Shown one piece after another: positions 1-64,000 of a DNA stretch of 64,000 nucleotides. Positions within the stretch are counted from its first letter, which is position 1; each line of letters opens with the position of its first letter. Source of the stretch: Spirodela intermedia (lineage: Eukaryota > Streptophyta > Magnoliopsida > Alismatales > Araceae); assembly GCA_902729315.2 (NCBI GenBank), contig LR746279.1, positions 1,130,001-1,194,000 of the forward strand, in the 5' to 3' direction. A program made the position numbers and the translations under genes. The notes beneath the pieces are model-generated. The model did not search any database and was not told where the DNA came from. It worked only from the letters and a program-made list of their open reading frames with translations.

Positions 1-340
1 TTTTCTAAGTGGTGATGAGGTTCCTCTAAAGGCAATCCATGAAAATTAGGGAGCATTTGAAAAATTCCTGGATTTATTTCGAATTTAATAGTGGGTGCTA
101 ATGGGACTCTAATATTGGATGCTCTTTGAAATGAATCAGGGATATAATGATTTTTCATGGCCATAGGATTGTTCTCAATTTTTCTTTTTACTTCTTTCAA
201 GATCCATCAAAATTAATTTTTCTTTCGGATTTTTATTTTTGACTGAAATAATGAAAGGATTTTCTAGCCTTGGATGCAAAGATCTTCTACCATGCATAAA
301 AATCAATAAATTCGAGGGAAAAATTTAGTAATTGTTACCC
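1..340 (-). pseudogene. Athila-type gag, 5' part, cut by window edge
   Basis: Read on the minus strand this is the start of a gag-like frame (a HGRRSLHPRLEN-type beginning, then a YIPDSFQRASNIRVPL segment). The same segment recurs at 13683-14009 (minus) and 48440-48871 (plus), which identifies it as the conserved N-terminal gag region of this retrotransposon family. It lies just downstream, in minus sense, of the primer-binding site and the LTR at 509-2133, as expected for gag. The rest of the element is beyond the left edge. Frame breaks are present, so it is probably dead. Confidence 0.75.
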
Positions 341-487
341 TCCTTCAGTATGCTCCAGTCCTTGCCTTGCTTCTTTTTGTTACCTTTTTCTAAAAAAAAA
401 CATCAAAAAGAAAATAAAACAAGAGTTAAATTTTTTTGTGTACTCTAAGAGAAAAATAGAAAAATACTAAATATTATGCAATACATC

Positions 488-503
488 TCTGGCAATGGCG
501 CCA
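488..503 (-). promoter_or_regulatory. Primer-binding site, tRNA-Asp type
   Basis: Immediately inside the LTR end, the minus strand reads TGGCGCCATTGCCAGA. This is the complement of the 3' end of plant tRNA-Asp(GTC), ending GGCAACGGCGCCA, with a few transitions. A tRNA-Asp primer is typical of Athila-type Ty3/gypsy elements. It shows that the LTR at 509-2133 is a 5' LTR of a minus-strand element. Confidence 0.8.
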
Positions 504-508
504 AAATT

Positions 509-2133
509 TGACGTGACTCAGTCGTTGTATAGTATATCACGCAAATTTAAAATTTATAAAACTAGAAAATATGATTTTTCAGATATTTAGAAGTATTTAT
601 GAATAAATATATCAATTATAATTCAATAAAACTTCCAAAAATAGCGGTCATTTTCCAAGTCAATCACAGGGATGTAATATAATATCTGGTAATTATTCCG
701 AATTTTTCTCAATGAATACGATTTTCTATGAATTTTATACTAGGAAATGAAAAGGAAATATATTTAAAATTCACGAAAAAAACGAAATAAGGGTGCGTAC
801 GTCAAGATGATGTCAGCGCCTGGCGAACACAAATCGAGTAGAAATAGAGTTCCGCTTGGCGATTCTTATGTAAGCGATTACAGACGATTTAATTAATCAA
901 ATTAAGATCTGTAAAAGCTGGAAGAATCGTAATTGAACGGAGTATCTTTTGGTAAATTAAAATCACAAAGATTATCACTAAATGAACCATAAAGTAAGTT
1001 GAAAGCAGGAAAACAGAATTCTGGCGTCGCGACGGCGATGCGTCGGCGATGCACCAGAATCCTGAGCGTTCGGGAGGATCGTCGTGCAGTGTCCCCGGCC
1101 TCGAAGGCTCTCCTTGGGCAAAGACGACGTGGACAATCTCTAGATCTTCTCGCGAAGTCTAGAGATCAATGAAGTGGGTCGCCAAGTCATCTCCGGCGGC
1201 TGTCACCTGGTGGAGCGAAAAAATGACGACTTTGCGGCTCTCCGGCGACTGTCATCCGACGGAGAGGAGCTGGATGGAGGTGGGGCGCGTGTCAGGGAGC
1301 TTCATCCTCAGGTCCGCGCAGCAAGAGGAGGCTCTTCATCGCATCTACTATGCTCTCAAGAGGTGGCGACTCGTCTCCCGGCAGATCGTCCTCTTCCCGA
1401 CGATGGCTTGTTCGTCGATCAATCGGAGATGATTTACTCAATGGATTCAAGATCCTTTTATCGCGAATCCTTCAGCAATTTTAGTAACAATGCTCTGTGA
1501 ATCGCGTTGACTAGATTTTTGCCGATGATCTAGCGATTCTGGTTGCTTAATCCCTCACCGGTGACTTGCAGGAAAGTCACGATAATCAGATAAAAATATG
1601 AGTTTTGGCTCTGGGAGGATTCGAACCCGCGCCGGTTGCCCTGCCTCTTCTGAGGAAGGTGACGGGTTTAGTCTCACATCGGTTGTGCGCCGAATTTTCG
1701 GGCGAATATATAGTAATGCTACATTCCTAAGCAAAGTCCCTTTCTCGCACGTGTACGACCACTCCTTGCCCCACAGCCAGCTGGCTATCGGTGATGTGGA
1801 AGGGGAGTGGCGCACACGTGCCCCCATCGGTTCAAGCTACTCGAGCCCCTACTCGCGGCTACTCTCCGACTACGCTTCCGACCCGCTTGCAGGCCCGGCT
1901 GGCCGGCGGGTCCCCTCATTTTGTAATATTTTTATTTTTATTTCTTGTTCTTCATTTATCTCAAAGTAAGACTGTAAAAATCGTATAAAATCACATAATT
2001 ACCCAAAAAATCACATTAATCAACTGAAAACTACTTTTCACACTTTAACACAAATATAAGTCTATTTATCATGAGTTAAGGCTAAAACTATATTATTTAC
2101 TAATTATTAACTCATGATAATGAAGACTTATCA
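509..2133 (-). mobile_element. 5' LTR (1625 bp) of an Athila-type element
   Basis: In minus sense the LTR begins TGATAAGTCTTC at 2133 and ends GTCACGTCA at 509, giving TG...CA ends. It is the best full-length reference for the family in the window. Near its 5' end is a perfect 14-bp inverted repeat (2066-2079 and 2107-2120, spacer 27 bp). Further in is a TATATATTCG candidate TATA box (about 1705-1714) and an 11-bp Pol III B-box-like sequence (1617-1627). The GC-rich inner part makes short spurious open frames on both strands; none is a gene. Confidence 0.9.
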
Positions 2134-2319
2134 ATGACTATACCTGTGTGAGTTGGGTATACCTTATACGCGACCACTCTAAGGTCGTCACTCAATATTT
2201 CACTATGCTCGAAATTCTTCGTATTGACAACACCCTCGAGTCTTCTCTCTAGACCTTCTATGCCGATCGTGGTATTATTGATTAGACCACCTATCATTAT
2301 ACCTCACAACAAAATAGTG

Positions 2320-4290
2320 TCATTGGACATAAACATCGTCACCTCCTTGACATCACTTGTACCCTACTTCTTGAGATGAATGTCTCACACTATCGGTGGA
2401 CCAACGCCCTCATGATGATTAGTTACCTCTAGAATCGGTTTCCCTCTGCCCATCTAGGCAAGGTCATTCCCCTTTCAGGCCTCCTATTTATCTCACCCCT
2501 ATTTTTCTTTCTCCTCAAGTCTTTGAATGCACTACCTTAATCAAGGATCACTCTCTTTCCTTATCCAAACTAGTCTCTCGTACTCTCAAAAAGGTCTTTC
2601 TTAGCTACTCCTGAATGTAGAAGGGCTATCTAGTTTATTTTTCTAACACTTGTCGCTATGTTACGTCAGCTGACATCACCTTCCATGAGGAGTCTGCCTT
2701 CTTCTCCTCTACCTTCCCTCCTCCTTCTTGAGCTGCCACTTGTCCTCCACCTAGCTTTTTCCCCTTGATGGTCCTTGTAGATTCGTCTTCTTTGAATCCC
2801 TCTTGTCCATCCTCTCCACCATCACCTCCTCCTCCTAGCTCCCCATCTTCCACCTACCTCCTCCACTTCGAATGTAGATCCGTCGTCCCCCTCCTCCACC
2901 AAGCCGCCTATGCCTCCCACTAACGTCCCCAATGCTCCTCAAGATAATCTTCATCTTTCCATTGCCATGTGCATAGGTACATGTGCTTGCTTGTACCCTA
3001 CACCCTATCTCTCATATCATTTCCTAGATCACCTTTCCCCCTCCTTTTGTACCTTTGCCCTTTCTGTGGCCTCCGAGTTGATTCTCCACTCACATGTTGA
3101 GGCGACATAGGTACCTGAGTGAAAGGTGACCATGGACTTGGAAGTAGATGTCTTAGTATCTTGAGGGACTTCGAAACTAGTTCTTTATTCGGCGAACGTC
3201 AATATCATCACGTATAAATGGGTGTTCACACTCAAATACCATCTAGATGACACTATTATATGTCACAAGACTCATTTGGTTGTTTGTGACTTCACCTAGG
3301 CATATGGCATCGACTATACTAAGATGTTCTCCCCTATCATCTGACTCGCTTCTATCTTAGTGTTCCTTTCTCTCATCATAAATCAAGCATAGTCTCTCCA
3401 CTAGTTACATATTTTTAACACATTTCTCTATAGTGATCTCGAGGAGCAGGTCAAAGAGAATCACTAAGGTGTGTTTCTTGCAAAAGGTGATTTACAAGCT
3501 CAAGTAGAGTCCACACACTTGATTCGCCAAGTTCAATAGTCTTCTCACCACATTTGACTTCTCGTCATGCATTGTGGATCTTACTATGCTCAAATTTAGG
3601 GTGGCCTAGTTATTCTTACGATCTACGTCAGCGACATTCTTGTGACTAAGAGTGATGAGGCTAGCATTTATTCTACTAAAGCTTATTTGTAGTAGTACCT
3701 CAACATTTGTGACTTGGGGACTCTAAGATATTTTCTTGAGATTGAGTTTGCATACTAGGATAAAAAGCTCATCATGACCCAATAAAAGTATATCCTTAAC
3801 ATGTTTTAGGAGACTTGACTCCTTGGGTGCAAGTCATAGATTTCTCCTATAAAAGTTCATTTGCAGTTCTAGGACACTTCATCTTCACTCCTTGAGGATG
3901 GTAATCGGTACAAGCGATTATTGGGCAAGCTAGTGTATATCTCACCATCACTCATTCCAACATCGTGTATACAATTAGTATTCTGAGTTAATTCATGCAG
4001 GAACCACGATGAGTTCATTAGAAGGGAGCTCTACATGTTCTAACATGCATCAAGTGAGCCTCAATGAAATGACTCATCTATCAGCGACATGGTCATCTCA
4101 ATGTTGAAGCCTATTTTGATGCTGCGTATGCAGGTGACAAGGGCGAACGGAAGTCTACTATGGGTTACTACACATATGTTGCAGATAACCTCATCACATG
4201 GCGATCTCAGAAATAAAGAGTGGTGTCATGCTCTAGCATAGAGTTTGAATATTGATAGGAATCAACATCACTTTGAGGACAAGGTGAAAC
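2320..4290 (+). pseudogene. Ty1/copia pol remnant (integrase to RNase H)
   Basis: Broken frames on the plus strand follow copia pol in order. Integrase comes first: LLEMNVSHYRWT-like, then KGY and TSADITFHEES around 2610-2700. RT follows from about 3200 (KWVFTLKYHLDD, then AYGIDYTKMFSPI) with the YVSDILVT equivalent of YVDD near 3625 and LRYFLEIEF near 3725. RNase H lies near 4100-4260 (YAGDKGERKSTMGYYTYVADN). Many in-frame stops and shifts make it inactive. No LTR or primer site of its own is visible; its left side is cut by the Athila-type LTR. Confidence 0.85.
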
Positions 4291-4440
4291 TCATTATGGG
4301 GAGAATTATTAAGCCTCTATGCACTCATTTTAGAAGGAAGAAGACCTAAGTTCAACTAGGGAATAACTGAAGGTGAGATTATAGGGGACTCCTAATAGAC
4401 TAAAGGAATAATAAGAGCTTCACAAACAATGCACATGGGC
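4285..4440. repeat. Dispersed block shared with 19816-19970
   Basis: The stretch from gtgaaactcat to the segment around aggaataataagagcttcac matches 19816-19970 closely. In both places it separates a retroelement remnant from a methyltransferase pseudogene. It therefore probably travelled with the pseudogene during duplication. No coding potential is seen. Confidence 0.65.
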
Positions 4441-4518
4441 TACCTCAGAATAAAGAAGGGCATACATAAAGGAAAGGAGGAGAAAGAATGCACCTTTGGA
4501 GAAAGTGATTCATCAAGC

Positions 4519-4950
4519 ATGTACTTATTATTATCTTAGATCTAAGGCAATTGAATTTGATTTTCTTTGATCTCTCCCCTCTCTTCTTCTATCTTACCCA
4601 CTTCAGATGGGCAGATGACTGCAGCCTCCGCCCCTAGCAGAAGTGAATCAGAAGCCCCCAATTGGTGGAGATGCTTTGTAGGTCCTAATCTTCTGGTTGG
4701 CAGCCTGAATGTGAGCGGACAGAGGCTAGAACCGTCGCATAGGAGGCCATCGCCACTTCGCTGCCTCTTCCTTCTCAAGTTCCTCCAATCTTCTAGAGAT
4801 TCAGAAGCTCCCATGTACCTTAATGCTTCCCCATAGACATGAAGTTCTGAGCTTCACATCGCTCAGAACTGTAGTCTACATAAGTAGGCATTCATTTGTA
4901 CGGTTTGAACTTTTTCTCTTAACAAGAGGCAAGCAGAGTCGTTCATCATA
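4519..4950 (-). pseudogene. Methyltransferase exon 1 fragment (copy 6) with upstream DNA
   Basis: On the minus strand, from an ATG near 4759, the sequence aligns with exon 1 of the intact methyltransferase at 40947-41126. It has a MAS-AT-LAS-RSHS beginning, then a stop, a frameshift and a decayed RRLHSP region. Sequence above 4830 matches the DNA upstream of that exon (atcgctcagaac, then a ttctcttaacaagaggc motif). On the 3' side, 4519-4610 matches 23190-23270 next to copy 4, so intron-like sequence has been joined directly to exon 1. Dead copy. Confidence 0.75.
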
Positions 4951-5490
4951 ATTAGTTAATTAGAGGCCTAAAATTCAGTTTATAAAACTTATTGGGCTTG
5001 TGGGCCTATTTATGTGGGCTGACCCAATAATGGGATGACGATTGGGCTTGTCGACAGGTTCTATGGTCCAGCCCAATAATGGGATGTTTGGGGCCAGTCC
5101 GGGCCTCGGAAAAGCGGTCCACTGAGATTAAGAGTATTTCAGCTGTTCCGCTGGAACAGTTTTGGATTAACGAGGATCTGTCCGTTGACTCGCTGTTTTC
5201 TTCCCCGACGACTACCATAAATGCTACGACTTTACCAATGACTCCCGTCGCTGGCTCGCAACAAAGGAGCCATTGATCCCCGAATCGTGGATTATGGTCC
5301 CTTCTCTCTCTCGCTCTCTCTCTGTGTATATATGTGTATGCATGCCTTCATCTATGCATCTCTCTACAATTAAGCCACGAAGGGTCAAGAAAAACCAAAA
5401 AAGTGTATAGTTTATGCAGTTATCCTTCAGCCGGATCGTGGCTTTAGGCTGACCTGGGAATTCTCTCTCTCTCTCTCTCTCTCTCCCTCC
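4950..5490. repeat. Upstream part of a duplication shared with about 21975-22385
   Basis: Blocks such as gaacagttttggatta, then cgttgactcgc, then cttcatctatg, aaaaaagtgtatagttta and gtggctttagg occur in the same order at 22060-22385. Both stretches lie upstream of methyltransferase exon 1 copies, so the duplication covered at least 0.6 kb of 5' flank. It ends at a CT repeat (5462-5486). No gene is seen. Confidence 0.7.
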
Positions 5491-5499
5491 CTCCATCTA

Positions 5500-5751
5500 G
5501 CTGGCTAGCTCCGAAAGCATGCACGTTGACAACCTCTCTCTGCCGTGTTTAATGAGAGGTTCACTGTCCACGACACTGGAGCTATCATCCCGAAGATATC
5601 TTCGCCGCCCCCCACCCCGGTCCCCACCGTCGATCTTGCCGGCCGACCGCCGCACGTGCCGCTTCAGCGGCGAACATGTGAGTCGACAAGGACCACCCAT
5701 TCAATTACCCCGACTTCGTAGTCTCCTCCTCCTGAAGCCCCCCACCAGGTG

Positions 5752-5811
<60 letters not shown>

Positions 5812-5943
5812 TCAGTGTTCATCATTTATTGGTCTCAGACATATTTAAAGCTCTCTCAGCTCACTGAGGAAGGAGATGGCTCTATTCATAATGGGTAAGT
5901 TATGCACAGGGAGGTGCACCATTTTCTGTGATGAACTCCATCT

Positions 5944-6015
<72 letters not shown>
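5500..6015. repeat. GC-rich stretch plus two long CT microsatellites
   Basis: 5500-5740 is GC-rich and open in some frames on both strands, but no protein family is recognisable. Two CT tracts follow, at about 5756-5803 and 5942-6008. Open frames that run through these tracts as Ser-Leu repeats are not believable genes. The stretch lies downstream of the peptide gene at 6080-7005 and may include its 3' UTR. Confidence 0.6.
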
Positions 6016-6016
<1 letters not shown>

Positions 6017-6079
6017 CATCTGTATTCTCTGTCTGCGATCGTTTATAGACCGTTTTCGGCGGTACTCTGCTCGCAGAGA

Positions 6080-6755
6080 TCAGTTGTGAATCGGGGGTTT
6101 CCTCGTAGCCGGAGAATAGTCCATCCCTTCTATGTCCATGACGCCGGGGTCCATCTCCTCGGCCGGCGGGTCGTGCTCGGCGACGACAGGGACGGCGGCG
6201 ACCTCTTGTACCCGTTGACTTCTGGCACTCTGTGGAAGATAACGAAAATCAACGTGAGGATGAAGACGACTACAGTGCTGGAATAATCGGAACGCCAGTT
6301 TGACTTTAATTGTTCTGACTAAAAGACAAACCTTTCGTGACGCCCGGGTCAGAAGTTTTCTACTGTTTCCTGCGCGATAAGAGGGATAAAGGGAGTACTC
6401 TGAGCAAGTGAGAGAGCGAGGGAGAGAGAGAGAGGGAGAGAGAGAGAGAAATCATGTTTCGGATGATCAGAAGCAATAATATTCATGAAAGTTTTCCCAT
6501 CTACGGTTGAATTCTAACTAAAATTCTAACTCTCCTTCATCATACCTGAATGGAGAGCTGTTCTTCCCACCGGAGCTCTCCCTGCTCTCACACTCCCACT
6601 GTCATCCTGAAACCGACCGAGAATACCTTCAGCTTTCGATCCCCAGAATAGAGTAAAACAAGATGAAGGGTCCCGAAAACAAGAAACCCACCTGCTGGTT
6701 CCTCTCCAAGGCGGACGAAGGCTCTTCTTCCATCCCATTCCCTAGATAGACAGAT

Positions 6756-6810
<55 letters not shown>

Positions 6811-7005
6811 AGGGAGAGAGGGAGGGAGAGAGGGAGAGAGAGTAGACCTTCTTAGTCATCCAGAAATCCACTAATAAACGGCTGTGATGGGAGGAATAGT
6901 GAGGGTTTCCGTCATCGTACCTCTTCCCGCGGCGGTGTCTAGAGGCAGCAGCAACAGCAGCAGCAGCAGCAGCAAGAGGAGCAACGCTGAGACCCGAGCC
7001 CTCAT
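6080..7005 (-). CDS. RGF/GOLVEN/CLEL signalling-peptide precursor, five exons
   Basis: Five minus-strand exons join in phase with GT-AG introns: 6921-7005, 6692-6741, 6546-6606, 6332-6369 and 6080-6229, giving 127 residues. Residues 1-25 form a signal peptide with 13 leucines in a row, six of them encoded by a CTG run. The middle is variable and hydrophilic, with RKLL at 69-72 fitting the RxxL pattern cut by site-1 subtilases. The last 13 residues, DYSPATRKPPIHN, sit exactly before the stop: Asp-Tyr for tyrosine sulfation, a Pro-Pro pair and terminal His-Asn are the hallmarks of mature ROOT MERISTEM GROWTH FACTOR peptides. Known members are secreted, sulfated and bind LRR receptor kinases to control meristem size and gravitropism. 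An in-frame upstream start at 7089 is possible, but 7005 puts the signal peptide first. Which paralogue it is cannot be told. The exon 4 donor (GTTTGT) is the weakest site. Confidence 0.85.
6413..6451. repeat. GA microsatellite in intron 3 of the RGF-like gene
   Basis: An imperfect GA tract lies within intron 3 (6370-6545), reading as CT on the gene strand. It does not touch the splice sites. Confidence 0.85.
6757..6842. repeat. AG microsatellite in intron 1 of the RGF-like gene
   Basis: A tract of about 86 bp, nearly pure AG then interrupted by GGG, fills much of intron 1 (6742-6920). On the gene strand it is a CT-rich tract ending about 16 nt before the acceptor TATCTAG. It could act as an extended polypyrimidine tract and is likely length-variable. 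Confidence 0.85.
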
Positions 7006-7154
7006 TCTGGAGGAGTCCACCGGCGAGAGAGAGGCGACCAAGGAGAAGGAAAGAGTAGATGGCGGGAGCTCCCTCTCAATTTCTTCCACAAATAATACTC
7101 CACCAGGCGGATGTGGGGTATCGAGACAATGTTCTCAATATCCCCTCGTTTCCG

Positions 7155-7163
7155 CTATATATA
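7155..7163 (-). promoter_or_regulatory. Candidate TATA box of the RGF-like gene
   Basis: The minus strand reads TATATATAG about 150 bp upstream of the chosen ATG (7005). That predicts a transcription start near 7125-7130 and a 5' leader of about 120 nt. Further up is a G-box core CACGTG at 7438-7443, a common plant bZIP/bHLH site. Both are inferred from sequence alone. Confidence 0.5.
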
Positions 7164-7169
7164 CCATCA

Positions 7170-7624
7170 TAGAACATATTCTATCATATATCATCATCTC
7201 TCACATTTTTCACTGTTTTACTGTGCCTTCGGGGGCCTCTCCCCCTACTTCGGAAGAGCGAGTAAATGAGATTATGTACTACTATTATGTTGCACCATGC
7301 AGGAAACAGTGGCCGGACGGCGGTTGGGAGGGGTGGGGATGTTGCCGGTTGCTGGCCAGTTGGTCCCCCTGCCGGCCGTTCACATGGATGTCCATGTCTG
7401 GCCTCCGTCGGAAAGCGGCGTGTTGACTTGGGGCGTCCACGTGGTGGCCGGCTGCCCACGCGGCCTGTCTGCGCTTTCTTTGGCAATAAGACATGGTGGG
7501 TGATGACCCTGTCTAGGCTTGACGATGGTTGCTCCCTCGGCGATACCGCCGCCAACCCCTCCCCACCTTCCGGCGGCCACCATTAAATTCCATCTCAAAG
7601 AAATGTGAGATCGACGTCGGAGGA
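7170..7624. other. 5' flank of the RGF-like gene, GC-rich, no gene seen
   Basis: About 450 bp, GC-rich from 7300 to 7590. It is open in several frames on both strands, as expected from composition alone. No recognisable protein, splice pattern or repeat is present. Best read as promoter-proximal DNA, cut on its far side by a retrotransposon LTR piece at 7625. Confidence 0.4.
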
Positions 7625-7737
7625 AGCGGTAGAAAGGGACTCATTGCTTGCAAATGTAATATTACTATATATTCGTCCAAAACTTTGGTGCACAAGTAGT
7701 GTGGGACTAAACCCACATCACACCTTCTCATGAAAGA
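7625..7737 (+). mobile_element. Athila-type LTR fragment (113 bp)
   Basis: gggactcattgcttg, then tatatattcg, then gtgggactaaaccca match the TATA-containing part of the family LTR in plus sense (compare 25325-25405 and 46945-47025). The adjacent element at 7738-14209 is in minus sense, so this piece cannot be its normal 3' LTR. The boundary at 7737/7738 is a rearrangement junction. Confidence 0.8.
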
Positions 7738-9199
7738 CTTGGAATAACAATCTAGACTTCACTTCTTCTATTCACATCTTTATCACTTCTTCATTCATAG
7801 ATATATTTACAACATGCTCCAATTATCAATACTCATCTAAAAATAATATTAATCCTATATTTCTCTTTTCTCATGACTTAATTTTTAAAAGTTTGCATTA
7901 TATTTCTTCTTTTATATATATATATATATATAGTAGATAAGTAACTTTTCCTATAGATAAGTTTTGATAATAAGATTGATGTCTCACACCCTCCATGTGT
8001 GTACTCTTCATTTTTAGGGCTTTCACTTTATCTACTTATTTTACAGTAAATATTTTTCTATACATGATTTTTGACAATGAGAATGATGTCTCACACCCTC
8101 CATGTGTACTCTTTGTTTCTAGATTTTTCACATTACTCTCTCTTTTTTTTTTTGAAATAAGTGATTTCTCCTCACAAGTCCTATAGATCAAGGTGCAAAA
8201 ATTTCTATTAAACTCAAATGATCAATCAAATTTTCACATCAAGTAAATACTATTTATTAAGATCATGAACTGAAAATCTATAAAATCAAATCCATGTTAT
8301 CTATCATGTATCCAAGGAGTCTTCCAACATTTCATGCTACTAAATCATTCTTTTAACTTAATAATAATCTTCTTAGTATCTTTTGGTATCAATCAATCTA
8401 CTTGATTTAATTTTTCGTGCATGCAATATGATGTAAGAAATTTGTAAATTAGATAGTTCTGATAGTTTTGCTTTATGTTTTCAGCTCTATTTTTAGCAAC
8501 AATAAATTTGTCAAAAATAAACCAAAACTATTCTCTTTATGACTATAATTTTGAATTTCAGCAATATATGTCTAGGGCATTGAAATGTGAGAAAGGGTCT
8601 CTAGAATTTTAAATTTTGGGCTTTTTTTTCTCTATTATTTTTGTCAGTCTATTGTTCATGACAGAAAACCAGAAAATAGATATTGTAGTTTTTCCGAATC
8701 TTTTATTTTAGTTGCTATTCTAAGTGAGCATGAAAAAAAATACAAACACATGTTCTTAATTGTCCTACAGCATAAATTAAGAATTAATACTTCACCCCTC
8801 AACTTAAAAATGACATTGTCCTCAATGACACAGAAAAATTAGAACAGAATATGTAGAAAATATAATTCTCAAGTGAAACATACATATATGTAAAATTAAG
8901 TATTAAAAATGTTGTCATAAATGATAAAGCTCAGAAAGACATCACTTTAACCTTGTTTTTAATTTTCCACTTCATCTTACACTCCTCCTCTTGCACTTTT
9001 TTGAAAAAATAAAAATAAAATACAGAAACAAGTATTGTGAAATTTTAAGAAAAATAAAGCTTAAAAAAAACAAAATGAAATAAAGACCATGGGTTACCTC
9101 CCATGCAGCACTAAATTTAATGTCTCTAGCTAGACACATTAATCTTTCTCTTGAATTTGTTTTAATAATAAAATTTCTTTTTCTACAAGGCATTCATGT

Positions 9200-10259
9200 T
9201 TTATGTAATGTTTAAGCCGCTGTCCATTTATCTTAATGTTATGATCACTTTTAGGATCTTTAATCATTACAGCCCTATGATCATGTCTCTTCCACCATAT
9301 AAGGTCTTATCTATTTTGATTTTAATTTTCTTGAGAATAATTTCAACCTAGAATCATATAACCACACTTTTTACCAACATCAATTTTTTTTCTACTAATG
9401 TATTTATAATGAAAAGTTTTTTTTTTGTTATATATTCTATGATTTTCATAAGCTTTATTCCTCAACTCCTCTAGTTCATGTAGCTAAAAAATTCTATGCC
9501 CATCAGCTGATTTTTCATCCATATATAAAATTTTTATAGCCCATAATACTTTATGCTTTATTTCCACAAGAAGATAACATGGCTTTTCAAAAATGAGATA
9601 AAATGGAGACATACCTATGAAATTTTTATAAGCTGTTCTATAAGCCCATAATGCATCTTGTAATTTTGTGGGCCAATCTTTCCTATTTGATCTAATTATT
9701 TTCTCAAAATTCTCTGAATTTTCTTATTCACTACTTCATCTTGCCCATTTATTTGAGGATGATATAGAGTGGCTATTTTATGGTGTACTCTATTATTTTT
9801 CAATAGTTCCCTAAAATGTTTATTTGTAAAATATGTTCCTCCATCACTAATAATCACTCTAAGACATCCAAATTTCGAAAAAATATTTTCCTGCACAAAT
9901 TTCATCACGATTTTATGATCATTAGTTTTAGTAGGAATAGCTTCCACCCACTTAAACATATAATCAACAGCAAGTAAAATATATTCATATTTTTCAACTG
10001 ATAGGAAGAGACCCATGAAATTTATTATCTATACATGAAAAATTTCGACTACTAACATGTTACTCATGGGTATTTCATCTTTTTTGCTCATGTTACCTAT
10101 AGATTGACATGAAATACATGTTCTACTAAATTCTATATAATTTTTAATGATTTTAGGCCAATAAAAACCACACTGAAATTTTTTTCCAGCTATTTTTCGT
10201 CCAAAAAAATGTCCTCCACAGTTAGATGAATGGCACATGTTCTGATATGAATGGAACAT
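9200..10259 (-). pseudogene. Athila-type integrase, broken
   Basis: The minus strand encodes an integrase core with LAVDYMFKWVEAIP, ISDGGTYFTNKHF and an HPQINGQDEVVN segment, carrying the D, D and E positions of the DDE triad. The zinc-binding region upstream (CHSSNCGGHF, CISCQS) is also visible. Compared with 61766-62300, about 0.4 kb between RNase H and the zinc region is deleted here. Several stops interrupt the C-terminal part (9200-9690). Confidence 0.85.
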
Positions 10260-10261
10260 AT

Positions 10262-11560
10262 TTATACTACATGATTAGTATAAATAATAATTTTAGCTCT
10301 GGAAATATATGATCTAAACGTTTCTAATGAAAATATTACAACTAAAAACTCTTTTTCAGTCGTGGTATAATTTAATTGAGCATCAGATATAGTTTTACTA
10401 GCATATGAAATTATTATGGGTTTTGACTCTTTTGTTTGTCCTAGAACGACTCCTACTACATAATTCGATTCATCACACATTATTTCAAAGGGAAGAGATC
10501 AATCAGGAGCTTGTAAAATAGGTGCCTCAGTAAGTAATCTTTTTATTTCAGAAAAAGACTCAAAACATTTCTTATCAAATTTAAAAGGCACATCTTTAGA
10601 TAATAACATGGTGAGAGGTTTAAAATTTTTTGAAAAATCTTGAATAAATTTTTTATAATAACCTACATGACCCAAGAAAGATCTAATCTATTTTATTGAT
10701 TTCAGAAGTTTCATTTTAGATATAATATCAATTTTTACTCCATCCACCTCTAAACCGCTTTCACTCACAATATGACTCAACATAACTCCCTCTCTAACTA
10801 TAAAATGTAATATCTCCAAACTCAAAATTATTTTTTTCTCTATACATTTCTTAAGTATATGCAATAAATGATTTAAGCATTCATCAAATGATTCACCAAA
10901 AATAGAAGAATCATTCAAAAAATTTCCATCTATTTTCCAATCATATCAGAAAAAATAGGCAGCATACATCTTTGAAATGTGGCTAGAGTATTACACAGAC
11001 TAAAAGGCATGCATTTAAAAGCAATAGTACCAAATGGACAAGTGAAAGTTATTTTTTCTTGATCTAAAGAGTTTATATAAATTTGATTATAACTAGAGTA
11101 TCCATGTAGAAAATAAAAAAAGTTTTTTCTAGCTAATTGTTTTAGAATTTGATTAGTAAATGGTAGGGAAAAATGATCTTTCCTAGTAACTGAATTTAAT
11201 CTTTTATAATCAATGCAAACCCTCTAATCGGTAGTTAATCTTGTTTGTATTTCATCCCTATTTTTGTTTTTTATAATCATGATCCCTAATTTTTTTGGCA
11301 CCACTTGTGTAAGATTAACCCATTTGCTATCTAAAATAGGATAAATAATTTCAATTGTCAGCCACTTTAATTTATTTTTTTTACAATTTTCATCATGTTA
11401 GGATTTAATCTTCATTGTGGTTCCCTATTAGTACTAGCCTCCTCCTCTAGATATATACTATGCATGCATACACACATATCAATGCCCCTAAGATCATCCA
11501 TTTTCCAGCCAATGGACTTTTTATTTTTTCAAAGTATATTTAATAACTTTTCTTCTTATT
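10262..11560 (-). pseudogene. Athila-type reverse transcriptase and RNase H, broken
   Basis: Minus-strand pieces include TLATFQRCMLPIFSD with FGESFDECLNHLLHIL (RT thumb side) at 10690-11000, and MCDESNYVVGVVLGQ with ISYASKTISDAQLNYTTTEKE (RNase H) at 10262-10480. The order is standard for Ty3/gypsy. Frameshifts and stops separate the pieces. Confidence 0.83.
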
Positions 11561-12230
11561 CATTACTCAAATCAGTTGTAGTAATAACATAATATGAATT
11601 ATTTTCCTCCAAAAATATATATTTTAAACTAGAGGGAAGAGGTTTCAACTCTAAATTCAGATGATCTTCTTCTTTCTTTTCTCTGAAATTTATATTCTTT
11701 ATTTCCTCTAATTCTTCTAGCACATAGTCATCAATAACATTTGGATCATCAAAATCATCTAGAAAATCTATGGTATGACAGTCATATATTTGGGATTTCT
11801 TAAGATCATTTGATACCTTAAAAATTTTAATTTCTACTGATTGATCTCCACATAAAATTTTTGCAATACCTGTAAGAAAATCAATATTCATGTTTGCTGT
11901 ATGCAAAAATAGTTTCCCTAAGATGATTGGTGTATCATAAAACTTTCCATTAAAATCTATTTCCAGAAAAATCAGTTGGAAATTTACACCTTTTAACTGT
12001 CACTATCACATTTTCTAAAATACCTTTAGTATGTTTTATAGATTTATTATCAAATTATAAAGTAACAGTAGAAGGTTTACGATCTGTAATATTAAATTTA
12101 TCACAAATACTTGTATCAAGTAATGTATTCTAAAAAATGGATCCACCAATATCACACGAAATTAAAGAGGCACTAGTATCTCTCAATTTATATGGTAATT
12201 AATTTAATAATAAAGCACTAGCATGCATAG
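11556..12230 (-). pseudogene. Athila-type protease and PR-RT linker, broken
   Basis: The minus strand has SCDIGGS, then a NTLLDTSIC segment in place of the LLDTGA protease active site, then a KGILENV stretch. A longer acidic linker follows at 11556-11906, ending in LELKPLPSSLKYIFLEENN, a sequence typical of the start of Athila RT. The active-site motif is degraded. Confidence 0.75.
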
Positions 12231-12499
12231 ATAATTTTTTTACTCTAGGTGTCCTTTTTAATGTATACATTTCTTTCAAAACTCTAGCATATTCAGGAAT
12301 ATATTCAATGGCAGTGAGTAAAGGAAGACTAATTTGCACATCTTATAAAAAAAAAATTATTTCATTATGTTCTTTTTCTTTTCTTTGTCTAGGCTCTAGA
12401 GCTTTAGGAAATGAAATGGTTGTCCTCTCTTTCGGAGTTTTCTTAGTAGAATCTATAAAATCCTCTTCTACTCCTATTTGATTTTACTTTGGGCTGTCC

Positions 12500-14040
12500 A
12501 CGTTTTCCTTTTCTTCTAATGTTTGGAGATAAGGATCAAGTAAAATCTTCTCACTCAATGCATTTACTGTCTTAATATTTTCATTTCGTGGGTTTTTTCC
12601 TAAATTCATGCTACTAGACTCCCCTTACTGAAATCTTATTGTTGGGCGATTCTTTAGATTTTCTATGGGTTGACTAGGTAGTTGTCCCTCTTTTCTCTTA
12701 ATCCCAAGAGCCTCTATAATTTGTTTCTGCTGCAACATCATTTGATTCATAATTTGTTGTATCATTTGACTCATTTACTACATCATTTCCATAGCATTAG
12801 GTTAGGTTTGAGAGGACTGATTTTTTTGAAATCTGTTTTCCCATTTTGGATGAAATTCAGAGTTTGAATTGGATCTAAGTGCTTCTAGATTTTGAATATT
12901 ATTTGGGTCTTTCCACGAAAAATTATTTCTTCATTAGGATTATAAGAATTAGAAAAAGGCTTCCTATTTTTATTAAAATCATGAGCTACTTACACTTGTT
13001 CTTGCATAGGGTAAAATGATTGATCTAAATTATAGTATTGAAATTCAGAATAATCATTTTGACCATACATAGGACATGTACTATTTGAATTGAATTGAGG
13101 GTTAAGAGACTTTCTAATATTGTCAATAAGTAAATCAAGTTTTCCTAATATTTTATTAATCTAATTAACCTCATTTAGTAAATTAGAATCATTTTGATGA
13201 TATAATTTATAAATTCTTCTCTTCTTATCCTTGTCATATAATTCAAAAGAGGCTTGATCTCTAGAATTTTCACTTACATTCTCATAAAGGCTGTAAATCT
13301 CAACAAGGGTTTTCTCCATAAAAGTTCTTCCATATATCGAATCAACCATATTTCTATGTTGTTCTAATAATCCATCATAAAAAAATTTAGTGAGTTGTCA
13401 CTTGGGTATAGCATGATGAGGACACTTTCTAAGTAAAACTATGAATTTTTCCTATATCTCATACAAAGTTTCTCCTGATCTTTGAGAAAAACTCTATATA
13501 TATTTTCTCATATTTTGAGTTTTTCCTAAGAGATAAATTTTTTGAAGAAAGGCCTATTCTATATCTTTTCAGTTAGTTAATTTCTCTATCTAATGTGGAT
13601 AATCAATGACTAGATTTGTCCCCAAGTGTATGAGAAAATAATTTTATCTTAATAATTTTCAATGTAACTTGAGGGAGATTAACTAAATCACAGACCATAT
13701 AAATTTTTTTAAATGCTGATAAGATTCCTCTAAAAGCAATCCATGAAAATTAGGAAGCATTTGAAAAATTCTTAGATTTATTTCGAATTTAACAGTGGGT
13801 GTTAATGGGACTCTAATATTGGATGCTCTTTGAAATGAATCAGGGATATAATGATTTTTCATGGCCGTAGGATTATTCTCAATTTGACTTGTACTTCCTT
13901 CAAGATCTATCAAAATTAATCTTTCTTTTAGATTTTTAGTTTTGAATGAAATAATGAAAGAATTTTCTAGCCTTGGATGCAAAGATCTTCTACCATGCAT
14001 AAAAATCAATAAATTTGAGGAAAAAGTTTAATAATTACTA
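12500..14040 (-). pseudogene. Athila-type gag, broken
   Basis: Two better-preserved stretches, 13683-14009 and 13161-13349, match gag of the element at 46536-54217 (48440-48871 and 49094-49275). No CCHC knuckle can be read with confidence. Stops between the stretches show it is not functional. Confidence 0.8.
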
Positions 14041-14209
14041 CCCTCATTTAGTATGCTCTAGTCCTTGCCTTGCTTCTCTTCATTTCCTTTTTTTTTTTAA
14101 AAATTCAGCAAGAAGAAAATAAAACAAGAGTTAATTTTTTTGTGTACTCTAAGAGAAAAATAGAAAAATACTAAATATTATGTAATACATCCCCGAAGGC
14201 ATCAAAATT

Positions 14210-14522
14210 TGATGTGACTTAATCATTGTATAGTAAATCACATAAATTTAAAATTTATAAAACTAGAAAATACTAATTTTTAGATATTTAGAAGTATTTT
14301 TGAGCAAATATATCAATTATAGTTCAATAAAACTTTCAAAAATAGTAGTAAATTTTCAGTTGATCATAGGGATGTAATATAATATCGGGTAATTTTTCAG
14401 AATTTTTTTCAAAGAATATATTTTTTATAAATTATATACTAAGAAATAAAAATAAAATGTATTTAAAATTCACAAAAGAAGGAAATAAAGGTGTAGATGT
14501 CAGGATAATATCAGTGTCTAAC
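14210..14522 (-). mobile_element. Truncated LTR (LTR-1, 313 bp)
   Basis: This is the last 313 bp, in minus sense, of the family LTR, starting TGATGTGACTT in plus view next to the degraded primer site. It should be the 5' LTR of the 7738-14209 element. It is cut abruptly at 14522 where another LTR begins. Confidence 0.85.
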
Positions 14523-17500
14523 TGACGTGACTCAGCCGTTGTATATTAAATCACGCAAATCTAAAATTTATAAAACTAGAAAATACAAATTTTCGGATAT
14601 TTAGAAGTATTTCTGAACAAATATATCAATTATAATTCAATAAAACTTCCAAAAATAGCGGTAATTTTCCAGGTTGATCACAAGGATGTAATATAATATA
14701 TGGTAATTATTCAGAATTTTCCTCAATGAATACGATTTTCTATGAATTTTACACTAGGAAATAAAAAGGAAATATATTTAAAATTTACGAAAAAAGGGAA
14801 ATAAGGGTGCGGACGTCAGGATGACATCAGCGCCCGGCGAACGCGAATCGGGCGGAAACAGAGTTCCACCTGGCGATTCTTACGTGGGTGATTACAGACG
14901 ATTTAATTAATCAAATTAAGATCTGTAAAAGCCGGAAGAATCATAATAGAACAAAGTATATTTTGGTAAATTAAAATCACAAAAAATATCACAAAATGAA
15001 GTATAAAGTAAGTTGAAAGTAGGAAAACAGAGTTCTGGCGTCGCGACGGCGATGCGTTGGCGATGCACCGGAATCCTGAGCGTTCGGGAGGATCGTCGTG
15101 TAGTGTCCATGGCCTCGAAGGCTCTCTTTGGACAAAGACGACGTGGGCAATCTCTAGATCTCCTTTCGAAGTTTAGAGATCAATGGAATGGGTCGTCGAG
15201 TCGTCTTCGGCGGCTGTCACCCGGCAGAGCGGAAAAACGGCGACTTTGCGGCTCTCTAGCGGCTGTCACCCGACGGAGAGGAGCTGGATGGAGGTGGGGC
15301 GTGTGTTAGGGAGCTTTGACGTGACTTAGTCGTTGTATATTAAATCACGCAAATCTAAAATTTATAAAACTAGAAAATACGAATTTCCGGATATTTAGAA
15401 GTATTTATAAATAAATATATCAATTATAATTCAATAAAAGTTCCAAAAATAGCGGTAATTTCTCAGGTCGATCACAGGGATGTAATATAATATTTTGTAA
15501 TTATTCAGAGTTTTTCTCAATGAATACGATTTTCTATGAATTTTATACTAGGAAATGAAAAGGAAATATATTTAAAATTCACAAAAAAAAGAGGAAATAA
15601 GGGTGCGGACGACAGGATGACGTCAGCGCCTGGCGAACGCGAATCGGGCGGAAACAGAGTTCCGCCCGGCAATTCTTACGTAAGCGATTACAGACGATTT
15701 AATTAATCAAATTAAGATCTGTAAAAGCCGGAAGAATCGTAATTGAACGAAGTATAGTTTGGTAAATTAAAATCACACAAAGTATCACTAAATAAAGCGT
15801 AAATTAAATTGAAAGCAGGAAACCAGAGTTCCGGCGTCGCGACGGCGATGCATCGGCGATGCACCGGAATCCTGAGCGTTCGAGAGGATCGTCGTGCAGT
15901 GTCCACAGCCTCGAAGGCTCTCCTTGGACAAAGACGACATGGGCAATCTCTAGATCTTCTCGCGAAGTCTAGAGATCAATGAAGTGGGTCGTCGAGTCGT
16001 CTCCGGCGGCTGTCACCCGGCGGAGCGGAAAAACGACGACTTTGCGGCTCTCCGGCGGCTGTCACCCGACGGAGAGGAGCTGGATGGAGGTGGGGCGCGT
16101 GTCAGGGAGCTTCATCCTCAGGTCCGCGCAGCAAGGGGAGGCTCTTCATCGCATCTGGTACGCTCTCAAGAGGTGGCGACTCGTCTCCCGGCGGATCGTC
16201 CTCTTCTCGACGACGGCTTGTTTGTCGATCAATCGGAGATGATTTACTCGATGGATTGCGATCCTTTTATCGCGAATCGTTCAGCAATTTTAGTAGCAAT
16301 GCTCCGCGAATCGCGTTGACGAGATTTTCGCCGATGATCTAGCGATTCCGGTTGCTTAATCCTTCACCGGCGATCTGCAGGAAAGTCGCGATAATCAGTT
16401 AAAAATATATGAATTTTAACTCTGGGAGGATTCGAACCCGCGGCGGTCGCCCGCCCCTGAGCAAGGTGTGACGCGGGTTTAGTCCCACATCGGTTGTGCA
16501 CGGATTATTCGGGCGAATATATAGTAAAGTTAGCTTTCTAGGCAAAGTCCTCTCGCGTGTACGACCACTCCTTGCCCCACAGCCGGCTGGCCACCGGTGA
16601 CGTGGAAGGGGAGTGGCGCACACGTGCCCCTATCGATCCAAGCAAGCCGCTCGAGCCCCTGCTCGCGGCTACTCCCCGACTGCGCTTCCGACCCGCTTGC
16701 GGGCCCGGCTGGCCGGCGGGTCCCCCCATTTTGCAATATTTTTATTTTTATTTCTTGTTCTTCATTTATCTCAAAACTAAGACTGTAAAAATCGTATAAA
16801 ATCACATAATTACCCAAAAATTCACGTTAATCAACTGAAAACCACTTTTCATGCTTTAACACAAATATAAGTCTATTTATCATGAGTTAAGGCTAAAACT
16901 ATATTATTTACTAATTATTAACTCATGATAATGAAGACTTATCAAGCTTCATCCTCAGGTCCGCGCAGCAAGAGGAGGCTCTTCATCGCATCTGGTATGC
17001 TCTCAGGAGGTGGCGACTCGTCTCCCGGTGGATCGTCCTCTTCTCGACGACGGCTTGTTCGTCGATCAATCGGAGATGATTTACTCGATGAATTCGCGAT
17101 CCTTTTATCGCAAATCATTCAGCAATTTTAGTAGCAATTCTCCGCGAATCGCGTTGATGAGATTTTCGCCGATGATCCAGCGATTCTCGTTGCTTAATCC
17201 TTTACCGGCGATCTGCAAGAAAGTCGCGATAATCAGATAAAAATATATGAATTTTGACTTTGGGAGGATTCGAACCCGTGCCGGTTGTCTGCCCCTTCTG
17301 AGGAAGGTGTGACGCGGGTTTAGTCCCACATCATTTGTGCGTCGATTTTTCAGGCGAATATATAGTAATGTTAGCTTTTTAGGCAAAGTCCCTTCTCTCG
17401 CGTGTACGACCACTCCTTGCCCCACAGCTAGCTGGCCACCGGTGACGTGGAAGGGGAGTGGTGCACACGTGCCTCTATCGGTCCAAGCCGCTCGAGCCCC

Positions 17501-17795
17501 TGCTCGCGGCTACTCCCTGACTGAGCTTCCGACCCACTTGTGGGCCCGGCTGGCCGGCGGGTCCCCCCAATTTTGCAATATTTTAGTTTTATTTCTTTTT
17601 CTTCATTTATCTCAAAAGTAAGACTGTAAAAATTATATAAATTCGTATAAAATCACGTAATTACCCAAAAAATCACATTAATCAACTGAAAACCACTTTT
17701 CACACTTTAACACAAATATAAGTCTATTTATCATGAGTTAAGGCTAAAACTATATTATTTACTAATTATTAACTCATGATAATGAAGACTTATCA
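14523..17795 (-). mobile_element. LTR-2, split by a solo LTR
   Basis: The two halves (14523-15316 and 16950-17795) make one complete family LTR of about 1.64 kb once the insert 15317-16949 is removed. Its ends are TGACGTGAC and ACTTATCA in plus view. The flanks (ctaac, acgtc) do not match, so no target-site duplication is left. It probably arrived by recombination or lost its flank. Confidence 0.85.
15317..16944 (-). mobile_element. Solo LTR (LTR-3, 1628 bp) with TSD agctt
   Basis: A complete TG...CA LTR with no internal sequence on either side. The five bases agctt occur at 15312-15316 and again at 16945-16949, and LTR-2 reads on correctly across them. This shows insertion of an element into LTR-2 followed by LTR-LTR recombination to a solo LTR. 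It keeps the GGTTCGAATCC element (16428-16438, minus sense). Confidence 0.92.
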
Positions 17796-18951
17796 ACGTC
17801 ACTTGATAAGGGCATTAGATTACTTGTTTCAATCTCTCTCATGTAAGCGGGTAACCAGCATGAGTTCAAATCTTCCCAAAGCCAAAACTCGTATTTTTAA
17901 CTGACTATCATGACTTTCTTGTAGATCACTAGTGAAAGATTAAGTCGCTAAAATCGTTAGATCATTGGCGAAAACCTCATCAACGCGATTTGCAGAGCAT
18001 TGTTACTAAAATTACTGAAAGATTCATGATAAAAGGATTGTAAATTCATCGAGTAAATCATCTCTAATTGATCGACGAACAAGCTATCATAAGGAAGAGG
18101 ACAATCTACTAGGAGACGAGTCACCACCTCTTGAGAGCATACCAGATGCGCTGAAGAGCCTGTTATTACTACGCGGACTTGAGGATGAAGCTCCCTAACA
18201 TGCACCCCACTTCCATCTAACTCCTCTCCATCGAGTGACAGCTACTAGAGAGCTGCAAAGTCATCATTTTTCCGCTATGCCAAATAACAGTCACTAGAGA
18301 TGATTCAATAACCTATTTCATAAATCTCTAGACTTCGCAAGGAAATCTAGAGATTACCCATGTCGTCTTTTCCAATGAGAGCCTTTGAGGCCGTGGATAA
18401 TGTACGATGATCCTCTCAAATGCTCAAGATTTTGGTGCATCACCGACGCATCACAGTAGTGATGCCGGAACTCTATTTTCCTACTTTCAACTTAATTTTC
18501 ACTTCATTTAGTGATAATTTGTGTGATTTAAATTTACCAAACTATACTTTATTCAATTACGATTCTTCTGACTTTTATAGATTTTAATTTGATTAATTAA
18601 ATCATCTATAATCACTTACATAAAAATCATCGAGTAGAACTCTATTTCTGTTTGATTTACGTTTGTCGGTTATTTCTCTTTTTTGTGAGTTTTAAATATA
18701 TTTTATTTTTATTTCTTAGTATAAAATTTATAAAAACTCATATTTTTTAAGAAAAATTATGAAAAAAATGCCCGATATTATATTACATCCCTGTGATTAA
18801 TTTGAAAAATTATCACTATTTTTGGAAGTTTTATTGAATTATAATTGATATATTTGTTCAGAAATATTTCTAAATATGTGAAAATTAATATTTTCTAATT
18901 TTATAAATTTTCAATTTGTGTGATTTACTATACAACGACTAAGTCATGTCA
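17796..18951 (+). mobile_element. LTR-4, 5'-truncated, opposite orientation
   Basis: Plus-sense LTR sequence from the subfamily that has a tcacttgataagggcatta segment (compare 25485-25500) through to the ...aagtcatgtca end. It faces LTR-2 head-on at 17795/17796, making a large inverted LTR pair. On the right it abuts gypsy integrase sequence of a different lineage. Confidence 0.85.
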
Positions 18952-19800
18952 CATGACTTACCTAAGTCTATTGTAGTTGATAGAGGAAGTGTCTTCACAA
19001 ACCCTTTTAAGAGATTACTAAATAAATACAAGACATTAAACTTATAACGAGTTTTCATCATCATCCACAAATAGATGATCAAATAAAGGTCATAAATCCA
19101 AGCCTAGAAACCTAGCTCAAATGTGTTGCCTATGATAAGCCTAAATTGTGTAGTGAGTCATTACACTAGCAAAACTTAGCTATAATACTTCTTATCACTC
19201 AAATATCTAGATGATGCCTTTCAAAGTAATTTATTATTGAGATCCTCTCACATTTTCACAATATGAGCTACCTATTTCATCAATCAATGAAGTAGGCAAA
19301 TATTTAATTGAACATGATTAAATACTTCAACTTTTGAAGGAAAATTTATTGCATGTACAGTCCAAGATGAAAAAACAAGCAAGTAAACATAAAAGTGACA
19401 AAATTACAAGTGAGAGAGAGACTTCATTATATAGAACTCAAACCCTATCACATGAGGACATTGGCAAAGAAGCTCAACAAAAAGCTTGGTCCTAAGTTTT
19501 TTTGTTGATATCCCATCAAGGGGCGAATTAGACTAGTGGCATATAAATCAGAGCTACCAAATAACACAACTCTTCATCTAGTGTTTCATGTCTCATAGTT
19601 TTGTAGAGCCCTGGAAAATCTGGATTGCAGTCAACAAATTCTAAGAGTGCTTATAGAAGATATAAAATGAGTAATTGTTCCTCAAGACATCCTTCCTTTC
19701 ATAGTTCATCTTTTAATGTGAAAGTACTAGTCAAATAGAAAAACCTTCTTGACTATGAAGCCTCATGGGAAAACATAAAAAAATCAGCAGCAATTTTTAG
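18952..19800 (+). pseudogene. Ty3/gypsy integrase C-terminal remnant (second lineage)
   Basis: Plus-strand pieces read MPFKVIY, DPLTFSQYELP, then KKQASKHKSDK near 19370-19400, and VAYKSELPNNTTLHLVFHVS near 19525-19590. This is the typical C-terminal integrase domain, ending in the LPxxxxxHxVFHVS motif of chromovirus-like gypsy elements. Stops and shifts are frequent. The same lineage is seen at 42060-46535 and 54218-54473. Confidence 0.82.
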
Positions 19801-19815
19801 AATTCCACCTTAAAG

Positions 19816-19970
19816 ACATGGTGAAACTCATGGGAGGTAGAGTCTTGATAACCCTCAATACACTTATTTAGGAGGAAAACCCAAGTCCAATAGGAGAATC
19901 ACTGAACGTGAGATTATGGGGAGCTCCAAATAGACTAAAGGAATAATAAGAACTTCATAAAGCATGCCAA
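19816..19970. repeat. Dispersed block shared with 4285-4440
   Basis: Partner of the block at 4285-4440; both sit directly beside methyltransferase pseudogenes. Here intron 5 sequence of the pseudogene begins immediately to the right. Confidence 0.65.
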
Positions 19971-20015
19971 ATTATCTACAACATTGACTAATAGTGTAAT
20001 ACCAAATTAACTTAC

Positions 20016-21782
20016 GTGTTCAAGAGAGCATGATCTTTCACAATGAACTCATAGCACTGGCGAAGCATGTTCTTAGAAAAGTTTAGTGCAATGACTTTGG
20101 AGAAAGTCCTAGACTTTGCGGAGAATTTTCTAGAAAACAAGCCACTCCCACTTCTTATGTCTAAAAGAAGGCCACCTGCTACATGCTCGAAGTACTCTTG
20201 AGCCATTTTGAACTGTAGGGGTGAAACATTCTCAGTATAATACGACATAGGATGAAGAAATATAATAATAGTAATCAATGACGTCATGATAATTTAGTCA
20301 ATGAATATAGAACACGAGCCTACATCAATCAGCCTATTTTAATGAATTAAATATTGATTTTTTCAGAGTACCTCCTCCTCAAGACCTGGGAATCCATTTC
20401 TACTAAAACTTTGTCACCATCCCCTCTTGTAAAAAAAGAGACAAGTGAACTCCTAAAGAGGGAAATCATCAAAGAAATATTAGTGTATAATTATGAAGCC
20501 CCTGATTTACAGCTGTAATCAAGTTATGGATTGAAGGGCAACGATCAGAATAGGAACTGAATGGGAATCTTTGATTGCATGGTTGAGCAACTGTTAACAT
20601 GTATCTGTATTTCTTTGTAAATTTATATTTGCCAATTCACGTAAATTTTTAACTATTGCATTGTCGAAGAAAATGGCCATTGGTCGTATGATGAAATCAG
20701 CCTTGTCTCCCCCAGAATTATAGTTTGAAAAAGCATTACCAAATTAAGTTTTATATATTTTTTTAAAGCGAGTATTTCCTAATTGAATTTAATATTATTA
20801 CCCCAGTTCATTTTTAGGAAGCTTGAGATAGGACACATACAGCTAGTTTTCCAAATTTAGATGATTTTTTACCCTGTGGATGGGTCTTTTAGGATCATGG
20901 ACTTCAAATAATTTTTGCCTTTCTTTTAATCTGGTGAAGTCTTGTTTTACAGATGGGTGTCTAGCTCCCTTGCAACCCCTGGAGAAATCATGGCAAAGTG
21001 CCAGTGCCACAAAGGGCCTCCAAAACATTCGATGAAACTTTGTTCTTTTTACACAAGTAAATGGAGTCACTCAAACAAGAAGAAACAGGTACTACGTTAC
21101 GGACCTGAACATCTCAGTCCCTGAAGGCTTGTATTCATTATACTCCCTAATCCCAGATGTGACGGTGAGATCCAGATACGTATTCCTGCTGGAGAATGGC
21201 TTGTTGCACCTTTCACACTTGAAACCAGACCTGTAGATGGCGACCTGATGAACCACACCAACGCTCAGATATCCAAGCGAATATAATAGGCATGCCAGAG
21301 AGGTTCAGAAATGAGGTGTTCTCACAGGTTTTGGCCTGAAGGCCCCTTCCTTATCAGTGGTTCATAGCAAATTGGGCAAGCAAATATGTCGAGTTCTGGA
21401 CTAACATCCTCCTGCATAATTGAAGCTTCTCGCCTCAATATTTCTCCATCGGCATTGAAACAAAACCACACGACTGTACAGAAAACTGTCAAGACAGATC
21501 CGAAGGAACGATCGGACCAGATCTAAAACTATCAGGCGCACTTAGTTCTCCACAATCACAGTAATCCGAGACCAGTCTCCAGAAGTTAGGTAGGACTCCT
21601 ACCTTCCCAGCAACGACCACCGCGGCTTTGATCCGGAACCTTGCGGGTGAATGCAGCCTCCGCTCCCGGCAGAAGCGAATCAGAAGCCCCGGATTGGCGG
21701 AGATCCTCCGCAGGTCCTGTTCTGCCCGTCGGAGGTGAGAATGAGAACGGAAGGACGCCAGAACCGTCGCGGAGGAGGCCAT
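20016..21782 (-). pseudogene. Methyltransferase pseudogene, copy 3 (exons 1-5)
   Basis: Five minus-strand exons are recognisable with intact splice sites: 21603-21782, 21326-21411, 21105-21230, 20372-20452 and 20016-20212. Exons 1-3 are open and keep the transit peptide, CPIC and CERC. Exon 4 is 81 nt instead of 82, a one-base deletion that shifts the frame. In exon 5 the SAM motif SCGSG has become RSGSG and the ALDFS acidic residue has become Asn. Exons 6-8 are absent: the copy stops in intron 5 near 19971. It is a recent but non-functional duplicate. Confidence 0.9.
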
Positions 21783-22500
21783 CGCCACTTCGCCGCCTCT
21801 TCCTCAATTTCCGTCTCTACTCTTCGATCCTTCGATCTTCTGGAGATCGAAAATCCCACGTACTTTGAAGCGTCCTGGTAGACGTGAAGTTCTCAGCTTC
21901 ACGTCGCTCGCAGCATTGGTCTACAGTAGGCAGGCGTTCAGTTGTATCCGTGGAACCTTTTCTCTTAACGAGAGGCCAACGTTGACTCCCCACCCCCCTT
22001 CCTCACCTACGCCCATTAGGAAAATTTTCGGGACATGTGGGCAATTTAGCAGAACGGAATATTTCAACTGTCCCGCTTGAACAGTTTTGGATTAGCGAGG
22101 TTCTGTTCGTTGACTCGCCGTTTTTTTTTTACTGACGACCAACCGACGACTCCCGTCTCTCTCCTCCCCTCTCGCGCGCTCTCTCTCTCTCTCCCTCTCT
22201 CTACCTCTTTCTCCCCCTCTCTCTCTGTACCAATGTCTGTATGTCTTCATCTATGTATCTCTCTATAATTAACCCACCCAAAGTGTGAAGAAAAAGCAAA
22301 AAAGTGTATAGTTTATACAGTCTGATACTTCAGCCGGGCCGTGGCTTTAGGTCGATCAGAGAATTCTCTCTCTCTCTCTCTCTCCTCCTCTATCTCCCGA
22401 CATCCAAGTGACTCAATAAAACCCTAAAACGTGCACCGTTTAACACATACTCAAGAAAGGCCAGACTCCTTCGCGAGCACTCACTTACTCTTTTTCGCTC
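21783..22500. other. 5' flank of copy 3, with CT repeats
   Basis: Upstream sequence shared with copy 6 (4830-5490) and partly with the inverted segment at 41700-41840. CT tracts occur at about 22180-22230 and 22364-22384. No TATA box is obvious. No gene is seen. Confidence 0.6.
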
Positions 22501-22514
22501 TGATTCTCTCTCAT

Positions 22515-23036
22515 TCACACAGCTGAGCCATACAAGGTGGGTTTATAAAACCATAAAGCACGCATAGTTCGTCGATATCTGATCTGGGCCAAACCTTCCC
22601 GTCGACCATCTCTAGAACTTGTCATAGACAGCCTAACCTGAATATAATCTGAAGTATCAGAATCCCCTGGATCAACTAAGTTGACTGCCCCAAGCGCCAC
22701 ATTGTGCCCCAAAAAATGATGCCTGAGAAACAGGATCATATAGAAACTCTTTCTTTTTTTCCCACAATGAGAGATACTGAAGCTGAAAGAAGAACGCATT
22801 AAAGTATGAAATGCCAAACAAGTCAACATAAAGCAGCAAAAAACGTTCTCATAAACTTTTGAAAAAAATAAAGAGAATCTAATGTACGAAATATTAGGAT
22901 AACACGAACGGGAAACATGATGGGACGGGCCTTTGCAGAAAGATTTGAGCAACCAATTTCCAATTAGTAAATTCTCTAAGTGTCTACACCAGAGAGAGAG
23001 AGAGAGAGAGGTATGGGAGACAATTTTGAGGCTCAA
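22515..23036 (-). other. Long open frame with an exon-like segment, unrecognised
   Basis: The minus strand is open for 173 codons. A part at about 22634-22720 looks exon-like: a CTCAG acceptor precedes it, it encodes HHFLGHNVALGAVNLVDPGD and further acidic residues, and it ends at CAG|GTTAGG. The N-terminal part of the frame is low-complexity and likely intronic. I cannot assign a family. To the right, GA-rich sequence and a gaggctcaagcc segment match intron 5 of the intact methyltransferase (38574-38610), so this may be DNA joined to copy 4. Confidence 0.3.
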
Positions 23037-23459
23037 GCCATAAAATATAGATCAGCATGGGCTCCGGGTTTTGATCCACCTAGATAAATTAGATATTAAA
23101 GATATAGGAGTTCAATCATTCTTAATGAAAACCAAATATTGATGAGCTATTTTAATAATTTCATAAACCTGATGGTAATGAACCCAATGCTTGTTATTTT
23201 TATCCTAGATCTGAGGTAACTGAATCTGATTCTCTTATCTCTCCCCTCTTCCTCTATCTTACCTACTTCAGATATTGCTCTTATTGTTTTATATTTAATA
23301 AGCCCCAATTTTCATCTAGAAGTTGGAGCCTCATCAGATTAATCTATCAAGAAGACATGTTTAGGATTTATGGTTTCATATCTAGAACCTTTTAGAGACA
23401 ATTTGGATATTACAACAAGTTAAGGTGATTATCTAAAACATTAACCAATAATGAAAGAA

Positions 23460-24920
23460 TAAAATTAGCTTACATGTTCAAGAGAGCATGATCTTTCACA
23501 ATGAACTCATAGCACTGGAGAAACATGTTCTTAAAGAAGTATAGTGCAATGAATCTAAAGAAAGTCCCAAAGTTGGTAAAATTTCTGGAAAACAAGCCAC
23601 TTCCATCGCTTACATATGAAAAAAGGCCACCTGCTACATGCTTGAAGTACTATTGAGCCATTTTGAATTGTACAAGTGAAACATTCTAAGTATAATACCA
23701 CATAGGATGAAGAAATAAAATAATAATAATAATAAATGACATAATGAGAATCAAGTTAATGAATGTAGAACATGAGCCTACATAAATCAGCCTATTTTAA
23801 TGGATTAAATATTAATTTTTACAAAATACCTCCTCTTCAAGACTAGGAAATCCATTTCAATCAAAACTTTGTTTTCATCCCCTCTCATAAAGAAATGAGA
23901 CAAGTGCATTCCTAAAGAGGGAAAACATTATGTAAATATTAATGAAGTTAATGAGAATCAAGTTAATGAATGTAGAACATGAGCCTACATAAATCAGCCT
24001 ATTTTAATGAATTAAATATTAATTTTTACAAAATACCTCCTCTTCAAGACTAGGAAATCCATTTCAATCAAAACCTTGTTTTCATTCCCTCTCATAAAGA
24101 AATGAGATAAGTGGACTCTTGAAGAGGGAAAACATTATATAAATATTAATGGATTGAAGGGGAAAAAATAGAAATAGAAACCGAATGGGAATCTTTGATT
24201 GCATAGTTGAAAAGCTTATTAACATGTATCTATATTTCTTTGTAAATTTATACCTAGTAGTTCATTTAAATTTTTAACTATTGTATTGTCAAAGAAAATG
24301 GCCATCAGTTGTATGATGAAATCAGCATTATGTCCCCCTTAATTATAGTTTGAAAAACTATTACTAAATTAAGTATTATATATTTAGTATTATATACTAA
24401 ATTAAGTATTATAGCAACACAATTGTATGGTTCATTGTTACGAAGCTTGAGATAGGACACATACAATCAATTTTCCACATTTAGGAATGATTTTTTACCT
24501 TGTGGATGGGTCTTTTGGAATCATGGACTTCAAACCATTTTTGCCTTTCCTTTAAGCTAGTGAAGTTTTTTTTACAGATGGGTTTCTAGGTCCCTTGCAA
24601 CCCCTAGAGAAATCATGGCAAAGTGCTAGTGCCACAAAGGTCCTACAAAACATTAGAGGAAACTTCATTCTTTTTGCCAAAGTAAATAGAGTCCACTCAA
24701 ACAAGAAGAAACGGGTTCTACATCACAAACCTAAACAACTCAGTCCCTGAAGGCTTATATTCATTATACTCCTCAGTCTTTGATATGACGGTGAGGTTCA
24801 AATATGTATTCTTGCTAGATAACAGCTAATTGTACCTTTCACACTTGAACCAGACTTGTAAATGGCTGACTTAGTGAACCACACCAATGTTCAGATATCT
24901 CTGTCAAGATAATAGACATG
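23460..24920 (-). pseudogene. Methyltransferase pseudogene, copy 4 (exons 3-5, decayed)
   Basis: Exon 5 (about 23474-23668), exon 4 (about 23830-23910 and again near 24035-24115) and exon 3 (about 24735-24860) align with the intact gene on the minus strand. Exon 5 has a stop soon after MAQ, and SCGSG is destroyed. Exons 1-2 are missing: the copy ends near 24920. Divergence is clearly greater than in copy 3, so it is older. Confidence 0.82.
23743..24155. repeat. Tandem duplication, about 207-bp unit, inside copy 4
   Basis: The segment starting aatgagaatcaagttaatg at 23743 restarts at 23950 and continues to about 24155 with few differences. Each unit contains decayed exon 4 and neighbouring intron. 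The second unit then runs on into intron 3 sequence. Confidence 0.85.
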
Positions 24921-24925
24921 TGAAG

Positions 24926-26332
24926 TAATAAGTCTTCATTATCATGAGTTAATAATTAGTAAATAATATAGTTTTAGCCATAAGTCATGATAAATAGACT
25001 TATATTTGTGTTAAAGTGTGAAAAGTATTTTTCAATTGATTAACGTGAATTTTTGGCTAATTATGTAATTTTCTATGAATTTAGATGATTTTTATAATCT
25101 TATTTTTGAGATAAATTAAGAAAAAAGAAATAAAAATAAAAATATAGCGAAATGAGGGGGGACTCATCGGCCAGTAAGTGGGTCGGAAGCATAGTCGGGG
25201 AGGAGCTGCGACCAAGGGCTCAAACGACTAGGACCGATGGGGGCATGTGTGCGCCACTCCCCTTCCACGTCATTAGTGGCGAACCAGCTATGGGGCAAGA
25301 AGCGGTCGTACAAGCAAGAGAAAGGGACTCATTGCTTGTAAATATAATATTACTATATATTCGCTCGAAACTGCGCACAAATGATATGAGACTAAACCCA
25401 CGTCACACCTTCCCCCAAAAGGCTCTGAAGATTTTAATACCTAAAATAACCCTTATTTATAATAGAGATATACCTTGATGATGTCACTTGATAAGGGCAT
25501 TAGAGTACTTATTTTAATCTCTCTCATGTAGATGAGCAACTGGCACAGATTCAAATCTTCTCAGATCAAAAACTCATATTTTTATTTGATTATCGCGACT
25601 TTCCTACAGATCGTCGGTGAAGGTTTAAGCCACTAGAATCGCTGGATCATCGGCAAAAATCTTGTCAATGTGATTTGCAAAGCATTGTTACTAAAATTGC
25701 TAAACGATTCATGATAAAAGGATCGTGAATCCATCGAATAAATCATCTATGATTGATCAACAAACAAGTCTTTGTCGGGAAGAAGACGATCCGCTAAGAG
25801 ACAAGTTGTCACCTCTTGAGAGCATACTGGATGCAATAAAGAGCCTCCTCTTATTGCGCGAACTTGAGGATGAAGCTCCTTGACATGCGCGCTACCTTCA
25901 TCCAGCTACTCTCGATCTGATGACAGCCACTGGGGAGCCACAAAGTCGTCGTTTTCCTGCTCTACTAGGGGACAGCCGCTAGGACAGCTCCTCTCTATTT
26001 CTGCCCAATTTGTGTTCTTCAAGCATTGACGTCATTCTGACATCCGCACTCTTATTTCCCTTTTTTGTGAATTTGAAATATATTTTATTTTCATTTCTTA
26101 GTATAAAATTCATAGAAAATAGTATTTTTTGAGGACAATTCTAAATAATTATCTAATATTATATTACATCCCTATGATCGACCTGAAAAATTATCACTAT
26201 GTTTGGAAGTTTTATTAAATTATAATTGATATATTTGTTCAGAAATACTTCTAAATATCCAAAAATTGATATTTTTTAGTTTTATAAATTTTTAATTTGT
26301 GTGATTTACTATACAACAACTAAGTCACGTCA
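24926..26332 (+). mobile_element. Solo LTR (1407 bp) with TSD tgaag
   Basis: Plus-sense family LTR, starting TAATAAGTCTTC and ending AAGTCACGTCA, without internal sequence. tgaag occurs directly before (24921-24925) and after (26333-26337). It belongs to the subfamily with the gatgtcacttgataagggcatt segment. It inserted near the broken end of methyltransferase copy 4. Confidence 0.9.
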
Positions 26333-26337
26333 TGAAG

Positions 26338-27705
26338 TGCACTTGTCGTTATATTTAAATGCACATTATCTAATAATATTTATAACTAAGACTTAAGAAA
26401 ATATTAGTATAGAAGTAAGTCTCAAGTCAAACATAGGGAGATTGATTAATCTGTTGTGAAAACTAATTTAATTTATATATAAAGTAATTTTAATATCATA
26501 GTAATATTTAATAGAAATAATAAAATAGAAGGGTGAAGTGAGAAGAATAAAGGAAGGGAAGTAGAGAAAGGAAGGAGGAAAAGAGAGAAAGAAGAGAAAG
26601 AGCTCTCACGAAAGATGAGAGAAGAGATCTCTTGCGGAAGAGAAAGAAAGAGAGAGGAGGAAATCTCATGCGAGATGGAGAGAGAGAAAGGTCTCACAAG
26701 AGAGAGAAAGAGAGAGAGGGAGATTGATCAATCAAGAGAGAGAGAGAGATCTCACGAGAGACGGAGAAAGAAATAAGATGATAATAAAGAAAGAGAGAAA
26801 TACGGTCAACCCATTTTCATGGTGATCATTATTCTTGGACGAATGTGTGCTCAAAAATTCACACACATGACATGAGGTCAGTTGTGAATGTTTTCATATT
26901 ATTTTAATCATTAAACACTCATTGATCAGCCTTTAATCTCGGTGATTTTGCATTCAAAAATAGAAAAATACTTGTTATTTGTGGAACACTAGAAATATGA
27001 ATATGTTAAGATTCAACTACACAAATCAATTGTAAATAAGTTGAGAATGATCTTAACTTGATCTCAAGCAAGTTTTAGAAGATTCAGAAGAAGAACGAAA
27101 ATCATTCATCAAGTTTTGAATTAGTTCTACTCATTTCAATCGAAACATACATGAAATAAAAATAACTTGCTGTAAAATATAAATAAATGATAAAATTAGG
27201 TAAGTAAATTCTAAAATCAGAAAATAAATCATTGCTCAAATTTAGTCTGCCTCCTAGGTAGTTAGAGACACCGGTGTGGTGACTTGTTGAAAGTCATAGA
27301 AGTATTGGTCGGAAGCATTGTGCCGCTTGTTGGAAAGATCCATCAAAAGAAGGGTCAACCATGTTGTCACCATTGTCTAGGGGGAGAAGGAAGGAGTTGA
27401 CCACTTGCCGAAGGCCTTGAGTGTAGTCGAGGGAGGAAGAAATGAACTTACTGATTGTCGGAGACGTTGATTGCACAAAAAGAAGGAAGAACGGATCGCC
27501 ATATTCGCAACTATTGTGAGTTTAAAGATAATTGATAATATCTATTTTATTAGAAAATAATTAATTATTATTGTTATATCCCTAAGGTGATACATGCGAG
27601 AACTTAATTTCTCAATATCATGGTGCTTTAAGAGCTATTGGATCAGATATGTTTGGTCACATGGTGCACTGAGCGATGTAAGATCAACCCACCACAAATT
27701 GCTGT
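26338..27705. other. AT-rich DNA with GA-rich tract, no gene seen
   Basis: 26515-26790 is strongly purine-rich (GA with gagat units) on the plus strand. 27240-27480 has better composition and a 60-codon minus frame (27294-27476) that I cannot assign; it might be an old transposon piece. Nothing else is recognisable. Confidence 0.4.
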
Positions 27706-29427
27706 TGACATCACTTAGTCATTGTATAGTAAATCAAGTAAATTTAAAATTTATAAAACTAGAAAATATTAATTTTTAGATATTTTAAAAGTATTTTTGA
27801 ACAAATATATCAATTATAATTTAATAAAATTTCTAAAAATAGTAGAAATTTTTTAAGTCGATCACAAGGATGTAATATAATATTGGATAATTTTTTTAAA
27901 TTTGTTTCAAAGAATACGATTTTGTCTAAATTTTAGACTAAGAATGAAAATAAAATATATTTAAAATTCACAAAAAAGGGAAATAAGGGGTGCGGGCATT
28001 ATGATGATGTAAGCACCCGACAAACGTGAATTGGGCAGAAACAGAGTTCTGTCTAGTAATTCTTACGTAAGCGATTATAGAAGATTTAGTGATCAAATTA
28101 AGATCTGTAAAAACTAGAAGAATCGTAATTGAATGAAGAGTAGTTTGGAAAATTTAAATCACATAATCTATCTCTAAATGAGCTGAAAATTAAGTTGAAA
28201 GCAAGAAAAATAAAGTTTTGGCATCGCGGCGATGATGCGTCAACGATACACTAGAATCCTAAGTGTTCAGGAGAATCGTCGTGTAGTGTCCGCGACCTCG
28301 AAAGCTCTCTTTGGACAAGGAGGATGTGGGTGATCTCTAGATCTTCGTGCGAAGTCAGATCAATAAAATAGGTCATCAAATCATCTCATGTGATTGTCAC
28401 TTAGTAGAGTGGAAAAATAATGACTTTGCGACTCTCCAACGATTGTCATCAAATGGAGAGGAGCTGGATAGAGGTGGGGTGTGTGTCAGAGAACTTCATC
28501 CTCAAGTTTGCGTAGCAAGAGGAGGCTCTTCATCGCATCTAGTACGCTCCCAAGAGGTAGCAACTCATCTCCCGGTGGATCGACCTCTTCTCGACGACGA
28601 CTTGTTCATCAATTAATTGAAGATGGTTTACTCGATAGATTTGTGACCCTTTTATCACAAATCATTTAGTAATTTTAGTAATAACGCTCCGAAAATTATG
28701 TTGACGAGATTTTTACTAATGATCGAACAATTCTGGTGGCTTAATCTTTCACCGATGATTTTTAAGAAAGTTGTGATTTAATCAGATAAAAATACGAGTT
28801 TTGGCTCTAGTAAGATTCGAACGCGTGCCGGTCGCTCGCTTGTATGAAAGAGTGAAATAAATACTCTAATACGTTTATAAAGTGACGTCATCATGATATA
28901 TCTTTCTTATAAGTAAGGGGTATTTGAGGTATTGAAATAATCGGCACCAATCTGAGGAAGGTGTGATCCAGGTTTAGTCTCACATCGGTTGCACGCCAAA
29001 GTTTTGGACGAATATATAGTAATATCAGATTTAGAACCAATGAGTCCCTTTCTTTGCCCCATAGCTGGCTGACAATTGGTGACGTGGAAGGGAAGTGGCA
29101 CACATGTGCCCTCATCAGTCCATAGCTGCTCGAGCCCTTGCTCATGGCTCCACCCCAACTACACTTCCGACCCGCTTGCGGGCCCAGTTGGCCAGTAGGT
29201 CCTCCCCCCCCCCCTCTCCCGCCTTTTTTTTTCTTTCTTCATTTATCTCAAAACCAAGATTAGAAAAATTATACAAATTCACAAAAAATCACATAATCAG
29301 CCAAAAAATCACATTAACCAATTGAAATCACTTTTCACAAAACACAAATATAAGTCTATTTATCATGAGTTAAGGCTAAAACTATATTATTTATTAATTA
29401 TTAACTCATGATAATGAAGACTTATCA
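27706..29427 (-). mobile_element. Complete LTR (about 1.72 kb), apparently solo
   Basis: The plus view starts TGACATCACTTAGTC and ends GAAGACTTATCA, a full family LTR in minus sense. No primer site or gag adjoins its left side and no polypurine tract its right. The flanks gctgt and actac do not match, so the duplication is lost or the LTR is a recombination product. It includes the subfamily segment with gtgacgtcatcatg near 28880. Confidence 0.85.
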
Positions 29428-30160
29428 ACTACCAATCACGAACTTAAGTTTCTAGTACCATGGCGACTTGTTAGCCATCGGATCATCATTTATGTCTACG
29501 TGTGTGTTGAGTGGTGTCGGATTCATGAACCATTGATGGATTACTTTACGCATATAGTATCATGGCATGTCGCCCATTACATGATCTGACTTATCTAATG
29601 ACATGGCTCATTGAACACCATTAGATCACACCGTGCTCCAGATGGCTTCCCTAAAACACACGAGAAGATTTAGTCCCACATCGGAAGTTTTTCATCATTA
29701 AGTTGAATATAAATCGAAGTTACTCTCTTAACAAAGATCCCTTCTCCTGAAATTAAACAATGCCTAGGACCATCTTGGGAGAAGGTAAAAAGGTGGTCTG
29801 CCCTTGAACGCACATGTGTGTATGATGCTCCTTGCTCCATGACTAGTTGGCCATTGGGATGTGACAGCGAAGTGATGCACATGTGCGCGAAGTGAGTCCC
29901 TCACCACTCAAAACCAGCTCATAGCTCCCCCGATCTGGGTCTACCCACTCGACCGCAGCACCCCTCTAGGTCAACTACCAAGTGCTGGCTTGCCGGTGGG
30001 TGAAATATTTTTATATGTTATTCTTTTATATTTTTAAATAACAAAAAATTACACTAAGTATTTTAACTTCAAACTTCTAAAAGTAACAATATATCTTATA
30101 TTTATTCTGGAAGTTAACAAAATAAAATAATAAAAGTAATTCAAACACAAAAAATCTAGC
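29428..30160 (-). mobile_element. Diverged LTR-like fragment and spacer
   Basis: 29428-29640 holds no recognised feature. From about 29668 the run agtcccacatcgg, a decayed TATA region, tgtatgatgctccttgc and a GC-rich gctggcttgccggtggg parallels the inner half of the family LTR in minus sense, but with low identity. It is probably an old LTR of a related family. Confidence 0.45.
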
Positions 30161-30164
30161 TTTA

Positions 30165-30510
30165 ACAGCATGCTAGAGAGGTTCAGAAATGAGGTGTTCT
30201 CACAAGTTTAGGCCTGATGGCCCCTGCCTTATTAGTGGTTTACAGCAAATTGGGCAGGCAAATATGTCGAGTTCTAGACAAATGTCGTCTTGTGCCCTTT
30301 CCTCCTGCAAAAGTGAAGCTTCTTGATTTAATATTCAGAGAACTATGAAGATAAAGATGCAAAGAAATGTTCAAAACAAATCTAAGACCAGCAAGCATAC
30401 TAAATTCTCCACAACCACAGTGATTTGAGATTAGTCTCCAAAAGTAAATCAAGATCCCTACCTTCTCAAGAATGACTGCTGCAGCATTGATCCAAAACCT
30501 AGCATACATG
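30165..30510 (-). pseudogene. Methyltransferase fragment, copy 5 (exons 1-2)
   Basis: Minus-strand matches to exon 2 (about 30213-30310; its CPIC region is still visible as tgcccaatttg) and to the 3' half of exon 1 with its AAG|GTAGGG donor (about 30460-30500). The start codon region is missing and exon 2 has substitutions creating breaks. The sequence to the right is copia DNA. Confidence 0.75.
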
Positions 30511-30529
30511 AGCATAGATAAGACTCCCT

Positions 30530-32860
30530 ACAGCTGTTGTATAAGAAATCTTTTATATCTCTTTAGTCTCATAATCACTTTTGGGACATTAATTAAGGCT
30601 GAATTTGTCTCTTTTATCCACTAGGGTATCACTTGATATATATTTTTAGATGTCAAATCTTTCTAGAACTTTATTGAGACAATTTTTATGTGACAATCAA
30701 AAAGAATATTTCAAGACCAATCTCGGTATATCTATATGCCCAATACAAAGGAGGCTTTAGTGATACCTTTCATTTCAAAGTTCTTTGAAAAAAAACCTTT
30801 AGTTTATATCATTACTAGTAAGTAATATGTCATCAACATATAAAATCAAGAAGATATAATTACTCTCACTAAATTTATGATATACACAATCAAAAAATAC
30901 ATTTATCTCAAAATCAAATGAGATATAACTTGATGTCATTTGTGATACCATTTACGAAAACTTTACTTGAGTCTATAGATAGATTTCTTTAATTTACATG
31001 ATACATTATACAAGTCTTCTAACTAAAAGATAGTCTTTACATCTATTTGATGTAGCATGAGATCAAAATATGTCACATGTGTTATTATTATTCTAAAAGA
31101 GTCTTTTGAAGAAATCGAAATAAAAGTCTTTTTATGATTGATGCATTTCTTTTGGGTAAATATCTTAGTGACAAGACTAGCCTTATATCTCTTTATATTA
31201 CCTTTCAAATTTCTTTTGATATTAAATATCTATTTACAACCAATAGGTTTCGCACCTTCAAGTAATATAACAAGATCCCGAATGTCATTATAATGCATGG
31301 ATTTAATTTCTTCCTTCATGAAATTTATCTACATTTGAGAAATAGAACTTTGCATGGCCTGATGAAAGTCGATAGGATCATCTTTCATTATTCTAATATT
31401 AGCTTCATGTTCTTAGAGAAATACATAATAATCATATGAAATTACACTTATCTTTTCTCTAGTGGAACTCCTTAGCAGCACTTGTTCTTGAGAGTGTTGA
31501 GTTTATTCATCTAGAATAGGAAGTATGAAAATATTATTTTCATTTGATATTACTCCTTAAAAACATCAGATAGAATTTGATTCATATCAATGCCAATAGC
31601 AATGTGAGGAATTGAAACAAAAACAAAGTCTCTAACCTTATCCCTCTTTACAAACTCAACTTCCTCAAATGAGATATAACCTTATCCCTCTTTACCACCA
31701 CGACCTGATTTGATAGTCTTAATCCTTTTGTTGAGTTTATTCTCAACATTAGGCTTAATTCTTGAACACATCTAGGGATTGAGACTTCTCTTTGATGAGA
31801 TATATGTAACTATATTGAGAATAATTATCTTTGAATGTAACAAAATATTATTGACCATTTAAAGAAATTTTAGGAAGTGACCCACAAATATATATATGTA
31901 TTAATTATAAGACATCTAAAGCTCAATTAAAACTTGTTCTTCTTTTGTTTATTTGTTCTCCTTGCTACAATTGACATGTGACAAAATTATAATCAAGTGG
32001 GTCAAGAATTTTTTCATACACAAGTTAATCAATTCTCTTTTTAGGGATATGACTTAATCATTTGTACCTTAATGAAGTAGATTGTTGCATCAAGAAAATA
32101 TACATTACCATAACTTAATAAAGAATTGGTATCAACCAATTTAAATCTTAAAAAGAGACTAAACCTTTTATTTTCAAATAGACAAGTATAGCTATATTTA
32201 TTTAAAATATAAATATAAATAAGATTATGTCTACAAGACGCTACAATGAACATCTCATTTAGATCAAAATGGTGACTAGTATTTAAAGATAATCTAAAAA
32301 TCCTTATGGCCTTCATTACAACTTTATTGTCATCACCTGTATAGATGTATCTTTCAACATCAAGTGGCTTTCAAGAGTGAAAGCAGCATTGCATAGACAC
32401 TTATATGAATAGTAGCAGTACAATCTATCCACAAAGTGTTCAAAGGTACCAAAATCAAATTAACTTTTGAACAAACAAATGTGAGAAGCTCACCTTTCTT
32501 TGCACGCCAAGTGATGTACTTGGGGCAATCCTTCTTCATATGTCCATCATGCTTATATAGAAAATAATGAAATTTATTATCTCACTTCTTATATTTTTTT
32601 AATAATGGGCCACTTGCAACCTCTTTGCATTTTTGTCTTTACTTCACTTTGTCTTTAGATGTCACAACTAAATGAGTACTTTCTTAGCTATCTTTCTTAT
32701 GTCTCTCTTCCTCTTGCACATAGTGGGAGCTAAGCTCATTAATATACAATTTGTCCGTCAAACAATTATAGCTCACTTTAAATTAACTAAATTGTGTAGG
32801 AAGTGAGAGCAAAATGAAATGTACTATGACATCTTTTGGTAGGTCAATGTTTAGTGGCTT
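30530..32860 (-). pseudogene. Ty1/copia gag-pol remnant
   Basis: In minus sense: a zinc knuckle-like KHDGHMKKDCPKYI near 32540-32580; a protease-like LWIDCTATIHIS near 32430; a pre-integrase stretch at 32041-32316; integrase pieces (YFVTFKDNYSQYSY near 31850); and RT with RYKASLVTKIFTQK, KDSFRIIITHV and LMLHQIDVKTIF at 31023-31208, then a YMLMTYYLL stretch where YVDD should be (about 30820). Order and spacing fit one copia element with scattered stops. No LTRs are defined. Confidence 0.83.
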
Positions 32861-32869
32861 CAATTTTGT

Positions 32870-34917
32870 TGTAAGATGTGACATTTGTAACTTTATATTT
32901 CCTTTGTGATTATACTTTATAGAGGAAAGGTTTGTCAGAAGTGAACTTATTTGTCAAAAGGTTTAGCAATTGTGACTTATCAGAAAAAGTTCTCCTAAAT
33001 GCATTTGAGATTGTGTGTTTGATGATCATGAGACGCAATCTATTAGATCGATCTCATTTTTCTATTTCTCTCTTATCCTCAAGAGAGTCTTTGGGTCAAT
33101 CTATCTTCAATGCAAGGTCCAGATCTACCATTAATGATATATGAACTTAGTGTGTTGTTTAGGCCTAAGTAGATTCAATCAGAGATATTGATATAACCCT
33201 GATCTTACATTAATTAGGTAGATCTCACATGGATTGTATTTTTTTTAGGATTTCGAATTAGGGAGATGAGGGAGATGAGCTAGATATGAATTAGAGTGTG
33301 AGAGGGAGATATAGATGAAGATATAAATTTAGATGAAAAGAGAAGAATATGAAATGAGTGGATATCTGTGGATCGAAAAAACTATTGATAACCTCTTACC
33401 TATATTCTAAATACAATACAAGAATTGAGATGACTTATCAAGATCAGCTCCAAGAGGAGGGAGAAGATGCTGCACCACCTCCTAGCTTCAATTTCACTAT
33501 CCACTTGATGATCTCCTTCAGACTTAGATGCTCTACTAACTTGTACATGCACTCACTCTTATCCACTAATGGATTGAAGATGAAAGATGCAGGCTTCATT
33601 CATCAAAAACAAGGAGGACAAGAGGGATTCAAGCATGTTGTTTCACTTGGCCATATAGGTTTCAGCACAACTGCAGGAATGAGAGAGAAGAGAGAGAAAG
33701 CCACAATTTATAGGGCATTTTTGGGCACCCAAAATGTCCTAAAATGTGGCAGAATGTTTCTTGAGAGCCACGTTTTTCCCCTCCTCTTTCCTCCATTTTT
33801 GGATTTGGAAACTGTTCTCCATAAAAAGTGGATCACTAGTTGACTATGTCCATCCTCAAGGCTTCTGTTGATCCATTCAATGGGCTCCTTCAAAGGGCTA
33901 ATTGCTCATTCTGAAATGGGATCAAATAGATGGTAGATAAAAGCCATGACCATCTCTACCTATGTATCATAGAAACCCATAAAAATTATAAGAAATAATC
34001 TGCTTGATGTCATAGAAGTCAAATGGAATTAACTCATAATCAACATGCTCATAAAAAGTGTGCAATTAATAAATTGTATCAACATACACGAAATGCATGA
34101 ATGTGATTAGGTAACATGATAACATGTACTAGTAATTAATGCACATGCATATCGAATAAGCATAAATCCAATGCATGAATGCATGCTATCAACCATACCT
34201 AGAGAGGGCATGAAAAGTTCTTTCCATTCTGAAATTTGTTCTATTAAGTACTGAAATTGTATTAATACTGGTAGAAATATTCAAAGCATAACTTGAAATC
34301 ATATGAAGAACAACATAAAATACTAAAATAAGCATAAGTTCAAATAGCGGGACATCTCATCACAAGATATCTACTACAACATCAATATCATGTCTTTTGA
34401 TCAAATAATGGGACATAAGATATCGCAAGAACAACTTATTGTTCACATGAAATTTTGAATGATTGTCACATATTTATCATCATAAGTATATGTAATTTGA
34501 TGAAATACTAAAGCATCTTTTGGGCCGGTCAATATCCTCATGAATCACATGTAGATCATCTTAATATTTTAGAATAATAATTTCCACAAGAGAGCCCACT
34601 TTGACTGGATCCTATGTCAATTATATACTCCAAAATAAAAAATGTACCAAAATCGAATTTCATGAAAGTTATTTGATATTTAAGCATGCTCAATGTAAAC
34701 ATAATAATTGAGAAATCAAATAACTTCATAATAATTTCTAAAATAAATATCATAAAATAGAAATTTAGAAATAACTTAAATGATGTCATAAATCAAAATG
34801 ATGGGTGTTGACATCAGAATATCGAATGAGGACACCATTATGATGCGACCACTCATTCTAGCTATATGAGCTGCCTTAGCCAACAAGACATGACATGTCA
34901 TTTATTCCTTTTGACTA
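32870..34917. other. Possible copia LTR/leader and AT-rich DNA
   Basis: 33360-33850 has an open 161-codon plus frame, but the minus strand offers a better reading: a promoter-like CCCTATAAATTGTGG at about 33704-33718 followed by CT-rich leader sequence, as in a copia LTR lying upstream (minus sense) of the gag-pol remnant. No primer site for initiator tRNA-Met is visible, so this is tentative. 33850-34917 is AT-rich with nothing recognised. Confidence 0.35.
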
Positions 34918-36427
34918 GAAGAATCGTAATTTAATGAAGAAGAGTTTTGAAACTTGAAATCACACAAAGTATTACTAAATTAAGTAAAAATTAAGTTTAA
35001 AGTAAGAAAGACAAAGTTTCAGCCTCGTGACAGCGATCATTAGATGTGTGCGAGATGGTTATCGTGTGATGTCCATAGCCTCAAGGGCTCTCGAATATGG
35101 ACGTCTTAGGCATTCGCTAGATATTATTTCAAAGTTCAGAAAATGATGGTATAAGTTAAATTAGTTAGAAAATGATGAAATAGAGTTCTGACATTTTGGT
35201 GGTGATACATCAAAATCTTAAATGTTCGAAAAGATTTTTTTGCAATGTTTATGGGTCAAAGGATCTCCTTGTACAAGGACGATCTAGACAATCTCTAGAT
35301 CTTCTTGTGAAGTCTAGAATCAATAAAATAGGTTGTTGAATTGTCTCTAACGACTATCATTCAATGAAGTAAAAAAATGATGACTTTGTAACTCTCTAGC
35401 AACTGTCATGTGACGGAGATGAGTTGGATGAAGGTAAGGTGCATCTTAGAGAACTTTATCTTTAGATCCGTGCAACAAGAAGAGGTTCTTCATCGCATTT
35501 AATATGCTCTTAGGAGATGGTGACTTGTTTCTCGACAGATCATCTTCTTCTCAACAATGACTTGTTCATCGATTGATTAGAGATGATTTACTTGATGGAT
35601 TTATAATTTTTTTATTGAAAATCGTTCAACAATTTTAGTAAAATGCTCCACGAATAACATTGATGAGATTTTTACTGATGATTAAATGATTATGACAACT
35701 TAATCATTCACTAGAAATTTGTAGGAAAATAATAATTTAATTAGATAAAAATATAAGTTTTTGACTCTAGTAGAATTCAAACCTTTGTTGGTTGTTCGCA
35801 TGTATAAGAGAGAGTGAAATAAGTACACGAATACCTTTATAAAGTGATATCATAAGAGTATTTTCTTCTAATAAATAAGGGGTATTTTTGGAATTAAAAT
35901 TATAAAACCCTTCTAGGGAGGCTGTGACTGCTGATTTAGTCCCACATTAGTTATATGCTGAATTTTGAGACATATATATAGTAATACGAAATTTGTTAAT
36001 CAATGAATCCCTTTCATGTGTGTATACGACCACTCCTTGCCTCATGCCTAACTGGCCACTAATGACGTGGAAGGGGAGTGATGCACACATGTCCCTTACC
36101 TATCGGTCCATCCTTAGTGGCTTGAGCCCCTGCTCACGGCTCTACCCGATTATGCTTTTGACCTACTTGCAAGCCCAATTGGTCAGCAAGTTTCCCCCTT
36201 TTTTATCTTTTTATTTTATTTTATTTTTCTTTATTTATCTGAAAAATATGATTATAAAAATTATATAAAATCAAATAATAAGACTAAATTTCACATTAAA
36301 AAATTTAAAACCACTTTTCACAATTTATCATAAATTATGAAATATTTCTAAAATTCTAAAAAATAGTATTTTTTAATTTTATAAATTTTAAATTTAGTGA
36401 TTTATTATACAATGATTAAGTCATGTT
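34918..36427 (-). mobile_element. Decayed LTR with an inverted LTR end
   Basis: 34918-36340 follows the family LTR in minus sense from the gaagaatcgtaatt segment to the caccacttttcac segment, with many substitutions and a short internal duplication near 35140-35215. At about 36340 it switches to the last 90 bp of the LTR in plus sense, ending ...gattaagtcatgtta. The result is two LTR pieces tail to tail. Old and inactive. Confidence 0.75.
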
Positions 36428-36955
36428 AGGCATCCACGTGAAAATATCTCTTAAATGACCCCTGCAAAACATTTGCAATGACTTTCTAGAAGGTTCAAGA
36501 CCTATCACGTGACAACAGGCTGGTAAGAGGTGGTAGGAGTGGTAGGCCCATTAAAGCACTAGAGACTCACTAGTAGCAGGCGGTAGGATGAGGCCAACGC
36601 CACACCCAAAGATATGGTCAAGACCACTCATGTGCAAGAATAATGTATTATAAGTCTCAAGCCCAAGGAGGAAAGGCAGGAAGAAGCATCCACTGAAGTT
36701 GTGGAGACCAGCCATATCGGGGCAGCCACCCCATCCTCCCATTTCCTCATTTAGAAGGACTAGCCTCGGGCCCTTTGGACGGCCCTTCAATTATCCCACC
36801 CCCTTGTACTTTTTTTGAACTCTTGTTATGGTCCGAAGATTCAAAGGTCTATCCTATCTAATCGGTCTTTTAGTTACAGTGAACTTTCCTGGTTTTCCCT
36901 CCTTAGTTCCCTCTTTCTCTCCTTTACTCTGTCCCTCACAGCGGATACCCATCAT
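36428..36955. other. Unassigned spacer
   Basis: About 530 bp of mixed composition, with gtggtaggagtggtaggc-type short repeats near 36524-36545. A minus frame of 79 codons (36551-36790) has no recognisable homology. It may be part of another retroelement. It ends exactly where methyltransferase exon 2 homology begins. Confidence 0.35.
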
Positions 36956-37459
36956 GTTCTCACAGGTTTAGGCTTGAGGGCTCCTTCCTTATCAGTGGTT
37001 CATAGCAAACTGGGCACTCAAATATGTCGAATTACGGACTAGCGCCCTTCTCCTCCTCCAAAAGTGAAGCTTCTCGATTCAATATTCAGAAAACTGTGAA
37101 GATGGAGATGCGAAGGAAAGACTGGACAATATCTGTGTCTATCAAGCGTACTAAATTCTCCACACTCACAGTGATCCAACTAAGATTGAGTGCACCCACG
37201 AAGTATGGAAAGTGCCAAACATTGGGAACTACCCATTCATATCCGAGACCAGTCTCCGGAAGACAGGCAGGAGCCCTACCTTCTCAACAACAACCGCTGC
37301 GGCATTGATCCGAAACCATACGGGTGAATGCAGCCTCCGCCCCTTGCAGAAGTGAAGCAGAAGCCCCGGATGGACAGAGATCTTCTGCAAGTCCCGCCCT
37401 TCATGTTGAAGGCAAGAATGGGAGCGGAAGGAGTCGGGACAGTCAGCGGAGGAGGCCAT
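36956..37459 (-). pseudogene. Methyltransferase pseudogene, copy 2 (exons 1-2)
   Basis: Exon 1 (37280-37459) is fully open for 60 codons, starts MASSADCPDSF and ends at a good AAG|GTAGGG donor. Exon 2 (36964 to about 37060) keeps the second cysteine pair member of CP.C but has a stop (CCG TAA) where the intact gene has Glu. Everything downstream of exon 2 is missing. It lies only about 440 bp beyond the stop codon of the intact gene, in the same direction, as expected for an unequal-crossover tandem remnant. Confidence 0.87.
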
Positions 37460-37896
37460 CGCTCGTCGCCGACTCCTCAAATTCCCTTTCTTTCTACTCT
37501 TCGACCCTTCGACCCTTCGACCGTTCAATATTCTGGAGATTCGGAAAACCCCGCCGTTCTTCATCCATCACCGTCCGCTTCTTCCCACGCAGACGTGGTG
37601 TGAGATTCTGAGCTTCACGTCCTTCTCTACTTCCCACCACAATAACCAGGCGATCATTTGTACCCATGGAATTTTTTTATCTTAACGATAGACCAGGGTG
37701 GCGGCTACGGCGATAAAGTACATCCATACATAATGTAGTCAACGTGTCTTAACGGCCCGTTGACTGGGAGATACGTTTCCAATGATGGGCTTCTCAGTCC
37801 TAGGCCTAATTATAGCGAGGCCCAGGCCAAATAAAGGGGATCTGCATCTATGACTGAGAAATGCACACGAAGGGTGATAAGCCAAATGGTGATAAG

Positions 37897-38064
37897 TCAA
37901 CGCTTCTGAGCGGAGAACATGATGAAGAAGTGGTCCACCTTGCAAGAGTAGTTCACCAGGCCGCACGTCCTACAGAGGTCCTCGATCTCCTCTTCGCTGA
38001 AGTAGGAAAATCCCACTAAAAACTGCGTCCGACCCACCACAAAAGAGAATGAGTGAGTGAGTGA

Positions 38065-38099
<35 letters not shown>

Positions 38100-41000
38100 G
38101 CTTGGGTTCAACTTTACCCTGCCGAGAGAGTTGACACTAGAAAGGAAGGTGGTGGCAACGAAAACGCCCCCGCTTCTCAGGACGCGGTTTATCTCGGCGA
38201 CCTATTGAAGAGGAGGACCTCCAGATCAGAATCAGGGTTCTCAAGTTGGGGTTCACCAGAGTCAACGGGTCATCCAGTTGTCGGTTCGCAATTCCAATTT
38301 TGGCAATTTTCTTGAATAGTTATCCATATGGGGAGTGGTTTTTCAGGAAGCGAGGGATCTAAGATAGTAGCAATGGTGAGAGGGAGAAGGATTACCGCAT
38401 TAGAAGGAGAAGGCCAGCAGTGGAGGGCCGCACCAGCATGAATAGCATCGATGGAACCTGACTCAAAAGGGAGCCTTGAGACATCTGCTCTAACAAGAGC
38501 GAGGTTCCTGAAAAATTCATGTAGATGTGAAATCATTAGAAAATTTACCAACATTAGAGAGACATGCCCTCAAGAGAGAGAGAGAGAGCGAGAGAATTTT
38601 GAGGCTCAAGCCTGAAAACATGGGCTTGATCCTCAAGGATATGCCGGAGCTTTTGGATGCCCCATTGTATCCTCACACGTGCCTTCAACTATGTCACAGA
38701 TGAGAGAGTCTTTGTTAAGGTTTAGGAAAGAACCATTTTCCTCAGGTTAGAAGGTCAAAACAGTGACCTTGAATAGACCATTATGCTAATTCTGTCATCT
38801 GTTCGTCAGAAGAAGATGATGGTTAGCTCTATATCTTTCAAGAGATCTAGAATTTCATGTACATGTAGAATTATTAGAAGATTACAGAGAAGTAGAGAGA
38901 CATGCCTTCATGAGGGAGAGAGAGAGAGAGAAAGAGAGAGACGTTTTGAGGCTGAAGATTGAAACATGGGTATAGGAGGCCTATTAAATCCAAATATCCA
39001 TCCATTAAACGGCTTCAACAGTTTAATAAGCCTGATGGGGTGAACCCAAAGCTGATGATCTTTTATCCTTATTGAAAGTTTTGGGCAGATAGTCCCATGT
39101 TCTCTACCTAATATGGGATCCCTCATGAAAGCATTGTGTCATCTGAGCATAAAGTCAACTGACCATGGGTTCATTTACTTGTATAGGATTGACCTAACAA
39201 GACGATAGGTTTTAGGATTTATGGTTTCAGGTCCACAACATTTGAGAGCCGGTTAAGAGATGACCATAGGTTTACGGTGATTATCTAAAACTTGAACTGA
39301 TAATAGAATACCAGAAAGTAGATTAAAGGAATTAGCTTACGCATTCAAGAGAGCATCATCTTTTGCAATGAAGTCGTAGCACTGGCGAAGCATGTTCTCA
39401 GAGAAATCCAGTGCAATGACTCCGGAGAAAGTCCCAGAGCTGGCGAACTTTCTTGAAAATAGGCCACTCCCGCAGCTTACGTCTAATAGAAGACCACCTG
39501 CTACAGGCTTGAAGTACTCCTGAGCCATTTTGAACTGCAGGGGTGAAACATTCTCAGTATAATACCACAGAGGATGAAGAAATATAAAAATAATAATCAT
39601 CATCATTATCATCAGTAACATTATGCAAATCATGAATATAAAACATGAACCTACATAAATTAGTCTATTTTAATAAATTAAATATTTATTGTTGCAGAGC
39701 ACCTCATCTTCAAGACCAGGGAATCCATTTTGACCAAAACCTTGTCGCCATCCCCTCTCATAAAGAAATGAGACAAGTGGACTCCTGACGAGAGGAAGAA
39801 TTAAAGACATGAGAGTATAATTATGAAGCCCCTGATCTACAGCTGTAATCAAGTTATGAATTGAAGTGCAACAAACAGAAATAGAAACCGAATTGGAATC
39901 TTCGATCGCATGGTTGAGCAGCTAGTAACATGTATTTGTATTTCTTCGTAAATTTATATTTATCCAGTTCACTTCAATTTTACCTATTCTGTTGTCAAAG
40001 AAAAAGCCCATCACTGGTATGAAAAAATCGACCTTGTGCAACCCCAGAATGATAGTTTCAAGAAGCATTAGCGAATTCAGCTTCACTTTTCTTTTCTAAG
40101 AAAGGGAGTATTCCCTAATTGAATTTAATATTCTTACCCTAGTTCATTGATAGGAAGCTTGAGATAGGCCACAGATACGAAACGATAGCCAGTTTTCTAT
40201 ATTTAGAGATGACTTTTTACCCCGTGGATGGGTCTTTCGGGATCCTGGATCACAAATCATTTTTTGCCTTTTCAGCCGATGAAGTCCTGTTTTATGAACG
40301 ATGATCTCTGGGTCCTTGCAACCCCTTGAGAAATCAATCGTACATCCAAGGGAGGTCTTCTGTGCATATCTCTCTCTATACTTCTTCTTTGTGCCAGAAT
40401 ACTCAAGCCAGGGCAAAGTGCCAGTGCCATAAAGGGCCTCTAAAATGTTAGAGGAAACTTCATTCTTTTTGCCAAAGTAATTGCAGTCATCTAAACAAGA
40501 AGAAACAGGTACTACGTCACGAACCTGAACAGCTCAGTCTTTGAAGGCATGAATTCATTGTACGCCCTAGTCCCGGACGTGACGGTGAGATCAAGATACG
40601 TATTCCTGCTGGAGAACGGCTTGTTGCACCTTTCACACTTGAAACTAGACCTGTAGATGGCCGACCTGATGAACCACACCAATGTTCAGATATCCCAGCC
40701 AAGATAATAGGCATGCCAGAGAGAGTTAGAAATGAGGTGTTCTCACGGGTTTAGGCCTGAGGGCCCCTTCCTTATCAGTGGTTCATAGCAAATTGGGCAA
40801 GCAAATATGTCGAGTTCCGGACTAGCTTCCTCCTGAAAAATCGAAGCTTCTCGACTCAATATTTCTCCATCGGCATTGAAACAAGACCACACGATTGTAC
40901 AGAAAACTTTAAAGATAGAGATCCGAAGTTAGGCAGGACCCCCTACCTTCCCAACAACGGCCACCGCGGCTTTGATCCGGAACCTTGCGGGTGAATGCAG

Positions 41001-41126
41001 CCTCCGCCCCTGGCGGAAGGGAATCAGAAGCCCCGGATTGGCGGAGATCCTCCACAGGTCCTGTTCTGCCTGTCGGAGGCGAGAATGAGAACGGAAGGAC
41101 GCCAGAAGCGTCGCGGAGGAGGCCAT
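37897..41126 (-). CDS. Plastid SAM-dependent methyltransferase (At1g78140/At2g41040-like), eight exons
   Basis: Eight minus-strand exons join in phase with GT-AG introns: 40947-41126, 40747-40832, 40525-40650, 39703-39784, 39341-39534, 38396-38507, 38118-38201 and 37897-38022, for 329 residues. Residues 1 to about 53 are rich in Ser/Arg and poor in acids: a likely chloroplast transit peptide. CPIC (72-75) and CERC (94-97) form a zinc-ribbon-like four-Cys site. A class I methyltransferase fold follows: DVSCGSG (176-182, SAM motif I), ALDFS with the ribose-binding Asp 201, VRADVSRLPF (228-237), AGAALHCWPSPSNA (247-260) and VAEINRVLRSGGVFV (261-275). The order and residues match plant UbiE/Coq5-like plastoglobule methyltransferases; the substrate is unknown. 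The start is the ATG at 41126; an upstream in-frame GTG is ignored. The stretch between GGVFVATTFL and FSEEEIEDLC looks about 15-25 residues shorter than in relatives I recall, next to a short CT-filled intron. No break is seen, so I call it functional. Confidence 0.9.
38042..38096. repeat. GA microsatellite filling intron 7 of the methyltransferase
   Basis: gagtgagtgagtgagag passes into a GA tract within the 95-bp intron 38023-38117. Expansion or loss here could have changed the flanking coding segment. Confidence 0.85.
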
Positions 41127-41239
41127 CGCCACTTCGCCGCCTCTTCCTCCTCAATTTCCGTCTCTACTCTTCGATCCTTCGATCTTCTGGAGATCGAAAA
41201 TCCCACGTACTTTGAAGCGTCCTGGTAGACGTGAAGTTC

Positions 41240-42420
41240 TGAGCTTCACGTCGTTCGCAACATTCGTCTAAAGTAGGCAGGCGTTCAGTTGTAGCCACCT
41301 ACCCCACCCACCAAAAAAAAAAAAGGGAAAATTGGGAAAACATAAAAATTTTAGATTTTCGAACTTTCATTAGGCCAATTTTTTTGAAAATTCAATTACT
41401 AAAAAAGGGAATTACAAATACCTCTCCAGTGAAGGTTGGTAGATCTGATCTGCCAGTTGGCTTGCAAAAGGTTATGTAGCTGCTTGCAATTGTGGAAAAC
41501 ATTAACAAGATCGTGTACCACAATGTCTCCATTAATCAGGGGAGTGTCAGTGCTAAGATCACTCCATGTTGCCATCATGCCCGGCGTTTTCTCTACACTG
41601 GACACGGCAAAACATGATTTTTGATGGTGTTGAAGCTGGCCCACAAGTCCAATCGGGCCTATAATCAAATAATGAACCCCACCCGTCTACTAATGGCTTT
41701 CATGGCCCGAAAATTTTCCCAAATTTTTTTTCGAAGGGGTGGGTGGGGAGTCCTTGTTGGCCTCTTGTTAAGAGAAAAAATGCCACAGGCACAACTGAAC
41801 ACCTACATATTGTAGACGAATGTTGCGAGCGACGTTAGTAGACGAGTGCGGTTCATTATTTAATTATAGGCCCGATTGGACTTGTGGGCCAGCTTCAACA
41901 CCATCAAAAATCATCTTTTGCCGTGTCCAGCGTAGAGAAAACATCGGGCATGATGGCAACATGGAGTGATCTTAGCACTGACACTTTCCTGATTAATGGA
42001 GACATTGTGGTACACAATCTTGTTGGTGTTTTTCACCATTGCAAGCAGCTATTGTAAACTTGTCCAAAAGGTACCTCTCGTTAAGAGAATTTTAATTCAG
42101 AATTTGGAGCCTTATCATTTGATATCTGAGCTACTTCTGGCCATAGGGTTGAAGGGCTCACAGTTGTGAGGATGAAATCCATTGAGGTGGATATTGAGAC
42201 ACTCAAAGAGGAGAACAAAAGGTGTAGAATAAATCTTACAACTAATTCAACAGTTGACAATTTTGATGACACACATCAAAGAAAATCAAGGAGATCAGAC
42301 GAGAATACAACTCACATCTCAACATCTTCAAAATCAAAAGTAAAAGGTGAAAAATTACAAGTTAACTTGCATACAGATCTACCTACCTTCAGTGGAGAGG
42401 TATTTTTGTAATTCCACTTG
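41240..42420. repeat. Rearranged inverted repeat upstream of the methyltransferase
   Basis: 41245-41350 (promoter-proximal DNA and a cccacccacc-A(n)-ggaaaattggg segment) recurs inverted at about 41705-41840. A second block, 41400-41690, recurs inverted at 41857-42052, with a further inverted match of 41410-41465 at about 42358-42418. The order is A-B-C-B'-A'-C', so it is not one simple palindrome. The block at 42060-42358 that splits C' carries gypsy gag-like sequence. The arms are close enough to pair as hairpins. Confidence 0.8.
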
Positions 42421-45400
42421 TTAGTAATTGATATTTCCAAAAAAAACAAACCTATTGAAAATCTGAAAAATATAATTTTTAAGTTTTCTTTGTGACCAAA
42501 CTCAAAATCTTTCTTGTGACTAACAGAGTAATGATCCATTAGGAATGTAGAAGTATGGTTACATAGAGCATAAATATATTTTGGCATAAATGAACCACCA
42601 AGATCAGATCATTTAGAATTTATAATGCTTAGCATGGAAGGAGATGCATTGGATCTGTATTTATGGATGGAAGATCATTTTTTATTCTAATATTTTTATG
42701 ATTTTAAAATATAGATCAATAGTTGATTTGGATCATCAGCTTCTAATAATATATATCATCAACTTTTGAACGTAAAGCAAGATTGTTTAGTCTTGGAGTA
42801 CATATCAAAATTTGAAAGACTCTCAACTTATCTTCTCAATATTAGAACATACTTATTTGAATGGACTCAAACCTGAGATCCAATCCAAATTATCTATGTC
42901 CAAATCGATTAGTTTAAGAGACATTATTGACACTTTGGTTCAAGCAGAAGCACACTAATGCACTCTCTGGCAAACATAGAAGCAAGAATAGCCAAATGAA
43001 CAAAAGGTTTAGCTTGGTCTCTTACAATCCCCAACAATAGAGGATCATCATAGCATCTACTCTCGACAATGATCATACAAATCAGGGTAAAGTTCCTATT
43101 TCATCAATCCCTGTCCCTAGTAAGAAATTTACATCGATATAAAATCTTCAGAAATAAATAAAAAATAGAGGAAATTGAAGACAACTACAACTAATTGAAG
43201 CAGAATTAGAGGAAAAGAAGAATAAAGGACTATGGTTTCACTAAAATGAATAATATGGGCCTAGACATAGATGCAAACAAGACCTTAACATCCTTATTGT
43301 ATAGGAGGAAGATAAAATCTAATAACACTTACAAGAAGAAGACTAGACCAAATAGAGTATTGTATACAATAGGAAGAGTCTATACATAGCATATATTTCC
43401 TTGAATTCTATCATGGGCTTGACTTGACATAGTACTATGAAAGTAGGAAAGGCACTGCAAGATAAAGATGTCACAATCCTCATTGACACTAATGTTACAC
43501 AGTATTTTGTGTCATAAATTGTTGAAAGAATTGTCCTTACAAGTTAGTGAATTCTATAGCTATGACATAGTAATGGGTAATGACCATATGGTATAAGGAA
43601 ATGAGATATATTAAAATATTCCATTGAAAATTTAAGACTTCTTATCTTTGGATCTTAGCAATATTGATTCACAAGACATGGTTGAGGGTTGTTGAAATAC
43701 CTCAAATGCAATTTATCAAAACATTTATAAACCCGAATTTCACTGATTAAACTATGAAAAATCAAGTATGACAGCAAGTTTGGGAGCGATCCATAGGGAC
43801 CATGCAATTCATGCGATTCAAATGAAATTGGTGGACGAAGTAAGGAGAAAACTACAAGGATTAGATGATGGGATCAAAGGAGATAGTAAGAAGCATGAAT
43901 CAATTGAAAATTGATCACCAAAAAAGGAAAAAATGGAAAAATATACTGTGAATGGAAAAATAGATCTATCTAGAATGGTTGTAATCAATACGCAAGCCTC
44001 ACACTAATCTGAATTGTCATTGTAATGATTCAATGTGCACCAGATCAAAGGCTTTTATAGGCGTTTCCATGACGGCAGAGCCCTCAATTCAAGTTGGGAT
44101 TATGCTTTTGATAAACAACCAAATCGTGAATATTTGGTGCCAATCAAATCGTCTCTTGAAGAGCTTTACAATGGTACCAAAATATTATACGGTGGAACAG
44201 AACAAAGGTTGCACTCGGTCAAGATTTCTTGAGTATGTTTTTAAATAAATAGAAAAAGGGAAAGAACACATACATAGGGGGGGGTTCGAAAGGGGGATCA
44301 CTGTCCAATTTTGATTGGACAGTAGAGACCATGCCATATCACTGATAGTCCATTGAAATGTTGTTGAATCCACACACATAATGTACCCCACATTGGTGCA
44401 AGTCTTGGGCTGATTCATTTGTTCTACTTTCACTGCTGACTTGTCGGTTACACTTTCACCACTGACTTGTTGATGATTCAACGGGCAGCCCCCTAATATT
44501 TCAGCCTGTTGGGTCACTTGGCTTGGCCTACCTGGTTCAGCCCAACTTCGCATGTTCCGATTTTCTTTTATTTTCTTATTTTAATAATTCCTAAAAAATA
44601 CCTAAAAATCCTAGAAATTATAAAAAAAATCTAAAAAATTATGAAAAATCTAGAATAAATTCTAGAACTCACAATAAAATTCATTTATAATTATTTAAAA
44701 TTAGTTATCTTAAAATAATATAAAAATATCAAAATATATGTTTATGTATGAATGATCGAAATATGGTGGAATTAAATGATAATATGCATCATGTTATCAC
44801 TAATGTTATTCTAGATATCCAATGGTTGAAGAGTCTAGGGTTATCCGGGTGGATAAATTCACATTATGGAAATTTGATCATGAAATTGATGATCAATAAT
44901 GACAGTCATATTGTCAAAGGAAATGCAAGTTTGACTAAAATAGGTATGTCCTTAAAGGCTACTAATTGTGAATTAAAGAGGGGCATGTTTTTGCAATGGA
45001 ATTACACTATCTATTGAGCCAAATATATGACCATAAGTTATCACAAGAAAAATCAAAGATTAAACTCAGATTATAGAAACAATTTCCTCAAATTTTTTAA
45101 CAATGTCCAAGGCCTCCTCTTAATTGAGAAGTTGACCATTCTATCAATTTTATTCTTGGAACTCAACCAATAAATTTACTGTCATTTAATTATTCAAAAA
45201 TTCAAAAAACTCAGATACATGTCTGAGAACTATGTTCAACACGTTTCAGTCTTCTAACGGCCCATATGTTTGCCTAATACTACTAGTTAAAAAAATAGAT
45301 GAAAGTTGGTAATTTTTCATTGATTACATAGCTTTTAAAAAAATCACTATTCTAAAGAAGTTTTTGATCCCAATTGTGGATGAATTACTTGATGAACTAC

Positions 45401-46535
45401 ATTATATGATACATTTTTCTAAATTAGACAAAGTCTTAATATTATCAAATTTGGTGAAAGAAGCTTACATTCTCAAGACAGCTTTTAAAACCATGAAGGC
45501 CACTGTGTTCAAGGCTATACCATTTGGACTTTCAAACACTCTAGCCACCTTCCGATCTTTGATGAAATTTTCAAGTCATATCTCAAGAAATTTGTACTAG
45601 TATTCTTTGATGATATCTTCATATATAGCCAAATTATAAAGGAGCATGAATAGCATCTGGACAATGTATTTTTATTCTCGTAGCCAACAATCTATACATA
45701 AATATAAGAAAAATGTTAATTCAATCAACCACCATTATAATATCTTGACCAGTAGATCTCTATAGAAGGGGTATCTATAGGTAAAGGAAAGATCTTGACC
45801 ATTGTGGAATGGCTTATACCTAAGAATATGGGAGAATTAATAGGATTCTTAAGGTTGAGTAACTATTATCAAAGATTTGTCATGTGATATGTAATTATAG
45901 CCTGACCTCTAACTCACTTATTAAAGAAGAATTCATTTCATTGGAATTTAAAAGCTCAAGCAGCCTTCAACAAGCTAAAAATTACAATGACTTCTACTCT
46001 AGTATTAGCTCTACCTAATTTTTTTGAGACATTTATAGTTGAGATAGACATTTTATGGCAAAGAGTAGAGGCAATTTTGATGCAACAAAGAATACCAATT
46101 ACCTATTTTAGTCATGTTTTTCCTAAAAAATCTTGATCAAAGTCAGCCTTCCAAAGAGAGTTTATAACTATTGTGATGGTAATAAAAAAAGAAAAATATT
46201 ATCTTATGTTTTAATCATTTATTATTCAAACATATCAATATAGCTTAAATTTTCTATTTGATCAAAAGGAGATTCATTTAGAGTATCAAAAATGGGTTAC
46301 TAAATTAATGGGGCTCAATTTTCAAATATATTACAAGGAAGGGAAGAAGAATGCAGCTATAAATGTACTCTCTTGAGCTCTATAATTGAGTATACTTGAG
46401 GCAGCACCTATATACATAGTGCAATTAGTGGATGTCTCAATAATCAAAGAAGAGGTAGAAAAAGATTAAAGGCTACCTAACATCAAAAATATTACAATAG
46501 AGAAAGTGTCCTCACAAACTTATTTTGGAGAGCAC
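42060..46535 (+). pseudogene. Ty3/gypsy gag-pol remnant (second lineage)
   Basis: Plus-strand pieces in order: a coiled gag N-terminus (about 42166-42410); gag core with RSDHLEFIMLSMEGDALDLYLW (42600-42680, shown here only in part by its ends) and SKFERLSTYLPQY (about 42800); a protease-like VTILIDTNVTQYFVS near 43475; RT from about 45100 with VFFDDIFIYS near 45600 and GFLRLSNYYQRFVM near 45845; and RNase H-like sequence to 46500. There are many stops. The frame resumes as integrase at 54218 beyond the inserted Athila-like element. Confidence 0.85.
43690..44745. mobile_element. About 1-kb insertion inside the gypsy remnant, type unknown
   Basis: Protease-side homology stops near 43690, and the next gypsy motif (VILDIQWLKSLGLSGW) starts near 44790. 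The sequence between begins tgttgaaatacctc and has its own G-rich tract at 44276-44285 and 71-122 codon open frames on both strands with no known motif. No clear duplication or inverted ends could be fixed by eye; a solo LTR of another family is possible. Confidence 0.4.
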
Positions 46536-48222
46536 TAATAAATCTTCATTCTCATGAGTTAATAATTAGTAAATAATATAGTTTTAGCCTTAACTCATGA
46601 TAAATAGACTTATATTTATGTTAAAGTGTGAAAAGTGGTTTTTAGTTGATTAACGTGATTTTTTGGGTAATTATGTGATTTTATACGAATTTATATGATT
46701 TTTATAATCTTACTTTTGAAATAAATAAAGAAAAAGAAATAAAAATAAAAATAAAATAAAATGAGGGAGACTCGCCAGCTAGCCGGGCCCGCAAGAGGGT
46801 CGAAAGCGTAGTCAGGGAGTAGCCGCGAGCAGGGGCTTGAACAGCTTGGACCGATAGGGGCACATGTGCGCCACTCCCCTTCCACGTCACTGGTGGCCAG
46901 CCAGCTATAGGGTAAGGAGTGGTCATACACATGCGAGAAAGGGACTTGCTTTCAAATGTACATTACTATATATTTGGCCGAAACTTTGGTGCACAAGCGA
47001 TGTGGGACTAAACCCGCATCACACCTTCCCTAGAAAGGGGTGGGCAACTAGCACGGGTTTGAATCCTCCCAGAGCGAAAACTCATATTTTTTATCTGATT
47101 ATCGTGACTTTCCTTCAGATCGTTGGTGAAGGATTAAGCAACCAAAATAGCTAGATCATTGGCGAAAATCTCGTCAACACGATTCGCGGAGCATTGTTAC
47201 TAAAATTGTTGAATGATTCACGATAAAAGGATCACAAATCCATCAAGTAAAGCATCTCTGATTGATCCACGAACAAACCGTCGTGGGGAAGAAGACGATC
47301 TGTCGGGAGACAAGTCACCACCTCCTGAAAGTGTACCGGATGCGATGAAGAGCCTCCTCTTGCTGCGCAAACCTGAAGATGAAGCTCCCTAACACGCGCC
47401 CTACCTCCATCTAGCTCATCTCTATCAGGTGACAGCCGCCGGAGAGCCACAAAGTCACCATTTTTCTGCTCCGTCGGATGACAGCTGTCAAAGAGCCGCA
47501 AAGTCGTCGTTTTTCTGCTCTGTCGGATGACAACTGTCAGAGACGATTCAACGACCCTTTTCATTAATCTCTAGACTTTGCAAGGAGATCTAGAAATTGC
47601 CCACATCGTCTTTGCCTTAGGAGAGCCTTCGAGGCCATGGACGTTACACGACGATCCTCCCGAATGCTCAAGATTCTGGTGCATCGCCAACACATTACCG
47701 CCACGATGCCAGAACTCTATTTTCCTACTTTTAACTTAATTTTTGCTTCATTTAGTGATATTTTTTTAATTTTAAATTTACCAACTTATACTTCATTCAA
47801 TTACAATTCTTCTAGCTTTTACAGATCTTAATTTGATCAATTAAATTATTTGTAATCGCTTACGTAAGAATCACCGAGTGGAACTCTATTTCCGCTTGAT
47901 TCGCGTTCCCCGGCGTTGACATCATCCTGACGTCGTCACCCTTATTTCCCTTTTTCATGAATTTTAAATATATTTTATTTTTATTTCTTAGTATAAAATT
48001 CATAGAAAATAGTATTCTTTGAAGAAAATTCTGAATAATTACCCAATATTATATTACATCCCTGTGATTGACCTAGAAAATTACCACTATTTTTGGAAGT
48101 TTTATTGAATTATAATTGATATATTTGTTCAGAAATACTTCTAAATATCTAGAAATTTATATTTTCTAGTTTCATAAATTTTAAATTTACGTGATTTACT
48201 ATACAATGACTAAGTCACATCA
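46536..48222 (+). mobile_element. 5' LTR (1687 bp)
   Basis: Starts TAATAAATCTTC (a decayed TGATAAGTC) and ends AAGTCACATCA. It has the conserved inverted repeat near its start (about 46550-46605) and a TATATATTTGG promoter candidate near 46968. Confidence 0.9.
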
Positions 48223-48227
48223 AATTT

Positions 48228-48245
48228 TGGTGCCGTTGCTGGAGA
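48228..48245 (+). promoter_or_regulatory. Primer-binding site, tRNA-Asp type
   Basis: TGGTGCCGTTGCTGGAGA begins 6 nt after the 5' LTR. It is complementary to the 3' end of plant tRNA-Asp(GTC) except for three transitions. Confidence 0.85.
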
Positions 48246-48439
48246 TGTATTGCATAATATTTAGTATTTTTCTGTTTTTCTCTTAGAGTATACAAAAAAA
48301 TTTAACTCTTGTTTTATTTTCTTTTTGCCAATTTTTTTTTTAAAAAAAAAGGGGAACAAAAAGAAGCAAGGCAAGGACTGGAGCATACTGAAGGAGGGTA
48401 ACAATTACTAAACTTTTTCCTCAAATTTATTAATTTTTT

Positions 48440-49700
48440 ATGCATGGTAGAAGATCCTTACATCCAAGGTTAGAAAATCCTTTTATTATTTCATTCAAAA
48501 CTAAAAATCCAAAAGAAAAATTAATTTTGATGGATCCTGAAGGAAGTATAGGTCAAACTGAAAACAATCCTATTGCTATGAAAAATCATTATATCCCTGA
48601 TTCATTTCAAAGAGCATCCAATATTAGAGTCCCATTAGCACCTACTATTAAATTCGAAATAAATCGAGGAATTTTTCAGATGCTCCTTAATTTTCATGGA
48701 TTGCCATTAGAGGAACCTCATCAGTACTTAAAAAAAATTCATATGGTTTGTGATTTAGTTAATCTCCCTCAAGTTACATTGGAAATTATTAAAATGAAAT
48801 TATTTCCTCATACACTTAGGAACAAAGCTAGTCATTGGCTATTCACATTAGATAGAGAATTAACTAGCTAGAAAGACATAGAACAAGTCTTTCTTCGAAA
48901 ATTTTATCCCTTAGGAAAAACTCAAAATATGAGAAAATATATATAGAGTTTTTCTCAAATATCAAGAGAAACTTTGCATGAGATATGGTAAAATTCAAAG
49001 ATTTACTTAGAAAGTATCCTCATCATGCTATACCCAAGTGGCAGCTCAACAAAAAATTTTATGATAGATTATTAGAACAACGTAAAAATATGGTTGACTC
49101 TATATGTAGAGGAACTTTTATGGAGAAAACCCCTAATAAGATTTACAGTCTTTATGAGAATTTAAATGAAAATTCTAGAAATCAAGCCTCTTTTGAATTA
49201 AATGACAAGGATAAGAAGAGAGGAATTTATGAATTGCATCATGATGATGATTCTAATTTAAGAAATGAGATTAATCAGATTAATCAAAGATTAAAAATAT
49301 TTGATTTAGTTATTGAGAATATTAGAAAGCCTCCTAACCTTCAATTGAATGTATATAATGTTTGTCCTATGTATAGTGAAAATGATCATTTCGAATTTCA
49401 ATATCATCTTAGGCAAGAACAAGTGTAGGTACCCCACGATTTTAGTAAAAATAAAGAATATAATCTTAATTAGGGGAATAATTTTTCGTGGAGAAACCCA
49501 AATGATATTCAAAATTCAGAAACACTTAGATTCAATTCAAATTTTGAATTTCATCTAAAACAAAAACACAGATTTCAAAAAAATCAGCCCTCTCAAATCC
49601 AACTTGATGCCATGGAAATGATGTAGCAAATGAGTCAAATGATGCAACAAACTATAAATCAAATGATGTTGCACCAAAACAAATTATAGAGGCCTTTGAG
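48440..49700 (+). pseudogene. Gag of the pol-less element
   Basis: Open stretches of 143 codons (48440-48871) and 147 codons (48985-49428) carry the family gag: HGRRSLHPRLEN, YIPDSFQRASNIRV, FHGLPLEEPHQYLK, HTLRNKASHWLF (the last three in the first stretch), then SICRGTFMEKTPNKIYSLYEN. Between and after them are stops (for example after RELTS at 48871). The gag is better preserved than at 12500-14040 but still broken. It would have formed the particle shell. Confidence 0.85.
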
Positions 49701-49835
49701 AATAGGAAAGAAGAGGGACAACCACTTAGTTAGCTCATAGAAAATTCAAAAAACTGTCCAACAGTAGGATTTCAGCAAGGAGAGTCTAGTTAGATAAATT
49801 TAAGAAAAAACCCACGAAATGAAAATGTTAGGACA

Positions 49836-50630
49836 GTGAATATATTGAGTGTGGATATCTTACCTGATCTTTATTTCCAATTATTAGAAGAAATCGATGA
49901 ATCATTAGAAGTAAATGAGAATATTAAGGCTGAAAATATAGTAGTCGAAAATTTAAATAAAATCATTTATTACTCACAATTGATGAATGAATATAGCGAG
50001 GATGATGAGGAGAAAGAGCCTTTAGATGAAGAAATAGTAACTGATTATGGAAAAATCATCCAAATTTTAGTAGAAGGGAGTATGAACAGAAATAAAGAAA
50101 AACATATTTCAAGTGAAGAAAAATCAATTGATTTGAGAGATGTAGGAGACGAAATTAATAAATATAATCATAATTTTATAGCCATGGATGTTGATAGTGA
50201 GGATGATGATGTATATCGTATACCAAAATTAGAAGATAGCTCTTGGGAAGATGAAGAATTTGATGAGTTGAGAAATAAAAAGTTAGAAAAAGAGTTGATT
50301 CAACTAATGGGGAGAAACGAAAATAATAGATATGAATATATAGATAATTTTGGAGGAGAAAATTTGAATTTTACTGAATTCATTAGATCTGAGATTAAAA
50401 AAGACAATCCTTCCATCCTTCAAAACCCACAGCCCATTAGAATTATTTCTAAGCTTGAAATATTTCACTCCTTGCAAATTGAACAAATATATATAGAAGA
50501 TAAAATGGAGCAGGAGAAGATTATGCAGATAAAAGAAGACATTAAGAAATGGATGAATGGAAGAATTAGAGATATCAATTTAGATGAAAAAATTCTAGGT
50601 TGGGTAAGAGCTAATTTGAAAATTATATAG
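49836..50630 (+). CDS. Acidic 264-codon open frame in place of pol, function unknown
   Basis: Open for 264 codons to a TAG after KII; the frame has no good ATG at its 5' end (it opens at a GTG, first Met about codon 51), so it may be read as a continuation of gag or by splicing. The product is strongly acidic and low in Cys, with runs such as EYSEDDEEKEPLDEE and MDVDSEDDDVYRIP, and an amphipathic, possibly coiled C-terminus (EDKMEQEKIMQIKEDIKKWM). About the first 25 codons resemble the end of gag in the 7738-14209 element; the rest has no counterpart there. I do not recognise a domain. That it stays open in AT-rich DNA within a decayed element suggests past selection. Confidence 0.5.
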   Translation: MNILSVDILPDLYFQLLEEIDESLEVNENIKAENIVVENLNKIIYYSQLMNEYSEDDEEKEPLDEEIVTDYGKIIQILVEGSMNRNKEKHISSEEKSIDLRDVGDEINKYNHNFIAMDVDSEDDDVYRIPKLEDSSWEDEEFDELRNKKLEKELIQLMGRNENNRYEYIDNFGGENLNFTEFIRSEIKKDNPSILQNPQPIRIISKLEIFHSLQIEQIYIEDKMEQEKIMQIKEDIKKWMNGRIRDINLDEKILGWVRANLKII

Positions 50631-52521
50631 CTTGATCACATTTTATGGTCTATTAATAGAAAGTATTTATTAATGAATGAGAGCCTTACAAAACAAGATA
50701 GAAATGAGGAAAGATTTTTTTCAAAATGAAAATATTATTTTTGAGAAAATTTTGTTAATTTTCATTTTATTATGGCTGAAAGTATGTCAAGGTATATATA
50801 TGAAGTATATGAATTTATGCTAAATCTGAAAAATAATATCATGAAACTTACCTTGGGATACAAATATATTTTGATGGCCATAGATCATCTTATATGATCT
50901 AAGAGCTGTCCAACTGAAGACATTAAATTCAGCACTGCATAGGAGGCAACCCATGGTTTTTATTTCATTCTGTTTGATTTTTTTTAAGCTATGTTTTTCT
51001 TAGAATTTCGCAGTACTTGTTTCTATATTTGTTTTTTCTGAAAAAGTGCAAGAGGAGGAGTGTAAGATGAAGTGGAAAATTTAAAATGAGGTTGAGGTGA
51101 TGTCTTTTTGAGCTTTATCATTTATAACAATATTTTTAATACTTAACTTTGCATAGATGCATGCTTCACTTGAAAATTATATTTTCTGCATATTCTATTT
51201 CGATTTTTCTATGTCATTGAGGACTATGTCATTTTTAAGTTGGGGGGTAAAGTATTCATTATTAATTTATGCCGTAGGATGATTAAGAACATGTGTTTGC
51301 ATTTTATTTTTATTTTTTCATGCTCATTTAGAACAGCAACTAAAAAAATAAAAATAAAATAAAATTCAGAAAAACTACAACATCTATTTTCTAGTTTTCT
51401 GTCAAGAACAACAGACTATCAAAAACAGCAGGCAAAAAAAAACAGCCCGAAATTTGAAATTCTAGAGACCCTTTTCTCACATTTCAATCCCCTAGACATA
51501 TATTACTGAAATTCGAAATTACAATTATAAAGAGAATAGTTTTGATTTATTTTTGACAAATTTATTGTTTCTAAAAATAGAACTGAAAATAAAAAACAGA
51601 ACTGTGAGAACTATCTAACTTACAAATTTCTTACATCATATTGCATGCATGAAAAATTAAATCAATTAGATTGATTGATACCAAAAGATACAAGAAAGAT
51701 TATTATTGAGTTAAAAGAATGATCTAGTACCATGAAATGTTGGAATACTCCTTGGATACATGATAGATAACATTGTATTTGATTTTACAGATTTTCACTT
51801 CATGATCTTGATGGATAATATTTACTTGATGTGAAATTTGATTGATCATTTGAGTTTAATGGAGATTTTTGTACCCTGATCTATAGGACTTGTGAGGAGA
51901 AATTACTTATTTTGAAAAAAAAAGAGAGAGCAATGTGAAAAATCTAGAAACAAAGAGTACACATGAAGGGTGTGAGACATCATTCTCATTGTCGAGAATC
52001 GTCCATAGAAAAACACTTGCTGCAAAAGAAGTGAATAAAGTGAAAGCCCTGAAAATGAAGAGTAAACATGGAGGGTGTGAGACATTATTCTTACTGTCAA
52101 AATTTGTCTACAAGAAAAGCTACTTATCTACTATATAGATATATATATAAAAACAATAAAGAAATATACTACAAAATTCAAAAATCAAGCCATAGAAAAA
52201 AGGAAATGTAGGATCAATATTATTCTTGGATGAGTATTGATAATTGGAACATCTTGTAAATATATCTATGAGTGAAGAAGTGATAAAGATGTGAATAGAA
52301 GAAGTGAAGTCTAGATTGTTATTCCAAAGAGTGCTTAAACATTTAAGTGCTTGACATCATTCTTAAATACTTGATATAACAATCCAAGTGTCTAAAGGTG
52401 CATCATTTCTAATTATATTTTTTTATTTTTTATGTACTGAAATATGATGTTTGAGATTTGTAAATTTTTATTTTCATAATTCCATTGCTAAGGGACTAGC
52501 AATGATTTAAGTTGGAAGGTG
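50631..52521 (+). mobile_element. 3' untranslated region and polypurine end of the pol-less element
   Basis: From about 50905 the sequence (gacattaaattcagcactgc, then ggaggcaacccatgg) matches the 3' regions of both pol-bearing elements in reverse. The stretch ends agttggaaggtg just before the 3' LTR; sister elements have agttggggggtg there, a clearer polypurine tract. A frame of 67 codons (51935-52138) is incidental. Confidence 0.8.
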
Positions 52522-54217
52522 TGATAAGTTTTTATTATCATAAGTTAATAATTAGTAAATAATATAGTTTTAGCCTTAACTCATGATAAATAGACTTATA
52601 TTTGTGTTAAAGTGTGAAAAGTTCTTTTGAGCTGATTAAGGTGAATTTTTGAATAATTATGTGATTTTATACGAATTTATATGATTTTTATAGTCTTACT
52701 TTTGAGATAAATGAAGAAAAAGAAATAAAAATAAAAATAAAATAAAATAAGGGGGACCTGTCGGCCAGCTGGGCTCGCAAGGGGAATGGAAGCACAGTCG
52801 GGGAGTAGCCACAAGCAAGGGCTTGAGTGGCTTGGACTGATAGGGGCACATGTGCACCACTCCCCTTTCACATCACCAGTGGCCAGCCAACTGTGAGGCA
52901 AAGAGTGGTCGTACACACAAGAAAGGGACTTACTTTCAAATGTAATATTACTATATATTCGGCCGAAACTTCGGCACACAAGCGATGTGGGACTAAACCC
53001 ATGTCACACCTTCCCTAGAAAGGGGTGGGCAACCGGCGCGGGTTCGAATCCTCTTAGAGCCAAAACTCTTATTTTTAATCTGATTATCGTAACTTTCCTG
53101 CAGATCGTTGGTGAAGGATTAAGCAACTAGAATCGTTGGATCATTGGCGAAAATCTCGTAAATACGATTTGTAGAGCATTGTTACTAAAATTACTAAATT
53201 CGGAATAAAAGGTTCGTGAATCCATTGAGTAAAGCTTCTCCGATTGATCAACGAACAAGCAATCATTAGGAAGAGGACAATCCGCCAGGAGACGAGTCTC
53301 CACCTCCTAAGAGCGTACCGAATGCGATGAAGAGCCTCCTCTTGCTGCGCAGACTTGAGGATGAAGCTCCCTGACACACGCCCCACCTCCATCCAACTCC
53401 TCTCCGTCGGGTGATAGCTGCCAGAGAGCTACAAAGTCGCCGTTTTTCTGCTCTGCAAGGTGACAGCCGTTAGAGAGCCACAAAGTCGCCATTTTTCCAC
53501 TTCTCTAGGTGACAGCCATCAGAGATGATTCGACGATTCATTTCATTGATCTCTAGACTTCGCAAGGAGATCTAGAGATTGCCTATGTCATCCTTGTCCA
53601 AGGAGAGCCTTCGAGGCCGTGGACACTACACGACGATCCTCTCAAATGTTTAGGATTCCGATGCATCGTCGACACATTGCCGACACATCACCGCCACGAT
53701 ACTAGAACTCTATTTTCCTACTTTCAACTTAATTTCTGCTTCTTTAGTGATAATTTGTTGATTTTAAATTTACCAACCTATACTCCATTCAATTACAATT
53801 CTTTCGGCTTTTACAAATCTTAATTTGATCAGTTAAATTATCTATAATCGCTTACGTAAGAATTGTCGAGCAGAACTCTATTTTCATCTAATTTGCGTTC
53901 CTCGGGCGTTGACATCATCCTAATTTCTGCACCCTTATTTCCCTTTTTTCGTGAATTTTAAATATATTTTATTTTCATTTCCTAGTGTAAAATTCATAGA
54001 GAATAGTATGCTTTAAGAAAAATTCTGAATAATTACCCAGTATTATATTACATCCCTGTGATCGAACTTGAAAAATTACTGCTATTTTTGGAAGTTTTAT
54101 TGAATTATAATTGATATATTTGTTCAAAAATACCTCTAAATATCCAAAAAATTATATTTTCTAGTTTTATAAATTTAAAATTTACGTGATTTACTATAGA
54201 ACGACTAAGTCACGTCA
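52522..54217 (+). mobile_element. 3' LTR (1696 bp)
   Basis: TGATAAGTTTTT to CACGTCA. It retains an exact GGTTCGAATCC (53041-53051). It differs from the 5' LTR at many sites, so the two have had long independent decay. Confidence 0.9.
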
Positions 54218-54473
54218 AGCACCAAATAAATTACAAGACATTGAACTTAAAATGAGTTCTTATCATCTACAAATAGATGATCAAACATAAGTAGTAAATA
54301 AGACCTTAGAAACCTACTTCAAATGTTTTACCTATGATAAACCTAAATTGTGGAGGGAGTAGTTACACTAGGCAAAACTTAGCTATAATATTTCTTATCA
54401 CTTAGTCACAAGATGATACCTTTCAAAGTAATTTATCGTAAAGATCCTTTTACATTATGACAATATGGGTTAC
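54218..54473 (+). pseudogene. Gypsy integrase remnant, continuation of 42060-46535
   Basis: ttacaagacattgaacttaaaatgag and the following 200 bp match 19025-19265 of the other copy of this lineage (integrase between catalytic core and C-terminus). It is the downstream half of the frame split by the element at 46536-54217. It is itself cut at 54474 by another LTR. Confidence 0.85.
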
Positions 54474-55528
54474 TAATAAGTCTTCATTATTATGAGTTAA
54501 TAATTAATTAATAATATATTTTAAACCTTAAATCATGATAAATAAACTTATATTTATGTTAAATTAAGAAAAAGGATTTTTAGTTTATTAATGTGATTTT
54601 TTTGCTAATGTTTTGATTTTATGTGAATTTATACATATTATGATCATGTTTTTGAGATAAAATAAATAAAAATATAACAATATATCGAAAAAGAGAAAAC
54701 CCACTAGCTAGTGGGGCACAATTTTGGGACCTACTTTCCAGCCAGGCCCACACATGGTTTGGAGGCATAGTCAAATAGAGCCATGAGCTAGGGGCTCAAG
54801 TGACTAAGGACCAGTCAAGGCACATGTGTGTCACTCTGCTTCCATGTCATTAGTGGCCAACCAAGTGTGGGGCAAGGAGTGATTGTGTACACGTATATAT
54901 GTGAGAGAGAGTACATGGAAGACAAGGAGGTAGAGACATATATGAGTCTCAAATATTGAGAAATAATTGATGTGGGATTAAACTCATGCTAGTAGTCACA
55001 AGTGAGTTTCACTAGTTTTATACTTAAAATGCCCCTACCTTATAAGAAAGAAATAGCTCAATGACGTCACTAAGTAAGGGTATATAGGTAATTTTCTAAC
55101 TCTCTCTTACACAGCCAAATTTCACATAATTTACTTATTTAACTTCTAATTTTTCTACAAAGCGTCAGTCAATAATTAAGTTATTGAAATCATTTGCACA
55201 TCAATGAAAATTTTGTCAATACTATGTGGACCATCATTAGTAGCTATCTAAGCATTTCAAGTACAAAAATCATAGATTTTTCAAGAAAATCATCTCCGAT
55301 TGATTGATGATCTAACTATCATCGAAGATGATTCCTTAGCTCATTTCATCGATTTTTGGACTTCACAAGAAGATCTAAAGATTGTCGATGTCATGAATGC
55401 CTAAGGAAACCTTTGATGTCATAGAAATCGCATAATAATCCGCTCAAATGCTCAAAATTTTGGGAATCACTGCTATGATGTTAAAATGTTGTCTTTTTCT
55501 ATTTAAAACTTAATTCTTGTTCAATAGT
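54474..55528 (+). mobile_element. Truncated LTR of a diverged subfamily
   Basis: Begins TAATAAGTCTTCATTATTATGAG and keeps the family layout in plus sense, but with low identity and shortened blocks; the 3' third is missing. It ends near ...aacttaattcttg at about 55520, where copia LTR sequence takes over. Confidence 0.75.
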
Positions 55529-55673
55529 GTCATCAAAATCTTGGCCCATTAGGGCTTCTTATCTCTATCTCCTCTTCTCCTCTTCTCCTCTTCTCCTCTT
55601 CTCCTCTTCTATATAAACACATGTAGTCCTCTATTCTCCTCTATGGATTTTAGGATTTTCTCTTTCATTGTCA
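55529..55673 (+). mobile_element. Ty1/copia LTR, 3' part
   Basis: Contains five copies of an 8-bp ctcctctt unit (55571-55610), a TATATAAA box (55610-55617) and the LTR end TTGTCA at 55673. The 5' side is lost at the junction with the Athila-type LTR. Confidence 0.75.
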
Positions 55674-55677
55674 GCAT

Positions 55678-55689
55678 GGTATCAAAGCT
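55678..55689 (+). promoter_or_regulatory. Primer-binding site, initiator tRNA-Met type
   Basis: TGGTATCAAAGC, four bases after the LTR end, is complementary to plant initiator tRNA-Met (canonical site TGGTATCAGAGC, one change). This marks the unit as Ty1/copia in plus sense. Confidence 0.88.
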
Positions 55690-56232
55690 CTAGGTTCTCT
55701 CCAGCCACTGCCTCCCTCTCCAGCGTGCTGCCCTCCTCTAGCAGTGCCCTTCTCTTCTTGGCAGCACCTACCTGCCGACGCCATTCCTCTCATTGGCACC
55801 CTCATCCTCAATAGTTGTCAGTCTTCACAGCAGCCCTCCTCCACCGCCGCCTCCTGCCACCCCTCACTAACACTGCCTCCACTTCCACCCCTCTCCAAGC
55901 ACCATGCCAAGCATGCCCTAGGTCATGCCCGCTACCCTCGATCGCCGCTCCCACCACAACGTGCCCTAGGCAAACCTGCTGTGGCATGCCTTAGGTGGCG
56001 TGCTCTGCCATTGTGGCCTCTACTGTTGTGGCCTCTATCATTTTCACAGCCCCTACTGCCATCGTGGCCCCTGCCACCACCACTGCGGTCTCTGCCACTA
56101 CTGCGGCCTCCCTCCAGCCACACCCTAAGGTCTTCGTCATTGGCTACACGGCCTTGACCGAGCACCCTCCCGTGCACCTATCGGCCGGCACCTGCATCTT
56201 CATGGCCTCCTTCACAGCTTCTCCATTGTCCC
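55690..56232 (+). mobile_element. Copia leader, GC-rich, cut by an LTR
   Basis: Pro/Ser/Thr/Ala-rich open frames (55744-56157 and 55995-56240) arise from C-rich sequence with ccactgcc and gccaccacc-type repeats. They may be untranslated leader or a weak gag start; no domain is seen. The unit stops at 56232, where an Athila-type LTR begins. Confidence 0.5.
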
Positions 56233-56814
56233 TGATGTGACTTAATCATTGTATAGTAAATTACACAAATTTAAAATTTATAAAACTAGAAAATATGAAT
56301 TTTTGAACAAATATATCAATTATAATTCAATAAAACTTCTAAAAAATAGTAGTAATTTTCCAAGTCAATCACAAGGATGTAATATAATATTGGGTAATTA
56401 TTTATAATTTTTCTCAATGAATATTATTTTCTATGAATTTTATAATAAGAAATAAAATTAAATATATTTAAAATTCACAAAAAAAGGAAATAAAGGTACG
56501 GACGTCAGCACCCTATGAACACGAATCGAGTAGAAATAGAGTTCCACTCGATGATTCTTACATAAGCAATTACAGACGATTTAATTAATCAAATTAAGAT
56601 CTATAAAAGTCAGAATAATCGTAATTGAATGAAGTATATCTTGATAAATTTAAATCACACAAATTATTACATTCGCAATCAAGTCCCTTTCTCGCGCATG
56701 TACGACCACTCCTTGCCCCACAGCCAGCTAGCCACCGATGATGTGGAAGGGGAGTGGCGCACACGTGCCCCTATCAGTCCTAGCCACTCAAGCCCCTACT
56801 CGCAGCTCCTCCCT

Positions 56815-58865
56815 TGATGACGAGTGGGACCCGTCTCCATCAGCTCAGGAGACACCGGTAGTCCGAGTTCAGCCTGATCGACGCACAAAGATAAAGGAGC
56901 CTGGTTTACGCTACACGGGCTAGCCCTTCGGGACGACGACATTTCACCTCCGCAACGACGACGAGCTCGAGCTCACCCTTATCTTTCTTGGTATTTTCAC
57001 GTTGACTTGTTGGGCCTCGCGTTTGTGTGTTAGTGGGCCCAATTCTATGTGTGTGTGTTGTTGTTTGTCTCCCTTTCTTTAGGGTTTTATTGGGTTGAGG
57101 CCCAATTAAAACTCTAAGGGGGGAGGACCTATGTGTCTTTCTTTTTGGGCCTCTTTTGGGGCTTATTTGGGTCTTCATTTGAGGCCCACTTAAGCACCGT
57201 AATAGGGCCCTCCTCTTTCTCCTTTTACGGGAGCTTATTGGGTCTCTCTTTAAGAGCCCCAATAAGCCCCTCTTGTAGCCTTTGTGGCTTATGGGCTTGA
57301 GGGCCTCAAGTGGGCCCACCTCTCCTTAGCCCACTTGTGGGCCCCCATATAAGGGGAGGTAGGACCCCCCCTCAAAAAGAGCGCCGTATTTTTGAGAGAG
57401 ATTATCGTTTTGTAAGTACCTTCTCCGTGATCTAGGATAGGGAGGGAAGGAGGAAGAGGAAGGCCGTCGATACCCCCTTCGAGGACTTCGTTCCTCGTGA
57501 CGCTGCTGCCCGAGAAGTCCCGCTGCCGCCTGAGACCACTGCCGCCGCCGGCCATCTCATTGCCGCCCGGGGGCTCGCCGCCGTCACCGGACGAAACGGT
57601 CGCGGTTGCCGCTGCAGCCGCCGCCGCCTCTGCTGGAACCCCGTCACGCCGTCGTGACGAAAGGGGCTCGCTTCGCCTCGCTACGAGCCGTCGCCGAGCA
57701 GTCCGCCGGAGTCTCTCGACTCCTGGTTCGACTGCCGCCTCTTCATCCGGAACTCCACCATAAACTCGCCGGAGCCGCCGTCCGCCGCTCCGCCCAGTCG
57801 CAGGCCGTTCGCCGACGAACGCCTACCTGCCGCCGACGTCGGGAGAGACCCTGCAGCCGTGCCGACGAGCCAGAACCAGTCCCAGCTCCTCACAGGCCCC
57901 CGCCGGAGTTTCCCGACGCTCCGCCGCCGTCGCGCCGTTCCCGGCGCCGCTTAGACCAGGAGAGCTCAACCCTCCTTGGTATCGTCGGCCGGATCGTCTC
58001 CTCTCTGCTCCGCTTCCCGGCGCCGCCAGAGAGGCCGATCCTTCCGGCGACGGTTGGGTTTCCGCCCCAACCGCCAACGCTCGGCCTTCCCGCCGAAGCG
58101 CCGCTGACGCTCGGCATTCCCGCCGAAGCGCCGCAGACGCTCGGCCTTCCCGCCGAAGGGCTGCCGCCGCGCGCGCCCCGCGCGCCGACTCCTGCGTGCC
58201 CTAAGGCCGCCGCGCGGCTTGCCTCCCAGGCCCGCTAGCGTGCCCTTCGGCCCACCAGCGGACCCACGCTCGCTAGCGTGCCCTTCAGCCCACCAGCGGG
58301 CCCACGCCCGCGCCTACCGTGCCACGCCTTACGACGACGGCTACGGCGACTCTCGACCAGGACCGACCGTCGACGCTGAGCATCGCTCTTCACCGGACGT
58401 CCCTGCCTTTGTCAGATCTCCGCTCCGTCACGACCCGCCAGGCTACACAGCCTTGAAGGTTAGCTCCGTACCCCTTCTTACTTAAGTTTAATTATCTTTC
58501 GAAGGGTTTTCTCGGCTCGTCTATACTGCCATTAGGAGCACGTAGATAGGAAAGGACAGGTTATCGGATCGTGACTTCCGACGCTACGCCAGACTCGTCA
58601 CAGTTTGTGAGCTGCAGCCCTAGGCTACTTCACGACAACAGTTCTGCTGTCTATCTGGACGTGGACCGAGAGGGCCTCACACTTACCATCGTCGAGTATT
58701 TCCCCGGGTTGTCTTAGGTTGATCATGCATATTGGTACGCCTGCATGTGCTTAGGTTACGTGGTCAGACCTAGAGTTTAGGGTCCAAACATTCTTATCAG
58801 ATCGGTTCTCGGGTCTCGAGTTTCATTGATCAGGTACAGAGGGTTCTCGCCCCGTCCTGCATCAT
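56815..58865 (+). mobile_element. 2.05-kb GC-rich insertion with TG...CA ends, possible solo LTR
   Basis: Starts TGATGACGAG and ends TGCATCA, a 5-bp inverted end pair (TGATG/CATCA). The host LTR has tccct before it and tcccc after it, a near-perfect 5-bp duplication. It has a CCCATATAAGGGG promoter candidate at 57344-57356. The part 57480-58480 is very GC-rich and open for up to 210 codons (57606-58238), giving a Pro/Ala/Arg-rich product without a known domain. An LTR of an unrelated high-copy element is the best reading; about 1.5 kb after the TATA box is unusually long. No splice signals were tested. Confidence 0.6.
58079..58310. repeat. Two short tandem repeats in the GC-rich insert
   Basis: About 58079-58160 has three 33-bp units built on gctcggccttcccgccgaag, which read LGLPAEAP in the 210-codon frame. 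About 58237-58309 has two 36-bp units built on gctagcgtgcccttc. Both look like slippage products. Confidence 0.8.
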
Positions 58866-59508
58866 CCCCGACTGCCCTTCCAACCCACTTGTGGGCTTGA
58901 CTGGCCAGCAGGTCCCCCCCATTTTACTATATTTTTATTTCTTTTTCTTCATTTATCTCAAAAGTAAGACTGTAAAAATTATATAAATTCATATAAAATC
59001 ACATAATTACCCAAAAACTCACATTAATTAATTAAAAACCACTTTTTACACTTTAACATAAATATAAGTCTATTTATCATGAGTTAAAGTTAAAACTATA
59101 TTATTTACTAATTATTAACTCATGATAATGAAGACTTATCACACCCCCCAACTTAAACCATTGTTAGTCCCTTAGCAATAGAATTAAAAAAATAAAAATT
59201 TACAAATCTCAAACATCATATTTCAATATATAATAAATAAAATAAAATATAATTAGAAATGATGCACCTTTAGACACTTTCAATTCTTATATCAAGTATT
59301 TAAGAATGATGTCAAGCACTTAAATGTTTCAGCACTCCTTAGAATAACAATCTAAACTTCACTTCTTCTATTCAAATCTTTATCACTTCTTCACTCATAG
59401 ATATATTTACAAGATGTTCTAATTATCAATACTCATCCAAAAATAATATTGATCTTACATTTCCTTTTTTCCATTGCTTGAGTTTTGAAGTTTGCACTGT
59501 ATTTCCTC

Positions 59509-59544
<36 letters not shown>

Positions 59545-60836
59545 GATAAATAACTTTTCCTGTAGACAAATTTTGACAATAAGAATGATGTCTCACACCT
59601 TCCATATGTACTCTTCATTTCTAGGGCTTTCACTTTATCCACTTATTTTGCAGTAAGTGTTTTTCTATGCACGATTTTCGACAATGAGAATGATATCTCA
59701 CACCCTCCATGTGTACTCTTTGTTTCTAGATTTTTCACATTACTCTCTCTTTTTTTTTTTCGAAATAAGTGATTTCTCCTCACAAGTCCTATAGATCAAG
59801 GTGCAAAAATCTCCATTAAACTCAAATGATCAATCAAATTTTCACATCAAGTAAATACTATCCATCAAGATCATGAAGTGAAAATCTATTAAATCAAATT
59901 CATGTTATCTATCATATATTCAAGGAGTATTTCAACATTTCATAGTATTAGATCATTCTTTTGACTCAATAATAATCTTCCTAGTATCTTTTGGTGTCAA
60001 TCAATCTAATTGATTTAGTTTTTCATACATGTAATATGATGTAAGAAATTTGTAAATTAGATAGTTCTAACAGTTCTGTTTACTATTTTCAATTCTGCTT
60101 TTAGCAACAATAAATTTGTCAAAAATAAATCAAAACTATTCTCTTTATAGTTGTAATTTCGAATTTTAGTAATATATGTCTAGGGGATTGAAATGTGAGA
60201 AAAGGGTCTCTAGAATTTCAAAATTTTTTTGTCTATTATTTTTGATAGTCTGTTGTTCCTGATAGAAAACCAGAAAATAGATGTTATAGTTTTATAAATC
60301 TGAATTTTATTTTATTTTTATTTTTTTAGTTGTTGTTCTAAGTGAGCATGAAAAAATAAAAATAAAATGCAAACACATGTTCTTAATCGTCCTACATCAT
60401 AAATTAATAATGAATACTTCACCCCCCAACTTAAAAATGACATTGTCCTCAATGACATAGAAAAATCAAAATAGAATATGCAGAAAATATAATTTTCAAG
60501 TGAAGCATGCATATATACAAAGTTAAGCATTAAAAATATTGTCATAAATGATAAAGCTCAGAAAGACATCACCTCAACCTCGTTTTTAATTTTCCACTTC
60601 ATCTTACACTCCTGCACTTTTTCGGAAAAAACAAACGTAGAAACAAGTACTGCAAAATTCTAAGAAAAACAAAGCTTAAAAAATCAAACATAATGAAATA
60701 AAAACCATGGGTTGCCTCCCATGTGGCGCTGAATTTAATGTCTCCAGCTAGACACCTTGATCTTACTCTTGAATTTCTTTTAATAATAATTTTTTTTTTC
60801 TGTAAGGCGTTCATATTCTATGTAATGTTTAAGCCA

Positions 60837-62080
60837 CTATCTATTTACCTTAAAGTTATGATCACTTTTAGGATCTTTAATCATTACAGCCTCATGATCG
60901 TATGTCTCTTCCACCACATAAGGCCTTGTCCATTTAGATTTTAATTTTCCTGGGAATAATTTCAGATTAAAATCATATAACCACACATTTTGTCTAACAT
61001 CAATTTTTTTTTTGCTAATGTATTTATCATAAAATATTTTAGTTTTTTCTTTATATATTCTATAATTTTCAAAAGCTTTATTCCTCAACTCCTCTAGTTA
61101 TCTAGCTAAAAAATTCTATGCCCACCAGCTGATTTTTCATTTGTACATAAATTTTTTATAGCCCATAATACTTTATGCTCTATTTTCACAGGAAGATGAG
61201 ATGGCTTTCCAAAAATGAGATGAAATGAGGACATACCTATGGGATTTTTATAAGCTGTTCTACAAGCCCATAATGCATCTTGTAATTTCGTGTGCCAATC
61301 TTTCTTATCTAGTTTAACTATTTTTCTCAAAATTCTCTGAATTTCCCTATTTGCTACTTCAGCTTGCCCATTTGTTTGGGGATAATATGCAGTGGCTAAT
61401 CTATGGTGTACTCAATTATTTTTCAATAATTCCCTGAAATGTTTATTTGTAAAATGTGTTCCTCCATCACTAATAATCACTCTAGAACATCCAAATCTCG
61501 AAAAAATATTTTTTTGTGCAAATTTCATCACGATTTTATGATCATTAGTTCTAGTAGGAATAGCTTCCATCCACTTCGACACATAATCAACAGCAAGCAA
61601 AATATATTCATATTTTTCAGTTGATGGGAAGGGACCCATGAAATCTATTCCCTATACGTCAAAACTTTTGACTACTAACATGTTACTCATGGGCATTTCA
61701 TCTTTTTTACTCATGTTACCTATAGATTGACATGAAATAATATTCTACTAAATTCTATAGAATCTCTAATGATTGTAGGCTAATAAAAACCACACTGAAA
61801 AAAATTTGCAGCTATTTTTTTGTCTAGAGAAATGTCCTCCACAGTTAGATGAATGGCACATGTTAATAATGCTATGATATTCTTCTTCAAGAACACATCT
61901 CCTTAAAATTTGATCATTGCCCAAGTAATATAAATCAAGATCATGACAAAAATAATTTTTAATCTTAGAAAAGAAATGATGTTTTCTATTCTTATCCCAC
62001 TGTCCTAGAATTTTTCTAGAAACCAGAAAATTAACAATATGTGCATACCATGGTGATGGTTGATGTTGAGCTGCCATCAA
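60837..62080 (-). pseudogene. Athila-type integrase, fairly preserved
   Basis: In minus sense: zinc-binding region with CHSSNCGGHF (about 61830), MGPFPSTEKYEYILLAVDY with the first catalytic Asp (61585-61639), ISDGGTHFTNKHF with the second, [17 protein letters not shown] with the Glu (about 61335-61390), then [20 protein letters not shown] and the C-terminal KLFPGKLKSKWTRPY region (60837-61088). A few stops and shifts separate these. All three DDE residues are present. Confidence 0.87.
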
Positions 62081-62099
62081 TTGTTCATCTGGAAGTACA

Positions 62100-63157
62100 T
62101 CTTGTAAAGGTGCTGCATTTATTCTTGTATCACTTAATCTAGAAAAATGATCAAAACCTTTTTATCTTTTATTTCTAAGTCAAATTCTTGTAACAATAAA
62201 TCCATCTTAATAAATGTGGCTTTATATTTTCTTATTTAACAAATATTTAAATGCTATATGATCAGTATAAATAATAATTTTAGCTCCCAAAATATATGAT
62301 CTAAACCTTTTTAATGAAAATACTACAACTAACAACTCTTTTCAATCGTGATATAATTTAATTGAGCATTGGATATAGTTTTACTAGCATATGAAATTAC
62401 TATGGGTTTTGACTCTTTTGTTTGTCCTAGAACGGCCCCCACTGTATAATTTGATGCATCACACATTATTTCAAAAGGAAAGGACCAATCAGGAGCTTGT
62501 AAAATGGGTGCCTTAGTAAGTAATCTTTTTATTTCAGAAAAAGACTCAAAACATTTCTCATCAAAATTAAAAAGGCACATCTATAGATAATAACTTGGTG
62601 AGAGGTTTAAAAATTTTCAAAAAATCTTGAATAAATTTTGTATAATAACCTACATGACCCAAGAAAGATATAATCTGTTTTACTAAATTTGGAGGTTTTA
62701 TTTTAGATATAATATCAATTTTTGCTCTATCTGCCTCTAAACCCCTTTCACTCACAATATGACCCAACACAACTCCCTCTCTAACTATAAAATGTGATTT
62801 CTCCCAACTCAAAACTAATTTTTTTCTCTATATATTTCTCAAGTACATGTTGTAAATGATTTAAACATTTATCAAATGATTCACCAAAAACAGAAAAAGC
62901 GTTCATAAAAATTTCCACACATTTTCTAGTCTCATTAGAAAAAATAGACAACATACATCTTTGAAATGTGGTTGGAGCATTACATAGACCAAAAGGCATG
63001 TGTTTAAAAGTAAAAGTACTAAATAGAAAAGTGAAAGTTATTTTTTCTTAATCTAAAAGATTTATATAAATTTGATTATAACTAGAGTATCCATCCAAAA
63101 AACAAAAATAGTTTTTTCTAAATAATTTTTCTAGAATTTGATTAGTAAATGGTAGGG
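62100..63157 (-). pseudogene. Athila-type RT and RNase H, partial
   Basis: RNase H pieces MCDASNYTVGAVLGQ and ISYASKTISNAQLNY (62329-62480), RT thumb region GHIVSERGLEADRAKIDII (62567-62812), MPFGLCNAPTTFQRCM (62950-62999) and a decayed YSSYNQIYIN to 63150. The frame is broken several times and lacks its N-terminal half. Confidence 0.85.
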
Positions 63158-64000
63158 TGACGTGACTTAGTCGTTGTATAGTAAATCACGCAAATTTAAA
63201 ATTTATAAAACTAGAAAATACGACTTTTTAGATATTTAGAAGTATTTCTGAACAAATATATCAATTATAATTCGATAAAACTTTCAAAAATAGTGATAAT
63301 TTTCTAGGTCGATCACAAGGATGTAATATAATATCTAGTAATTATTTAGAATTTTTCTCAAAGAATAACATTTTTTATGAATTTAATACTAGGAAATGAA
63401 AAGGAAATATATTTAAAGTTCACAAAAAAGGGAATAAGGGTGTGGATGTCAGGATGACGTCATCACTCGACGAATGCAAATTGGGCGGAAATAGAGTTCT
63501 GGCATAATGAAATGAAGATCTGTAAAAGCTGGAAGAATCGTAATAAAATGAAGTATATCTTGGCAATTTAAAATCAACAAATTATCACTAAATAAAACAG
63601 AAGTTAAGTTGAAAGTAGAAAAATAGAGTTCCGACATCGCGGCAGCGATGCGTCGGTGATGCACTAGAATCCTAAGCGTTCGGGAGGATCCTCGTGTAGT
63701 GTCCACGGCCTCGAAGGCTCTCCTTGGACAAAGACAACGTGGGCAATCTCTAGATCTCCTTGCAAAGTCTAGAGATTAATAAAATGAGTCGTCGAATCGT
63801 CTCCGGCAGCTGTCACCCGGCGGAGTGGAAAAATAGCAACTTTGTGGCTCTCTGGTGGCTGTCACCCGACGGAGAGGAGCTGGATGGAGGTGGGGCGCAT
63901 GTCAGGGCGCTTCATCCTCAGGTCCGCGCAGCAAGAGGAGGCTCTTCATCGCATCCAGTACTTTCTCAGGAGGTGGCGACTCATCTCCCAGTAGATGGTC
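63158..64000 (-). mobile_element. LTR inside RT, cut by window edge
   Basis: Starts TGACGTGACTTAG in plus view directly after ggtaggg of the RT frame and follows the family LTR for 843 bp to the end of the window, including the ctcatcctcaggtccgcg segment. It lacks a short part around 63488 where gttctggc is joined early. Preceding bases taggg would be the duplication if it is an insertion. Confidence 0.85.

Follow-up and report, generated by a model that had tools for sequence, protein, structure and literature searches.

Does the minus strand of the region described here carry a genuine gene for a precursor of the RGF/GOLVEN/CLEL peptide hormones, or can a peptide-like motif be pieced together there by chance from a region rich in possible splice sites? 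The question is raised by a set of short exons near one end of a window of 64,000 nucleotides from Spirodela intermedia (contig C16, positions 1,130,001 to 1,194,000; "the window" refers to this whole stretch). The sequence evidence indicates that the locus is very probably a protein-coding plant gene that specifies an RGF/GOLVEN/CLEL precursor of the GLV1/GLV2 type, that is, a new gene of an already known family. Genes of this family are easily missed owing to their short exons, and the locus supplies a good gene model as well as a GLV1-type ligand from a small plant genome.

The gene model and its splice sites

The five exons first proposed for the locus (85, 50, 61, 38 and 150 nt, with four correct junction phases) were all reproduced when the gene was rebuilt by script from the minus strand read over positions 7600-5700 (Table 1). 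The exons extend from 7005 to 6080, every intron has GT-AG borders, and the joined frame of 384 nt specifies 127 residues and a stop; introns are normal in RGF genes, according to an excerpt of PMC8708909. The 13-residue peptide that had been described as Asp-Tyr...Pro-Pro-Ile-His-Asn, DYSPATRKPPIHN, is present in this frame and lies flush with the TGA stop at the C-terminus of the precursor, MDIEGMDYSPATRKPPIHN. At the N-terminus, the 13-Leu core at residues 8-20 is followed by Ala-Ala at 25-26, and signal cleavage after Ala26 is possible as judged by eye from these residue positions. We expect the precursor to be disordered.

The agreement of the junction phases had been taken in the first-pass annotation as evidence against chance, for which it is weak when used alone. 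With introns of 60-300 nt and exons of at least 25 nt, a total of 258,988 in-frame four-intron GT-AG models join the same ATG and TGA, and 31 of 50 first-order Markov control sequences permit at least one model of no more than five introns, two of the 50 having a four-intron model count at least as large as that of the real sequence. Phase agreement is therefore rejected as proof, because in-frame models are plentiful. The same counts are what might be expected to favour the chance assembly of a peptide-like motif through free choice of splice sites, an explanation that we nevertheless regard as extremely improbable, since the last exon, which has no splicing freedom, exceeds the Pfam cut-off by itself when the whole genome is searched in all six frames (PF21529, 34.7 bits, E 4.3e-6; 136.5 Mb in 32 contigs), and since the splice sites of the model rank among the best in the region. 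Scored with an approximate plant splice-site matrix, the donors of the model take ranks 1, 2, 4 and 5 among 45 GT dinucleotides and its acceptors ranks 2, 3, 4 and 6 among 60 AG dinucleotides; the better-scoring sites that the model leaves unused are the third-ranked donor at 6626, the top-ranked acceptor at 6314 and an acceptor at 6399. The T fraction is 0.35-0.40 in the introns, 0.13-0.16 in exons 2-5 and 0.26 in exon 1.

The statement that no single open frame shows the gene holds for the gene as a whole and fails for its 3' part, where exons 4 and 5 and intron 4 lie within one open frame (6451-6080, 123 aa) and where the last exon was found by the six-frame search cited above. In all three genomic copies of the gene (see below), intron 4 spans a whole number of codons and lacks in-frame stops, so that a longer precursor could be made by its retention. 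The gene and family would then be the same, with intron 4 normally kept (four exons and 34 additional residues in the precursor) or with both forms being made. We consider this rather unlikely in view of the high rank of the splice sites involved (second of 45 donors and second of 60 acceptors) and of the intron-like composition of the segment (GC 0.40 and T 0.37, as against 0.62 and 0.14 in exon 5), both of which favour removal of intron 4. The absence of indels between copies in this intron is uninformative, because exons 2-5 have none either.

Table 1. Features of the RGF-type gene and of the repeated segment that bears it (window positions, unless C16 is indicated)
Feature	Position	Strand	Description
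TATA-like element TATATATA	7156..7163	-	~150 nt 5' of the ATG; in all three copies (alignment)
Exon 1	6921..7005	-	85 nt; start codon; 13-Leu core, residues 8-20; donor GT
Exon 2	6692..6741	-	50 nt; variable prodomain; 0 substitutions across three copies
Exon 3	6546..6606	-	61 nt; candidate SBT6.1-type R-x-x-L site RTAL, residues 60-63; 0 substitutions across three copies
Exon 4	6332..6369	-	38 nt; candidate SBT6.1 site RKLL, residues 69-72, of the R-(R/K)-X-L kind
Intron 4	6230..6331	-	102 nt, a multiple of three
Exon 5	6080..6229	-	150 nt; Pfam GLV1-2 match, residues 95-127; stop
Predicted mature peptide DYSPATRKPPIHN	6083..6121	-	13 codons
AATAAA, poly(A)-signal-like hexamer	5825..5830	-	about 250 nt past the stop; in all three copies (alignment)
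Segment of ~3.35 kb, copy B	C16:1029589-1032938		
Segment of ~3.35 kb, copy A	C16:1134255-1137627 (window 4255..7627)		
Segment of ~3.35 kb, copy C	C16:1235239-1238596		

Membership in the RGF/GOLVEN/CLEL family

The assignment of the gene to this family, proposed in the first-pass annotation, is borne out by several kinds of evidence: a match of the joined precursor to Pfam GLV1-2 (PF21529; E 2.1e-10, 41.8 bits, cut-off 28.1), the terminal 13-mer, the candidate subtilase sites and conservation in two further genomic copies. When 14 control genomes were searched with PF21529, one was matched and none scored above the cut-off. The precursor has a single C-terminal domain of 13 residues that starts with Asp-Tyr and carries Pro in its second half, as compared with the conserved RGF-domain positions in an excerpt of PMC8708909. 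RTAL and RKLL are the only R-x-x-L sites in the precursor, and RKLL alone has the stricter R-(R/K)-X-L form. According to excerpts of two studies, SBT6.1 prefers R-(R/K)-X-L (PMC7162652), and RXXL or RXLX, as sites of the SBT6.1 type, are present in 10 of 11 precursors from Arabidopsis (PMC4983112); the two candidate prodomain sites fit these descriptions and so support an RGF-type precursor.

Residues 1-94 have no accepted Pfam family match, and support for this part of the precursor comes from the similarity of the recent copies and from splice-site quality. A match of the N-terminus to PilX_N (17.3 bits, cut-off 25.5) was taken as a Leu-rich artefact, and matches of the precursor to solved structures (E 0.32 or worse) are at chance level. 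In a protein collection that is perhaps poor in plants, none of 94 candidates reached E 10, and no relative from outside the genome itself was thus detected; a literature search combining duckweed and RGF returned no duckweed RGF study among the matches listed.

Elsewhere in the window, nine open frames were compared with Pfam and gave one match, to a fragment of a retrotransposon integrase core near the gene (9696-10028, minus strand; rve, E 1.2e-8). A match to a plant C/D-box snoRNA, snoR71 of Rfam, lies at 13408-13514 on the plus strand (41.4 bits, gathering score 40).

Three copies on one contig

The genome search with PF21529 detects three places, all on the minus strand of contig C16, at 1031396 (copy B), 1136083 (copy A, in the window) and 1237048 (copy C). 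All three candidates were scored and two of them lie above the cut-off, with copy B just below it (27.6 vs 28.1 bits). No RGF paralogs beyond this array were detected by the search, whose model covers one RGF subtype and is split at introns, so that further RGF genes are possible. A search of the genome with the 21-residue eCLEL6 peptide gave no match, not even to the three copies described here, and for this reason carries no information.

The five exons, the GT/AG borders and the reading frame are kept in all three copies. The only coding indel is an in-frame insertion of 6 nt that adds two Leu to the putative signal peptide of copy C; other indels occur in introns 1, 2 and 3. Copy B differs from copy A by the amino-acid changes S76P, S79G and H126R and by one silent change, and copy C differs from copy A by S76P in addition to the Leu insertion. 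Substitutions among the copies amount to 0-5 per exon or intron, and copies so much alike make conservation a weak test of selection. Introns 1 and 3 and the downstream flank of the gene hold CT/GA microsatellites, at about 6845-6757, 6450-6405, 6010-5953 and 5805-5757 (minus strand); the lengths of the two intronic tracts and of the far downstream tract vary among the copies.

The copies belong to a segment of ~3.35 kb that is repeated at intervals of 104,666 and 100,984 bp along C16. The spacers of ~98-101 kb between them are transposon-rich and largely homologous between the two units, with long homologous blocks that are 97.3-99.6% identical among the matches listed. In the upstream flank of the gene (7480-7006), 2 of 475 sites distinguish copies A and B, whereas copy C shows 20 differences from A and 18 from B; in the downstream flank, B and C are identical over 497 sites, and A differs from each of the two at 4 of 477. 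The two ends of the copies thus have different nearest relatives, and such a mosaic history fits unequal crossing-over or gene conversion, as inferred from these alignments. The array may also be an assembly error, although the offsets between units shift along its length, as would be seen in real copies that have undergone separate insertions and losses. A local repeat occupies C16:1122311-1124550, in which a period of ~285 bp recurs in tandem; the blocks among the matches listed suggest only about one such period at the counterpart of this repeat in the other unit (~1218131-1218415).

Copy B (C16:1031396-1031545) encodes a changed mature peptide, DYSPATRKPPIRN, which ends in PPIRN and has Arg in place of His at position 12. 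In the excerpt of PMC11534595 on which we draw, this position is His or Asn across 12 Arabidopsis peptides; Marchantia MpRGF1 has Ser there, according to the excerpt of PMC8708909, which suggests that the family tolerates some change at position 12. The changed residue and the subthreshold Pfam score of copy B, together with the location of the copies in a transposon-rich segmental array, might be indications that at least one of the three, possibly including the copy in the window, is a decaying, non-functional duplicate. We assign this a low probability, as no copy has acquired a stop, a frameshift or a splice-site loss and as the copy in the window retains the canonical peptide ending. It is also conceivable, albeit quite doubtful, that a recent segmental triplication has given rise to a small RGF array in which the Arg-12 peptide acts as a weakened ligand, an antagonist or a ligand of another receptor, and in which retention of intron 4 adds a second form of the precursor. 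Three near-identical copies, one of them with an altered mature peptide, amount to a small natural experiment in ligand evolution.

Proposed processing and comparison with known peptides

By analogy with the pathway of Arabidopsis CLEL6/GLV1, as far as it is described in the excerpts of PMC7162652 and PMC4983112, the precursor would enter the secretory pathway and lose its signal peptide in the ER, after which SBT6.1 would cut the prodomain in the Golgi. TPST would then sulfate the Tyr residue, Pro would be hydroxylated, and a subtilase would free the peptide at Asp. The peptide would presumably be recognized by RGI-type receptor kinases, as in Arabidopsis, and growth would be controlled in this way. 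RxGG and RxR are named as essential receptor motifs in the excerpt of PMC8708909. Among the best 12 loci detected with the At4g26540 ectodomain, those at C14:2685181 and C9:7950015 carry RAGGN and are 60% and 57% identical to it over the query. The R-x-GG-N pattern occurs in three more of these 12, at a similar place in L033 and L034 and elsewhere in L039. A narrow RxR pattern gave no match in the two best loci, which are for this reason receptor candidates only.

When the C-terminal 13 residues were compared with nine Arabidopsis peptides (sequences from the excerpt of PMC11534595), the best match was RGF6/GLV1/CLEL6 (AT4G16515), DYPQPHRKPPIHN, with which the peptide predicted here shares 9 of 13 mature residues, or 10 of 14 when the preceding Met is counted. 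As described in the excerpted sources, the two have in common the Asp-Tyr start, the RKPPIHN end, the Met ahead of Asp and two upstream SBT6.1-type sites. They differ at residues 3-6, in the sequences of these sites (RTAL and RKLL here, RRLR and RRAL in the Arabidopsis precursor) and at the very end, where the stop stands right behind Asn in the gene described here and the eCLEL6 peptide carries an extra Glu. RGF9/GLV2/CLEL9 (AT5G64770), DYNSANKKRPIHN, is identical at 8 of 13 residues and has KRPIHN in place of KPPIHN and a middle part that is also unlike; the Pfam family is named for both GLV1 and GLV2. The eudicot RGF domain DYAQPHRKPPIHN, which is common to six proteins in the excerpt of PMC8708909, has the same RKPPIHN half as the gene in the window and is distinguished from it at residues 3-6, with AQPH as against SPAT.
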